Assembly: GCA_016868255.1 (NCBI GenBank) | Contig: VGHN01000001.1 | Span: 62,001-126,000, forward strand | Source of the DNA: Betaproteobacteria bacterium | GTDB taxonomy: Bacteria > Pseudomonadota > Gammaproteobacteria > Burkholderiales > Burkholderiaceae_A | Length of the DNA: 64,000 bases | Direction: 5' to 3' | Shown: positions 1 through 64,000 of the stretch, one piece after another | How positions within the stretch are numbered: position 1 is the stretch's first letter | Layout of the letters: every line of letters begins with the position of its first letter | The notes under the pieces: model-generated | What the model was told of the DNA's origin: nothing | The model's input: only the letters and a program-made list of their open reading frames with translations | Database searches by the model: none | Translations under genes and position numbers: made by a program

Positions 1-1
1 A

Positions 2-1795
2 CTCCATGGGTCCGGTGAAGCCTCGATCGCGTTGGCCTACCCGCTCGACCGAGGCCGCCAGGTGTTCAAGCAGCAGCCATTCGAAGGAATACTGGCCAAC
101 CTTAAGCGTCGATGGGAAGAAACCGACTCGCCCGCCGTGAGGGAAGAGTTGGGCAAGTACAGGCGCTTGAGACCCTGCCAAGCCTGCAATGGAAGTCGAT
201 TGCGACCCGAGGCGAGGGCCGTTCGACTCGGGCAGGGCGAGCGGTCAATTGGGCTTTCGGAGTTGGTCGCCTTGCCGCTCGGAAGGGTTGCATCCCACTT
301 GGATGCCTTGGAACTCACCGGTCAGCGGGCGTCGATTGCCCAACGAATTCTCGAGGAGATTCGCAGCCGCCTGCTTTTCCTGAATAACGTGGGCCTCTCT
401 TACCTGAGCCTGAATCGTTCTGCGGTGACGCTCTCGGGAGGCGAATCCCAGAGAATTCGGCTCGCGAGTCAGATTGGGGCCCAGCTCTCGGGCGTGATGT
501 ACGTCCTGGATGAGCCCTCAATAGGCCTGCATCAACGAGACAACGATCGCCTACTCGAGACATTGAGGAAGCTTCGAGATCTCGGCAACACTGTCATCGT
601 GGTCGAGCATGACGAGGATGCGATTCGAACCGCAGACCACATCATCGACATGGGCCCCGGCGCGGGAAGCCTGGGTGGCGAGGTGGTCGCCCATGGCCCA
701 CTGGACCTCATTCTTCAGAGCGACGGCCTCACTGGTCAGTACCTCTCCGGTCGGCGCCGCATCGAACGTCCCAAACGCCGCCACGCATCCGACGGTCGTC
801 GGCTTCGCATTCAAGGCGCATCGGGGAACAACCTACGGGCCGTTGATGTTGATTTTCCGGTGGGCCTATTTTCCTGCGTGACGGGCGTTTCAGGGAGCGG
901 CAAATCGACACTGGTCAACGAGACCTTGGCTCGAATCGTCGCAAAACATCTCTACGGAAGTCGAGAAGAACCTGCGCCTTATGCAGCCATCGAGGGACTT
1001 GAACACATTGACCGCCTGATCTGCGTGGATCAGAGCCCGATTGGCCGAACTCCACGCAGCAATCCGGCCACATACACCGGCCTCTTTACGCCGATTCGCG
1101 ATCTCTTTGCCGGCTCTCCAATGGCCCGGGAGCGCGGCTACGATGCTGGTCGCTTCTCATTCAATGTGAAAGGTGGGCGATGCGAAGCCTGCCAAGGCGA
1201 CGGCCTGGTGAAAGTTGAGATGCACTTTCTCCCCGATCTCTATGTGCCCTGCGACCAATGCAAGGGCTTGCGTTACAACCGAGAGACCCTCGATGTGCGT
1301 TACCGAGGAAAGACGATTGCTGAAGTGCTCGACCTCACCATTGATGATGCCTCGGCATTCTTTGCCGCCATTCCCACCGTTGCAAGAAAACTCGATACGC
1401 TCAAGGAGGTGGGCCTGGGCTATCTTCGACTGGGCCAGAGCGCCACAACCCTCTCGGGCGGTGAGGCGCAGCGGGTCAAACTTGCGTGCGAGTTGAGCAA
1501 GCGCGACACCGGGAAAACGCTCTACATCCTGGATGAGCCCACCACCGGACTTCATTTTCACGACACCGCGATGCTACTCAAGCTCCTGCACCACCTGCGA
1601 GATGCCGGTAACACCATCGTCGTCATCGAGCACAACCTCGATGTGATTCAGGCCGCCGACTGGATCATCGATATGGGTCCGGATGGTGGAGAGGGGGGCG
1701 GAGAGGTTGTTGCCAGCGGCACGCCGGAGTCCATCGCAAGAAGTCCAGAGAGTCTTACCGGCCGCTATCTTCTGCCAATACTCGAGAATTCTTAG
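2..1795 (+). CDS. uvrA: UvrABC excinuclease subunit A (5' truncated by window edge)
   Basis: DNA-damage recognition ATPase of nucleotide excision repair; it loads UvrB on lesions. The frame is open from base 2, so the gene starts outside the window. The visible ~597 residues begin in the middle of the first ATPase half and run to the C terminus; full UvrA is about 940 residues. Visible marks are the zinc-binding CQACNG that begins the insertion, a first ABC signature ([13 protein letters not shown]) with its Walker B ([11 protein letters not shown]), the second Walker A ([10 protein letters not shown]), a second zinc module (CEACQGDG...CDQCKG), and the second signature and Walker B ([24 protein letters not shown]). 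The stop overlaps the convergent phosphatase gene by 4 nt. The listed TTG start at 32 is an artefact of truncation. Confidence 0.97.
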
Positions 1796-2448
1796 GGCAG
1801 AACTGTCAGCCGGGCAATCACTTGCCAGTCGCCGCCTGGCTGGGCACGAACCGCGAGCATTTCCCCCATGCCAACGCCCTGACCACTCAATGCGCCGATG
1901 GTGACCTGGTGGGTGACCCAGATCTCCAAACCACGGCCCGGCATCTCACCAGCCCGTTTCAAACCAAGTATCTGACGCTGTCGATTTCCGTGGCCCTGAA
2001 AGAATGAATTCAGGTCAGGATGAGGCTCAACCCTTGATCGCCCAAAGGCCTCCGCGGCGGTGTCCAAACAACGACACCACTGGCTCGAGCGAACTCGCGA
2101 GAAGACGATGCCGTGACGTGCAAACCAAGCACCCATCGCACGCGCCTGTTGCTGCCCCTCCAGGGAGAGGTTGCGCTGTGTTGCGCAGTCCTCGAGACGA
2201 AACCCCGGGGGGTCTCCAATCCCCGGGACAGTCTGGGCGTGCCGAACGAGCACCAGAGTGCTTGGTTGGGCAAGTGCATTTAGAAACACCCGTTCGGCGG
2301 CGCCAACATCAGAGGTCCTTGGCGGTTCGGGCGCTGCCAATGCGACGCCAAGTCCAGGGCCATTGAGGACCGAAAGACAGGCGATCAATGAAATGAGTCG
2401 GATGGCCCCTAGGAATCGCTCGATGCCAATTTGGTAGCCTTTGAACAT
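1792..2448 (-). CDS. Exported histidine phosphatase family protein
   Basis: Histidine phosphatase (phosphoglycerate-mutase-like) superfamily member of about 218 residues. The RHG-type motif is present as LVRHAQT, followed by a conserved arginine region ([14 protein letters not shown]) and a late histidine in [11 protein letters not shown], so the catalytic His/Arg set looks intact. An N-terminal hydrophobic stretch ([11 protein letters not shown] ... ALAAPEP) looks like a signal peptide, suggesting a periplasmic enzyme. The substrate is unknown. The start is uncertain: the longest ORF begins at 2469, only 3 bp from the divergent OsmC start, but GGAGG lies 8 nt before an in-frame TTG (2454) and 14 nt before the ATG at 2448, so an internal start is preferred. 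The stop overlaps uvrA by 4 nt. Confidence 0.8.
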
Positions 2449-2472
2449 CAGCAAATAGAAAGCCTCCATTCA

Positions 2473-2892
2473 ATGAGTCTCATTACCGCAAATCTCCACC
2501 GGGCCACCGGTGCCATCACTACACTGAGTAATGGGCGCCACACGTGGACCTCTGATGTGCCCAAAACCCATGGATCACTCGATGCGGCGCCCGATCCTCA
2601 CGATCTGCTGGATTCCGCCCTGGCCGCCTGCACTGTGTTGACCTTGGAACTCTATGCCCGACGCAAGGGAGATTGGGCCAATTCTCGTTTTAGTTGTGCG
2701 GTTGAGCGTGTCTCAGAGACTCGGGGAGAGGATGGCCAAGTTCACTATCGGCTGCGCAGGGAGGTCAGTGCCGATGGCCCACTCACTGAAGATCAAAAGA
2801 TCAAACTTCTCGAGATCGCGAACAAATGCCCCATCCATCGGTTGATGGCCGGACAAATCGAGGTCGATACTGCAATTAGCGCGGCAGATTAG
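2473..2892 (+). CDS. OsmC family peroxidase-like protein
   Basis: OsmC/Ohr superfamily proteins are thiol-dependent hydroperoxide reductases. This 139-residue protein has the two family cysteines in their usual contexts, [17 protein letters not shown] and [10 protein letters not shown], and the N-terminal beta region typical of the YhfA/OsmC branch. The ATG at 2473 ([10 protein letters not shown]) is chosen because the upstream extension to 2431 has no family character. It starts 24 nt from the preferred start of the divergent phosphatase and its 3' end overlaps gltD by 17 nt tail to tail. Role: probably detoxification of organic peroxides; the exact substrate cannot be read from sequence. 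Confidence 0.85.
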
Positions 2893-4345
2893 ACGAGCCC
2901 ATTAGAAAAGTATCGATCGAACGGGCCGCTTGCCTCCCCTCGCGTATCGCCCAGACCACCAGAGACTGCCCCCTTCGCATATCGCCCGCAGCGAAAACCT
3001 TGGGCACATTCGTAAAGTAGGAACGGTCTCCCTCGGTCCCTGATTTGGCGTTGCCACGGTTATCGAGATCAACGCCAAAGGCCTGAACAACCGACCCCAC
3101 CGGTGAGACAAATCCCATGGCCAGAAGCACAAGGTCGGCGGGCAGTGTGCGCTCGGTCCCCGGAACCTCCTCCATCTTTCCATCTTTCCATTGAACGTTG
3201 CACGCCTTCAAACCAGTGAGGCGGCCTGACTCACCCACGAACTCCTTGGTCGCTATCGCAAACTCTCTGTCACAACCCTCTTCATGGCTCGATGAGGTCC
3301 GCAACTTGTAGGGCCAATAGGGCCAAGTCAAGGACCGGTCCTCTTGCTCGGGTGGCATCGGCATGAGTTCAAACTGAGTGACACTCTTGGCACCATGGCG
3401 GTTGCTGGTCCCCACACAGTCCGATCCCGTATCACCACCGCCGATCACGATGACGTGCTTGCCATCGGCCCGAATTTGATTGGGGAATGGGTCCCCCGCA
3501 TTGACTTTGTTCTGCATTGGCAGAAACTCCATCGCAAAGCACACCCCCTTGAGTTCCCGGCCGGGCACCGGCAAATCGCGGGGCTGCTCGGCCCCGCCAG
3601 TCAACAAAACCGCATCGAACTCGGCCAGAAGGTCTTTGGGCGCAATGGAGTTGCTCGCCCAGTTGGTTACCTTCGTATCCTTGGGAAGATCAGCAACAAG
3701 CACAGAAGTCTTAAAGACAACGCCCTCGGCCTGCATCTGCTCAACACGCCGGTCAATGTGGCTCTTCTCCATCTTGAAATCGGGAATGCCGTAGCGCAAG
3801 AGCCCGCCAACCCGATCGTTCTTCTCAAAAACCGTCACGGCGTGCCCCGCTCGGGCCAGTTGTTGCGCCGCAGCCATCCCGGCTGGTCCTGACCCCACCA
3901 CGGCGACTTGCTTGCCAGTCTTCTTATCGGCAGGCATCGGCTTGACCCATCCCTCTTTCCAACCTCGATCGATGATGCCGTGCTCGATGGACTTGATGCC
4001 GACTGCATCGCTGTTGATGTTAAGCGTGCAAGCCGCCTCACACGGTGCTGGGCAGACCCGCCCTGTGAACTCGGGAAAATTATTGGTCGAGTGGAGGACA
4101 TCGAGCGCGGCGCGCCACTGACTCTGAAAGACCAAATCATTGAAGTCGGGAATGATGTTATTGACTGGGCAGCCGTTGTTGCAGAAGGGGATGCCGCAAT
4201 CCATGCAGCGCGCTGCCTGCTGATGGGCTTGGTCCTCAGAGAGGCCAATGACAAACTCTTTGTAATGTTTGACTCGGCTATTGGGCTCCTGGTAGCCCTC
4301 CTTGACCCGGCCGAGTTCCATGAATCCTGTGACTTTTCCCATCAT
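2876..4345 (-). CDS. gltD: Glutamate synthase (NADPH) small subunit
   Basis: The beta subunit of NADPH-GOGAT feeds electrons from NADPH via FAD and 4Fe-4S clusters to GltB for glutamate formation from glutamine and 2-oxoglutarate. The N-terminal cysteine clusters are intact ([14 protein letters not shown] and [12 protein letters not shown]). The FAD Rossmann motif ([16 protein letters not shown]) follows, then the NADPH Rossmann motif ([15 protein letters not shown]) and the C-terminal FAD motif [17 protein letters not shown]. The 489-residue length is normal. It lies 52 bp downstream of gltB on the same strand and is presumably co-transcribed from the gltB promoter. Two adjacent ATGs (4345, 4342) could start it. 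Confidence 0.97.
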
Positions 4346-4397
4346 TCAATCTTTCTTTGAGTAACTGCAAACGCCCTTATTTCGATCAACATTCCGC

Positions 4398-7300
4398 CTA
4401 AACGGTGGCCGTCTCTTTCGAGGTCTTTGACTGGTTGCGTGCGTGAATTTCAGCCAAAGCCCGCCGGTACTCGGCAGGGAACACCTTGACAAACCTTGTT
4501 CGGGATTGGGCCCAGTGGTCGAGCACCTCTCTGGCCCTTGCGCTTCCTGTCCATCGGAGGTGTTCTTCAATCAGACGACGGAGTTGTTGTTCATCGGTGG
4601 TTGCGCGATGCCAGATGGCTGGATCCATCGTCTTTCGCTGCTCGGCATCACTCAGGACAGGCTCTAGCGTCACCATCGACATATTGCAACGACTTGCGAA
4701 ATCGCCCATGGGGTCATAGACGTAGGCAACACCACCCGACATTCCTGCGGCAAAGTTTCTGCCCGTCTGACCCAACACCACCACCGTTCCTCCAGTCATG
4801 TACTCACAGCCGTGGTCTCCTGTTCCCTCGACCACCGCCGTGGCGCCCGAGAGCCGCACTCCAAAGCGCTCTCCGGCTACCCCGCGAAAGAAGGCTTCGC
4901 CCGAGGTCGCGCCATAGAGCACCGTGTTGCCCACGACGATGTTTTCGTGGGCATCCCCGCGAAACTCAATCGAAGGTCGCACCACAATCCGCCCGCCAGA
5001 GAGGCCCTTGCCGGTGTAATCATTTGCATCGCCGATTAGATAGAGAGTGATCCCCTTGGCCAGAAATGCGCCGAATGATTGGCCACCGACACCCTCTAAT
5101 TGGATGTGCAAGGTGTCGTCCGGTAGTCCGTCGGGGTGGCGCTTGATTAACTCGCCCGAGAGCATCGCCCCGACGGTGCGATTGACATTCCGTGCCACCT
5201 CAATGAAGTGAACCTTCTCCCCCTTCTCAAGTGCTGGTTTGGACTTCTGAATCAGAATCTGATCGAGTGCCTTGTCAAGCCCGTGGTCTTGTCCCTCGGT
5301 GTGACGCAGCGCATCTGGGTTGGCCATGAATGGCTTCATAAAGAGCCGGCTGAAATCGAGACCGCGGGCCTTCCAATGTGCAATGCCCTGACGCATGTCG
5401 AGCAAATCGACCCGGCCAACCAAATCTTCAAACCGAGCGATTCCAAGTTGCGCCATGATCTGACGCACTTCCTCAGCGACGAAAAAGAAGTAATTCACTA
5501 CGTGCTCGGGCTTGCCCTGAAAGCGCTTTCTGAGCACTGGGTCCTGCGTGGCCACTCCCACTGGACAGGTATTGAGATGGCACTTGCGCATCATGATGCA
5601 TCCCTCAACCACCAAGGGGGCTGTGGCAAAACCCATCTCATCGGCTCCAAGAAGAGCAGCAATAACGACGTCTCGTCCCGTCTTCATCTGCCCATCGGCC
5701 TGCACACGAATGCGGCTGCGCAGGCCATTCATTACCAAGGTCTGCTGGGTCTCGGCCAAGCCGATCTCCCATGGCGAGCCGGCATGCTTGATCGAAGAGA
5801 GCGGGGAAGCCCCCGTGCCACCATCATGGCCCGCGATCACCACATGATCGGCCTTTGCCTTTGAAACGCCTGCGGCCACGGTTCCGACGCCCACCTCCGA
5901 TACCAGCTTGACCGAAATGTCGGCATGCGGTGCGACGTTTTTCAGGTCGTGAATGAGTTGGGCGAGGTCTTCGATTGAATAAATATCGTGATGGGGCGGC
6001 GGCGAGATAAGACCAACGCCAGGAACCGAATGCCGAAGTGTTCCGATGTAGTCGGACACCTTGCCCCCTGGCAACTGACCACCCTCGCCGGGTTTCGCAC
6101 CCTGTGCCATCTTGATCTGGACCTGATCGGCAGAGACGAGGTACTCGGTGGTGACACCGAATCGACCCGAGGCCACCTGCTTGATCTTCGAACGAAGGCT
6201 GTCGCCGTCTTCAAGGCTGTAATCGGACTCAATCTGCGCTGCGCCGATCATGTCAGAGAGCTTGGTGCCGGCGGCGATTCGTATACCCTTGAGCTCATCG
6301 CGATACCGTCGCTTGTCCTCGCCCCCCTCCCCGGTGTTTGATTTGCCCCCAATCCGGTTCATGGCGACCGCCAGAGTCGCATGGGCCTCGGTCGATATCG
6401 AGCCCAATGACATCGCCCCCGTGGCGAAACGTTTGACAATCTCAGTGACCGGTTCCACCTCCTCAATGGCGATGGCGCTTGTAGGGTCAACACGAAATTC
6501 AAAGAGCCCGCGCAGGGTCATGTGCCTGCGGCTCTGGTCGTTGATGATCTGCGCGTACTCCTTGTAGGAGTTGAACTGATTGGCCCGCGTTGCATGTTGC
6601 AGCTTCGCAATGGCATCTGGTGTCCACATGTGTTGTTCGCCGCGAGTCCGCCAGGCGTACTCACCTCCGGCATCGAGCATCTCGGCCAAGACAGGGTCCT
6701 GCCCGAATGCCTGACGGTGGGTCCGAATGGCCTCCTCTGCCATCTCGAATATTCCGATGCCCTCTACTGCGCTGGGCGTTCCAGTGAAGTAGCGATCGAT
6801 GGTGGCCGAGTTGATGCCGATGGCCTCGAAAATCTGAGCACCGCAGTAAGACATGTAGGTGGAAATTCCCATCTTGGACATGATCTTGGCCAGTCCCTTG
6901 CCAATGGCTTTCACATAATTTGCAATCGCCTTGTCTGCGCTGAGCGCTCCCGGCAGGGACTTGTGCAGCGAGACGATCGTCTCCATTGCGAGGTAGGGGT
7001 GCACTGCCTCTGCGCCATAGCCAGCGAGAACTGCAAAGTGGTGGACCTCTCGGGCTGCACCCGTCTCCACAACAAGGCCTGCAGAAGTCCTCTTCCCCGC
7101 CTGAACAAGGTGCTGATGAACTGCAGAGAGTGCCAAGAGGGATGGAATGGCAACCCGCTCGATCGAGACTCCTTTGTCGCTCAGTATCAGGATGTTGGCG
7201 CCCGAATCAATGGCATCGGCCGCCTCTGCACAGAGCGTGGAGAGCCTTGCCTCAACACCTTCCTTGCCCCAGTCGACGGGATACGTGATATCGATCACCG

Positions 7301-9080
7301 TGCTGCGAAACTTTCCTCTGGTGTGCTTCTCGATATCCCGCAAGCGCTGCATTCCTGCAAAGTCGAGGACCGGCTGATCGACCTCAAGGCGCAGCGGTGG
7401 GTTGACCTGGTTGATGTCCAGGAGATTTGGCTTGGGCCCAATGAACGAATTCAAGGACATCACAATGGCTTCACGAATCGGATCAATGGGCGGGTTTGTG
7501 ACTTGGGCGAAGAGTTGCTTGAAGTAGTTGAACAGCGGCTTGTTGCGATCGGATAAAACCGCCAGGGGCGAGTCGTTGCCCATGGAGCCCACAGCCTCCT
7601 CTCCTGCCTGTGCCATGGGGGCCAGCAGAAATTTGAGGTCTTCCTGGGTATAGCCAAACGCCTGCTGACGGTCCAGCAGCGCCAGAGCATTGGGGCTTGG
7701 CCGATTCTCGGCCATTGGGTCAAGCCCATTGAGCTCAACGCGCACATTGTCAATCCATTGCTTATACGGTCGAATCTTGGAGAGCGAGGCTTTGAGTTCC
7801 TCGTCGTGAATCATTCGACCCTGCTCAAGATCGATGAGAAACATTTTTCCTGGCTGGAGACGCCACTTCCGAACAATCTTGCTCTCGGGGATTGGCAGCA
7901 CACCCGACTCGGATGCCATCACCACAAGATCGTCATCTGTAATGCAGTAACGCGAAGGGCGCAGACCATTTCGATCGAGGGTGGCCCCAATCTGGCGGCC
8001 ATCGGTGAAGACAATGGATGCGGGGCCATCCCATGGTTCCATCATCGCGGCGTGGTACTCGTAGAAGGCCCGCCGACCTTCATCCATGGTGGTGTGCTGC
8101 TCCCACGGTTCGGGGATCATCATCATCACGGCGTGGGCCAGGGGGTAACCGGCCGCGACAAGAAGCTCTAAGCAGTTGTCGAAGGTGGCGGTGTCGGACT
8201 GGCCAGGAAAACTAATTGGGTAGAGTTTCTGCAGATCGGCGCCGAGCACAGGTGAGTTCATCACCCCCTCGCGCGCGCGCATCCAGTTGTAGTTCCCCTT
8301 GACCGTATTGATCTCCCCGTTGTGGGCCACCATTCGATAGGGATGCGCAAGGGGCCACTCGGGGAAGGTATTGGTTGAAAAGCGTTGATGCACCAGGGCC
8401 AGGGCCGAGACACAACGTGGATCCGCCAAGTCCTTGTAGTAGATGCCCACCTGATCAGCCAGCAACAGCCCCTTGTAAACCAGGGTTCGGCTCGACATGG
8501 ATGGCACGTAGTATTCCTTGCCATGCTGAAGGCGCAGAGATTGAATCGCGCTTGAGGCGGTTTTGCGTATGACGTAGAGCTTGCGCTCAAGTGCGTCCTG
8601 CACAACCACATCGGCACCTCGGCCAATGAAGAGTTGCCGGATCAATGGCTCTTTGGCACGAACCCGGGGCGACATTGGCATCGATGAGTCGGTTGGGACG
8701 TCGCGCCAGCCGAGAACAACCTGGCCCTCCGCAACCACGGCCCGCTCCAGGGCCCTCTCACAGGCGATGCGAGAGGCATGCTCCTTGGGAAGAAAGACCA
8801 TTCCCACGCCATACTCGCCGGGGGGCGGTAGCAAGACACCCTGCCGAGCCATGTCTTGCCGCAGGTAATCGTCGGGAATTTGAATCAGAATCCCCGCCCC
8901 ATCGCCCATCAATGCGTCGGCCCCCACTGCACCCCGATGGTCGAGGTTTTTCAAAATCAGGAGCCCCTGCTCGACAATTTCGTGGGACTTGTGTCCGCGG
9001 ATGTGGGCGACGAATCCGACACCGCAGGCGTCGTGTTCGTAGGAGGGGTCGTAGAGGCCTTGGGGGTGGGGGTGGGTCAT
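4398..9080 (-). CDS. gltB: Glutamate synthase (NADPH) large subunit
   Basis: The alpha subunit of GOGAT has an N-terminal Ntn-type glutaminase domain whose catalytic cysteine is in [12 protein letters not shown] (processed N terminus expected at Cys). A central domain follows, then the FMN/3Fe-4S synthase domain ([34 protein letters not shown]) and a C-terminal GltB beta-helix ([18 protein letters not shown]). Its 1560 residues are normal for proteobacteria. Together with gltD it makes the ammonia-assimilation enzyme. A sigma70-like promoter lies 31-59 bp upstream. No frameshift or missing motif was seen. Confidence 0.98.
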
Positions 9081-9110
9081 TTCTTTGTCCGACGCAAAAG
9101 TGAGCTATGG

Positions 9111-9139
9111 ATTATCCAAAGTCATGCTCCGCTTGGCAA
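9111..9139 (-). promoter_or_regulatory. Predicted sigma70 promoter for gltBD
   Basis: On the minus strand TTGCCA (9134-9139) is followed by a 17-bp spacer and GATAAT (9111-9116), one mismatch from consensus in each of the two boxes. Transcription would start about 24 nt before the gltB ATG. No clear operator was seen. Confidence 0.65.
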
Positions 9140-9172
9140 AGGAAATTCCCTCTAATGTCGCTTTAGAGATAG

Positions 9173-9205
9173 ATTTAAATTAGGGTCAGATCCATATTTA
9201 AATTA
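9173..9205. repeat. Direct repeat atttaaatta flanking a ggtcagatcc motif
   Basis: The 10-mer atttaaatta occurs at 9173-9182 and 9196-9205, with agggtcagatcc between. The second copy includes the stop codon of the adjacent transposase-like gene. GGGTCAGA-type and GGGGACATACC-type sequences (the latter at 9231) at the 3' end of Y1/REP transposase genes are a familiar arrangement, so this may be the residual end of the element. Confidence 0.4.
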
Positions 9206-9937
9206 ATTGATACCCGATTCCTGTTTATTTGGGGACATACCATTTCCCCCCTTGGGTCGGCCTCTGGGCCGGCTGGCCCAGGCATTCCTCTCCTCCGGTG
9301 GCAGGCGAGCCCAGTCCAGCTCAGTGAGCAGAGGACACCCACTCGCAAGCCCCTTCTCCATTCCCTGGACCAGGGACGCCTCCAATGGCTCTTGAAGGAT
9401 TCGAGCGAATGCAGCCTCCCGCTCAAACGGGGTGTTTCCAAGAGACCAGTAACCGGCAATGGTCTGAATCGGCGACATCGGTGGAGCTGCTCGTTTCCCC
9501 GCCAAGACCCCTGCCGAGGACCAAGGCCAATCCAAGGGGTCTGCGCAGAGCCCCGCCCGAACGGGCTGCCAAGCAAACCATCTCATGGCAGATAACCCAT
9601 GCGCTTGCGCAGATATCCAATAGCTTCGGTAACGCCCTTCCCATGGGGTGCCCGAACGTCGCCAACGGCGATTAAATAAAGGCACATATCGACGTCCAAC
9701 TTGCTGAATGGTCTCCGCCATCGCGCGGCTGCGTTGAGGCGTTACGAGCCAGTGGGCTTCTCGAGCCACCACCGACCAAGCATGAACCCACAGGCCGTTG
9801 CCCATGGCCGACTCCAGAAAGACGTTGATGTAAGCCTCTCTGTCCTGGGCGTCAATGCAGAAGGGCTCGTCGGCATGGCCTCGCTGGGCCAGGTGATAGG
9901 TGCGCCCCGAAACGATCTGGCGAGGTCGCCTTGCCAT
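9203..9937 (-). CDS. REP-associated tyrosine transposase (RAYT/Y1) homologue, catalytic residues lost
   Basis: A 244-residue protein with the architecture of Y1/RAYT transposases: N-terminal MARRPRQIVSGRTYHLAQRG, a central GRRYVPLFNRRWRRSGTPWEGRYRS block, QPVRAGLCADPLDWPWSS, and a basic RPRGRPKGGNG tail. In active relatives the HUH metal site reads NHVHLL; here it reads REAHWL (E60-A61-H62), so the first histidine is gone. The nucleophilic tyrosine of the RYIELNPVRAG motif is replaced by tryptophan (RWFAWQPVRAG, W120). The reading frame is otherwise full length with no stop or frameshift. It starts 12 bp downstream of aroB. It is either a decaying element or a domesticated DNA-binding protein. 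Confidence 0.85.
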   Translation of the reverse strand: MARRPRQIVSGRTYHLAQRGHADEPFCIDAQDREAYINVFLESAMGNGLWVHAWSVVAREAHWLVTPQRSRAMAETIQQVGRRYVPLFNRRWRRSGTPWEGRYRSYWISAQAHGLSAMRWFAWQPVRAGLCADPLDWPWSSAGVLAGKRAAPPMSPIQTIAGYWSLGNTPFEREAAFARILQEPLEASLVQGMEKGLASGCPLLTELDWARLPPEERNAWASRPRGRPKGGNGMSPNKQESGIN

Positions 9938-9949
9938 TTGGTGGCGGCC

Positions 9950-11092
9950 CTAAGCCGTCATGGCCTGCAGGCTTGCGCTGACTGCGCCGTCGTCTACCGG
10001 CCTGAACTCGGCCTGACCAATGCCTGTGAGCAGGATGTAACGAATACGCCCCGCGGCCGCCTTCTTGTCGTGCCGCATCCAATCAAGGTAAGTCTGGGCG
10101 GACCACTTCGGTGGCTGCGTAGGCAGGCCTGCCCGCTTCACCAACTCAAGGACTCGGGAGGCATCGTCTGCTTGCACTTGGCCCAGGTCCTGCGAGAGCC
10201 GGGTGGCCATGACCATCCCGCAACCAACAGCCTCTCCATGAAGCCAAGTCCCAAATCCAAGACCCGCCTCAATGGCGTGCCCAAACGTGTGGCCGAAATT
10301 AAGCAACGCCCGACGACCCGAAGATTCACGTTCATCCTCAGCAACCACCATGGCCTTGAGTTGGCAGGACCTTTCAATGGCATAGGCGAGACTGGCGGGA
10401 TCTCTGGCCACAAGGGCGTCCATTGATTCTTCGAGCCAGTTAAAAAACCCTTCATCGAGGCTTGCACCGTACTTAATGATTTCGGCGAGACCCGCACTGA
10501 ACTCCCTTCCCGGAAGGCTCGATAAGACCGACATATCGATCACCACCGCCTTGGGTTGGTAGAAGGCCCCAATCATATTTTTTCCAAGGGGGTGATTCAC
10601 ACCTGTCTTGCCACCAACAGAGGAGTCGACCTGGGCCAATAAAGTGGTTGGGGCCTGAACAAAACCCACCCCCCGTTGATAGCAAGAGGCGGCAAAGCCC
10701 GCCATGTCGCCCACGACACCTCCTCCCAGCGCAAGGACAGTGCTAGAGCGATCCACCTGGGCCTGCATCATTGAATCCAAAATGGTCCCGAGATGGGCCA
10801 TGTCCTTGAAGGCTTCACCGTCGGGCAAGACCACCTCAATGACCTCCTTGGCCAAGGCCTTGAGCGCGCTGACCACCGAGGCCAGGTAGAGGTGGGCAAC
10901 CGTAGTGTTGGTGACCACCACCACCTGCCGAGAATCGATGCAAGCGCTCCACACACTGGGCAGATCAAGCAGGCCCTCCCCAATCGATATCGGATAACCA
11001 CGACCGTCGCTCAGTCCAACCTCAACGGTGGCGTGAATTCGAGGCCCCGACTGACTGGCGTCGGTCGGGGGGAACGAGCGGGGCGTCTTCAT
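9950..11092 (-). CDS. aroB: 3-dehydroquinate synthase
   Basis: Second step of the shikimate pathway: DAHP to 3-dehydroquinate, using NAD and a divalent metal. Family marks seen are LPDGEAFKDM (NAD/substrate loop), ALGGGVVGDMAGFAASCYQRG, QAPTTLLAQVDSSVGGKTGVN, KNMIGAFYQP, and the metal-ligand regions around LNFGHTFGHAIE and LHGEAVGCGM. About 380 residues from the ATG at 11092 (MKTPRSF); the ORF track extends to a TTG at 11110 that abuts the aroK stop. It sits directly behind aroK, so the two are almost certainly co-transcribed and possibly translationally coupled. Confidence 0.96.
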   Translation of the reverse strand: MKTPRSFPPTDASQSGPRIHATVEVGLSDGRGYPISIGEGLLDLPSVWSACIDSRQVVVVTNTTVAHLYLASVVSALKALAKEVIEVVLPDGEAFKDMAHLGTILDSMMQAQVDRSSTVLALGGGVVGDMAGFAASCYQRGVGFVQAPTTLLAQVDSSVGGKTGVNHPLGKNMIGAFYQPKAVVIDMSVLSSLPGREFSAGLAEIIKYGASLDEGFFNWLEESMDALVARDPASLAYAIERSCQLKAMVVAEDERESSGRRALLNFGHTFGHAIEAGLGFGTWLHGEAVGCGMVMATRLSQDLGQVQADDASRVLELVKRAGLPTQPPKWSAQTYLDWMRHDKKAAAGRIRYILLTGIGQAEFRPVDDGAVSASLQAMTA

Positions 11093-11110
11093 AGGTCGTA
11101 TTGTGCCCAA

Positions 11111-11680
11111 TCAGCGTGTGGGGTTGGCGGAGTCAGTGGCCTGAGCGGGGATCAATCCCGCCCGAACGAGTTGCTCCTCCACAGCGGTCACCACCTGTCC
11201 AAGCGAACCTCTGGTGCTCGACACGACACAATCGGCCATGGCACGGTAGACCGGATCTCTGAGCGCATAGAGTTCGTCGACCTTCGCGCGCGGATCCGAT
11301 GATTGCATCAGTAGCGGCCTGGACTGGTCCGAGCGCAACCGAGTCCAAAGAAGCCTCGGTTCAGCCTCGAGATAGACCACGTAGCCCTTTGAGAGCTGCT
11401 CACGATTGGCCGGGTCCATGGGCGCGCCTCCGCCAGTCGTGACCACTCGACCTGAGACGGACATCACATCGGCAATCACCTTGGACTCTCGCCTGCGAAA
11501 CCCCTCCTCCCCCTCCACTTCGAAAATGACTGGGATGGTGGTGCCCGAGCGGGCCTCGATCTCGTGATCGGTGTCGACAAGAGGGCGACCCACGCGGGCG
11601 GCGAGCCGCTTGCCAATCGTGGTCTTGCCCGCGCCCATCAGCCCAATGAAGACAATATTTTTCATTGCTTGCGAGGACAT
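11111..11680 (-). CDS. aroK: Shikimate kinase
   Basis: Phosphorylates shikimate at the 3-hydroxyl using ATP. The P-loop is GLMGAGKTTIGKRLA, the shikimate-binding Asp/Arg lie in VDTDHEIEARSG and FRRRESKVI, and VVTTGGGAPMD is the conserved glycine-rich substrate loop. The lid arginine lies in RSDQSRPLL. 189 residues is normal. It heads the aroK-aroB unit. Its start is only 34 bp from the divergent mrcA start; in many beta- and gammaproteobacteria pilMNOPQ lies between these two genes, and it is absent here. Confidence 0.96.
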   Translation of the reverse strand: MSSQAMKNIVFIGLMGAGKTTIGKRLAARVGRPLVDTDHEIEARSGTTIPVIFEVEGEEGFRRRESKVIADVMSVSGRVVTTGGGAPMDPANREQLSKGYVVYLEAEPRLLWTRLRSDQSRPLLMQSSDPRAKVDELYALRDPVYRAMADCVVSSTRGSLGQVVTAVEEQLVRAGLIPAQATDSANPTR

Positions 11681-11714
11681 GGCTTGAGTCTATCAGGCGA
11701 TACACTTAGGTTTC

Positions 11715-13985
11715 ATGCGCTTGCTGATCAAAATACTTCTCACAGCCTCCTTTGGGCTTGTATCGCTCATCGCCCTGGCAGCACTGGTTGTTTCACTGGC
11801 CAGCCCGCGACTCCCCGAGGTTCTGGCGCTCTCCGATTACCGACCCAAGCTTCCCCTGCGAGTGATGACTGCCGACGGGGTGCTCATCGGTGAGTTCGGT
11901 GAGGAGCGACGCAGTGTCGTCCGCTATAACGAAGTTCCCAAATCCCTAATCAATGCCATCCTGGCCGCAGAGGACGATCGGTTCTTCGAGCACAGCGGCA
12001 TCGACATGATGGGCATTCTTCGCTCGGCCGGCGCAAACCTCGCCTCGGTCCGCAAGGCGCAAGGGGGCAGCACCATCACCATGCAGGTGGCGCGAAACTT
12101 CTACCTCTCATCGGACAAGACGTTTCTGCGAAAAATCTTCGAAGTGCTGCTCGCTTTGGACATCGAGCGCAAGCTCACCAAGCAGCAAATTCTCGAGCTC
12201 TATATCAACCAAATCTACCTCGGCCGCCGTGCCTATGGGTTTGCCTCCGCCGCACAGATTTATTTTGGCAAGCCCATCCAGAAGCTGACGATTGCGGAGT
12301 CCGCAATGCTTGCCGGCCTGCCTAAGGCGCCTTCGGCCTTCAACCCCGTGGTCAATCCTCGACGTGCCAAGGCACGCCAGGAGTACATCCTGGGCCGAAT
12401 GGTCAAGCTCGAAATGATCAGCAATGGCCAGTTCGTGACGGCATTGAAGGAACAACTCCGAGTGGTTGGGCGAAGCGATGACTATGCAATCAATGCCGCC
12501 TACCTTGCAGAGATGGTGCGCCAACAGCTCTACAGTCAATTCCAAGAGGACGCCTACAACCGGGGCCTCACCGTCTTCACCACCATTCGTGCCGACGAGC
12601 AACGAGCGGCCCACCTGGCTCTGCGCACAGCACTCATTGACTTCGATCGCCGTCAAGGCTGGCGAGGACCTGAGGCACGGGTTGAGCTGCCCAGCGGTGG
12701 CTCTGCGGAAGATTTGGAGGATGCTGTAGAGGACGCTTTGGCCGATCGTCCGGACAGCGACGGACTCTTTGCGGCAGTCGTCACCAGCACGCTCAATAAT
12801 GAGGTTCGCGTGATGCGTCCGAGAGGTCGAGAGTTCACAGTCTCCGGGGATGGCCTCAAGTTTGCGGCCAAGGGGCTCGATCCCAAGTCGCCCGACGGTC
12901 TGCAGATTCGCAGAGGCGCTGTGGTCCGGCTCTCCCTGATGAGCAGTGGTGAGTGGGAGATCACCCAGACACCACTGGTTGAGGGGGCCTTCGTGGCCCT
13001 GCACAACGAGACGGGCGCAGTCCGGGCCCTTGTTGGGGGGTTCGACTTCCGACGCAGCAAGTTCAATCACGTCACCCAGGCTTACCGCCAGCCCGGTTCC
13101 ACGATCAAGCCATTCATTTACGCAGCCGCCCTCGAGCGGGGCTATTCGGGCAGTTCCATGATCAACGATGCCCCGGTGAGTTTTGACGCCGCCATCACGG
13201 GGGGCGTGGAATGGAAGCCCCGCAACTATGACGAGGTCTACGACGGCCCAATTAGCCTGCGACAGGCGCTGGCTCGCTCGAAGAATATGGTCTCGATCCG
13301 ATTGCTCAGCGCCATTGGTCCCCGTTACGGCCAGAGCTACCTGAGTCGGTTTGGGTTCGAATCGGCCAAGAACCCCCCCTACCTAACCCTTGCCCTTGGG
13401 GCCGGGGCGGTCACTCCCATGCAGATGGCAGCGGGCTATGCAGCAATCGCCAACGGGGGGTTTCGCGTCACTCCCTACTTTATCGACCGCGTTCTTGATG
13501 AACATGGCGGCTTGATTAGCCAGACCGAGCCTGCCCGTGCCCGTGGGGATGCACCCCGAATCATGGATGAGCGCTACGCGTTCCTCATCCACAACCTCCT
13601 CCAGGAGGTCATTCGCTCAGGCACAGGCAGAAAGGCTTTGTCACTCGGTCGCGCAGACCTTGCAGGAAAAACAGGCACCACCAATGATGCACAGGACGCA
13701 TGGTTTGCCGGATACCAGTCTCAATTGTCCGCGGTCTCCTGGGTTGGCTACGACCAGCCAAGATCACTTGGCGAGAGAGAGACCGGTGGCGGCCTGGCAC
13801 TCCCCGTCTGGATCTCCTTTATGTCAGAGGCACTGAAAAAGGTTCCGGTTACACAACGGCAGGCGCCTCCCGGAATTGTTCGCCTTGGCAATGAGTTCTA
13901 CACCTCAGCGAACCTGCCGGGTGTGGGGGTCGACACCCTCGATATCCCCCCAGGGCTCAACGAAGCCGCGGCCACCAAGCCCTAG
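11715..13985 (+). CDS. mrcA: Penicillin-binding protein 1A (bifunctional class A PBP)
   Basis: Polymerises and cross-links peptidoglycan. One N-terminal membrane anchor (ILLTASFGLVSLIALAALVVSLA) precedes the GT51 glycosyltransferase domain with AEDDRFFEHSGID and GGSTITMQVARNF, then the transpeptidase domain with the nucleophile motif PGSTIKPF (SxxK), RSKNMVSIR (SxN) and LAGKTGTTND (KTG). All catalytic motifs are intact. 756 residues, typical for ponA/mrcA. Divergent from aroK with a 34-bp gap. The gene is followed by convergent cyaY (16 bp). Confidence 0.96.
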   Translation: MRLLIKILLTASFGLVSLIALAALVVSLASPRLPEVLALSDYRPKLPLRVMTADGVLIGEFGEERRSVVRYNEVPKSLINAILAAEDDRFFEHSGIDMMGILRSAGANLASVRKAQGGSTITMQVARNFYLSSDKTFLRKIFEVLLALDIERKLTKQQILELYINQIYLGRRAYGFASAAQIYFGKPIQKLTIAESAMLAGLPKAPSAFNPVVNPRRAKARQEYILGRMVKLEMISNGQFVTALKEQLRVVGRSDDYAINAAYLAEMVRQQLYSQFQEDAYNRGLTVFTTIRADEQRAAHLALRTALIDFDRRQGWRGPEARVELPSGGSAEDLEDAVEDALADRPDSDGLFAAVVTSTLNNEVRVMRPRGREFTVSGDGLKFAAKGLDPKSPDGLQIRRGAVVRLSLMSSGEWEITQTPLVEGAFVALHNETGAVRALVGGFDFRRSKFNHVTQAYRQPGSTIKPFIYAAALERGYSGSSMINDAPVSFDAAITGGVEWKPRNYDEVYDGPISLRQALARSKNMVSIRLLSAIGPRYGQSYLSRFGFESAKNPPYLTLALGAGAVTPMQMAAGYAAIANGGFRVTPYFIDRVLDEHGGLISQTEPARARGDAPRIMDERYAFLIHNLLQEVIRSGTGRKALSLGRADLAGKTGTTNDAQDAWFAGYQSQLSAVSWVGYDQPRSLGERETGGGLALPVWISFMSEALKKVPVTQRQAPPGIVRLGNEFYTSANLPGVGVDTLDIPPGLNEAAATKP

Positions 13986-14001
13986 CAAAGTCCAGCCCGC
14001 T

Positions 14002-14313
14002 CTAGAACTTGGCCAAGGCCTTCGCATGGCTTTCGTAGATGGCCTCAAAACCGCCCTGTCCACGGGTGTCGAGCCATTGCTCATCGCGCCAGACAAAGTG
14101 GTAGGCCCCATGAATCGAAGCAAGCCATAGTTGTTGGGTAGGCGCCTGCGCATTGACAATAATCTTTTGGCCATCCTCGAATTCGGTCTCGAGAACTTGG
14201 CCTTTCCGATGACACTCAAGAACCCGATCAAAATCGGTGTTCCAAGCGTCCACACGATCTTCAATCCACGCAAACGCGCTTTCGATTTTCTCGAGATAGT
14301 CGGTTTCGGTCAT
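14002..14313 (-). CDS. cyaY: CyaY/frataxin-like iron donor
   Basis: Frataxin family protein acting as an iron donor and regulator in Fe-S cluster assembly, cytoplasmic. A first helix rich in acidic residues (YLEKIESAFAWIEDRVDAW) is followed by the beta-sheet with the conserved INAQ-like segment IIVNAQAPTQQLWLASI and GAYHF. The ORF track starts at 14325, where its ATG overlaps the lptM ATG in a shared CATG. The internal ATG at 14313 (MTETDYLEK) is preferred because it follows a GGAAAAGAG purine stretch and fits the usual length (about 103 residues). Confidence 0.92.
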   Translation of the reverse strand: MTETDYLEKIESAFAWIEDRVDAWNTDFDRVLECHRKGQVLETEFEDGQKIIVNAQAPTQQLWLASIHGAYHFVWRDEQWLDTRGQGGFEAIYESHAKALAKF

Positions 14314-14323
14314 ACTCTTTTCC

Positions 14324-14524
14324 ATGCAAACAAATCATCGCAAGCGTACAGGCTTCACGCGTCTGGCAAACGCTAAAAGCTGGAAGACCTTCGCCCTTGT
14401 GTGCCTGATTGGTCTTGGGCCGATGCCATTGCTCGGATGCGGTCAGAAGGGCCCCTTGGTATTGCCCAGTCCGCAATTTCCAGACCCGGGTCCTGAGCAG
14501 CCCAGTCCAAAGCCGCTGCCCTAA
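14324..14524 (+). CDS. lptM: Small lipoprotein of the LptM (YifL) family
   Basis: A 66-residue lipoprotein. A basic N-region and hydrophobic segment (TFALVCLIGLGPMP) end in the lipobox LLGC with the lipidated cysteine at position 39, followed by GQKGPL, the family's conserved CGxKGPL motif. In E. coli LptM helps oxidative maturation of the LPS translocon LptD. It has a proline-rich C terminus. Located 21 bp upstream of lysA, the standard proteobacterial arrangement. No Shine-Dalgarno is obvious before the ATG, which overlaps the longest cyaY start on the other strand. Confidence 0.88.
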   Translation: MQTNHRKRTGFTRLANAKSWKTFALVCLIGLGPMPLLGCGQKGPLVLPSPQFPDPGPEQPSPKPLP

Positions 14525-14545
14525 CCTCTGATCCTCCAAGCTGAT

Positions 14546-15892
14546 ATGCCCACCGAGAATCTGAGTGTCTTGCCGCAGCCTTTTGCTCGTGATGGAGGCG
14601 AACTCTGCTGCGAGGGCGTGCCACTCTCCATGCTCTGCAGAGAACACGGCACGCCACTCTATGTCTATTCCTCACGGGCCATCATTGAGTCGTTTCAATC
14701 GCTTCAAACAAGCGCCCCCTTCCCGCTCCAACGCAGAGTCTGTTTCGCTGTTAAAGCCAACCCAAACCTGGGGATACTCAGCCTTCTTGTGAAGCTTGGG
14801 GCAGGCTTCGATATCGTATCGAGTGGAGAGTTGCAACGGGTCATTCGCGCGGGAGGGCGCCCCGAAGACTGCGTCTTCTCTGGCGTGGGCAAGTCTGCGC
14901 AGGAACTTGGCCAGGCGGTTCAATCGGGCGTTGGCTGCATCAATGTCGAGAGCCAGTCTGAGTTGTTACAGCTCTCTCGGGTGGCGACCTCACTGGGGCG
15001 GGTTGCGCCAATCTCTATGCGAATCAACCCCGATATCGACGCCAAGACACACCCCTATATCTCTACGGGATTGAAGGAGAACAAATTCGGCTTGAGCATC
15101 GATGATGCCCATGCCGCCTATCGGCAGGCAAGGAGCCTTCCCGGAATCCGAATCGTGGGCGTGGATTGTCACATTGGCTCCCAGATCACTCAGCTCGAGC
15201 CATTTGTTCAAGCCACGCAACGGGTATTGATGTTCGTCGATGCCTTAGAGCGAGACGGCATCGAACTCGAGCACATCGATCTGGGTGGCGGGTTGGGTAT
15301 CCGCTACCGTGACGAGACACCGCCAAGTGCGGCGGAGTTTATGTCCACAATCGGTGCCTGTGTCGAAGGGTGGTTAAAAGGCCGAGTCAACAAGAGTCGC
15401 CCCCTATTGATGTTTGAGTTCGGTCGGGCCATCGTAGGTGCGGCGGGGCTTTTACTAACACGCGTCGAGGTTCTCAAGCCTGGGGAAGCAAAGAACTTTG
15501 CAGTCGTTGATGCAGCGATGAATGATTTAATGCGTCCGAGCCTCTATGAGGCCTGGCATGAAGTCATTTCTCTTACTGAAAAGAGGCCCCCACCAGGGGC
15601 GGGCGAGGCCTTGTGTTGGGACTTGGTGGGCCCGGTCTGTGAGAGCGGTGACTGGCTGGCGAGAAACCGCTGTTTGCCCCTCTTGGCCGAGGGTGACTTC
15701 TTGGCACTGGCCTCTGCGGGCGCCTATGGCAGCTCAATGGCCTCTAATTACAACAGCAGACCACGTCCAGCGGAGGTTGTGGTGCATCCCGATCAGACGG
15801 TGGAGCTCATTCGGCACCGGGAGCAACTCGATTCAATGCTCAATGACGAGCGAGTCTCTTCTTTCTCGCCTGTCTACTCAGGAGCCAAATAA
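14546..15892 (+). CDS. lysA: Diaminopimelate decarboxylase
   Basis: Last step of lysine synthesis: meso-DAP to lysine with PLP. Fold III PLP lysine in VCFAVKANPNLGIL; phosphate-binding HIDLGGGLGIRY; substrate loop with the catalytic cysteine in GPVCESGDWLARNR; C-terminal GAYGSSMASNYNSRPRP. 448 residues, slightly long but normal for the group. Follows lptM and probably shares its transcript. Its 3' end overlaps the convergent msrQ gene by 53 nt. Confidence 0.97.
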   Translation: MPTENLSVLPQPFARDGGELCCEGVPLSMLCREHGTPLYVYSSRAIIESFQSLQTSAPFPLQRRVCFAVKANPNLGILSLLVKLGAGFDIVSSGELQRVIRAGGRPEDCVFSGVGKSAQELGQAVQSGVGCINVESQSELLQLSRVATSLGRVAPISMRINPDIDAKTHPYISTGLKENKFGLSIDDAHAAYRQARSLPGIRIVGVDCHIGSQITQLEPFVQATQRVLMFVDALERDGIELEHIDLGGGLGIRYRDETPPSAAEFMSTIGACVEGWLKGRVNKSRPLLMFEFGRAIVGAAGLLLTRVEVLKPGEAKNFAVVDAAMNDLMRPSLYEAWHEVISLTEKRPPPGAGEALCWDLVGPVCESGDWLARNRCLPLLAEGDFLALASAGAYGSSMASNYNSRPRPAEVVVHPDQTVELIRHREQLDSMLNDERVSSFSPVYSGAK

Positions 15893-16442
15893 GACAGAGA
15901 ATGAGGGCGGCCATGGCGGGCGCCTCGAAGTCATTCTTTCCCGCCTTATGAAGCGCATAGTGGATGAGTCCCAACCAGGCCGCTGGCCAGACCATCCAAT
16001 GCAGTCGCTTCCAGTTCTGACCAAGTTTCAGCTGACTCCACCGATTTGAGGTAAGCGCAAGGGCCAGCAGGGCGAGGAACGACAGGGTTCCCATGGTTAC
16101 GAACGGCCGAGTAAAGAGATCCCGCATGAATGCGGCCAACAAGAGATCATGCTCAAATTGAGCGAAGGCCAAGAGGTGGAGTGCTGCGTAGGAAAAGCAC
16201 CAGAGCCCCAACATTCTTCTGAGCCGCAAAAGGCCCAAGCCGAAGAATTGCTCCAGCAGCGGCAGACTCAAAATGACCATTAGCAGGGCAATGATCCATT
16301 GTCCCATCGCTCGAAGAAGCAGTTCCTGTGGGTTGGTCCCCAAACCAACGGTGGCCAGCCGAATCGACCAATCGACCAGCGGGCCTGCGGCCCAACACCA
16401 GAGGGTTGCTGCAAACAGGCGATCGCGCAAGGCCTGCCGCAC
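15840..16442 (-). CDS. msrQ: MsrQ, heme b membrane subunit of periplasmic methionine sulfoxide reductase
   Basis: Ferric-reductase-like transmembrane protein that passes quinol electrons to MsrP. About 200 residues with five to six predicted membrane spans and candidate heme histidines in YAALHLLAFAQFEHD, RLHWMVWPAAWLGLIHYALHK. The start codon overlaps the msrP stop by 1 nt, the classic msrPQ arrangement. The C-terminal coding part overlaps lysA by 53 nt on the opposite strand. Confidence 0.92.
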   Translation of the reverse strand: MRQALRDRLFAATLWCWAAGPLVDWSIRLATVGLGTNPQELLLRAMGQWIIALLMVILSLPLLEQFFGLGLLRLRRMLGLWCFSYAALHLLAFAQFEHDLLLAAFMRDLFTRPFVTMGTLSFLALLALALTSNRWSQLKLGQNWKRLHWMVWPAAWLGLIHYALHKAGKNDFEAPAMAALILCLIWLLSRQARKKRLARH

Positions 16443-17431
16443 TAAAAGTTTCGCCGCAGGTCCATTCCGCGATAGAGGGACTCCACCGCTTCAGCATAGC
16501 CATTGAAAGGCAGCGTGGGCCTTCTTGCTGCAAATAGGCTGTCCTCTCCGATGCGACGCTCAGTGGCTTGAGACCAGCGGCGATGGGCAACCGATGGGTT
16601 CACATTGGAGTAGAACCCATACTCGTGGGGGGCCGACAGGTGCCAGCTGCAGACCGGCTGGGTCTCTGTGAGTCGAATTCGAACAATCGACTTGGCACTC
16701 TTGAACCCATACTTCCAAGGCACCACAAAGCGGACCGGGCCGCCATTCTGAGCGGGAAGCGGCTTGCCGTACATGCCCAGTGTCAGGAGCGTTAGCGAAT
16801 GCATGGCCTCGTCCATTCGAAGCCCCTCTCGATAGGGCCACTCTAAAACGCGAGACGAGAGTCCCGGCATCATCTGGGCATCGTTGAGCGTCGTGAACTC
16901 AACATACTTCGCCGAACCCAAGGGCTGGGCTCTCGAAATCAGATGGGAGAGGCTGTAGCCCGCCCATGGAATGACCATGGACCAGCCCTCGACACATCGC
17001 ATGCGATAGACGCGCTCCTCAAGGGTTGCCAGCTGAAATAAGTCATCGACAGAGTAGGTCTTGGGTTTGCCCACAAGCCCATCAACAGTGAGGGTCCAGG
17101 GTCGCAACTTGAGGCGCCCCGGCGCGTGGCGGACAGGGTCGGACTTCTGCGTCCCAAACTCATAGAAATTGTTGTAAGTCGTTGCATCACTCCAGTCGGT
17201 GGGGCGATCCATCAGCACATGCGAGGACTTTTGAGGGGGGGGAGAGAGGTCTGCCTCTGCTTTTTGCGAGGCGCCCTGGCTTTTGGAGGAGGCCAATGCA
17301 GGGGCAATCAGCCCTTGGCCCAGAGTGCCAAGACCTGCGAGAGCGCCAACGGTCCCCACCGCCGCCATCCGCCCCATAGAACGCCTTCTCTCCAGAACAA
17401 GGCTCTCTGGAGTGATCTCGCTCGAACGCAT
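16442..17431 (-). CDS. msrP: MsrP, periplasmic protein-methionine-sulfoxide reductase (Mo enzyme)
   Basis: Catalytic subunit that repairs oxidised methionines in envelope proteins. The start at 17431 ([10 protein letters not shown]) gives a 329-residue precursor with a twin-arginine-type signal ([17 protein letters not shown]...APALA). The Mo-molybdopterin region is visible: [14 protein letters not shown], the molybdenum-ligating cysteine in [18 protein letters not shown], and [15 protein letters not shown]. The ORF track's extension to 17500 overlaps ccsB and is not favoured. 10 bp downstream of ccsB, so expression is probably linked to cytochrome c biogenesis. Confidence 0.94.
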
Positions 17432-17441
17432 TCGAGGGGTC

Positions 17442-18785
17442 TTAGAGTTGTCCGTAGGAGTGTAGGCCGGAAAGAAACATGTTGACCCCGAGGAAAGCAA
17501 AGCCGGTGATCAACAGACCCACCAATGACCAGTAGGCGGCGAACTGCCCTCTTAGGCCCTTCATCAGGCGAAGGTGAAGCCACGCCGCGTAGTTTAGCCA
17601 GACGATCAGGGCCCAGGTCTCCTTGGGGTCCCACTGCCAATAGGTGCCCCAGGCTTCTGCGGCCCAAAGCGCGCCCAAGATGGTGGCTACAGTGAAAAAG
17701 GCAAAGCCAATGGCAATGGCTCGGTACATCACATCGTCTAAGATCTCGAGAGATGGCAGTGCCTCGGCGATTCGCGATCGCATCGCAATAACGCCGCCCA
17801 CAAATACGGCGGAGATGCCGAAGTAAATGGCCCAGTAGTCGGGCAGACCCGATCGCCGAAAGACCAGTGGTTCTGCGCAAAGCAAGACACCCAAAACAAA
17901 TAGCGGGGCCAGAGTCTTCCAGTTTCTAGTGCCGGCATTCACTTTAATGAGGTATGCAAAGGCCACCATGGCGGCGATGGAGAAGGTTCCATAGCCAACA
18001 AAGTTTGCTGGCACATGAATCTTCATCCACCAGGATTGCAATGCAGGGACCAGTGGCTGGATTTCGTGGGCCGACCGGGTGGCCATGTACCAGAGCAGAA
18101 ATCCCACAGCGGCCACGATGATGATTGAGACAAAGGCCCCAAGGCTTCGCGTCTGGTATCGCTTCTCATAGAAGAGATAGAAGAGTGCAGTGATGAGGGC
18201 AAACAGAATAAAGACCTCGTAGAGGTTGCTCACCGGGATATGCCCAACATCGGGTGAAATCAGATAAGACTCGTACCAACGAACAAAGAGGCCGGTAAAG
18301 CCCATGACCGACGCGGCCCAAGTCAGGCTCGTTCCGGCCCAGAGGGCCGTGGGTCCTCGAAAAAGAAGACCTATCCAGTAAGCCACACTGGCGAAGGCAA
18401 ATAGAGCACACATCCAGAGAATGGCGCTCTGGGAGGAGAGCAAGTACTTCAAAAGAAAGCTCTTCTCGGCCATGGCAATGTCCCCTGCGTAGGCGGAGAT
18501 TCCAACCAGCGCGAGGGCCGCGGTGCCCACGGAAAACAAACGCAAGGCAGGCCACAACCAGCCCAAAAAGACCATGCCCGGCACGCAGGACCAGAGGATG
18601 ACCTGCTCATAGATATCCATGAAGGGGCTGTAACGGTGCGTTGCAAAGCCAGCAGCGGCCAAGAGAATGAGGGCGAAGAGGGCGTCTGGCCAACGGAGTC
18701 GACCTCCACCGACGGCAACGATTCCCTGGGTTGCGGCCGGATCTGATGCCTGAGTTGCTGGGTTCGACAAAACAGTGGTGTTCAT
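17442..18785 (-). CDS. ccsB: Cytochrome c biogenesis protein CcsB/CcsA (ResC type, System II)
   Basis: Heme-handling half of the System II cytochrome c synthase. 447 residues with many membrane spans and the tryptophan-rich WWD heme domain [16 protein letters not shown] close to the C terminus. Candidate axial histidines occur in [12 protein letters not shown] and near [10 protein letters not shown]. The start overlaps the resB stop by 4 nt (ATGA), implying translational coupling. Precedes msrP by 10 bp. Confidence 0.94.
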
Positions 18786-20836
18786 GATGGTTTCCTGGAA
18801 GGTGCCTGCTCTAAGACGCCTTTGAGTTCACTAAATTCCCGATCAAAGTCCATGGAGGCTCTGGGGCTTGAAGCTGCCATTCGCAGTCGCACGCCACCCC
18901 CTGCCGATTGCGCATCAGATGCCCAGACCCAGACTCGGCGCTCCTGAACATAGAGCATCCCGAAAATTCCCAAAACGAGCAACAGAGATCCCAGATAGAC
19001 CGTGGCCTGTCCAGGTGAACGGGTGACTTGAAAGACCGAGGCCTTGACCTCGGTGAAGTCCCGCATGGTCACCAGCAAGGGAGCCTCGAGGAGAAGGGCG
19101 TCGCTGTAGGCCGTGAGGGCACGCTGGGCAAAGGCCTGTCGGTCCTCTGTTGAGACCAGGCGCGGCAGTCCATCTCGCTGGCGAGCCAATTGCCAAGTCT
19201 CCCAGAAGGCGCCGCTGAGCATTCGGACCACGACATCGGCCGCTCGCTCTCGCTCTGCTTCTGGGATGGATCGCTCCAAGACAGTGGCGAGGTTGTTGAG
19301 GCCACCCTCGGCCACGGAGTCCAAGGCCCGCTGCGCGCTGGCGGCCAACGCAGGGCGCATGGGCTCGGGCGCGGCCGCTCGAGCGAATGAGGCAGACGCC
19401 TGTCGGCGCAGTTCGGGGTCATTCATTGCCGCCCGAATCCTGAGAAACTCATCGAGGGATTCCTTGTCGTCGGCAGGGATACGCAAATATCGAAACTGCT
19501 CATCGGGAGAGGCGCGCACGCCGGTAAGAAATACTTTGCTCCCCTCGAGTTCGATGGGCAGCATGTAGCTGTGAAACTCCTTGGCCTGACCGGCCTCGTC
19601 CCGAAGTTTGTAATTGAAGCTTGCCCCAACGTTTTGCAAGAGTTTGGTCTTCTCGCGATTAACCGCTGGAGAGAGTACGGAGGCGACATGGTCCTTGAAT
19701 ACTTCGTTGATTGGCTCGCCCTCGCCAATGCTCTCGACATTAATGGCCTTAAAGCCACTGATCTCCAGCGCAAGCGTCTGTTGTGCACTTCGCAGCGGAA
19801 CGGACTGACCAACATTCAAGTCGATCTCCAATGGCTTGCGCGTGGGTCCCACGATTGGATGGGCCTGGAGTTTTAAAGCAGAACCGCCATCATCGAAACT
19901 GGATTGGTAAATCGCAATGCCATCATGAATAAGGGGCTTGTTCACTTCGATAGTGGCGGTGCGAGTCTCCCCGGATTCCTTGTCACGCAGCACCACATCG
20001 CTAGCAAAGAGCTTGGGCATTCCGGTGTTGTAGTACTCAATTCGAAACTGCTTGAGCTCGAGCTCAAATGGAAGATCGAGAAGGAATGCGCCTGTTGGCT
20101 GGCTTAGAACCGCCAGGTCGGAGCGCTCACCCTCGGGGATCAAAAGATTGGCTCGAAAGCTTGGGGTGCTCTGCGGGAGCTTGCCGCTGGCTGGGATGGT
20201 GTCATGGGTTAGGCCACTGAGTTGGACTGGGGACTTGTCCCAGTACCAAGCCATCACCCGCGTTGGAATCTCGCTATCGAGAAGGCCCCCGAGGCAGACA
20301 ATCACAATAGAGAGGTGGGCAGCGATATAGCCAAGGCGGCCCATCCCGCCTTTTTTCGCGACCAGAACCGGAGCCGATAGGTTTCCCGATGGGGTTGCCG
20401 ATTGTGCCGCCGCAGGGTTCAGTCGACGGACCTGGAAACTCTTCGCACGCAGGGCAGCCTCTAGGCGATCGATGGTGGCGTTCGAGTCCTCGGGAAGCAG
20501 TCCCTCTTGCGCCGCCCGGTAACGAAATGCTGAGAAGGCGCTCTCACGAACGTTCTCCCGCCATGCGCGGGCCTCTCTGAGCATTTTGGGGGTATTGCGA
20601 ACCACGCAGAGACTGGTGGAGACGAGCATGAGCACCATCACCAGCAGAAACCAAGGCGCGTTATAGACCCGAAAGAGGTCGAATCTGGAGAAGACCTCGG
20701 CCCAGAAGGCCCCGAATTGATTGACGTAATTGATCGGCGCGGCGTTCTGGCTGACGATGGTTCCGATCGCGCTCGCGATACAGACGATCGACAAGGCCGA
20801 GATCGCAAATCGCATGGAGCTCAGGAGTTCGACCAC
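18782..20836 (-). CDS. resB: Cytochrome c biogenesis protein ResB (Ccs1)
   Basis: Partner of CcsB in System II; a large periplasmic domain between transmembrane helices presents apocytochrome for heme ligation. 684 residues from the GTG at 20836: early membrane helices (MRFAISALSIVCIASAIGTI; APWFLLVMVLMLVSTSLCV), a third at GRLGYIAAHLSIVIVCLGGLL, and a last one at TVYLGSLLLVLGIFGMLYV. The start is doubtful: the frame stays open upstream to the cytochrome stop and reads WLREVVELLSSMRF, resembling family N termini, but contains no ATG, GTG or TTG, only a CTG. The intervening 103 bp to the cytochrome c4 gene contain a strong AGGAGG without a matching start. Confidence 0.9.
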   Translation of the reverse strand: MVELLSSMRFAISALSIVCIASAIGTIVSQNAAPINYVNQFGAFWAEVFSRFDLFRVYNAPWFLLVMVLMLVSTSLCVVRNTPKMLREARAWRENVRESAFSAFRYRAAQEGLLPEDSNATIDRLEAALRAKSFQVRRLNPAAAQSATPSGNLSAPVLVAKKGGMGRLGYIAAHLSIVIVCLGGLLDSEIPTRVMAWYWDKSPVQLSGLTHDTIPASGKLPQSTPSFRANLLIPEGERSDLAVLSQPTGAFLLDLPFELELKQFRIEYYNTGMPKLFASDVVLRDKESGETRTATIEVNKPLIHDGIAIYQSSFDDGGSALKLQAHPIVGPTRKPLEIDLNVGQSVPLRSAQQTLALEISGFKAINVESIGEGEPINEVFKDHVASVLSPAVNREKTKLLQNVGASFNYKLRDEAGQAKEFHSYMLPIELEGSKVFLTGVRASPDEQFRYLRIPADDKESLDEFLRIRAAMNDPELRRQASASFARAAAPEPMRPALAASAQRALDSVAEGGLNNLATVLERSIPEAERERAADVVVRMLSGAFWETWQLARQRDGLPRLVSTEDRQAFAQRALTAYSDALLLEAPLLVTMRDFTEVKASVFQVTRSPGQATVYLGSLLLVLGIFGMLYVQERRVWVWASDAQSAGGGVRLRMAASSPRASMDFDREFSELKGVLEQAPSRKPS

Positions 20837-20939
20837 CTCCCGCAGCCATGCCGCACCGACCGCGAGTTCGAGCCCTCCTGTGCTCGAGCGTCCCTCGGAG
20901 AAGTTTTCCGAGGCGGTGCTGGACTGACCGGGTATTGGC

Positions 20940-21596
20940 TTAGCGGAGTCCAGCGATGTAGACAGAAAGGGCCTCGATTTCTTGGTCCGACAGCAAGGCA
21001 GAGATGGTCATCATCTGTTTGCTATTGGCTCGTTGCTTGGCGCGAAAGGCCACAAGTTGAGCCTTGGTGTAATCGGCGTGCTGGCCCGAGAGACGGGGAT
21101 ACTCCGCAGGAATCCCGGCGCCATTTGGAGCATGGCAACCAACGCAGGCCGGAATGCCCTTTGAGGGCATGCCACCACGATAGATGCTTTGACCGAGCGC
21201 CACGACCTCTTTATTTTGAGCAAAGGCTGGCTTGATTGCCTGCGCGGCATAAAAAGCCGAAACGTTGCGAATGTCCTCAGGGGTCAGGGTGGCGGCAAAT
21301 CCGGCCATGATTGCGTTTTCACGCTCGGCCTTATTGGCACCGGGCTTGACGCGAAAATTGAGAAGTTGCTTCTCCAAGTAGGCGGCATGCTGACTCGCAA
21401 GAATGGGGTTCATTGGCGCTGCGCTGTTGCCATCGGCGGCATGGCATGCGGCACAGACCTGAGCAGCCACTGCCTGGCCCTTGGCAATATCTGCTTTGGG
21501 CACTGCCGCCGGGGTTGCAGCCCACGACGTAGCGCTGCCGATGCAGCCGAGCAAAACCAAAGCACGCGAAAGGGGGCGATGAAAAGAGACGGGCAT
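20940..21596 (-). CDS. Dihaem cytochrome c4
   Basis: Periplasmic dihaem electron carrier between the bc1 complex and terminal oxidases. A signal peptide (ALVLLGCIGSATSWA) is followed by two c-type domains with CAACH (C48-H52) and CVGCH (C151-H155). Methionine-ligand candidates lie in IMAGFAATLTPEDI and KQMMTISALLSDQEI. 218 residues, typical for c4. It heads the leftward resB-ccsB-msrPQ series and is divergent from engB. A natural client of the neighbouring ResB/CcsB system. Confidence 0.94.
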   Translation of the reverse strand: MPVSFHRPLSRALVLLGCIGSATSWAATPAAVPKADIAKGQAVAAQVCAACHAADGNSAAPMNPILASQHAAYLEKQLLNFRVKPGANKAERENAIMAGFAATLTPEDIRNVSAFYAAQAIKPAFAQNKEVVALGQSIYRGGMPSKGIPACVGCHAPNGAGIPAEYPRLSGQHADYTKAQLVAFRAKQRANSKQMMTISALLSDQEIEALSVYIAGLR

Positions 21597-21621
21597 GTCA
21601 AACTCCGTGGAGAGTAATCAT

Positions 21622-21636
21622 TAGGGTAGAACCCTA
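21622..21636. promoter_or_regulatory. Perfect palindrome tagggt-aga-accct-a in the cyt c4/engB divergent gap
   Basis: TAGGGT (21622-21627) and ACCCTA (21631-21636) form a 6-bp inverted repeat with a 3-bp centre, located in the 48-bp gap between two divergent genes and next to an AT-rich TTTTAAAT stretch that could hold a -10 box. It could be an operator; no known regulator consensus is claimed. Confidence 0.35.
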
Positions 21637-21644
21637 GATTTTAA

Positions 21645-23388
<1,744 letters not shown>

Positions 23389-23425
23389 GCCGGGCGTTGT
23401 AAGACGCGAGCGGGCAGACGGACGC

Positions 23426-23453
23426 GGCGGTCACCCGGGAGGCGGTCACCCGG
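23426..23453. repeat. Tandem-like direct repeat ggcggtcacccgg (x2) in hemB/rplQ convergent gap
   Basis: A 13-bp unit occurs at 23426-23438 and 23441-23453, 15 bp apart, inside the 97-bp gap between convergent hemB and rplQ. The gap also contains GCGGGC and GCCCGC arms that could fold, but no T-run, so it is not a canonical terminator. Confidence 0.6.
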
Positions 23454-23485
23454 TCTGGCCCGGGCGCCCGCAGTCGATTCGGGTG

Positions 23486-23872
23486 TTAGTTTGCCTCGGT
23501 CGGGTCGGCCACCTCGGGACGATCGACCAGCTCCATGAGTGCCATGGGCGCGTTGTCACCCTGGCGGAAGCCCCATTTCAGAATTCGGCAATAGCCGCCT
23601 GGACGGCTCGCATAACGCGGGCCGATCTCGTCAAAAAGCTTGATCACCATGTCCCGATCCCGCAGGCGATTGAATGCAAGGCGCTTGTTGGCCAGGGTGG
23701 GCGACTTCCCGATGGTGATCAATGGCTCAACCACTTTCCTGAGCTCCTTGGCCTTCGGAAGGGTTGTACGAATGGCTTCATGACGAAGCAAGGCATTGGC
23801 CATGTTTCGGAACATGGCCGAACGGTGACTCGAGGTTCGGTTGAGCTTGCGCAATCCATGACGGTGACGCAT
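23486..23872 (-). CDS. rplQ: 50S ribosomal protein L17
   Basis: Last gene of the alpha operon, 18 bp after rpoA. It begins [24 protein letters not shown], the L17 signature, and is 128 residues with a short acidic tail ([12 protein letters not shown]). L17 lines the exit-tunnel region of the 50S subunit. Confidence 0.98.
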
Positions 23873-23890
23873 CGCGGTTCTCCTTCTGTA

Positions 23891-24865
23891 TTAGCGGTCA
23901 AGACCGGCCGGTGGCCAGTTCTCGAGTTTCATTCCCAACGTGAGGCCACGAGAGGCAAGAACCTCTTTGATCTCGTTGAGTGACTTGCGGCCCAGGTTCG
24001 GCGTTTTGAGTAATTCGTTTTCTGTGCGCTGAATCAGATCGCCAATGTAATAGATACTCTCGGCCTTCAAGCAGTTCGCAGAGCGCACCGTCAACTCCAA
24101 GTCGTCCACCGGGCGCATGAGCATGGGGTCGACCTGCGCCGAGCGAGCGGCCTCTGCAATGGGCTCTCCGCCCTCGAGTGCCGCGAAAACAGAGAGTTGC
24201 TCAACCAGAATCCGTGCCGATTGACGAACCGCATCCTCTGGCTCGAGCACGCCACTGGTCTCGACCTCGAGGACGAGGCGATCGAGATCGGTTCTCTGCT
24301 CAACCCGTGCGCTCTCAACGGCATAACTCACTCGACGAACCGGGGAAAAGGATGCATCGAGAACGATGCGGCCAATCGAACGGTTTGTCTCATCACCGAC
24401 GTTGCGAAGCGTCCCGGGTACATACCCGCGACCCTTCTCAACGCGGGCCTGTAGTTCGAGTCGAACGTCATCGGAGAGGCGCGCAATCACATGCTCGGGA
24501 TTGAGGATGGTGACGTCGTGGGGCAGATCGAAATCTGCCGCAGTGACAACACCTGGGCCTTGCTTTCGGAGGGACAGCAAGACATCGCCACGGCCCTCAA
24601 GACGAAAGACCACGCCCTTGAGATTAAGAAGGAGATCGACAACATCCTCTTCCATCCCCTCGATGGTGGAGTACTCATGGACAACCCCAGTAATTTGGAC
24701 CTCGGTGGGCGCGTAGCCCTCCATAGACGAGAGCAAAACACGACGAAGCGCGTTGCCAAGCGTATGGCCAAACCCGCGCTCAAAGGGCTCCATGACGATC
24801 TTTGCCGTGTTGGTGCCTGTGGGTTCGACCTCAATGATGCGGGGCTTCAGAAATGCATTCAGCAT
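23891..24865 (-). CDS. rpoA: RNA polymerase alpha subunit
   Basis: 324 residues. The N-terminal dimerisation domain ([31 protein letters not shown]) nucleates assembly of beta and beta'. The C-terminal domain ([50 protein letters not shown]) contacts UP elements and activators; the arginine and NPNLG-like positions of helix 1/4 are present as TPNLGRKS. Located between rpsD and rplQ as in the standard alpha operon. Confidence 0.98.
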
Positions 24866-24893
24866 GTCGTTCCTTCTCTATCGATCGATTCAA

Positions 24894-25517
24894 TTAGCGG
24901 GAATAGAGCTCAACAATGAGGCTCTCGTTGATCTCTGCCGACAGGTCGGAGCGATCGGGTGTCTGTTTAAAAACACCCTCCATCTTTTTCGGGTCTACGG
25001 TGATCCATCCCGGAAAGCCGTTTTGCTCGGCCAGTTCGAGTGAAGCAATGATGCGTGCCTGGCCGCGGGATTTCTCCACGATCGAGACGACATCATTGGG
25101 CATCACTTGTGCCGATGGAATGTTGCAGGGCTTTCCGTTGAGGAGAATGGCCCGGTGACTGACGAGTTGGCGGGCCTCGGAACGGGTGGAGCCAAACCCC
25201 ATGCGGAAGACCACGTTGTCGAGACGAGACTCTAGCAGTTTGAGAAGGCTCTCACCGGTGTTTCCTTTTCTCTTCGATGCCAGAGCAAAGTAACGGCGAA
25301 ATTGGCGTTCAAGCATTCCATAGATGCGCTTGACCTTTTGCTTCTCGCGAAGCTGCTTGCCGTAGTCAGAGGTACGTGCACCCGAGGTGCGTCCGTGCTG
25401 ACCGGGTTTGCTGTCTTGCTTACACTTGGACTCAAGCGAGCGACGTGCACTCTTTAAGCCGAGATCGGTGCCTTCCCGGCGCGATAACTTACAACGAGGA
25501 CCAACATAACGTGCCAC
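24894..25517 (-). CDS. rpsD: 30S ribosomal protein S4
   Basis: Primary 16S rRNA-binding assembly protein, 207 residues, starting at a GTG (25517). [23 protein letters not shown] and the S4 RNA-binding motif ([32 protein letters not shown]) identify it. It lacks the zinc-cysteine cluster of the C+ S4 form. In E. coli S4 is the alpha-operon translational repressor. The 110-nt leader between rpsK and rpsD folds into three predicted stem-loops (separate entry). Confidence 0.98.
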
Positions 25518-25537
25518 TTCGATTCCTTTTCGAAAGC

Positions 25538-25616
25538 CGTCCCTTTTTCAGGGGACGAAGTGTTCGGAGCATTCCGAACGGTGGACTTAAACAAGGCGAA
25601 CCCATGCGGGCTCGCC
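25538..25616 (-). ncRNA. Three consecutive stem-loops in the rpsK-rpsD intercistronic leader
   Basis: On the minus strand three inverted repeats follow one another: GGCGAGCCC/GGGTTCGCC with tetraloop GCAT (25595-25616, one G-U), GTTCGGA/TCCGAAC with loop ATGC (25562-25579, perfect), and CGTCCC/GGGACG with an 8-nt loop (25538-25557, perfect). They occupy most of the 110-nt gap, 21 nt before the rpsD GTG. Possible S4 autoregulatory site or RNA processing element; the function is inferred only. Confidence 0.5.
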
Positions 25617-25627
25617 ACCCTTAAAAC

Positions 25628-26029
25628 TTAGATTCGACGACGCTTCGGCGGACGGCAGCCGTTGTGAGGGACCGGCGTTACATCGGAGATTTGAGTCACG
25701 CGGATTCCCAATGAATTGAGGGCGCGCACGGTGGACTCGCGACCCGGGCCGGGGCCCTTGATGCGGACCTCGATATTCTTCACTCCACACTCGAGGGCAA
25801 CTCGACCCGCGGCCTCTGCAGCCACCTGGGCGGCAAACGGGGTGCTCTTGCGACTGCCCTTGAAGCCCGCACCACCAGAAGTCGCCCAGGAGAGGGTGTT
25901 CCCCTGACGATCGGTGATGGTGATGATGGTGTTGTTGAAGGAGGCATGAATATGCGCAACCGCGTCGGTTACGTTCTTGCGAACCTTCTTACGAGTGCGC
26001 TGCCCAGATGCGGATCCAGCTTTTGCCAT
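25628..26029 (-). CDS. rpsK: 30S ribosomal protein S11
   Basis: 133 residues: [31 protein letters not shown] and the C-terminal [20 protein letters not shown] are diagnostic. S11 sits on the 30S platform near the E-site mRNA path. Second gene of the alpha operon, 15 bp after rpsM. Confidence 0.98.
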
Positions 26030-26044
26030 GTCTTGCTCCTAGCC

Positions 26045-26410
26045 TTATTTCTTCAGTGTAATGCTGCCCTTGCGAGGGCCTTTGCGAGTCCGTGCATTGG
26101 TGCGGGTGCGCTGCCCACGCACTGGAAGCCCCTTGCGATGGCGCATGCCGCGGTAGCAGCCAAGGTCCATCAAACGCTTGATGGACATCGAGACCTCTCG
26201 GCGAAGGTCGCCCTCGGTGGTGAACTTTCCGACCTCGGAGCGCAGCCGATCGAGTTCATCGTCGGTCAGGTCTTTGACCTTCTTCGACGGGGATACGCCC
26301 GCTGCTTCGCAGATCAGTCGAGCGCGGGGGCGTCCGATACCGAAAATGGCGGTGAGGCCAATCTCGGCATGTTGGTGGCTGGGAATGTTGATGCCTGCAA
26401 TACGTGCCAT
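26045..26410 (-). CDS. rpsM: 30S ribosomal protein S13
   Basis: 121 residues beginning [30 protein letters not shown]; the C-terminal [25 protein letters not shown] tail reaches the P-site tRNAs. First gene of the alpha operon, 12 bp after rpmJ. In E. coli the S4 repressor binds the rpsM leader, but here the gap is too short to hold that pseudoknot. Confidence 0.98.
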
Positions 26411-26422
26411 GCGATGGTCTCC

Positions 26423-26536
26423 TTAACCTTGCCGCTGCTTGTGACGCGGGTCTGTGCAAATCACACGAACCACGCCATGGCGTTTAATGATCTTGCAGTT
26501 GCGGCAGATGCGCCTAACCGATGCGAGTACTTTCAT
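26423..26536 (-). CDS. rpmJ: 50S ribosomal protein L36 (zinc-finger form)
   Basis: A 37-residue gene missing from the ORF track. Reading the minus strand from the ATG at 26536 gives [20 protein letters not shown]...[11 protein letters not shown], with the CxxC...C...H zinc ribbon of the C+ form. It lies between infA and rpsM, the usual end of the spc operon. Confidence 0.97.
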
Positions 26537-26577
26537 GATCGACCCTCTTACTTTCCGTTCAATGACTTAAGCATTCT

Positions 26578-26796
26578 TTACTTCGCCCTAAATACAATTC
26601 GAGCCCTGGTGAGGTCGTAAGGCGTGAGCTCCACAGTGACTTTGTCTCCAGGAAGGATGCGGATGTAATGCATGCGCATCTTTCCTGAGATGTGGCCCAA
26701 GACCACATGGCCGTTTTCCAACTTGACGCGAAAGGTGGCATTGGGGAGGTTCTCCACAATTTCGCCCTGCATCTGAATCGCATCGTCTTTGGCCAT
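26578..26796 (-). CDS. infA: Translation initiation factor IF-1
   Basis: 72-residue OB-fold protein that occupies the 30S A site during initiation: [41 protein letters not shown]. The start overlaps the secY stop by 1 nt. Betaproteobacteria often keep infA between secY and rpmJ, as here. Confidence 0.98.
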
Positions 26797-28103
26797 CAGG
26801 ACGCCATCCCGCCCTTGAAGTTGGCCTTTTTCAAGAGACTCTCGTACTGCTGCGACATGACGTAGGACTGCAGTTGCGCCATGAAGTCCATCGTGACCAC
26901 CACAATAATCAACAGAGACGTACCACCAAAGTAGAAAGGCACGTTGTATTGCAGAACAAGGAATTCCGGGAGAAGACAGACCAAGGTGATGTAGATGGCC
27001 CCCACTAGAGTCAGACGCATAAGAATCTTGTCGATGTAGCGAGCCGTCTGATCTCCGGGACGAATTCCTGGGATGAGCGCGCCACTCTTCTTTAGATTGT
27101 CAGCCGTGTCCTTGCTGTTGAATACAAGGGCCGTGTAGAAGAAACAGAAGAAGACGATCGCACTCGCGTAAAGCGCGATATAAAGGGGTTGCCCGGGTGA
27201 AAGTGAGGCGGCCATGTCTGAGAGCCAGCGCATGTTGCCCTCGGGCCCGCCACTGAACCACGAGGTAAGGGTGGCCGGGAACAGGATGATGCTCGACGCG
27301 AAGATGGGGGGAATGACGCCGGCCATATTGAGCTTCAGTGGCAGATGCGAGGTTTGGCCCTGATAGATCTTATTGCCCACCTGGCGCTTGGCATAGTTCA
27401 CCAAAATACGGCGCTGTCCACGCTCAACGAACACCACAAATGCTGTCACGGCAACCACCAACACCAGAATAAAGAGCATGATCAAAGCGCTCATGGACCC
27501 CGTGCGAACCAGTTCAAACAGTCCCGCCAGCGCTCCTGGTAGTCCGGCGACAATGCCGGCGAAAATGATGATCGAGATGCCATTGCCGAGGCCGCGCTCG
27601 GTGATTTGCTCGCCCAACCACATCAGGAACATGGTTCCAGTAACCAGTGAGACGACCGTGGTGAACCGGAACATCATGCTCGGATCAATCACAAGCCCAG
27701 GCTGGCTCTCAATCGCCACGGAGATGCCAATGGCCTGGACAATGGCCAGCACAACTGTGCCGTAGCGGGTGTACTGAGTGATCTTTCGGCGACCCGCTTC
27801 GCCCTCCTTCTTCAGAGCCTCGAGGGTGGGTGAGACCACACTCATGAGTTGCATGATGATCGAGGCAGAGATGTAGGGCATGATGCCCAGCGCGAAAATA
27901 GTGAAGCGGGAGAGCGCTCCGCCCGAGAACATATTGAAGAGGCCCAGAATGCCCCCCGCCTGGGACTGAAATAGTTTGGCCAACTCCTGGGGGTCGATGC
28001 CCGGCACGGGAATGTGTGCACCCAGTCGATAGACGACCAGGGCCAGCACCAGAAAAATCAGGCGCTTGCGAAGGTCGGCGAATTTATCGACTTTGGGCAG
28101 CAT
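26796..28103 (-). CDS. secY: Protein translocase subunit SecY
   Basis: Channel-forming subunit of the SecYEG translocon, 435 residues, ten transmembrane helices. Recognisable segments are [59 protein letters not shown] (plug and helix 2), [16 protein letters not shown], and the cytosolic C5 loop with [26 protein letters not shown]. Lies between rplO and infA; its partner SecE is encoded at 53.9 kb. Confidence 0.98.
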
Positions 28104-28156
28104 GGTTGGGCGTTTTGATTACGTGGATGAGGGGCGGAGGAAGTCCCAATGCCCCT

Positions 28157-28642
28157 TTAGGCGGCCTTGTTCTTGGGAGGTAGTTTGCGAACCTTTTCGA
28201 CCGGGATGGGCAGGACGACCGTGCCGCCTGCCTTTTCGATTGCAGCCTTCGCTCCGGCCGTCACGCCCAGGCCCTTGAGGCTGACCTTGCGGCCAATACT
28301 GCCAGAGAGGATGACCTTTGCATGACGCGCCAATTCCGAAATCACCCCGGCTTGCTTGAGTGCGAGCAGATCGATTTCATCAATCGGCAGACGGTTGATC
28401 TCGGAGAGTCGGACCTCTTCGGTGAAGCGGCCAAACGGCGCGGTAAATCCGCGCTTGGGCAGGCGCCGATGCATCGGCATCTGCCCCCCCTCGAAGCCCA
28501 CCTTGTGGAAACCGCCAGAGCGAGACTTCTGACCCTTGTGGCCGCGACCCGCTGTCTTGCCGAGGCCGGAACCGATACCGCGGCCCACCCTCTTCTTCGC
28601 GTGCTTCGCACCCTCGGCCGGCGCAATGGTGTTGAGACGCAT
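28157..28642 (-). CDS. rplO: 50S ribosomal protein L15
   Basis: [51 protein letters not shown] is the L15 core (quoted in pieces: [19 protein letters not shown]). The start at 28642 ([11 protein letters not shown]) matches family N termini; the ORF track's MKES extension overlaps rpmD. About 161 residues, some 15 longer than usual, owing to the basic, proline-containing tail [17 protein letters not shown]. Confidence 0.96.
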
Positions 28643-28650
28643 TGACTCTT

Positions 28651-28842
28651 TCATGACTGACCTTCCACGATTTGAACCATGTAGGAAACCTTGTTGACCA
28701 TGCCGCGGACGGCTGGCGTGTCCTCAAGAACCCGGGTCTGGCGAATCTTCTTCAGCCCCAAGCCGAGGACCGTTGCACGGTGATCGGAGCGCGTACCCAC
28801 AGGGCTCTTGATGAGCTTGACAGTAATGGTGGATTTGGCCAC
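28651..28842 (-). CDS. rpmD: 50S ribosomal protein L30
   Basis: 63 residues, [34 protein letters not shown], the short bacterial L30. It follows rpsE by 10 bp and precedes rplO in the spc operon. Confidence 0.97.
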
Positions 28843-28852
28843 TTGATACTCC

Positions 28853-29371
28853 TTAACTCAGGATCTGTTCAACGGAGAGGCCGCGCTTGTTGGCCACTTC
28901 GCTGGGTGTCTGCATGCGCTTGAGACCATTGATGGTCGCCCGCACCATGTTGTAGGGGTTGGTCGAGCCAATACTTTTGGCCACGACATCGGTGACGCCC
29001 ATGACCTCAAAGATGGCGCGCATAGGACCGCCGGCGATGATTCCAGTGCCCTTGGCCGCAGGGGAAATGAGCACTGTAGAGGCGCCATGCTTACCGGTGA
29101 CGGTGTGATGAAAGGTGCCGCCCTTGAGTGGCACACGCACCAACCGTCGACGGGCTTCATCCATCGCTTTTTGAACCGCCACGGGCACCTCACGGGACTT
29201 GCCCTTGCCCATGCCGATGCTTCCATCGCCATCGCCCACCACCGTGAGGGCAGCAAAACCAAGGATGCGACCCCCTTTGACGGTCTTGCTCACACGGTTC
29301 ACGGCGATCATCTTTTCCCGCAGTCCGTCATCGCGGTCTTCGGTGGTTACTCTTGCTTGCATCTTTGCCAT
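28853..29371 (-). CDS. rpsE: 30S ribosomal protein S5
   Basis: 172 residues; the double-stranded RNA-binding fold [32 protein letters not shown] and the C-terminal [28 protein letters not shown]-type segment are visible. S5 helps decoding fidelity and mRNA unwinding. The spectinomycin-sensitive loop (KTVKGGR) has no evident change. Confidence 0.98.
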
Positions 29372-29400
29372 AAAGCTTTTCCCTGTTTAGCTTGGTTCGC

Positions 29401-29772
29401 TTAAAACTGCAGACCGCCCTCGCGGGCAGCATCGGCCAGTGCCTTCACTCGGCCGTGGTAACGGAAGCCGGCGCGGTCGAAGGCGACGGATGAAATTCCT
29501 GCGGCCTTTGCCTTCTCGGCCACCCGCTTGCCCACCAGCGCAGCAGCGGCAACATTCCCGCCCTTGCCCGTCTGACCCGCAAGGGCCGAGCGCACCTCCG
29601 CCTCAAGGGTGGAGGCACTGACCAAGACCTTGGCCGATGTGCTGTCGGTGATCGTCGCGTAGATGTGCAGATTGGTTCGGTGAACCGAGAGTCGAAGGAC
29701 TCGGAGTTCGCGAATTTTTGCGCGGGCCTGTCGGGCCCGGCGCAGTCTGGATGTGGCTTTATCGGTTGTCAT
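29401..29772 (-). CDS. rplR: 50S ribosomal protein L18
   Basis: 123 residues, [31 protein letters not shown] and [22 protein letters not shown]. Binds 5S rRNA together with L5. Between rplF and rpsE, with 17-29 bp gaps. Confidence 0.98.
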
Positions 29773-29789
29773 AGCAATGGGTCCCTCGA

Positions 29790-30323
29790 TTACTTCTTCT
29801 TGGTTTCTTTGATGATCACAACCTCATCGACATAGCGAACACCCTTGCCCTTGTAGGGCTCGGGTGGACGGAAGGCGCGCACTTCTGCAGCTACCTGACC
29901 AACGCGTTGCTTATCGATTCCCTTGATGATGATTTCGGTCGGGGTAGGCGTCTCGGCCTTGATTCCCTCCGGCAGGGCGTAATCCACTGGGTGCGAGAAA
30001 CCCAGGGAGAGATTGAGTGTCTTGCCCTGAGCCGCGGCCTTGTAGCCCACGCCCACCAGGCTGAGCTTCTTCTCAAACCCCTTTGAGACGCCTTGGACCA
30101 TGTTTGCAACCAGCGCGCGAAGTGTTCCGCTCATGGCTTTTGCATGGCGACTCTCATCTGCAACCTTGAACGTCAACGCGCCGGATTCCTGCGCAATGGC
30201 CACTTCGCCGGTTAAGGGCTGTGCCAGTGAGCCAAGAGGCCCCTTGATCACAATCTTTTCGCCAGAGAGTTGTGCCTCGACACCAGAGGGCAGGGGAACG
30301 GGGTATTTGGCAATTCGTGACAT
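29790..30323 (-). CDS. rplF: 50S ribosomal protein L6
   Basis: Start at 30323 ([21 protein letters not shown]), 177 residues; the ORF track's longer start at 30380 lies in rpsH. Two repeated RNA-binding domains end in [26 protein letters not shown]6 sits near the sarcin-ricin loop and factor-binding site. Confidence 0.98.
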
Positions 30324-30336
30324 GGTCTGTGTCTCC

Positions 30337-30732
30337 TTACGCAACGATGCCAATGACTTCACCACCCATGCCGGTGGCACGTGCCTTGCGATCGGTCATG
30401 AGTCCACGAGAAGTCGACACAATCGCAACACCCAATCCGTTCATGACGTTGGGGATGGCGCCGCAACCGCGGTAGACCCTCAGACCAGGACGCGACACAC
30501 GCTCTATCCGCTCGATGACTGGGCGGCCGGCGTGGTACTTCAGGCTGATCTCGAGATCGGACTTGGCGCCTTGCTGTTTGACTTCGAAGCCATCGATGTA
30601 ACCCTCGTCTTTCAGTAGGGTTGCAATGGCCACCTTCATCTTTGAGGAAGGCATATGTACCGAACGCTTTTCAACCCGCTGCGCGTTGCGAATGCGGGTG
30701 AACATGTCGGCGATGGGATCGTTCATGCTCAT
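30337..30732 (-). CDS. rpsH: 30S ribosomal protein S8
   Basis: 131 residues, [20 protein letters not shown] and the C-terminal [26 protein letters not shown]-type segment. Primary 16S rRNA binder; in E. coli it represses the spc operon by binding near rplE. Overlaps nothing; 13 bp upstream of rplF. Confidence 0.98.
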
Positions 30733-30777
30733 GCTTGAGACCCTTTTACGTTAGCTCTTTGGTGTTGTGTCAGTGAA

Positions 30778-31083
30778 TTACCAGCTGGCCTTGGTGAGGC
30801 CGGGCACCTCGCCACGAAAGGCGGCCTCGCGAATCTTTGCGCGCGCCAGGCCAAACATCTTGAAGGTGCCTCGGGGGCGTCCCGTGACTTGGCAGCGATT
30901 GCGAATACGGACGGGGCTTGAGTTTCGGGGCAATTTCTGGATTGCCAAGCGAGCCTCGTAGCGCTCCTCTTCTGTCTTCGACTGGTCGTCGATAATGGCC
31001 TGAAGGGCCTTGCGCTTGGGCGCGAATTTTTCAACCAGCGCAATGCGCTTTTTTTCGCGGTTGATCATTGAGAGTTTTGCCAT
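30778..31083 (-). CDS. rpsN: 30S ribosomal protein S14
   Basis: 101 residues, the long form without the zinc ribbon: [20 protein letters not shown] and [39 protein letters not shown] core. Located between rplE and rpsH as in E. coli. Confidence 0.98.
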
Positions 31084-31094
31084 GCTCAGTCCTA

Positions 31095-31634
31095 TTAGGA
31101 TTTGAAAGGGAAGCGGAAGGCGGCAAGCAGGGCCTTGGCTTCGTCATCGGTCTTTGCTGTGGTGGTGACGCTGATATTCAGGCCACGCACGGCATCGACT
31201 TTGTCGTACTCAATTTCGGGGAAGATGATTTGTTCTTTGACGCCAATGTTGTAGTTGCCTCGGCCATCGAATGCCTTGCCGGATATTCCACGGAAGTCGC
31301 GGACTCGTGGCAAAGCAATGGTGACAAAGCGATCGAGGAACTCGAACATGCGCGTGCCACGTAGGGTGACCATGCAGCCGATCGGATAGGCCTCACGAAT
31401 CTTAAAGGCAGCAATGGCTTTCCGCGCCTTGGTGACCACGGCTTTTTGACCGGCGATTTTGGTGAGATCGCCGACTGCGTTTTCAATAATTTTCTTTTCA
31501 GAAACCGCCTCGCCAAGGCCCATGTTGAGCGTGATCTTGGTTAGGCGGGGGACCTGCATGGCGCTCTTGTAGCCAAACTTGGCCATGAGCTCCGGGGCCA
31601 CCTTTTCCTTGTAGAACTCCTGCATGCGTGACAT
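31095..31634 (-). CDS. rplE: 50S ribosomal protein L5
   Basis: 179 residues; [24 protein letters not shown] and [33 protein letters not shown] are L5 signatures. Carries 5S rRNA into the 50S subunit and contacts P-site tRNA. Confidence 0.98.
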
Positions 31635-31660
31635 GTTTATATCCTTCAGTGACGTGCCGG

Positions 31661-31987
31661 TTATGCCGCTGGGCTTGGAATGGGGGACTTGTTTGAGGCG
31701 AAGACGCGTTGTTTGTCGCCTCCATCGCCCAACTTGATTTGAACCCGGTCTGCCTTTTGGGTCTCGGGATTGAAGATGGCCACATTCGACTGGTCGATGG
31801 GCATGGCCTTGTCGACGATTCCACCCTGCAGTCCCTTCATGGGGTTGGGCCGCTGGTGCTTCTTCACAATGTTGATGCCCTCGACAACCAAGTGGCTGTC
31901 ATTGACGCGACGAAGGACAACACCCCGTTTGCCCTTGTCTCGGCCTGTAATGACGATGACCTCATCGCCCTTTCGGATTTTGTTCAT
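31661..31987 (-). CDS. rplX: 50S ribosomal protein L24
   Basis: 108 residues; the KOW motif is [22 protein letters not shown], followed by [15 protein letters not shown]. An initiator of 50S assembly. Between rplN and rplE. Confidence 0.98.
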
Positions 31988-32012
31988 TGTCTCGCTACCT
32001 TTTGCAAATCAA

Positions 32013-32381
32013 TCAGAGAACCTCGGGTGCGAGTGAGACGATTTTCATGAATCTCTCGGTTCGCAGTTCGCGGGTTACAGGTCCAAAAATTCGAGTGCCG
32101 ATGGGCTCCAGTTTTGTATTGAGCAGCACAGCGGCATTGCCGTCGAATCGAATGAGCGAGCCATCGGGGCGGCGAACGCCCTTGGCCGTGCGAACGACGA
32201 CGGCGTTGTAGATCTCGCCCTTTTTGACACGGCCACGTGGGGCGGCGTCTTTGATCGAGACCTTGATGATGTCACCCACACCGGCATAGCGGCGTTTGGA
32301 GCCCCCAAGCACCTTGATACACATTACTGAACGGGCGCCGGTATTGTCGGCGACGTCCAGACGCGATTGCATCTGAATCAT
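32013..32381 (-). CDS. rplN: 50S ribosomal protein L14
   Basis: 122 residues from the ATG at 32381 ([33 protein letters not shown]); the ORF track's extension to 32480 is not supported. First gene of the spc operon. It is separated from rpsQ by an unusually long 252-bp gap that holds a candidate promoter. Confidence 0.98.
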
Positions 32382-32572
32382 GCTGATTCCTTCATTCAAC
32401 GAGTCAACAGCGGAAGGTCCTGCTCCCAACTTTGCTAATTCGAATGGAACACATGCCAGAACCGCTTGGCTTGCATTCAACTCGGCGCCGCTTCGAACTC
32501 CAGCCGGCGCTTTTCAGCCAGTTTTGGGCCCGTGTTCAAAAAACGCGGGGAGAAAACTACGAAGCCGGTGAT

Positions 32573-32602
32573 TTTATCCTACAAACAGCCTATTCTTTTC
32601 AA
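32573..32602 (-). promoter_or_regulatory. Candidate spc-operon promoter in the rpsQ-rplN gap
   Basis: In the 252-bp gap (32382-32633) the minus strand reads TTGAAA (32597-32602), 18 bp, then GATAAA (32573-32578) within TAGGATAAAAT. A transcript would have an about 180-nt leader before rplN. The rest of the gap is AT-rich near the promoter and shows no ORF with family character. Confidence 0.55.
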
Positions 32603-32633
32603 TTCGCTCAAAAATGCATCCAAGCCCGGGGTG

Positions 32634-32900
32634 CTAGACCACCACCGCCTTGGCCACCAGCTTGGTGACGGTCCATGACTTGGTTTTTGAAATGGGGCGG
32701 GTCTCGGCGATTTCAACCGTGTCCCCCATTCCAATGCCGTCCTGCTCGACGTGGGCGTGGTATTTCTTAGAGCGCCCTATAAACTTCCCGTACATCGGGT
32801 GCTGAATGCGTCGCTCCACCAAGACCGTGACGGTTTTCTGCATCTTGTCACTGACAACGCGGCCCACGAGCGTACGAGTGAGTGAGGGCTGTTGGCTCAT
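32634..32900 (-). CDS. rpsQ: 30S ribosomal protein S17
   Basis: 88 residues, [31 protein letters not shown] and [29 protein letters not shown]. Last gene of the S10 operon; its start overlaps the rpmC stop by 4 nt (ATGA). Confidence 0.98.
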
Positions 32901-33088
32901 GCTGCTTTCCTCTGGCGAATAATGGTTTTCACCCTGGCAATCTCACGGCGAACGCGCGACATCTGGGCCGTGTTGCTGAGTTGCTGGGTGCCATGCTGCA
33001 TGCGCAGGTTGAAATGCGCGCGCAGCAACGACTCGAGTTCTTGACCAAGCTCGGTGTCGGACTTGGTTCGAAGTTCTGACGATTTCAT
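32897..33088 (-). CDS. rpmC: 50S ribosomal protein L29
   Basis: 63 residues, two-helix hairpin: [31 protein letters not shown], then [18 protein letters not shown]. Located at the tunnel exit beside L23. 12 bp after rplP, 4-nt overlap with rpsQ. Confidence 0.97.
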
Positions 33089-33100
33089 CTTGTTCTGCTC

Positions 33101-33517
33101 CTATCGGCCCACCTGACGAACGACAAAGGTCGTCGACAAGGGCAGTTTGGCGGCCGCAAGCCGAAAGGCCTCTCTCGCCAAGGTCTCATCGACGCCATCC
33201 ATCTCGTAGAGAACTTTGCCCGGCTGTATCTCGGCCACGTAGTACTCGGGGTTGCCTTTTCCGTTGCCCATGCGAACCTCGGCCGGCTTTCGAGAAATTG
33301 GCTTGTCCGGAAAAATACGAATCCAGATGCGGCCACCTCGCTTGATGTGGCGTGTCATGGCGCGTCGGGCGGCCTCGATCTGGCGGGAAGTCAGGCGGCC
33401 GCGGGCTGTGGCCTTGAGCCCAAACTCACCGAATGAAACCGATGCCCCACGGGTCGCGAGGCCAGTATTTCGGCCTTTCTGTTCTTTGCGGTACTTGCGA
33501 CGTGCTGGTTGCAGCAT
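33101..33517 (-). CDS. rplP: 50S ribosomal protein L16
   Basis: 138 residues: [24 protein letters not shown] and [31 protein letters not shown]. Organises the A-site and peptidyl-transferase surroundings. Between rpsC and rpmC. Confidence 0.98.
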
Positions 33518-33538
33518 TTCTAGCCTCTGTTAAATACT

Positions 33539-34348
33539 TTAATTGGAGGGCTTCTCGGCAGCGGCCGCAGAAACCTTTCGCACACGTTTCACGGCGGGCT
33601 TGGGCGCATCGGCTGACTCGCCCTCGACCTTGAGTTTCTTTGCGGCAGGCGCTCGACGCGTCTTTTTTTCCTCTTTTGGCTCGGCCACGGGAGCGGCCTC
33701 TGCCACGGGAGCGTCGCCGCGCCCAAGGGTGTCGCCTTTGTAAACCCAGACCTTGACACCAATGATTCCGTAGGTGGTCGAGGCCTCGGCAAAGCCGTAG
33801 TCAATGTCTGCGCGGAGGGTATGGAGAGGCACGCGGCCTTCGCGATACCACTCGGTCCTGGCGATCTCCGCCCCATTGAGACGACCTGAACTCATGATCT
33901 TGATTCCCTGGGCACCGAGTCGCATGGCATTTTGCATCGCGCGCTTCATGGCACGGCGGAACATGATGCGCTTCTCGAGCTGCTGCGTAATCGACTCAGC
34001 AATGAGCTGCGCATCGACCTCGGGCTTACGAATCTCTTCGATATTCACATGAACGGGAACGCCCATCATGTTGGAGAGTTGTGTCTTGAGGGCCTCGATG
34101 TCCTCGCCTTTTTTGCCAATCACCACGCCTGGGCGGGCACTGAAGATGGTGATCTTCGCATTCTTGGCAGGGCGCTCAATAAGGACCCTTCCAACTGCAG
34201 CGCTCTTGAGGCGACGCTTGAGGAAGTCACGGACTTGGATGTCCTCGTTGAGCATCTTGCTGTAGTCGCGTGGACTGGCGTACCAACGGGATGCCCAGTT
34301 TCGTGAGACAACGAGGCGGAATCCTGTGGGATGTATTTTCTGACCCAT
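33539..34348 (-). CDS. rpsC: 30S ribosomal protein S3 with extended C-terminal tail
   Basis: Start at 34348 ([22 protein letters not shown]); the longer ORF is rejected. The KH domain ([25 protein letters not shown]) and the C-terminal domain ending at [12 protein letters not shown] are followed by about 50 residues of Ala/Pro/Lys/Glu-rich low complexity ([20 protein letters not shown]...). 269 residues against about 233 in E. coli. Extended S3 tails are common in betaproteobacteria. S3 is part of the mRNA entry helicase. Confidence 0.97.
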
Positions 34349-34361
34349 ATTCTCTTGGTCC

Positions 34362-34691
34362 TTAGTTTCCGACGGTAACGCTGATGTGACAGGTGGGCTT
34401 TTCGATGCGGACCCCCCGGCCTTTGGCTCGCGCCGAGAAGCGACGCATCTTGGTTCCGCGCTCAACAGTGATGGCAGTGACCTTCAACTCGTCGATGTCA
34501 GCGCCATCGTTGTGCTCGGCGTTTGCAATTGCCGACTCCAGAACCTTCTTGACGATGCCCGCAGCCTTCTTGGGCGTAAAGGTCAGCGTGTTGAGGGCCT
34601 GCTCGACGGGCTTGCCCCGAATGAGGTCGGCCACAAGTCGTCCCTTCTGGGCCGAGAGCCTGACTCCTCTGAGTTTTGCTGAAGTTTCCAT
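34362..34691 (-). CDS. rplV: 50S ribosomal protein L22
   Basis: 109 residues; the extended loop [26 protein letters not shown] lines the exit tunnel (macrolide region) and looks wild type. Between rpsS and rpsC. Confidence 0.98.
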
Positions 34692-34717
34692 TGGGATCCT
34701 TGTCTCTTCGGCTTGGC

Positions 34718-34993
34718 TTACTTCTTGGCCTTCTTGTCGGCCGCATGGCCTTTGAAGGTACGTGTGAGGGCAAATTCGCCGAGTTTATGGCCGACCATGT
34801 TGTCGCTTACGAAGACAGGCACATGCTGCTTGCCATTGTGAACAGCGATGGTGAGGCCAACAAACTCGGGAAGGATGGTCGATCGACGCGACCATGTCTT
34901 GATGGGTCGCTTGTCTTTGGACTCCACCGCGATCTCCACCTTCTTGAAGAGATGGTCATCGACGAAGGGCCCTTTTTTTGCGGAACGTGCCAT
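34718..34993 (-). CDS. rpsS: 30S ribosomal protein S19
   Basis: 91 residues: [20 protein letters not shown] and [28 protein letters not shown]. Binds the 30S head with S13. Confidence 0.98.
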
Positions 34994-35014
34994 GTCTGTC
35001 GCTTTCCTCTAGCC

Positions 35015-35844
<830 letters not shown>

Positions 35845-35845
<1 letters not shown>

Positions 35846-36144
35846 TACGCGGCCTCCCCAGCAAAGTTGATTTCCTGCCCTGCCGCCAAGCTGACATAGG
35901 CCTTTCGCGCATGGCTGCGGCGTCCGTTGAAGCGGCCGTAGCGAATGGGTTTGCCCTTGACGTTCAACACAGCAACGCTCTGAACCTGAACCTTAAAGAG
36001 CAGCTCAACTGCCGCTTTTATTTCGGGCTTGGTAGCATCCTGGAGGACGCGGAAGGCCACCTGGTTGTTCTGCTCACCAATCTGGGTGCTCTTTTCAGAG
36101 ACGATGGGCGAGAGCAGTACTTTCATGAGTCGCTCTTGATTCAT
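35845..36144 (-). CDS. rplW: 50S ribosomal protein L23
   Basis: 99 residues: [33 protein letters not shown], then [28 protein letters not shown]. The docking site for trigger factor and SRP at the tunnel exit. The first ATG overlaps the rplD stop by 4 nt (ATGA), supporting that start and coupling with rplD. Confidence 0.97.
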
Positions 36145-36761
36145 GCGAACATCTCCTCGAAACGAGCGAGTGCGGCGCGGGTCAGCAAGACCTTGTCGAA
36201 GTAGACCAGTGACAAGGGGTCGGCTGCCTCGGGCTCGACCACGGCAATGCTCTGAAGATTGCGGGCGGCCAAGTAGAGGGACTCATCGACATTGTCGGTC
36301 ACGAGGAGCACAGAGGCCATTCCCATCTGCTTGAGTTTCTCAGCAACCAGCTTGGTCTTTGGGGCCTCGACCTCAAACTTCTCGACAACCGCAAGTCGGC
36401 CTTCGCGCGCCAACTGGGAGAGGATGGACCGAACTCCTGCTCGGTACATCTTCTTGTTGAGCTTGTGGCTGAAGTTTTCTTCGGGCGAGTTGGGGAAGAC
36501 CTTGCCGCCTCCACGCCATAGCGGGCTGGATGCACGACCCACGCGGGCACGACCCGTGCCTTTTTGACGCCAAGGCTTCTTGGTGGATTTGTTGACTTCG
36601 CTGCGGTCCTTCTGGGCGCGGTTGCCACTACGGGCATTGGCCTGGTAAGCCACCACCACTTGATGAATCAATGGCTCGTTGTAATCACGATTGAAGACAA
36701 CGTCATTGGCCTGCACTTTACCGGCGGCTTGGCCGGCATCGTTTAATAGAGTGAGTTCCAT
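36141..36761 (-). CDS. rplD: 50S ribosomal protein L4
   Basis: 206 residues; the tunnel loop [29 protein letters not shown] is diagnostic. In gammaproteobacteria L4 also represses the S10 operon by acting on its leader; whether this holds here is unknown. 12 bp after rplC. Confidence 0.98.
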
Positions 36762-36773
36762 GGGGCGCCGTCC

Positions 36774-37424
36774 TTATGCCTTGGGTGCCACGCGAACCGC
36801 GGGACGGATCATGACTTGGCCGCCCTTGGAACCCGGCACGGCGCCTTTGATAAGAAGTAGCTGCCGAGCAACATCCACGCGAGCAACCTCGAGGTTTTGC
36901 GCCGTGCGGCGAGCCTGGCCATCGTGTCCCGGCATCTTCTTGCCAGGGAAGACACGGCCGGGATCCTGGGCCATTCCGATTGATCCCGGGACATTGTGTG
37001 ACCGTGAATTACCGTGCGAGGCACGCTGGGAGGCGAAGTTGTGTCGTGCGATGGTTCCCGCGAACCCCTTGCCCTGGGTCGTTCCAGTGACATCAACCTT
37101 TTGACCAGCCGAGAAGATTTCTACACTGAGGACCTGGCCCGCGGTCAGTCCAGAGATCGCATCGGGGGCGACCGGAAACTCGCGCATGACCGACCCAGCC
37201 TGAACGCCCGCCTTGGCGTAGTGACCCGCTTGGGGTTTGGTCACGCGCGAAGCGCGTTTTTCACCGTAGGCGAGTTGAACGGCAGTGTAGCCGTCGGTCT
37301 CAACCGACTTGAGTTGGGTTACACGGTTGTTTGACACGTCAATGACGGTAACGGGAATGGTGTCCCCATCGTCCGTAAAAATACGGGTCATACCAACCTT
37401 GCGACCAAGAAGTCCAAGGCTCAT
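36774..37424 (-). CDS. rplC: 50S ribosomal protein L3
   Basis: 216 residues: [30 protein letters not shown] and the loop [35 protein letters not shown], which contains the glutamine methylated by PrmB in E. coli (TQGKG...HGNS region). Preceded by a 157-bp gap with its own promoter and structured leader. Confidence 0.98.
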
Positions 37425-37436
37425 TTTTTCTCCGAT

Positions 37437-37500
37437 CCTGGCTACGATTGGCCAGGGCTAAGTAAACTTTTTTCTAAAACTTCCCGGTAATTCCGGAAAG
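37437..37500 (-). ncRNA. Structured rplC mRNA leader (two stem-loops)
   Basis: Between the promoter at 37509-37536 and rplC, the minus strand has CTTTCCGG-AATTA-CCGGGAAG (37480-37500, eight pairs including one G-U) and CCTGGC-8 nt-GCCAGG (37437-37456, perfect), the second directly before the ribosome binding site CGGAG. Candidate autoregulatory or stability element. Confidence 0.5.
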
Positions 37501-37508
37501 CCTTCTAT

Positions 37509-37536
37509 TTTATACAACAATCGATGGCCTTGACAA
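37509..37536 (-). promoter_or_regulatory. Internal promoter upstream of rplC
   Basis: On the minus strand TTGTCA (37531-37536), 16-bp spacer, TATAAA (37509-37514) in TGTATAAAAT. A good sigma70 match inside the S10 operon after rpsJ; transcription would start about 78 nt upstream of rplC. Confidence 0.65.
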
Positions 37537-37544
37537 GATCCAGC

Positions 37545-37565
37545 GGCCCCCGGCTTCGAGGGGCC
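37545..37565 (-). terminator. GC hairpin downstream of rpsJ, no U-tract
   Basis: GGCCCC-TCGAAGCCG-GGGGCC on the minus strand, 16 bp after the rpsJ stop and just upstream of the internal promoter. Lacking a T-run, it is at best a weak or factor-assisted terminator, or an RNA 3'-end stabiliser. Confidence 0.35.
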
Positions 37566-37581
37566 CAGCAGATCGAGCGGG

Positions 37582-37890
37582 TTACTGCAGCTTGATCTCG
37601 ACGTCTACGCCGGCGGGGAGATCCAGCTTCATGAGGGCGTCGACCGTCTTGTCGGTGGGATCCACGATGTCCATCAGGCGCTGGTGTGTTCGCAGCTCAA
37701 ACTGGTCACGCGAAGTCTTGTTGACATGCGGGCTGCGCAGGATGTCGAAACGACGAAAACGCGTGGGGAGGGGAACAGGGCCCCGAACCACCGCGCCGGT
37801 GCGCTTGGCGGTGTCGACGATCTCAAGGGCCGACTGGTCAATGAGCTTGTAGTCGAAGGCTTTGAGTCGTATACGAATCTTTTGCTGCAT
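37582..37890 (-). CDS. rpsJ: 30S ribosomal protein S10 (NusE)
   Basis: Start at 37890 ([33 protein letters not shown]), 102 residues. A ribosomal head protein and NusG/NusB partner in antitermination. First gene of the S10 operon, separated from tuf by 95 bp with a GC hairpin and from rplC by 157 bp, so it could be expressed semi-independently. Confidence 0.98.
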
Positions 37891-37941
37891 TTGCTTCTCC
37901 AAAAAGAGCGTCTAAAGAGCGGGCCCACACACTTGGGAACA

Positions 37942-37967
37942 GGGGGCGGGCGGGCCATGCCGCCCCC
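37942..37967 (-). terminator. Strong GC hairpin after tuf copy 1
   Basis: GGGGGCGG and CCGCCCCC form a perfect 8-bp all-GC stem with a 10-nt loop, 18 bp after the tuf stop. No T-run follows, so termination is uncertain; it may partially separate the str operon from rpsJ or protect the tuf mRNA 3' end. tuf copy 2 has no counterpart. Confidence 0.45.
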
Positions 37968-37981
37968 GATCGACTCTTGAG

Positions 37982-39179
37982 TTTCTTACTCGATGACTTT
38001 AGCGACGACGCCTGCGCCGACGGTTCTGCCGCCCTCGCGGATGGCAAAGCGCAGGCCCTGCTCCATGGCAATCGGGGCAATCAAGGTGACAACCATCTTC
38101 ACATTGTCACCAGGCATGACCATCTCCGTGCCCGAGGGCAACTCCACCGAACCCGTCACATCGGTCGTGCGGAAGTAAAACTGCGGGCGGTAGTTGTTGA
38201 AAAACGGCGTGTGGCGCCCACCCTCTTCTTTAGAGAGCACATAAACCTCACACTCAAACTTGGTGTGCGGTGTGATCGAACCGGGCTTGGCCAGCACCTG
38301 ACCACGCTCGACCTCCTCACGCTTGGTACCACGCAGCAACACACCCACGTTGTCACCAGCCTGGCCCTGATCGAGCAGCTTGCGAAACATCTCCACACCC
38401 GTGCAGGTCGTCTTGACCGTGGGCTTGATCCCCACAATCTCAATCTCCTCACCCACCTTCACAATCCCACGCTCCACACGGCCAGTCACCACCGTGCCAC
38501 GGCCCGAGATCGAAAACACATCCTCAATAGGCATCAAAAACGCACCATCAATCGCACGCTCCGGCGTCGGAATGTACGAGTCAAGCGCCTCGGCCAGCCT
38601 CATGATCGCGCCCTCGCCCAGATCCCCCTTGTCGCCCTCGAGCGCCAACTTGGCCGAGCCCTTCACAATCGGGGTGTCATCACCAGGAAATTCATACTTC
38701 GAGAGCAACTCACGCACTTCCATCTCAACGAGCTCCAACAACTCCGCATCGTCGACCATGTCGCACTTGTTCAAAAACACAACGATGTAAGGCACACCCA
38801 CCTGACGGGCCAACAAAATGTGCTCACGCGTCTGCGGCATCGGACCATCGGCAGCCGAACACACCAAAATCGCTCCATCCATCTGCGCAGCACCCGTGAT
38901 CATGTTCTTCACATAGTCAGCATGCCCCGGACAGTCCACATGCGCATAGTGACGCGACTGCGTCTCATACTCCACATGCGCCGTGTTGATCGTAATGCCA
39001 CGCGCCTTCTCCTCAGGCGCCGCATCAATCTGATCGTACCCCTTGGCCTCACCACCAAACTTCGACGACAACACCGTCGTAATCGCCGCCGTCAACGTCG
39101 TCTTCCCATGGTCCACATGACCAATCGTCCCAACATTCACATGCGGCTTCGTACGCTCAAACTTGCCCTTGGCCATGCC
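37982..39179. repeat. 1198-bp direct repeat, copy A (tuf); copy B is 54405-55602
   Basis: Reading both copies base by base shows no difference; shadow ORFs in several frames of the two copies are also identical, supporting DNA-level identity. Same orientation, 16.4 kb apart, enclosing fusA to secE. Confidence 0.95.
37986..39176 (-). CDS. tuf: Elongation factor Tu, copy 1 (str operon)
   Basis: 396 residues. GTPase delivering aminoacyl-tRNA: P-loop [12 protein letters not shown], switch [18 protein letters not shown] ([10 protein letters not shown]), C-terminal [13 protein letters not shown]. Identical in protein to the copy at 54.4 kb, and the DNA appears identical over 37982-39179. Codon choice is visibly narrower and more C-ending than in surrounding genes, as expected for a maximally expressed gene. 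93 bp after fusA. Confidence 0.99.
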
Positions 39180-39269
39180 TTCAATCCTTTCTTCTAATGT
39201 TCTTTAATCGTGCGGTTGCTAATTCAGTGAGTCTATTGGTGCTTCTCTATCAGTGATTCTCTGGGACTG

Positions 39270-41369
39270 CTATTTGGTGCGGCTCGACATCACCGCTTCG
39301 GCCACGTTCTTCGGCGCCTCGGAGTAGTGCTTAAACTCCATGGTGTAGGTGGCTCGTCCCTGGGTCAGAGACCGCAGAGTGGTGGAGTAACCAAACATCT
39401 CAGCAAGAGGAACCTCTGCCTTGATCGTTTTTCCCCCGCCGGGCATGTCGTCCATCCCCTGAACCATTCCACGCCGTGAGGAGAGATCTCCCATCACCGT
39501 GCCCGCATAGTCCTCGGGTGTCTCTACTTCGACCGACATCATGGGCTCGAGCAAGACTGGGTTCGCCTTGCGCATGCCGTCTTTGAAACCCATGGAGGCA
39601 GCCAACTCGAAGGCAATCTGCGAGGAGTCCACATCGTGATAGGAGCCGTCGAACAGTGTGACCTTGATGTCGACCACGGGGAAGCCGGCGAGGACGCCTG
39701 CGTTCATGGTGTCTTGGCAGCCTTTGTCCACAGAGGGAATGAATTCCCTGGGCACAACACCGCCCTTAATGGCATCGACAAACTCATAGCCCTTGCCCTC
39801 GGTCTGGGGGTCGAGCTTGAGCCAGACGTGGCCATATTGACCTTTACCACCCGACTGCTTGACGTACTTGCCCTCGATCTCGACTGGCTTGCGAATCGTC
39901 TCTCGATAGGCCACCTGGGGCTTGCCAACTGTGGCTTCCACACCGAACTCACGCTTCATTCGATCGACAATAATTTCGAGGTGCAGCTCACCCATTCCAG
40001 AGATGATGGTCTGGCCCGACTCCTCGTCGGTTCGGACGCGGAATGAAGGGTCTTCCTTGGCCAGGCGGTTGAGCGCAATGCCCATCTTCTCCTGGTCGGC
40101 CTTGGTCTTGGGCTCGACAGCCTGCGAAATCACCGGCTCCGGAAATTCCATTCGCTCGAGAATGATCTCGGAATCGGGGTCGCAGAGGGTCTCGCCGGTG
40201 GTGACCTCTTTGAGGCCGACCGCGGCGGCGATGTCGCCGGCGAGAATCTCGGAAATCTCTTCGCGATTGTTTGCGTGCATCTGCAAGAGTCGACCAATCC
40301 GCTCCTTCTTTCCCTTAATTGGGTTCAGAACGGTGTCGCCCGACTTGAGCACGCCGGAATAAACACGAATGAATGTGAGCTGACCAACAAAGGGGTCACT
40401 CATCAGTTTGAAAGCCAAGGCGGAGAACTTCTCTTTGTCATCGGCCTTGCGGCTTGCGGGCGCGCCGTCGGGGTCTGTGCCCGATACGGGGGGAATATCG
40501 ACAGGGCTGGGAAGGAATTGGATGACCGCATCGAGCATCCGCTGGACGCCCTTGTTCTTAAAGGCTGTGCCGCAGAGCATGGGCTGGATCTCACCCGCAA
40601 TCGTGCGTGCACGAATGCCCTCGTGAACCTGCTCCTCGCTCAAGTCGCCATTCTCGAGATAGCCATTCATGAGGGTCTCGCTCGACTCGGCCGCGGCCTC
40701 CAACATCTTCTCGCGCCACTCTTTGGCGGTGGCCGCCAATTCGGAGGGGATGTCCATATAATCAAACTTGGTGCCTTGGCTGGCCTCGTCCCAGAGAATG
40801 GCCTTCATCTTGATGAGGTCGATGACCCCCTTGAAGTTCTCCTCCGCACCGATGGGAATCACAATCGGCACAGGATTCGCACGAAGCCGGGTCTTCATCT
40901 GGTCGACCACTTTGAAGAAGTTCGCGCCGGTGCGATCCATCTTGTTGACGAAGGCAAGGCGAGGCACCTTGTACTTATTGGCTTGCCGCCAGACGGTCTC
41001 AGACTGTGGCTGGACACCACCCACCGCACAGTAGACCATGCAGGCCCCGTCGAGAACACGCATGGACCGCTCGACTTCGATGGTGAAGTCGACGTGCCCC
41101 GGGGTATCGATAATGTTGATGCGATGCTCGGGCAGGCTCGAGTCCATGCCTTTCCAGAAACAGGTGGTCGCCGCAGAGGTGATGGTGATGCCACGCTCTT
41201 GCTCCTGCTCCATCCAGTCCATGGTGGCGGCGCCGTCGTGGACCTCGCCAATCTTGTGATTGACCCCGGTGTAGAAAAGAATTCGCTCGGTCGTGGTGGT
41301 CTTGCCTGCGTCAATGTGGGCACTAATACCAATGTTGCGGTAGCGGTCGATCGGAGTTTTTCGGGCCAT
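39270..41369 (-). CDS. fusA: Elongation factor G
   Basis: 699-residue translocase: G1 [19 protein letters not shown], switch [27 protein letters not shown] ([12 protein letters not shown]), domain [18 protein letters not shown] and domain [22 protein letters not shown]. Standard length, with no fusidic-acid resistance change evident by eye. Sits between rpsG and tuf in the str operon. Confidence 0.99.
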
Positions 41370-41418
41370 GAAACGTCCTATCTAAATGGTGATTGGAAGC
41401 CGAGGGGTCGGTTTCGAA

Positions 41419-41889
41419 TCAGAAACGGAAGTGGGAGAAGGCTTTGTTGGCCTCTGCCATGCGGTGGACTTCGTCACGCTTTTTCACCGCGCCACCGCGA
41501 CCCTCAGCGGCCTCGAGCAACTCACCGGCCAGGCGAAGATTCATTGATTTCTCTCCGCGCTTCTTTGCAGCTTCGCGCAGCCAACGCATAGCGAGTGCGG
41601 AACGACGCGATGGGCGCACCTCGACTGGGACCTGATAGTTGGCGCCACCCACCCGTCGGCTCTTGACCTCGACCATCGGTTTGGCGTTGTTCAATGCCTG
41701 CTGAAAGATTTCAATGGGGTTCTTTTTGGCAACCTTCTCGATGTGATCGAGCGCGCCGTAGACAATGCGCTCAGCCACGGCCTTCTTGCCGTGAAGCATG
41801 ACCACATTCATAAACTTGGAGACTTCTTCGCTGCCGAATTTCGGATCGGCAAGGATGATGCGCTTGGGCACCTCACGACGACGGGGCAT
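41419..41889 (-). CDS. rpsG: 30S ribosomal protein S7
   Basis: 156 residues: [31 protein letters not shown] and [20 protein letters not shown]. Organises the 30S head; in E. coli it represses the str operon by binding the rpsL-rpsG intercistronic RNA. That region is structured here as well (separate entry). Confidence 0.98.
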
Positions 41890-41912
41890 GTTCTTTCCTT
41901 TATTGATTCAGT

Positions 41913-41986
41913 TGGGTTCGACCCAGCCCGCTTGGCCAATTCCTTGGCCGCAGGCCCTTACTCCATCGCGCACCATTGCACGATGG
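41913..41986 (-). ncRNA. Three stem-loops in the rpsL-rpsG intercistronic region
   Basis: The 107-nt gap contains, in minus-strand order, CCATCGTGCA-ATGG-TGCGCGATGG (41963-41986; ten pairs with one U-G), GGCCAA-GGAA-TTGGCC (41934-41949; perfect) and TGGGT-CGA-ACCCA (41913-41925; perfect). Position and structure suggest a counterpart of the E. coli S7 translational repressor site; no sequence identity is claimed. Confidence 0.5.
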
Positions 41987-41996
41987 TCTGTACGAC

Positions 41997-42374
41997 TTAA
42001 GACTTCTTGGGACGCTTAGCGCCGTATTTCGAGCGCGACTGCTTCCGATCCTTTACGCCTTGCAGATCCAAAGATCCACGGACGATGTGATAACGAACAC
42101 CAGGCAAATCCTTTACACGGCCACCGCGAATCAGAACCACCGAGTGCTCCTGAAGGTTGTGGCCTTCGCCACCGATGTAACTAATGACCTCGAAGCCATT
42201 GGTGAGGCGAACCTTGGCCACCTTCCGAAGCGCTGAGTTCGGCTTCTTCGGTGTGGTGGTGTAGACGCGTGTGCAGACTCCCCTGCGCTGGGGGCAAGAC
42301 TCGAGCGCTGGGCTCTTGCTCTTGATGGTCTCAGAGGTTCTCGGCTTGCGAACCAACTGGTTAATGGTGGGCAT
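41997..42374 (-). CDS. rpsL: 30S ribosomal protein S12
   Basis: 125 residues: [63 protein letters not shown]. The lysines equivalent to E. coli K43 (TPKKP) and K88 (RVKDLPG) are wild type, predicting streptomycin sensitivity at this locus. First gene of the str operon, after an intrinsic terminator that follows rpoC. Confidence 0.98.
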
Positions 42375-42395
42375 GAAATCGGTCCTTCGCTTTAT

Positions 42396-42438
42396 TCTTA
42401 AAAATGGGGAAAAGCCCTCGAGTCTCGGTCTTTTCCCC
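42396..42438 (-). terminator. Rho-independent terminator between rpoC and rpsL
   Basis: The minus strand has GGGGAAAAG (42430-42438) pairing perfectly with CTTTTCCCC (42406-42414), followed by ATTTTTAAG. A 9-bp stem with a U-tract, only 8 bp after the rpoC stop, so the rpoBC transcript probably ends, at least partly, before rpsL. Confidence 0.75.
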
Positions 42439-42445
42439 TAGGCTG

Positions 42446-45400
42446 TCAAGCGGATTCTCCCGTTCCTGACTCGGTCGTGGCGTCCTCGTCGCCACTGGCT
42501 CCACCAGAGAACAAGGCTTCGGCCTCCAGTGCAGCCTGTTCGGCGAGGCTTTTGGCCTCGGCGGCTTCGGCCACCTCGCGCTCCTTGCGGGCCCGGTGGT
42601 AAGCCAATCCAGTTCCGGCGGGAATGAGTCGACCGACAATCACGTTCTCCTTGAGGCCCCGAAGGTCGTCTTGCTTGCCCATGATGGCCGCCTCGGTGAG
42701 GACTCGGGTGGTCTCCTGGAAGGAGGCCGCCGAGATAAAGGAGTCGGTGGATAGAGAGGCCTTGGTGATTCCCAAGAGCAGGTTGTCGTAGAGTGCCGCA
42801 CGCTTGCCATCGGCCAGTGCGCGGTCGTTCTCCTCGAGCAACTCGGAGCGCTCGACCTGCTCACCGGGAATGAATTTCGTGTCGCCCGGATCGGTGACCT
42901 GCACCCGACGAAGCATCTGACGAACAATCACCTCGATGTGCTTGTCATTGATCTTCACACCCTGAAGTCGATAAACGTCCTGCACTTCATCGACGATGTA
43001 GCGGGCCAAGGCTTCAATTCCGAGCAGACGAAGGATGTCCTGTGGATCGGCCGGGCCATCGACGATCATCTCGCCCTTGTTGACGATCTGACCGTCGTGG
43101 ACCAGAACACTCTTCTCTTTCGGAATGAGGAACTCCTGCGAGACACCATCCATGTCCGTGATGACCAGACGCTGCTTGCCCTTGGTGTCTTTTCCAAAAG
43201 AGACAGTTCCGGTGACGTCGGCCAGCATGCCCGCATCCTTGGGGGAACGGGCCTCGAAGAGCTCCGCAACGCGGGGCAATCCACCGGTGATGTCGCGGGT
43301 CTTCTGCGACTCCTGAGGAATTCGAGCCAGAACATCGCCCACGGCAACGTCTTGACCATCGCGCACCGTAATGAGGGCGCCCACTGGGAAACTGATGTTG
43401 ACCGAGTGATCGGTTCCGGCGATCTTGACCTCTTCACCCGAGGCATCAATAAGGCGGACCTGAGGCCGCACGCCCTTGCTGGCCGCACTGCGTCGCTTGG
43501 CATCGATGACCACCAGGGTCGAGAGCCCAGTGACATCATCAATTTGCTTGGCGACAGTAACGCCCTCTTCGACATTCTCGAATCGGATCTTGCCCGCGTA
43601 CTCGGTGATGATGGGTCGAGTCAGTGGGTCCCAGGTTGCGAGGATCGTGCCGGCCTTTGCCGCTGCGCCGTCAACGAAGGTCAGGGTTGCGCCATAAGGC
43701 ACCTTGTGGCGCTCGCGCTCACGGCCATTGTCATCTGCAATCATGACCTCACCGGAACGAGAGATCACGACAGGCTCCCCCTTGGTGTTGGTGATGTAAC
43801 GCATGGTCGATGTAAAGCGCACGGTGCCGTTGGACTTTACCTCAATGCTTGACTGAGCGGCGGTTCGCGACGCAGCACCACCAATGTGGAAGGTGCGCAT
43901 GGTCAGCTGGGTTCCGGGCTCGCCGATCGATTGGGCGGCAATCACGCCCACAGCTTCGCCGACGTTGACCAGGTGGCCGCGGCCAAGGTCGCGACCATAG
44001 CATTTGGCACAGAGTCCAAAGCGCGTGCCGCAAGTCAATGGGGTGCGCACGCGAACCTCGTCAATTCCGAGCCGCTCGATGGCATCGACTGCATCCTCAT
44101 CGAGGACGACACCCAATTCGACCAGGGTCTCCTGGGTCTCGGGGTGGACGACCTCGCTGGCGGTGACGCGGCCCAGCACCCGGTCCCGAAGGGCCTCGAT
44201 GACCTCGCCGCCCTCGACCAGGGCCTTCATGGTGATGCCATTGTCGGTTCCGCAGTCGTCCTCGATGACCACGAGGTCTTGGGTGACATCCACAAGGCGC
44301 CGAGTGAGGTAGCCCGAGTTGGCGGTTTTCAGTGCTGTGTCGGCCAGGCCTTTGCGAGCACCATGTGTAGAAATAAAGTACTGGAGAACGTTGAGGCCCT
44401 CGCGGAAGTTGGCCGTGATGGGCGTCTCGATGATGGAGCCATCGGGCTTGGCCATCAGGCCGCGCATACCCGCCAACTGGCGAATCTGGGCTGCAGAACC
44501 TCGGGCACCCGAGTCGGCCATCATGTAGATGGAGTTGAAAGACTCTTGGCGGACATCGGCCCCCTTGCGATCCTTCACGACCTCACCGGCGAGTTGATCC
44601 ATCATGGCCTTGCCGACCTGGTCGCCTGCACGGCCCCAGATGTCAACGACCTTGTTGTAGCGCTCACCTGCCGTGACAAGACCCGAGGCGTATTGCTGCT
44701 CAATCTCTTTGACCTCTGACTCGGCCTTCGAGAGGATGTCGGTCTTCTGCGCAGGAACAAGCATGTCGTCCACGCAGATCGAGATGCCTGCGCGGGTGGC
44801 CAATGCAAAGCCCGACTGCAGCAATTTGTCGGCCAGGATCACCGTTGCCCTGAGACCGCAGCGACGGAACGAGGCATTGATCAGGCGTGAGATCTCTTTC
44901 TTCTTGAGCGCCTTGTTCATGTGCGAGAAAGGCAGGCCCTCGGGAAGGATACGGGATAGCAAGGCCCTTCCCACGGTGGTCTCGTAGCGAACGAGTTTGG
45001 CCTGGGCTGCGCCAGTTTCACGATCGAGGGCGGACTCTTCAACACGAACCTTGATCTTGGTGGCGAGTTCAACCTCTTTGGCCGCGTAGGCACGCTCGAC
45101 CTCTGTCACGTCCGCAAACATCATGCCCTCGCCACGTCCGTTGACCTTCTCTCGAGTGGCGTAGTAGAGGCCAAGAACGATGTCTTGAGAGGGGACAATC
45201 GAGGGCTCGCCGTTCGAGGGGAAGAGCACATTGTTGGAGGCCAGCATCAGGGTGCGGGCTTCCATCTGGGCCTCGAGTGAGAGCGGCACGTGGACAGCCA
45301 TCTGGTCACCGTCGAAGTCGGCGTTGAAGGCCGCACAAACCAACGGATGCAGTTGAATGGCTTTGCCCTCGATGAGCACGGGCTCGAATGCCTGAATACC

Positions 45401-46699
45401 AAGGCGGTGAAGCGTGGGTGCACGGTTGAGCATCACAGGATGCTCACGGATCACCTCCTCGAGGATGTCCCATACCTCGGGCACCTGCTGCTCAACCAAT
45501 TTCTTGGCCGCCTTGATCGTGGTGGCCATTCCGCGCAACTCAAGCTTGTTGAAGATGAAGGGCTTGAAGAGCTCGAGCGCCATTAGCTTGGGCAGGCCGC
45601 ACTGGTGCAGTTTGAGGGTGGGGCCCACCACAATGACGGATCGGCCCGAATAGTCGACCCGCTTTCCAAGAAGGTTCTGACGGAAACGACCACCCTTGCC
45701 CTTGATCATGTCAGCCAGGGACTTGAGCGCCCGCTTATTCGCACCCGTCATGGCCTTGCCACGGCGGCCGTTATCGAGCAGTGAATCAACCGACTCCTGC
45801 AACATGCGCTTCTCATTGCGAACAATGATCTCGGGCGCACGCAGCTCGAGCAGACGTTTTAGGCGGTTGTTGCGATTAATTACGCGACGATAGAGGTCGT
45901 TGAGATCGGATGTCGCGAATCGTCCACCGTCCAAGGGGACCAACGGGCGAAGCTCAGGCGGCAACACAGGCAGCACCTGCATCACCATCCAGTCGGGCTT
46001 CACGCCCGATTTGGAGAAACCCTCCAACACCTTGAGTCGCTTGGCGATCTTCTTAATCTTTGCGTCGGACGAGGTCTCGGCCAGGTCTTTGCGCAGTTGC
46101 TCGATTTCTCTCTCGAGATCAATCGAGGAGAGCAATGCAGCGACACCCTCTGCTCCCATCTGGGCAACAAATTCGCCATCGCCGTATTGCTCCACCTTGG
46201 CCAGGTAGTCGTCTTCAGACATGATCTGGCCTCGCTTGAGCGGGGTCATGCCGGGCTCCACCACGACATAGGCCTCGAAATAGAGGACGCGCTCGATATC
46301 CCGCAGTGTCATGTCAAGCACCATGCCGAGGCGCGAGGGGAGGGACTTTAGAAACCAGATATGGGCAACCGGACTCGCCAATTCAATGTGGCCCATGCGC
46401 TCACGGCGGACCTTTGCGAGCGTGACCTCGACGCCACACTTCTCGCAAATGACACCGCGATGCTTGAGGCGCTTGTATTTGCCACAGAGGCACTCATAGT
46501 CCTTGACCGGTCCAAAGATCTTTGCGCAGAAGAGGCCATCGCGCTCGGGCTTGAAGGTTCGGTAGTTGATGGTCTCTGGCTTCTTGACCTCACCAAAAGA
46601 CCATGAACGAATCTTGTCGGGGGAGGCCAGGCCAATGCGGATGGCATCGAACTGCTGGTCTTGCTGGACCTGCTTGAATAGATCGAGTAGAGCTTTCAT
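42446..46699 (-). CDS. rpoC: RNA polymerase beta' subunit
   Basis: 1417 residues from the ATG at 46699 ([12 protein letters not shown]); the ORF track's extension to 46954 runs through the rpoB 3' end and is rejected. Zinc site 1 [20 protein letters not shown], catalytic [14 protein letters not shown] with the three magnesium aspartates, and zinc site 2 from CGTDNG... to [13 protein letters not shown] are intact. The C terminus is acidic and Ala/Gly-rich. 19 bp after rpoB. Confidence 0.99.
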
Positions 46700-46718
46700 T
46701 GTGCGAGTTCCCTTTTGA

Positions 46719-49700
46719 TCAGTTGCGTTCGAGGTCGATGTCAATGCCCAGAGAGCGGATCTCTTTGACCAAGACGTTGAAGGATTCAGGCATGCCAGCG
46801 TCGATGACGTGGTCTCCCTTGACAATGTTTTCGTAGACCCGGGTTCGGCCTGCCACATCGTCGGATTTGACCGTGAGCATCTCCTGGAGCGTGTAGGCGG
46901 CACCATAAGCCTCCAGTGCCCAGACCTCCATCTCTCCAAAGCGTTGACCACCAAACTGGGCCTTGCCGCCCAGGGGCTGCTGGGTCACCAACGAGTACGG
47001 GCCGGTCGATCGGGCGTGCATCTTGTCATCGACCAGGTGGTGGAGCTTGAGCATGTGCATATAGCCCACAGTGGTGGTTCGGTCGAATGAATCACCAGTG
47101 CGCCCATCGTAGAGTTGAACCTGTGTGCGAGTGGTCGTGAGACCAATTCTCTGGGCAATGTCAGCGGGATAGGCCAGCTGCAACATCTGGCGAATCTCGT
47201 CCTCTTTGGCGCCATCAAAGACAGGCGTTGCAAAGGGAACCCCCTTGACCAGATTTTCGGCGAGTTCTTTGATCTCTGGATCCTTGAGGCTTGCAATGTC
47301 CTCGGACTTGCCGGTGGAGTTGTAGATGGCTTCAACCGCCTTGCGCAACTCGGTCACCTGCGCCTGACGCGCGAGCATCTCGCCGATTCGTTGGCCAAGG
47401 CCCTTGGCCGCCCACCCGAGGTGGGTCTCGAGAATCTGACCAACGTTCATCCGAGAGGGCACGCCCAGGGGATTGAGAACAATATCCACGGGACGGCCGT
47501 CGGCCATGTAGGGCATGTCCTCAACGGGAACGATTCGTGAGACCACCCCCTTGTTGCCGTGCCGACCGGCCATCTTGTCGCCCGGCTGGAGGCGGCGTTT
47601 AACGGCCAGGTAGACCTTGACCATCTTCAAGACACCCGGAGGCAATTCATCGCCCTGCGTGAGTTTGCGGTGCTTCTCCTGGTAGGCGAGGTCGAACTGA
47701 TGGCGCTTCTGCTCGAGTGATTCTTTCAAACCCTCGAGCTGTTGGGCTGCGGACTCGTCGGAGAGACGAATGTCGAACCAGTGGTAGCGGTCGATGTCGG
47801 CAAGGTAGTTGGCGCTGATGGCCGTGCCTTTGGCCAGCTTCTTCGGCCCGCCATTCGCGGGCTGCCCAATGAGCAGCTTCTCGATTCGCTGGAATGCGTC
47901 GGCTTCAACGATTCTCAGCTGGTCATTGAGGTCCTTGCGGAAACGACCGAGCTCATCGTCAATGATTTGCTGAGCGCGCTTATCGCGCTGGATGCCCTCG
48001 CGCGTAAAGACCTGGACATCGATAACGGTGCCACTCATTCCCGAGGGAACACGCAGCGAGGTGTCTTTCACATCGGAGGCCTTCTCGCCAAAGATGGCAC
48101 GAAGAAGCTTTTCTTCCGGGGTGAGCTGGGTCTCACCCTTGGGGGTGACCTTGCCCACCAGGACGTCGCCGGCCTGGACTTCAGCGCCGATGTAGACCAC
48201 ACCGGCTTCATCGAGTCGGGCCAGCTGATTCTCTGAGAGGTTGGAGATGTCGCGAGTGATCTCCTCTGGGCCGAGCTTGGTGTCACGCGAGAAGACGGAG
48301 AGCTCTTCGATGTGGATCGAGGTGTAGCGATCCTCGGCCACAACACGCTCAGAGATCAGAATAGAGTCTTCAAAGTTGTAGCCATTCCAAGGCATGAATG
48401 CCACCAACATGTTCTGGCCCAGTGCGAGTTCGCCAAGATCGGTGGAGGCACCGTCGGCAATCACATCTCCGCGCAGAACCGAGTCGCCCTTGGAGACGAC
48501 GGGGCGCTGATTGATGTTGGTGTTCTGGTTGGACCGTGTGTATTTGGTGAGGTTATAGATATCCACACCAGACTCACCCGCCTTGGTCTCGGAGTCATTG
48601 ACCCGAATCACAATGCGACGCGAGTCAACGTAATCCACCAATCCGCCGCGCCGGGCCTGAACCACGGTGCCCGAGTCCACGGCACAAGTCCGCTCGATTC
48701 CAGTTCCCACCAGCGGCTTCTCGGGGCGCAGGCATGGCACCGCCTGGCGCTGCATGTTCGAGCCCATCAGCGCCCGGTTGGCGTCATCGTGCTCAAGAAA
48801 GGGAATGAGCGAGGCAGCGACCGACACGATCTGCGAGGGCGCCACATCCATATATTCCACGCGCTCGGGGCCAGACAGCGTGGTCTCGCCGTTGACACGG
48901 ACCGAGACGAGGTCCTCGAGGAGGCGTCCCTTGTCATCGACCTCGGCATTCGCCTGTGCGATGACATAACGGCCCTCTTCGATCGCCGAGAGGTATTCAA
49001 TTTGGTCGGTCACCTTGCCATCGACCACCTTGCGGTAAGGCGTCTCCAGAAACCCGTATTCGTTGAGGCGCGCGTACAAGGCCAGCGAGTTGATCAGGCC
49101 GATGTTGGGTCCCTCGGGTGTCTCGATGGGGCAAACGCGTCCGTAGTGGGTTGGGTGAACGTCGCGCACCTCGAAACCAGCCCGCTCGCGGGTGAGGCCG
49201 CCAGGGCCCAGGGCAGAGACACGCCGCTTGTGGGTGATCTCTGAGAGCGGGTTGGTCTGGTCCATAAACTGCGAGAGCTGACTGGAACCGAAGAACTCAC
49301 GAATGGCCGCCGAGATGGGCTTGCTGTTGATGAGGTCGTGGGGCATGAGGTTGTCTGCCTCGGCCTGACCGAGCCGCTCCTTGACGGCACGCTCAACACG
49401 AACGAGGCCCGAGCGAAATTGGTTCTCGGCCAATTCACCGACGCAACGCACACGGCGATTGCCCAGGTGATCGATGTCATCAATTTCGCCACGGCCATTT
49501 CGCAGTTCAACCAGCACCTTGATGGTGTCGAGAATGTCCTCGTTCGAGAGGGTCATGGTGCCGAGGACCTCTTCACGGCCCAAGCGGCGGTTGAATTTCA
49601 TACGACCCACCTTGGAGATGTCGTAGGAATCCTCGCTAAAGAAGAGCCGGTTGAACAAGGCCTCAACGGCATCCTCGGTGGGCGGCTCTCCGGGCCGCAT

Positions 49701-50822
49701 CATGCGATAGATCGCCACGCGAGCGGAGAGTTGATCTGGGGTCTCATCGAGGCGCAGCGTTGATGAGATGTATGGGCCGTGGTCAAGGTCGTTGATGTAG
49801 AGGCTTGAGAAATCACGAATTTTGGCGTCGCGCAGCTTGGCCAAGAGCTCGTCGGAGATTTCGTCGTTGGCCTTGGCCAAGAGCTCACCGGTCTCTGCAT
49901 CCACCACGTTCGTGGCCAGCACACGACCAACAAGAAAGTCGTCCGGCACGCTGATTCGCTTGAGCCCAGCTTTTTCAATGTCGCGAATGTGCTTCGCATT
50001 GATGCGCTTGTCTCTCGGCACGAGGACATTGCCGTCTTTGTCGGTGATGTCGAACCGCGCCTGCTCCCCCTTGAGGCGCTCGGCGACCAGCTCCATTTGG
50101 GCGCCTTGCGGCATGAGCTGGAAGTGGTCAAACGAGAAGAAATGCGCAAGAACCTGCTCGGGCGAAAGGCCCAGTGCCTTCATGAGGATGGTGACAGGCA
50201 TCTTGCGACGACGGTCGACCCGGAAGTAGAGGATGTCTTTGGGATCGAATTCAAAGTCGAGCCATGACCCGCGGTAGGGAATGATCCGTGCCGAAAACAG
50301 CAACTTCCCAGAGCTGTGCGTCTTGCCGCGATCATGCTCGAAGAAGACACCAGGGGATCGGTGGAGCTGACTGACGATGACACGCTCGGTCCCGTTGATC
50401 ACAAAGGATCCGGTATCGGTAACCAGGGGCATCTCGCCCATGTAGACCTCTTGCTCCTTGACCTCTTTAATCGTGGGCTTGGCGGCCTCACGATCGAGAA
50501 TCACAAGTCGAACTCGAGCTCGCAGCGGTGCTGCAAAGGTTAGGCCACGCTGCTGGCACTCTTTCATGTCGAAGGGGGGAGTGCCCAGCTGGTAGTGAAC
50601 AAACTCCAAACGCGCCAGGCCGTTGTGGCTGGTGATCGGAAAGATCGACTGAAAGGCGGCCTGCAGACCGGACTCGTCTCGACGGTTTGGTGCCGTGTCT
50701 GCCTGCAAGAAGTCGCGATAAGACTCCAACTGCGTCTCGAGGAGATACGGCACCTCGAGGACCGGAGGCCGTTTGGCGAAACTCTTGCGGATGCGCTTTT
50801 TTTCAGTGAAGTTGTAGGCCAT
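46719..50822 (-). CDS. rpoB: RNA polymerase beta subunit
   Basis: 1367 residues. The rifampicin region reads [20 protein letters not shown] and [13 protein letters not shown], i.e. wild type at the common resistance sites. [20 protein letters not shown] and the lysine/histidine around [10 protein letters not shown] belong to the active site. Located 140 bp after rplL, separated by a GC hairpin. Confidence 0.99.
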
Positions 50823-50919
50823 TGATTGTCCTTGGGTCTAAATAGTTAGGGACTAACTTGGCAATGGACTCTGGCAATCGAGACTTGGGAGCTCGAACAA
50901 GAATGCCCATTGCAAAGCC

Positions 50920-50949
50920 AGCCCCACCGGGCATTCGCCCGGGGTGGCT
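50920..50949 (-). terminator. Attenuator-like hairpin between rplL and rpoB
   Basis: On the minus strand CCGGGC-GAAT-GCCCGG is a perfect 6-bp core, extended by AGCCACC/GGTGGGGCT pairing with two mismatches and followed by GGCTTTG. No long T-run, so partial termination is plausible. E. coli has a partial terminator at the same position that sets the ratio of ribosomal proteins to RNA polymerase. Confidence 0.5.
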
Positions 50950-50962
50950 GATGACTGCTGCG

Positions 50963-51352
50963 TTACTTGACTTCGACTTTCGCGCCCGCTTCTTCGAGCT
51001 GCTTCTTAAGCGCCTCAGCGTCTGCCTTGGAGATTCCCTCTTTGACAGGCTTGGGAGCACCGTCAACGAGATCCTTGGCTTCTTTGAGTCCCAGGCCGGT
51101 GGCAGCACGGACCACCTTGATGACCTCTACCTTCTTGTCGCCCGAGGCGGCGAGCACCACTGTGAACTCGGTCTGCTCTTCAGCAGCCGCGCCACCGGCA
51201 GCCGCGCCACCGGCAGCGGGTGCAGCCACGGCAACAGCGGTTGCAGCCGCAGATACGCCAAACTTGTCTTCCATCATCTTGATGAGCTCGGAGAGCTCGA
51301 GGACGCTCATTGAGCCCACTGCATTCAACACATCTTCTTTGGTCATTGCCAT
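50963..51352 (-). CDS. rplL: 50S ribosomal protein L7/L12
   Basis: 129 residues: N-terminal dimerisation domain ([27 protein letters not shown]), Ala/Gly hinge ([18 protein letters not shown], longer than in E. coli) and C-terminal factor-binding domain ([27 protein letters not shown]). Multiple copies form the ribosomal stalk. 40 bp after rplJ. Confidence 0.98.
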
Positions 51353-51392
51353 TTCAAAATCTCCAAAACAATTGGTTTAAGGGGTCGTCGAT

Positions 51393-51923
51393 TTAAGCCT
51401 CGGCCTTGGCCCGTTGATCCCGAACGGCCGCCACAGCGCGTACAAAGCTGGTGGGGATTTCGTTGAGGGTCTGAACGAACTTGGTCGTGGGCGCCTGCAT
51501 GGTTCCGAGCAGTTTGGCCAGGAGTTCCTCGCGCGAGGGCAAGGAAGCCAAGGCCTTAATGCCTTGAGCATCGATGGTGCTGTTTGGCAGTGCGCCCGCC
51601 TTAATCACCAAGTGCTCGTTGGCCCTGGAAAAGTCTTGTAGGACTTTTGCCACGGCCACGGGATCTTCGGAGACGCCATAAATGAGTGGCCCCACCATTT
51701 TGTCGGTGAGTTGCTCGAATGGCGTGCCGGCGACAGCGCGGCGAACCAGAGTGTTCTTTAAAACACGCAGGTATACGCCCGACTGCCTCGCCTTGCTACG
51801 AAGATCGGTCATGCTGGCAACGTCGAGACCACGATATTCAGCAACAACAACCGCCTGCGCCTTCGCCAGCTGGGTGGTGACGTCGTCGATCATTGCTGCC
51901 TTTTCTGCGCGGTTTAGTGCCAC
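51393..51923 (-). CDS. rplJ: 50S ribosomal protein L10
   Basis: 176 residues, GTG start at 51923 preceded by [38 protein letters not shown]. Stalk base that anchors L7/L12; in many bacteria the L10-L7/L12 complex binds its own leader and represses translation. The structured leader immediately upstream fits this. Confidence 0.98.
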
Positions 51924-52134
51924 GGTCTACTCCTAAAGAACCCCCCAAAAATTCGGGGGGCGGTTGAAACCGGCGACCTTTGAACCAATTGACCCTTTAG
52001 GGGGCCTTGAATCCTTCGGGACCGCCATCTGCGTTGGGAGTTCTTCTCAAATTAAGCGAATACAAGACCCGCCCCAACGGTCTTTGACAACCTGAACCAA
52101 GAGGAGACGCCCGCTTGGTTCAGCCCAAAGCCTG
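51924..52134 (-). ncRNA. Putative L10 (rplJ) mRNA leader
   Basis: The 211-nt gap between rplA and rplJ is structured. It contains a perfect 10-bp inverted repeat CTGAACCAAG/CTTGGTTCAG (52092-52123) just after rplA, a possible promoter TTGTCA (52085-52090) with TTGTAT 19 bp on, the segment CCAACGCAGATGGCGG resembling leaders of other betaproteobacterial rplJ genes (from memory), and a final G/C hairpin before the ribosome binding site. Consistent with the ribosomal L10 leader family; covariance search would decide. Confidence 0.55.
51935..51960 (-). terminator. Attenuator-like hairpin directly before the rplJ ribosome binding site
   Basis: Minus strand CCCCCC-GAATTTTT-GGGGGG followed by TTCTTT and then AGGAG and the GTG start. 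The perfect 6-bp GC stem plus U-rich tail looks like an intrinsic terminator placed inside the leader, so it could attenuate transcription or control access to the ribosome binding site. Confidence 0.6.
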
Positions 52135-52842
52135 CTAACCCGCCTGCTGCGCCAACAGCGATTGGGGTTCAATGCGAATGCCCGGTCCCATGGTTGTTGA
52201 GACGGCCACCTTTCGCAGGTAGACGCCTTTGGACGAGGCGGGCTTTGCACGATTGAGTGCCTCGATGAGTGCGACCAGGTTGCTCTTGAGCGCACCGACC
52301 TCGAAGGAGGCCTGGCCAATCGTGCAATGAATGATTCCAGCCTTGTCGGTTCGATACTGAACCTGGCCGGCCTTTGCGTTCTTTACTGCCAAAGCGACAT
52401 CGGGTGTGACGGTGCCCACCTTGGGGTTGGGCATGAGTCCACGTGGCCCGAGAATCTGGCCGAGTTGTCCCACCAACCGCATGGCGTCGGGCGAGGCAAT
52501 CACAATGTCGAAATCCAGATTGCCGGCCCTGATGCGCTCGGCGAGGTCGTCCATGCCGACAATCTCTGCCCCAGCGGCCTTGGCCTGCTCGGCCTTTTCG
52601 CCTTGTGCAAACACCGCAACGCGAGACGTCTTGCCAGTGCCGGATGGCAACACGATAGAACCGCGAACGAGTTGGTCGGATTTCTTGGCATCGATACCGA
52701 GTTGCACGGCCACATCCACCGACTCGGTGAACTTCGCGGTCGCACACTCTTTGGCGAGGCTTAGGGCCTCGTCGGCGCTGTAGTTTTTGGTGCGATCAAC
52801 CTTTGCTCGAACCGCAGCAATTCGCTTGGGTAACTTTGACAT
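52135..52842 (-). CDS. rplA: 50S ribosomal protein L1
   Basis: 235 residues; [30 protein letters not shown] and the L1 signature [31 protein letters not shown]. Forms the mobile L1 stalk at the E site; in E. coli it represses the rplKA mRNA. The start directly abuts the rplK stop. Confidence 0.98.
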
Positions 52843-53274
52843 TTAGAGTCCCTCCACGGTGATGCCCATGCTTCGGGCACTGCCGGCTATGGTCTTTATG
52901 GCTGCCTCGAGGTCGGCCGCGGTGAGGTCGGGTTTCTTGAGCTTGGCGATGTCCTCGCACTGTGCGCGAGTGATGGAGCCCACTTTGTCGCTGTGGGGCT
53001 TCGACGAGCCCTTGTCAATCTTTGCGGCCTTCTTGATGAGAATCGAGGCCGGCGGCGTCTTCATCACGAAGGTGAATGTCTTGTCTGCGAAGGCCGTAAT
53101 GACGCAGGGAATGGGGAGTCCAGGCTCCATGCTCTGGGTCTGGGCATTGAATGCCTTGCAGAACTCCATGATGTTCAGACCACGCTGACCCAGTGCCGGA
53201 CCAATGGGCGGCGATGGGTTCGCTTTTCCTGCAGGGACCTGCAGCTTGATATAACCGACTATCTTCTTTGCCAT
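52843..53274 (-). CDS. rplK: 50S ribosomal protein L11
   Basis: 143 residues: [41 protein letters not shown]. Binds the GTPase-associated 23S region; needed for RelA stimulation. Directly precedes rplA with no gap; preceded by a hairpin after nusG. Confidence 0.98.
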
Positions 53275-53333
53275 GATGGCTCCTATGCGAGTACTTGCGC
53301 AGGCCTGACTTGAAGCCGCCCTTCCTGCTCCTC

Positions 53334-53357
53334 AAAACCGGCCCCAATGCTGGCCGG
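53334..53357 (-). terminator. Terminator-like hairpin between nusG and rplK
   Basis: Minus strand CCGGCC-AGCATTGG-GGCCGG followed by TTTTG, 7 bp after the nusG stop. A 6-bp GC stem with a short U-tract, a likely partial terminator that separates secE-nusG from rplKA. Confidence 0.5.
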
Positions 53358-53364
53358 ACCACAA

Positions 53365-53898
53365 CTAGAGTTTTTCGACCTGACCAAACTCCAACTCGAC
53401 CGGGGTGGAGCGACCAAAAATGGTCACCGACACCCGCAGACGATTTTTTTCGTAATTCACTTCTTCCACATTGCCGTTGAAGTCGGTGAAAGGGCCTTCT
53501 TTGACGCGAACCACTTCGCCCACTTCGAAGAGGACTTTGGGTCGGGGCTTTTCAACACCCTCCTGCATCTGGGCAATGATCTTGTCAACTTCGGACTGAG
53601 AAATAGGGGTGGGCTTGCTTGCCGAGCCCCCGACAAAGCCCGTGACCTTATTGGTGTTCTTCACCAAATGCCAGGTCTGCTCATTCATTTCCATCTCAAC
53701 CAGGACATACCCTGGGAAGAATCGACGCTCGGACAAAGCCTTTTGTCCGCCACGAATCTCAACGACCTCTTCAGTGGGGACGAGGATCTGGCCAAACTGG
53801 TCTTGCATGCCCGCACGATCAATTCGCTCTTGGATGGCCCGGGCCACGCTTTTCTCCATGCCTGAAAAGGCATGTACGACATACCAACGCTTGGCCAT
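53365..53898 (-). CDS. nusG: Transcription termination/antitermination factor NusG
   Basis: 177 residues from the ATG at 53898 ([23 protein letters not shown]). NGN domain with [29 protein letters not shown], and the C-terminal KOW domain [24 protein letters not shown]. Couples RNA polymerase with Rho or the S10-bearing ribosome. 2 bp after secE. Confidence 0.98.
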
Positions 53899-53900
53899 AG

Positions 53901-54281
53901 TTACTTCCATCCCAACAGAAGGTCGTAGAGCACCCACTCAAGCGACTTGTCGGTCAGCCAGAGAAAGAGTGCCATTACAAACACGAATAGAAAGACGATT
54001 CCGGTGGTCCGCAGGGTTTCCTTGCGCGAGGGCCAGTGAACACGACGCGCTTCGGCCTGCGACTCCCGAGCAAAAGCAATGAATTGTCGACCCGACGGGC
54101 TGACCAATCCCAAGACCAAAGAAGCCACGATTCCAGCTGCGAGCGCACCTGCGGCAGCAATTCCTTTGCCATCGTCAACAGTATAGAAGCCAACGACACC
54201 CGCCAGAAAGGCGAGCACCGCCCCAACAAGCATGAGCTTGTTTTGTAGGCTGCTGGTGTCGACGTCGGTGACCGAGCTCAT
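53901..54281 (-). CDS. secE: Preprotein translocase subunit SecE
   Basis: 126 residues with three transmembrane helices ([55 protein letters not shown]), the long E. coli-like form, and the conserved cytosolic segment [24 protein letters not shown]. Stabilises SecY. Paired with nusG as in most bacteria. Confidence 0.97.
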
Positions 54282-54309
54282 TGGGCGTGGTTCCAGCAGT
54301 TCGAAGCGG

Positions 54310-54385
54310 TGGCAGGGGCAGAGGGAATCGAACCCCCAACCTTCGGTTTTGGAGACCGACGCTCTGCCAATTGAGCTATGCCCCT
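54310..54385 (-). tRNA. tRNA-Trp (CCA anticodon)
   Basis: 76 nt with encoded CCA. Acceptor AGGGGCA pairs with TGCCCCT; anticodon loop CTCCAAA gives CCA; T arm GGGGGTTCGATTCCCTC. Between tuf copy 2 and secE, the standard proteobacterial position. Confidence 0.97.
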
Positions 54386-54408
54386 AGGCTTCGAACTGCA
54401 ATCCTTTC

Positions 54409-55599
54409 TTACTCGATGACTTTAGCGACGACGCCTGCGCCGACGGTTCTGCCGCCCTCGCGGATGGCAAAGCGCAGGCCCTGCTCCATGGCAATCGGGG
54501 CAATCAAGGTGACAACCATCTTCACATTGTCACCAGGCATGACCATCTCCGTGCCCGAGGGCAACTCCACCGAACCCGTCACATCGGTCGTGCGGAAGTA
54601 AAACTGCGGGCGGTAGTTGTTGAAAAACGGCGTGTGGCGCCCACCCTCTTCTTTAGAGAGCACATAAACCTCACACTCAAACTTGGTGTGCGGTGTGATC
54701 GAACCGGGCTTGGCCAGCACCTGACCACGCTCGACCTCCTCACGCTTGGTACCACGCAGCAACACACCCACGTTGTCACCAGCCTGGCCCTGATCGAGCA
54801 GCTTGCGAAACATCTCCACACCCGTGCAGGTCGTCTTGACCGTGGGCTTGATCCCCACAATCTCAATCTCCTCACCCACCTTCACAATCCCACGCTCCAC
54901 ACGGCCAGTCACCACCGTGCCACGGCCCGAGATCGAAAACACATCCTCAATAGGCATCAAAAACGCACCATCAATCGCACGCTCCGGCGTCGGAATGTAC
55001 GAGTCAAGCGCCTCGGCCAGCCTCATGATCGCGCCCTCGCCCAGATCCCCCTTGTCGCCCTCGAGCGCCAACTTGGCCGAGCCCTTCACAATCGGGGTGT
55101 CATCACCAGGAAATTCATACTTCGAGAGCAACTCACGCACTTCCATCTCAACGAGCTCCAACAACTCCGCATCGTCGACCATGTCGCACTTGTTCAAAAA
55201 CACAACGATGTAAGGCACACCCACCTGACGGGCCAACAAAATGTGCTCACGCGTCTGCGGCATCGGACCATCGGCAGCCGAACACACCAAAATCGCTCCA
55301 TCCATCTGCGCAGCACCCGTGATCATGTTCTTCACATAGTCAGCATGCCCCGGACAGTCCACATGCGCATAGTGACGCGACTGCGTCTCATACTCCACAT
55401 GCGCCGTGTTGATCGTAATGCCACGCGCCTTCTCCTCAGGCGCCGCATCAATCTGATCGTACCCCTTGGCCTCACCACCAAACTTCGACGACAACACCGT
55501 CGTAATCGCCGCCGTCAACGTCGTCTTCCCATGGTCCACATGACCAATCGTCCCAACATTCACATGCGGCTTCGTACGCTCAAACTTGCCCTTGGCCAT
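54409..55599 (-). CDS. tuf: Elongation factor Tu, copy 2 (tRNA-tufB operon)
   Basis: 396 residues, identical to copy 1 at 37986. The start is at 55599 ([12 protein letters not shown]); the ORF-track MLGSNG extension is upstream sequence. The DNA matches copy 1 without a visible difference over 54405-55602 (1198 bp), ending sharply 4 bp before the stop and 3 bp beyond the start codon, a pattern typical of gene conversion. Set between tRNA-Thr and tRNA-Trp. Confidence 0.99.
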
Positions 55600-55642
55600 G
55601 CCATTACTCCCTAACAATTGACTGAACGAAAATTAAAAATCC

Positions 55643-55717
<75 letters not shown>

Positions 55718-55758
55718 AGATACGCGACCAACTGATGATGCGACCAACAAATTCTTAC

Positions 55759-55832
55759 TGGAGCGGGTGAAGGGAATCGAACCCTCGTCGTAAGCTTGGA
55801 AGGCTTCTGCTCTACCATTGAGCTACACCCGC
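55759..55832 (-). tRNA. tRNA-Gly (TCC anticodon)
   Basis: 74 nt with encoded CCA. Acceptor GCGGGTG/CACCCGC; anticodon loop CTTCCAA gives TCC; T arm AGGGTTCGATTCCCT. Middle of the Tyr-Gly-Thr cluster. Confidence 0.97.
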
Positions 55833-55841
55833 ACGCCCCAA

Positions 55842-55927
55842 TGGTGGAGGAGGTTGGATTCGAACCAACGTAGGCGTGCGCCAACAGATTTACAGTCTGC
55901 CCCCTTTAGCCACTCGGGCACCCCTCC
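55842..55927 (-). tRNA. tRNA-Tyr (GTA anticodon)
   Basis: 86 nt, class II with a long variable arm and encoded CCA. Acceptor GGAGGGG (with CCTCCTCC region), anticodon loop CTGTAAA gives GTA; T arm TTGGTTCGAATCCAA. First gene of the tRNA-tufB operon, directly behind a strong promoter. Confidence 0.97.
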
Positions 55928-55935
55928 ACGACGAA

Positions 55936-55970
55936 CCTTAAAGTATCCGTCTTTAAGGGGTGAGTGTCAA
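55936..55970 (-). promoter_or_regulatory. Strong promoter of the tRNA-Tyr-Gly-Thr-tufB operon with overlapping palindrome
   Basis: On the minus strand TTGACA (55965-55970, consensus), 17-bp spacer, GATACT (55942-55947). A perfect 8-bp inverted repeat CCTTAAAG-7 nt-CTTTAAGG (55936-55958) covers the -10 box and half of the spacer. Transcription would begin a few bases before tRNA-Tyr. The promoter starts 2 bp inside the boundary after the DUF3108 stop. Confidence 0.8.
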
Positions 55971-55971
55971 T

Positions 55972-56928
55972 TTACGGGGCGCTACGGATGGCCAGAAAAT
56001 CGAGGGCTCGGCCACTCGGTTCGGTATAGCGAATTCGCACCGGAAGGTGGCGATCGGTGGGGTCGAGCCAGACATCGATCAGGCCCATTCGGCGGCTGTC
56101 GATGGGGTCGCTGGTGACCCGTAGGGCGGGCACCAGGATTCCGCCTGGCAGGACCAGGTCTTCTTCATCGCCCACTTGAAAGGCCACGTGTTTGAGTTCT
56201 TTATCGGTGGCCAGAGGGAAAGTGAAACGCTGGCCTGGTGCCAGGCCACCCTTCTGAGATTCCCCGATCCAGGCAATTTGAAAGACCACACTGAGTCGGT
56301 CTTGAAGCCCCGCGGGGGCGGGCACCGTTGGGCCATCGGCCTTGAGGCGTGCGGTGTTTGTGGCAGCATCAAACACGCTCTCTTGCAAGCCACGTCTCGG
56401 CGTGTTTTGGCGATACCGCTGAGGGGCCAGTCCCTCCGGCGTAAGTTTGCCTTCGCTTCGTATCTCGACCGGACCACTGACAAATGCCGAGAGCCAGCCG
56501 ACCGCCCTCGCCACCAGCGCAATTTCATAGCGCTCTTCTCCGGGGTACCCAAGAACGATCTCACCGCGGCCGAGCGGCTGGCGATCCAGGCCAAACTCCC
56601 CCCAGTAGGCCTCCATTGCGAGCGCTCCCGACTTGGGCACCCGATCAATGGGTGGAGTCGGCGCACCGGCCTGCTGGGCCTGGGCTTTTTCAGTGGGGAC
56701 GGGCTCAACAGCCAACGGCTCTGGCGGTGGGGACTCGGGCCGCGCGTTCTGAACGGGAGCGACCGCGCCGGCCGGGGGGATGGGCCGCACCCAGGCGAAC
56801 TCGAGTGGCGGCGCTTCAATTGGCCTGGGTGTCAAGCGAAGCAACCACTGCAGATCGAGCCAGAGCAGGGCGAGCAAAAGCAGGTGTCCAAGGGTCACCC
56901 AGACGACGATTGCAGCACTGGTTCTCAT
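55972..56928 (-). CDS. DUF3108 domain-containing protein
   Basis: 318 residues. An N-terminal membrane anchor (IVVWVTLGHLLLLALLWLDLQWLL) and a Pro/Ala/Glu-rich linker (about residues 45-100, TonB-like in composition) precede a beta-rich C-terminal domain with GEIVLGYPGEERYEIALVARAVGWLSAF, SEGKLTPEGLAPQRY and DVWLDPTDRHLPVRIRYTEPSG, the pattern of DUF3108 proteins. Probably periplasmic and inner-membrane anchored. Function unknown; an envelope role is only inferred. Divergent from the PhaM-like gene with a 25-bp gap. Confidence 0.8.
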   Translation of the reverse strand: MRTSAAIVVWVTLGHLLLLALLWLDLQWLLRLTPRPIEAPPLEFAWVRPIPPAGAVAPVQNARPESPPPEPLAVEPVPTEKAQAQQAGAPTPPIDRVPKSGALAMEAYWGEFGLDRQPLGRGEIVLGYPGEERYEIALVARAVGWLSAFVSGPVEIRSEGKLTPEGLAPQRYRQNTPRRGLQESVFDAATNTARLKADGPTVPAPAGLQDRLSVVFQIAWIGESQKGGLAPGQRFTFPLATDKELKHVAFQVGDEEDLVLPGGILVPALRVTSDPIDSRRMGLIDVWLDPTDRHLPVRIRYTEPSGRALDFLAIRSAP

Positions 56929-56953
56929 TGGGCTTTCACCTTACACTGGCCCT

Positions 56954-57556
56954 GTGGAGAGTCCTAGTGATCCCTTCTCATTTCTACGGTCGGCCTGGCC
57001 CGAATGGTCCGGCAGTGGCCTGTCCGGTTTTGGTGTGCCGAATGCCTTTTTACCAAGCATGGACCTTGCGGAGATCGAGAAGCGAATCGCAGATCTCAAG
57101 AGCGTTGAGCATTGGCTCACCCTTAACCTAAATATGGTCAAGGCAACCCTCCAGGCCTTCGAGATCCAGCGAGGCACATTGATGAATCTGCGCGCGTTTC
57201 AGGAGAGCATGGCTCCATCGGACCATTCCGCCGACGGCCCCGCTCCCGATTCGGCAAGCCCCACCTCAACCGCCTCTGGTGTGCAAAATCCCAACGGCAT
57301 GGCCATGGCCGCTGCAAGCCAGTCGGCTTGGCTCTGGAATCAGCTCCAATCCCAGTTCAATCAGATGGCGAGCCTCGCCGAATCCGGATCGGAGCCATTC
57401 GAAAAGAGCAGTGAGGGAGGGGATAAAACACCGAAGGCACAGGCACCGAAGGGGAAGACCTCGGAGTCAAGGGCCAAAGTCAGGGCCGCTTCCAAGCCAG
57501 CTGATACAGCGCGTTCAACCACAGCCCCCAAAAAACCGAGTACAAAAAAAACCTAG
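56954..57556 (+). CDS. phaM: PhaM-like polyhydroxybutyrate granule-associated protein
   Basis: About 200 residues from the GTG at 56954 (VESPSDPFSFLRSAWPEW). The conserved PhaM-like core is PSMDLAEIEKRIADLKSVEHWLTLNLNMVKATLQAFEIQRGTL, a predicted helical coiled segment; the C terminus is Lys/Ala/Pro-rich (SRAKVRAASKPADTARSTTAPKKPSTKK), resembling histone-like tails. In Ralstonia eutropha PhaM activates PHB synthase and links granules to the nucleoid. No phaC is in this window. The first 58 ORF residues are upstream sequence over the DUF3108 gene. Converges with carH (4-nt overlap). Confidence 0.75.
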   Translation: MESPSDPFSFLRSAWPEWSGSGLSGFGVPNAFLPSMDLAEIEKRIADLKSVEHWLTLNLNMVKATLQAFEIQRGTLMNLRAFQESMAPSDHSADGPAPDSASPTSTASGVQNPNGMAMAAASQSAWLWNQLQSQFNQMASLAESGSEPFEKSSEGGDKTPKAQAPKGKTSESRAKVRAASKPADTARSTTAPKKPSTKKT

Positions 57557-58482
57557 TCGCGCGCCCGGTTCCGCCACGCACTGACGGCCTCTCCCAATTC
57601 GGAGAGATCGGTGACGACCTTGACGCCATCGGGAATACGCCTCTGTCGCAAGGCCTGGGAGCGACCACCCGCCCAGATATCAACATGAAGTGGAAGCTTC
57701 GAGCGAAGTTCTGTGAGCCCCTGAATGACCATCGTGGGGTTGGCCACCGATGAGAAGGAGAGCGCCACCACATCGATTTCCTGAGACTTCGTCGCCAGGG
57801 CAATATCCCATATCGGTGTCTGAACACCGAGCGACAGGCATCGGCAACCCTCTAGGGCCAGCAGGGCCTCGACCATCAGTAACCCCATTCCGTGGGACTC
57901 TGTTGGGAATGTTGTGAGCAGAACACGTGGCCGGGAGGCTGGATGCGGGATGGTGCTTATCGCATTTCGAAGAACAACCTGCATGCTCTCCGTAAAGAGG
58001 TGCTCCTCATAGATTTCAAGCTGACCCCTGGCCCAGGCATCACCCACTTGGTCAATTAGCGGGGCGACCACCTCGGTCACAAAGCGGGCCAAGCCATGAC
58101 GCAACACCCGCTGGCCCAGCTGCCGACGCAACTCTTCAATTTGGTGGGCCCGGGTGAGTTCCATGAACATCTCGAGGTCGGCCGCCTGGTCCCCCGAAGG
58201 GACCAGAAGTGATGACGGCAGCTGCTCCGAGAGTGCACGCAGACTTTCATCGGGCAGACCGATGATTTTCCCCGGGCGGTGGCCGGCGTCCAAGAGACGC
58301 CGAATCAGTCGAAGCCGGTCGACTTGATCCAAGGAGTAGATGCGCTCACCGAAAGCGTCTCGCTGCGGAACGGGGAAGCCATATCGACGCTCCCAGACCC
58401 TCAGAGTGTCCTTGGACAAACCCGTATCGCGCTCTACGGCAGCGATACTCAGAAAAACTGGCGATTGGACGGCTTGGTCCAT
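57553..58482 (-). CDS. MerR-family B12-dependent photoreceptor repressor (CarH/LitR type)
   Basis: 309 residues from the ATG at 58482. A MerR winged helix (IAAVERDTGLSKDTLRVWERRYGFPVPQRDAFGERIYS) is followed by a helical bundle and a cobalamin-binding Rossmann domain. The photoreceptor signature Wx9EH is intact (W150...E160-H161 in WARGQLEIYEEH), and the lower axial ligand motif ExHxxG is present (ESHGMG, H197). In CarH, adenosylcobalamin supports DNA-bound tetramers in the dark and light breaks them, derepressing targets. It is divergent from the gpx-folE2-lipid cluster across an 89-bp gap, so that cluster and itself are the expected targets. Confidence 0.9.
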   Translation of the reverse strand: MDQAVQSPVFLSIAAVERDTGLSKDTLRVWERRYGFPVPQRDAFGERIYSLDQVDRLRLIRRLLDAGHRPGKIIGLPDESLRALSEQLPSSLLVPSGDQAADLEMFMELTRAHQIEELRRQLGQRVLRHGLARFVTEVVAPLIDQVGDAWARGQLEIYEEHLFTESMQVVLRNAISTIPHPASRPRVLLTTFPTESHGMGLLMVEALLALEGCRCLSLGVQTPIWDIALATKSQEIDVVALSFSSVANPTMVIQGLTELRSKLPLHVDIWAGGRSQALRQRRIPDGVKVVTDLSELGEAVSAWRNRARD

Positions 58483-58507
58483 GGCATTTGCCTCAAAATA
58501 ACCGCAT

Positions 58508-58554
58508 TTGTCGTAGACAATTGGTTGACGCATCTACGTTCTTGTATCTAGTAT
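58508..58554 (+). promoter_or_regulatory. Divergent control region between carH-like gene and gpx cluster
   Basis: A palindrome TTGTC-GTA-GACAA (58508-58520) lies next to a possible plus-strand promoter TTGACG (58525-58530) with TAGTAT 18 bp on (58549-58554). CGTAGA/TCTACG half-sites (58512-58517 and 58533-58538) and two ATCTA repeats 14 bp apart also occur. Good candidate operator of the MerR-type repressor; no consensus was matched against a database. Confidence 0.5.
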
Positions 58555-58571
58555 AGGTCACGGTAACTTCA

Positions 58572-59198
58572 ATGGCTAGGACAAAATTGAAAAAGTCATT
58601 CGTCCAAAGGGATTTTCTAGTGGCTTTGGCGCTGGCCTTGGCCATCTTGGGTCTTCCAGCGGTCGCCTCGGCGAACAGCTGCCCCAGCCTCCTGAACAAG
58701 ACATTCCCGAGACTCCAGGACGACGTGCCCCAGTCGCTTTGTCAATATGCAGGCAACGTGGTTTTGGTGGTCAATACCGCCAGCTACTGTGGCTTTACCA
58801 AGCAATACGAGGGCCTCGAGTCCCTCCACAAGCGCTACTCGAACAAGGGACTTGTTGTGCTGGGCTTCCCATCGAATGATTTCAGCCAAGAGCCAGGCAG
58901 CAATAAAGAGATTGCAGAGTTCTGCACCAATACCTTCTCGGTGAAGTTCCCGATGTTTGCCAAAACTGCTGTCAAGGGTCCCCAGGCCAACCCCCTCTTT
59001 GCGGACCTCATACGTCAGTCAGATGCGCCCGGCTGGAATTTCCACAAGTACCTGATCGACAGGGATGGAAAACTCTTCCGAAGCTACTCCAGCATGGTCG
59101 ATCCAACCGGTCGGCGCATGGTCTCTGACATCGAGACCCTCCTCGCCCAGACCCGCTCCCCTTCTTCCGCACCAGCCCCGCAGAAAGTCCGCCAATGA
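58572..59198 (+). CDS. Exported glutathione peroxidase family protein (cysteine type)
   Basis: 208 residues. A signal peptide (FLVALALALAILGLPAVASA) suggests periplasmic location, unusual for this normally cytoplasmic family. The peroxidatic cysteine is C73 in NTASYCGFTKQYEGLE; LGFPSNDFSQEPGSNKEI and GWNFHKYLIDRDGKL supply the conserved Asn/Trp region. The residue is Cys (TGT), not selenocysteine. First gene of the putative light-induced cluster; its stop overlaps folE2 by 4 nt (ATGA). Likely removes lipid hydroperoxides, perhaps with thioredoxin-type reductants. Confidence 0.9.
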   Translation: MARTKLKKSFVQRDFLVALALALAILGLPAVASANSCPSLLNKTFPRLQDDVPQSLCQYAGNVVLVVNTASYCGFTKQYEGLESLHKRYSNKGLVVLGFPSNDFSQEPGSNKEIAEFCTNTFSVKFPMFAKTAVKGPQANPLFADLIRQSDAPGWNFHKYLIDRDGKLFRSYSSMVDPTGRRMVSDIETLLAQTRSPSSAPAPQKVRQ

Positions 59199-59995
59199 AC
59201 GCTCCCGAGAGAATCCTCCCCTGCACGCTTCCCGATGTGCAATCGATGAAGGACACCCGTCGACTCCCGATACAAAAGGTGGGGGTTAAGGCGCTGCGCC
59301 ATCCCTGCAGAGTCGTCACATCAACGGGCAGCCAACCCTCCATCGCAACCGTTGAGATGACTGTGTCTCTGCCTGCCGAGGAGAAGGGAACCCACATGTC
59401 TCGATTTATCGAGGTATTCCAAAACTTTGAGGAGCCCTTGGATTACACATCGGTCGGACATCTAATGGACCGAATGCTGGCGCGTCTGCAGGCGGCCGAT
59501 GGCTTCATGCGCATTGACTTGCCCTACTTCGTTCGCAAGGCGGCACCGGTCTCCGGTGTCGAGTCACTCATGGACTATGAAGTCAGCTGGGTGGCCGAGT
59601 CGCGGGGGGGCGCCAAGACAGTTTCACTTCGCGTGGTGGTTCCGGTCACCAGCCTCTGCCCGTGTTCGAAGAACATCTCCGACTACGGCGCCCACAACCA
59701 GCGCTCCCACGTCACCATTCATGCAGACCTAGTGGGCGCGGCTCGGGTCGAGGACATGATCGCGGCGGCCGAATCGGCCGCATCCTGTGAACTCTGGGGC
59801 TTGCTCAAGCGACCCGATGAGAAATACGTAACGGAACGCGCCTATGACAATCCAAAATTTGTCGAAGATCTGGTGAGAGACATTGCCATGAACCTCAAGG
59901 CGCACCCGGCGGTCGGCTCGTTCACGGTCGAGTCAGAGAACTTTGAGTCCATCCACAACCACTCCGCCTACGCCCTGATCGAGCATCGGGCCTGA
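59195..59995 (+). CDS. folE2: GTP cyclohydrolase FolE2 (type IB)
   Basis: 266 residues; metal-flexible enzyme converting GTP to dihydroneopterin triphosphate. Diagnostic segments are LPCTLPDVQSMKDTRRLPIQKVGVK, VVVPVTSLCPCSKNISDYGAHNQRS (catalytic/metal cysteine) and FESIHNHSAYALIEH. FolE2 commonly replaces FolE under zinc limitation, but folE paralogues also recur in light-responsive LitR clusters, where a pterin or folate chromophore for photolyase is a plausible purpose. Coupled to gpx by a 4-nt overlap. Confidence 0.94.
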   Translation: MNAPERILPCTLPDVQSMKDTRRLPIQKVGVKALRHPCRVVTSTGSQPSIATVEMTVSLPAEEKGTHMSRFIEVFQNFEEPLDYTSVGHLMDRMLARLQAADGFMRIDLPYFVRKAAPVSGVESLMDYEVSWVAESRGGAKTVSLRVVVPVTSLCPCSKNISDYGAHNQRSHVTIHADLVGAARVEDMIAAAESAASCELWGLLKRPDEKYVTERAYDNPKFVEDLVRDIAMNLKAHPAVGSFTVESENFESIHNHSAYALIEHRA

Positions 59996-60005
59996 GCGAG
60001 CGAGC

Positions 60006-61349
60006 ATGCTCGACTCCCGCCCCCGTGTGGTCGTTGTTGGCAGTGGAATTGCTGGGCTTTCGGCTGCCTGGCACCTGCGCAAAGACTGCCATGTCACCTT
60101 GCTCGAGGCCAACGATCGGCTTGGGGGACATACCCACACCCACGAAATTGAACTCCATGGGGTTCGGGGCCCTGTCGACACCGGCTTCATCGTTTTTAAC
60201 CACCGCACCTATCCTGAGATCAAGTCGTGGTTTGCGGAACTAGGGGTTCTCACCCACGCGGCCGAAATGTCCTTCTCGGTCTCTCGTGACAACAGTGGGT
60301 TCGAGTGGGCCGGGCATAGCCTGACGGGTCTGTTTGCTCAGCCCTCCAATCTGCTCTCACCGAGTTTCTGGAGGATGCTCTTCGACATCCTTCGATTCCA
60401 TCGGCAGGCGCCTGCGCTCCTCGAGAAGATCGAGTCGGGTGCCCATGCCCCAATGAGTCTTGGCCAAATGCTCGAGCAGCGCGGCTACAGCCAATCGTTC
60501 CAATCGGGGTACCTCCTGCCGATGGCGGGGGCGATTTGGTCTTGCCCGGCCGAGCAAATGCGGGCCTTCCCATTTGCCAGCTTCACACGGTTCTGCGTCA
60601 ATCACGGCCTCTTGCAGATTGCCAATCGGCCACAATGGTTCAGCGTATTAGGGGGGAGCCAGCGTTACATTGAGCGCATGCTCAATCGTGTCGAGCAAGA
60701 AGGGCATCGCATTGAGGTGCGGCTTGGCCACCGCGTTGAGCAACTCACTCCGATGGCCGACGGGAGTGTCAAAGTCATTGGCACCCAGGCGGATGGGTTG
60801 CCTTTTGCGCTGATCGCCAAAGGCGCGGTGCTGGCCGGCCACACCGACCAGTCCGCCAAGGTAGTGGGATTCAGTGGCCTGCCAGCGGCTGAGTTCCTCT
60901 CACAATTTCGTTATCAATCGAATACTGCCTACCTTCACACCGATGAAGCCCTAATGCCCAAGCGCAAGAATGCCTGGGCCGCGTGGAACTACCGTGCAAC
61001 CCCAGGCGCCTCCACCGTTTCGGTCACATACTGGATGAATCAGCTCCAGAGTCTGCCCTTCAATGTTCCAGTGCTTGTGAGTCTCAACCCAGATTCACCA
61101 CCGCTTCCAGACAAGACCATTTCACGAATGGAGTACGACCACCCGATCTTTGATTCTGCGGCCATGGCAGCACGGCAAGAGATTCTGAAGCGGCAAGGCC
61201 AGGGCCAGGTCTGGTTCGCGGGTGCATGGATGGGCTATGGTTTTCATGAGGATGGCTTCCGAAGTGGGCGCCAAGCGGCTGAAGGCCTACTGCAGCAGCT
61301 ACGTCGAGAGCAAGTCGCTTCGGGAAAAGCCGATCGACTCGCAGCATGA
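60006..61349 (+). CDS. FAD-dependent NAD(P)-binding oxidoreductase (amine-oxidase/desaturase-like)
   Basis: 447 residues. Dinucleotide-binding VVVVGSGIAGLSAAWHL followed by LLEANDRLGGHTHTHEIE and DTGFIVFNHRTYPEI; C-terminal FAD motif VWFAGAWMGYGFHEDGFRSGRQAAEGLL. This family is repeatedly encoded beside DUF1365 and cyclopropane-fatty-acid synthase genes and is suspected to act on unsaturated fatty acyl chains; the reaction is not established. 10 bp after folE2. Confidence 0.88.
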   Translation: MLDSRPRVVVVGSGIAGLSAAWHLRKDCHVTLLEANDRLGGHTHTHEIELHGVRGPVDTGFIVFNHRTYPEIKSWFAELGVLTHAAEMSFSVSRDNSGFEWAGHSLTGLFAQPSNLLSPSFWRMLFDILRFHRQAPALLEKIESGAHAPMSLGQMLEQRGYSQSFQSGYLLPMAGAIWSCPAEQMRAFPFASFTRFCVNHGLLQIANRPQWFSVLGGSQRYIERMLNRVEQEGHRIEVRLGHRVEQLTPMADGSVKVIGTQADGLPFALIAKGAVLAGHTDQSAKVVGFSGLPAAEFLSQFRYQSNTAYLHTDEALMPKRKNAWAAWNYRATPGASTVSVTYWMNQLQSLPFNVPVLVSLNPDSPPLPDKTISRMEYDHPIFDSAAMAARQEILKRQGQGQVWFAGAWMGYGFHEDGFRSGRQAAEGLLQQLRREQVASGKADRLAA

Positions 61350-61386
61350 GGCACTCCGGTTGAGCGAGTCCCACTGCCCAAGGCTC

Positions 61387-62121
61387 ATGCGTGGACTGGT
61401 CATCCACACGCGCAAGTCGCCTCGCTTTCACCAGTTTCGAGCACGTGTCACAACAGTCCAACTTCCTCTGCGGAGCCTCGCTGCGAAGATGGCGACTCCG
61501 GGATTTGGCTGGGCAATCGATCGGTGGGCGCTTCTTTCAGTCCACCGACAAGACCACGGCGATGGACGTCCCCTGCTGGAGTGGGCAGAAGCACAACTCT
61601 TGAACGCGGGAATCACCGAGGCCGATGGGGAGATTTGGTTGAGTTGCCTGCCCCGAATGCTGGGCTATGTCTTCAAGCCAGTGAGTTTCTGGTTCTGTGA
61701 GAACAAGGCAGGAGACGTCGTTGCCATCTTGGCCGAGGTCAACAACACCTTTGGTGATCGACACGCCTACGTTCTTGATTGCCGGCCTGGATATCGAGAC
61801 GGTCAAACCATCGGGCAGGAGAAACGGTTTTACGTCTCCCCCTTCTTCCCCGAACGGGGCCATTACCAGTTTCGCTTTCACCATGAAAAAAACGCTGCAG
61901 GGACCTCGTTGGCAAGAATTGAGGTCGTCGAGGGACATGGTGCCGCGCTTATCACCAGCATCAGTGGACGCACCAAGCCGCTCACCCACGCCTCTGCAAG
62001 CGCTGCGTGGATTGCCCACCCGCTCAGCAGTCTCTCCGTCATCGCACTCATTCACTGGCAGGCCCTCATTCTATGGATCAAACGCGTACCACTCTTCCCC
62101 CGGCGACCCTCAACGGTCTAA
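61387..62121 (+). CDS. DUF1365 family protein
   Basis: 244 residues from the ATG at 61387 (MRGLVIHTRKSPRFHQFRARV); a TTG at 61360 is an alternative, and the ORF-track start at 61222 lies inside the oxidoreductase gene. Family features are SCLPRMLGYVFKPVSFWFCENKAGDVVAILAEVNNTFGDRHAYVL, KRFYVSPFFPERGHYQFRF and a C-terminal hydrophobic stretch. Nearly always found with the FAD oxidoreductase and CFA synthase. Biochemical role unknown; linked to fatty-acid modification by context. Ends inside the next gene (49-nt overlap). Confidence 0.88.
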   Translation: MRGLVIHTRKSPRFHQFRARVTTVQLPLRSLAAKMATPGFGWAIDRWALLSVHRQDHGDGRPLLEWAEAQLLNAGITEADGEIWLSCLPRMLGYVFKPVSFWFCENKAGDVVAILAEVNNTFGDRHAYVLDCRPGYRDGQTIGQEKRFYVSPFFPERGHYQFRFHHEKNAAGTSLARIEVVEGHGAALITSISGRTKPLTHASASAAWIAHPLSSLSVIALIHWQALILWIKRVPLFPRRPSTV

Positions 62122-63323
62122 AACTTCCTCTGACTGCCCGCCTCGTGCTGGGCATGCTCGAGCGACTCCAGGTCGGACAGCTCCGTCTGGTCGCCCCCGA
62201 AGGAGAGTTCTTTTTTCAGGGCGAGAAGCGGACTGGGCTTGGGCCCGCCTGTCTGCGCATCCATGATTGGTCAGTCTTCGAGCGTGCAATCAAGCGTGGA
62301 GACATTGGCTTTGGAGAGGCCTTCATGGAGGGCCTCTGGTCCTCGCCGGATCTGGCCTGTCTGCTCAAGACACTGGCAGCCAATCGCCAGGTCATTGAGA
62401 AGGCCATCCTCGGAAACCGTTGGTTGCTGATTTTGGATCGACTTGGCCATCTGTTTCGGCGAAACACCATTCGACAGGCCAGGCGCAACATCGAGGCCCA
62501 CTACGATTTGGGCAATGACTTTTATCGAATCTGGCTCGACGCCACCATGACCTACTCCAGTGCGCTTTACACGGATGCCGAGTTAACTGGTCAAACGAGC
62601 AGCGACCTCGAGGCAGCCCAGTATCGAAAGATGGACCGGGCACTCGAGATGCTCGGCCCACTCGATGAGAGCAGCCAGACGCTGGAAATCGGTTGTGGGT
62701 GGGGCGGCCTGGCCCAACGGAGGCTCTCCCAGATGCCCGGGGCCCACCTTGGGATCACCCTCTCCACCGAGCAACAAGCCTGGGCCATCAACAAACTCAC
62801 AGAGGCTGGGCTCTCTAGCCGCGCGGAGATTCGTCTTCAAGACTATCGAGTCTGCCAAGGGCAGTTCGATGGGATCGTCTCAGTCGAAATGATCGAGGCG
62901 GTGGGGGAGTCTTACTGGCCGACCTATTTTGAGACCCTTCACCGCTGCCTGAAGCCTGGCAGACGCGCGGTGGTTCAGGCCATTCTTATGCGAGATGATT
63001 TGTTTGATCGCTACAGAAGTGGCCACGACTTCATTCAAAAATACATCTTTCCCGGCGGCATGCTCCTCTCGACCAAGGCTATTCGAGAAGCCTCTCATGC
63101 CGCTGGGCTAGTCGTTCAAGACGAGTTTTATTTCGGGCACCATTACGGGAAGACGCTTCATGACTGGCTGGAGACATTCAATCAACATGAACAAGAAATT
63201 CGCGCACTCGGCTATGACGATCGATTCCTTGCGATGTGGCGCTTCTACCTGGCTTACTGCGAGGCTGGTTTCTTCTCGGGCGACCTTGAGGTGGTTCAAG
63301 TCTGTCTGCAGCGGCCTGCATAG
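62073..63323 (+). CDS. Cyclopropane-fatty-acyl-phospholipid synthase family methyltransferase
   Basis: 416 residues from the ATG at 62073. SAM-binding LEIGCGWGGLAQRRLSQ, catalytic region ARRNIEAHYDLGNDFYRIWLDATMTYSSALY, VSVEMIEAVGESYWPTYF, KYIFPGGMLLS and FYFGHHYGKTLHDW match the CFA synthase family, which methylates unsaturated acyl chains of membrane lipids. With a neighbouring FAD enzyme, the methylated product could be further oxidised (inference). Overlaps the DUF1365 gene by 49 nt. Confidence 0.93.
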   Translation: MDQTRTTLPPATLNGLKLPLTARLVLGMLERLQVGQLRLVAPEGEFFFQGEKRTGLGPACLRIHDWSVFERAIKRGDIGFGEAFMEGLWSSPDLACLLKTLAANRQVIEKAILGNRWLLILDRLGHLFRRNTIRQARRNIEAHYDLGNDFYRIWLDATMTYSSALYTDAELTGQTSSDLEAAQYRKMDRALEMLGPLDESSQTLEIGCGWGGLAQRRLSQMPGAHLGITLSTEQQAWAINKLTEAGLSSRAEIRLQDYRVCQGQFDGIVSVEMIEAVGESYWPTYFETLHRCLKPGRRAVVQAILMRDDLFDRYRSGHDFIQKYIFPGGMLLSTKAIREASHAAGLVVQDEFYFGHHYGKTLHDWLETFNQHEQEIRALGYDDRFLAMWRFYLAYCEAGFFSGDLEVVQVCLQRPA

Positions 63324-63900
63324 GCGAGTTCATATTGCCGCTCTCAGCGGCCTTCTGGGGGTCGCGAGCCCTGTCGCCCTCTGCTCTGTGTCGTTCTCGG
63401 GTGACCGGCCCCATCAGATTGAAACCGCCCAGGGACTGACAGCGCTCTCACCCGTCGGCAATGGCAGTCTTCGCTTTCTTGGACTGCGCATCTACGAGGC
63501 CAGCCTTTTTACTGTTCCCAGCGCCGCCGGAGAATTGAAGTTGGCTGGGCCCAATCAGGTCTTCCACCAGCCTTTCGCCCTGCAGATTCATTACGCGAGA
63601 TCGATCTCGCTCGAGCAACTGGCCGAGCGTTCGATCAAAGAGATGGAAGGCCTTGGGCTTGTACCAAAGCCTTCTCGGGAGCAGTGGCTTTCACACCTCT
63701 TCAAGAGCTTTCGCGCAGTAAATGCTGGCGATCGAATCACCGGAGTCTTCCGACCCAACCGAGGTGCCAGTTTTTATCTGAATGGGGCCCTTGTTCACGA
63801 GGTCGCTGACCCTGCGTTCGCCGAGGCGTTTTTCCGCATCTGGCTGGATCCAAAAACGAGCGAGCCCGATCTGCGCCGGGCCCTTCTGGGCCTGAACTGA
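63286..63900 (+). CDS. Chalcone isomerase-like exported protein
   Basis: About 204 residues if started at the TTG at 63286 (LRWFKSVCSGLHRRVHIAALSGLLGVASPVALC), which gives a basic n-region and a hydrophobic signal segment; the start is uncertain and lies within the cfa 3' end. The mature part (GSLRFLGLRIYEASLF, FALQIHYARSISLEQLAERSIKEME, FRPNRGASFYLNGALVHEV, FFRIWLDPKTSEPDLRRALLG) matches bacterial chalcone-isomerase-like proteins, which bind fatty acids in related folds. Probably periplasmic and lipid-binding; no isomerase activity is expected. Confidence 0.8.
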   Translation: MRWFKSVCSGLHRRVHIAALSGLLGVASPVALCSVSFSGDRPHQIETAQGLTALSPVGNGSLRFLGLRIYEASLFTVPSAAGELKLAGPNQVFHQPFALQIHYARSISLEQLAERSIKEMEGLGLVPKPSREQWLSHLFKSFRAVNAGDRITGVFRPNRGASFYLNGALVHEVADPAFAEAFFRIWLDPKTSEPDLRRALLGLN

Positions 63901-64000
63901 GTGGCCCACGCGGCCAGTACCGACTCCATCGAGGTGGGGAGCGCGCATGCAGTTCGCTACGGCTTGCCGGGACTTGTGTTGGCCTCGACCGCCTTGCCCC
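63901..64000 (+). CDS. MFS-like transporter, N-terminal fragment cut by window edge
   Basis: A GTG directly after the preceding TGA opens a frame to the window end: VAHAASTDSIEVGSAHAVRYGLPGLVLASTALP. The YGLPGLxLAxxALP pattern resembles the first helix of sugar/cation-type MFS transporters that close LitR/DUF1365 clusters in other bacteria. Only 33 residues are visible, so the family call is tentative. Confidence 0.5.
   Translation, partial: MAHAASTDSIEVGSAHAVRYGLPGLVLASTALP

Follow-up and report, generated by a model that had tools for sequence, protein, structure and literature searches.

A likely domesticated, non-catalytic transposase relative and its conserved two-box element at the glutamate synthase promoter of Burkholderiales

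Across the Burkholderiales, a gene marked by the motif LGNTPFER usually lies directly upstream of gltB. This gene, for which the label X is used here (the open reading frame at 9203-9937 of the window, which is the whole 64,000-nucleotide stretch of DNA analysed, and its LGNTPF-type orthologues), is likely a domesticated, non-catalytic transposase that acts in trans on the transcription of gltB. X forms an orthologue group with a usual synteny, has lost its catalytic residues recurrently, is under purifying selection, and is accompanied by two conserved, regularly spaced sequence boxes at the gltB promoter. The boxes co-occur with X, with one exception, and remain at gltB when X lies elsewhere. 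Taken together, protein-level selection without the chemistry, a fixed site at a promoter, co-occurrence of protein and site, and retention of that site at gltB suggest that X is a DNA-binding protein that regulates gltB in trans. Binding of the boxes by X, an effect on gltB, and the sign of that effect are inferred, and there are no binding or expression data.

In the mechanism proposed here, X would be an immobile, vertically inherited REP/TIR-associated Y1 (TIRYT/RAYT) transposase that was domesticated in the Burkholderiales. It is predicted to bind two direct boxes, A (TGTCCCY) and B (CTGACCCY), that would derive from the termini of the element to which it once belonged, and through their position upstream of the gltB promoter to regulate glutamate synthase. 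As only binding would be needed, catalytic residues may decay repeatedly while the fold, the LGNTPFER motif and the boxes stay.

Identity, fold and catalytic residues of X

The frame of X comprises 244 codons from an ATG start, with aroB upstream and gltB downstream (Table 1). The NCBIfam profile REP_Tyr_transpos (NF047646) matches residues 5-140 with an E-value of 2.5e-11, and the score of 43.7 bits against a curated cutoff of 80 makes X a homologue under threshold. A Pfam search of X gave zero matches, and sequence searches of the PDB, Pfam and PHROGs yielded no meaningful relative. The AlphaFold2 model (mean pLDDT 92.7) met the criterion of a Y1-transposase fold. When this model was submitted to Foldseek, the top match was 4er8 (E 1.3e-7), a REP-associated tyrosine transposase in complex with a REP hairpin and the nearest solved structure to the model, followed by ISDra2 and IS608 TnpA.

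Table 1. Features of the X locus, in window coordinates
Feature	Position	Strand	Basis
X, LGNTPF-type Y1/HUH transposase relative, catalytically dead, 244 aa	9203..9937	-	ORF list, NCBIfam profile, alignment, AF2 and structure search
aroB, upstream neighbour of X	9950..11110	-	ORF/gene context
gltB, glutamate synthase large subunit, proposed target	4398..9080	-	ORF/gene context
Former HUH motif, R59-E-A-H-W-L64; E60 for His, H62 kept	9746..9763	-	alignment with intact relatives
Codon 120, Trp where the nucleophile Tyr stood	9578..9580	-	alignment with intact relatives
LGNTPFERE signature, residues 166-174, mark of the gltB-associated orthologue group	9416..9442	-	alignment
Box A, TGTCCCC, within the 3' end of X	9231..9237	-	leader comparison
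Box B, CTGACCCT, X-gltB intergenic region	9182..9189	-	leader comparison
Sigma-70-like gltB promoter, TTGCCA-17-GATAAT, 43 nt after box B	9111..9139	-	strict promoter call

In the alignment, X reads R-E-A-H and W120 where intact relatives read NHVH and Y-I-E-L-N-P. X fails the class 2 RAYT/TnpA-REP criterion, which is an HUH motif together with a Tyr nucleophile in the signature Y---NP (PMC6006769). An earlier sequence-only reading had described a full-length, 244-codon REP-type transposase downstream of aroB, and this held on the fold and profile evidence and on the gene context, with gltB on the other side. Its reading of the HUH motif as REAHWL and of the nucleophile Tyr as replaced by Trp (RWFAWQPVRAG) was likewise borne out by the alignment. 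Its claim that both catalytic motifs are replaced held only in part, as only the first HUH histidine is lost and the second, H62, is retained.

At the upstream side of X in the window (9937-9950), aroB abuts the gene directly, and a dgt-like gene is absent in this genome. Many relatives have a dgt-like gene between aroB and X, with HD-type dGTPase motifs that were judged by eye.

Orthologues and synteny

Within the genus of the window genome, a full-length X frame occupies the aroB-gltB junction in 10 of 11 genomes; the contig of the eleventh (G007) starts just upstream of the boxes, and boxes and gltB are both present. In the window genome's own family (f1), all 21 matched X copies lie between aroB and gltB, share 35-64% identity, and combine open frames with broken catalysis. 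A scan of the genome collection matched 330 relatives, and the 80 that were fetched, mostly from Sphaerotilaceae, Oxalobacteraceae and other Burkholderiales, are without exception upstream of gltB and carry LGNTPF. Because GNTPFERE was among the search patterns of that scan, the link between LGNTPF and gltB rests instead on an order-wide survey, in which the best copies were fetched from an even sample of 150 genomes of the order. X meets the criteria of a domesticated, non-mobile gene, namely a single copy, a conserved locus, and purifying selection.

Two metagenome bins labelled Bordetella parapertussis also carry X (L038, L084). The species labels of these bins look doubtful, because their X genes cluster with those of environmental Burkholderiales bins.

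Recurrent loss of the catalytic residues

The catalytic residues have been lost repeatedly, and for the most part only in the LGNTPF/gltB group. In the order-wide sample, 18 of 25 LGNTPF copies are broken and 7 intact, as against 1 broken and 52 intact among the 53 other, dispersed copies (Fisher p = 3.8e-11, a value that ignores kinship of the matches and so does not amount to a phylogenetic test). Parsimony on 120 LGNTPF proteins gave about 13 changes between intact and broken states, at least four of which are forced by well-supported branches. The underlying tree, from which the catalytic columns were left out, is a quick one with several long branches, and change counts alone carry no direction; loss is the natural direction of change because the class overall retains its catalytic residues (PMC6006769).

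The replacements take many forms. Members of f1 show E-A-H with W, A, F or Y at the nucleophile position, a further lineage has Q-x-Q with H at that position, and the family f4 has R-x-L with W, so that HUH and Tyr are both gone. The Mitsuaria/Roseateles clade reads H-x-H with Ser for Tyr; this substitution, with HUH kept, is found in all nine members (L055, L056, L068, L069, L085, L086, L095, L101 and L109).

A changed chemistry could be envisaged for f1, in which Glu-Ala-His would bind the metal and another residue, such as the family-conserved Tyr106, would act as the nucleophile. In its favour, Glu-x-His is retained in 19 of 21 f1 rows of the alignment, and Y106-W107 is invariant in a ten-member family alignment. 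The third metal-ligand position, however, lacks conservation, and in other dead lineages both histidines and the Tyr have disappeared in many ways, implying a shared function that is independent of such chemistry. This alternative is regarded as very unlikely.

Selection on dead copies

Dead X proteins are under strong purifying selection, with dN/dS of 0.01-0.14 where dS is usable, and the constraint equals that on intact ones. Values were obtained with a pairwise codon model written for this analysis. Omega is 0.04-0.11 in five dead pairs (L013/L016, L015/L016, L020/L022, L057/L078 and L063/L081), 0.14 in the dead pair L019/L022, and about 0.03-0.05 in the Tyr-to-Ser group, and it falls to 0.011-0.042 in f4, where both catalytic motifs are gone; intact pairs give 0.04-0.17. 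For the window's own X and its nearest relative, dS is saturated and a direct dN/dS is unusable.

Recent inactivation to a pseudogene was considered and is rejected by the full-length frames and low dN/dS of the dead lineages. The sequence-only reading had left the choice between recent inactivation and domestication as a DNA-binding protein; the former is thus rejected and the latter supported, by inference and without binding data. Neither of the two outcomes that it named as refuting was met: orthologues are neither absent nor pseudogenised in sister strains (full-length in 10 of the 11 genus genomes), and dN/dS in dead lineages is 0.011-0.14 rather than near 1. Two features could not be seen from the one locus, namely the order-wide recurrence of catalytic loss and the conserved, operator-like two-box element at the gltB promoter.

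The two-box element upstream of gltB

Boxes A and B, with the consensus sequences given above, are oriented in the same direction about 48 bp apart. Of the 92 X-gltB leaders, 76 contain CTGACCC, compared with a mean of 1.3 after shuffling, and TGTCCCY emerged after the leaders had been anchored on CTGACCC. The strict two-box rule is met in 72 of the 92 leaders (shuffled mean 0.06), and in only 15 of 21 in f1. The composite pattern occurs once per matching f1 genome, with a reversed-pattern control near zero, and in the window's genome the two boxes together span 56 bp (9182-9237) with a single occurrence. In the window alone, GGGTCAGATC is at chance level, and the signal comes only from the two-box arrangement and the comparison with relatives.

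The boxes have the appearance of transposon ends. Both are the reverse complement of GGGGWSAS, which has been reported as the terminal-repeat motif of TIR-associated tyrosine transposases (PMC3733652). A single box on each side is common among intact dispersed relatives; in the gltB group, two boxes lie on the side facing gltB. Of 71 non-f1 loci, 43 have an inverted left end; 15 of 21 f1 loci, the window among them, lack one, and some of the other six f1 loci seem to match fortuitously. When judged by the criterion of GGGGWSAS on both sides, the window's gene-side right boxes match, and no inverted left copy was seen in the window.

In genomes without X, the two-box pair was found in none of 22 gltB leaders, about 14 of which belong to close gltB orthologues and the rest to distant gltB copies; neither X nor boxes were found in G024 and G025, which belong to the f1 family. 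The one exception to co-occurrence is G185 (L285), which has both boxes at the gltB promoter and no detected X in an assembly that is 97% complete in 120 contigs. X may have been lost recently or may fall in an assembly gap, or the boxes may have a different reader. In some dead lineages (L041, L057, L128) the boxes are weakened or unrecognised.

In f4 (L250-L258, L278-L287), box B is changed to a near-palindromic GGGACGCACC / GGGACATACCCC, alongside strong divergence of X. The f4 boxes were identified visually and from their position, without the strict rule, and the joint change may possibly reflect co-evolution of protein and site.

An unrelated regulator might use boxes A and B, with X an independent passenger that, for example, binds other hairpins or aids replication or repair. 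This reading can draw on G185 and on the fact that DNA binding by X rests on inference, with no binding data. Against it stand the absence of the pair from all 22 X-less leaders, including those of the same-family G024 and G025, and the match of the boxes to the known terminal motif of X's own transposase type; it is considered unlikely.

Promoter phasing and displaced genes

Box B keeps a regular distance from the gltB promoter. In non-f1 leaders, a sigma-70-like -35 element starts 12-13 nt past box B in 62 of 67 cases, and in 20 of 22 under a strict promoter rule. In f1, the strict call was obtained in only 8 of 21 leaders, and in all eight, the window included, the -35 starts 43-44 nt past box B; in the two larger f1 genera, most of the other members have a -10-like hexamer at the corresponding position. 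The difference between the two groups, 31 bp, is about three helical turns of B-DNA, although this phasing was noticed post hoc and rests on two groups.

In seven genomes, X is separated from gltB. It lies at a distance of 1.5 kb in G077, 3.8 kb in G080, 8.6 kb in G179, 11 kb in G177 and 20 kb in G183, is inverted on the far side of gltB in G186, and is on another contig in G184. In six of the seven, both boxes continue to precede the gltB -35 at the usual spacing and in the same phase (11-14 nt); in G184, box B alone is found at gltB.

These observations bear on two further alternatives. The first is that X acts on RNA, by binding a hairpin in an X-gltB read-through transcript and so controlling translation or termination of gltB. 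Relatives of X are hairpin binders, and X and gltB are usually co-directional. Box B, however, lies upstream of the gltB -35, so a gltB transcript started at that promoter would not contain it, and its position is unchanged where X lies elsewhere. Single-sequence folds of the X-gltB leader showed no evident common structure that would indicate a conserved RNA hairpin. An action on RNA is thought very improbable. The second is that the locus is a neutral relic, with an inactivated transposase and former transposon ends decaying slowly and remaining beside gltB by chance. The resemblance of the boxes to transposon terminal repeats, one of which flanks each side of dispersed copies, speaks for a relic; dN/dS of 0.01-0.14 with full-length frames in dead lineages, and boxes at fixed spacing and phase that are still at gltB after the gene has moved, speak against it and leave it all but excluded.

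Under the preferred reading, in which X is a trans-acting regulator of gltB, an activator fits the position of box B better than a repressor does, since the box precedes the -35 and keeps a fixed distance in helical phase with it. Activation is accordingly the likelier sign of the effect, as inferred from site position and without experimental data on sign. A caveat to reading the boxes as an operator is that the hairpins bound by known relatives are single-stranded, whereas the site proposed here is promoter DNA.

Relation to known systems

TIRYTs, RAYTs and dead-nuclease transcription factors are all known, and in the literature searched the catalytic residues of RAYTs are described as conserved. 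X resembles the TIRYT/TIRtron systems (PMC3733652) in its Y1/HUH protein type and in the GGGGWSAS motif to which its boxes are the reverse complement. Published TIRYTs retain HUH and Tyr, whereas the catalytic site of X is lost, and the X locus differs in having two direct boxes on the gltB side that are phased to a housekeeping promoter. With the RAYT/TnpA-REP proteins of E. coli and Stenotrophomonas, which have already been termed domesticated transposases (PMC8266576, PMC6006769), X shares the fold (4er8) and similarity to REP_Tyr_transpos. Known RAYTs depend on the Tyr, and their substrates for cleavage are single-stranded REPs that carry a GTAG tag. X also has no REP-type repeats evident as a partner: the sequence-only reading had proposed a check for REP-like palindromes, and further copies of the X flanks or of the two-box element were not found in its own genome, although no de novo palindrome scan was made.

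A functional parallel to the proposed role is TldR, a nuclease-dead TnpB derivative (PMC13418256), in which a nuclease of transposon origin no longer has catalytic activity and serves to regulate transcription. TldR has an unrelated fold, is RNA-guided and has been shown experimentally, whereas X would read the ends of its ancestral element by protein alone. GltC-type regulators of Bacillus are encoded beside glutamate synthase genes and are like X in the position of the regulator gene; GltC is a LysR-family helix-turn-helix protein, unlike the transposase-related X. A link of gltB or promoter control to such a transposase was not found in the literature searched, which did not cover PMC5581495 (2017, on domesticated bacterial transposases). 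The proposed regulation of gltB by X would be new to the literature covered, and novelty relative to the groups of PMC5581495 is not established.

A bolder reading, judged more likely than not, is that throughout the order an HUH single-strand transposase now serves as a protein-only transcription factor for a central gene of nitrogen assimilation, with former element ends as its operator and catalysis lost independently in many lineages. If true, dead-nuclease transcription factors would have a bacterial equivalent that works by protein alone, and glutamate synthase in Burkholderiales would have a regulator that had not been recognised before. The host role of domesticated RAYT-type transposases is a long-standing open question, which a defined target promoter, a two-box site and naturally catalytic-dead versions make directly testable.

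A separate observation concerns G046, a genome with three dispersed intact relatives. Dispersed palindromes of TGTCCCC/GGGGACAG and CTGACCCC are present there (G046:C1:1127224, 2929152 and 3154313; L221, L224-L228) and possibly constitute a REP-like family with this terminal motif.
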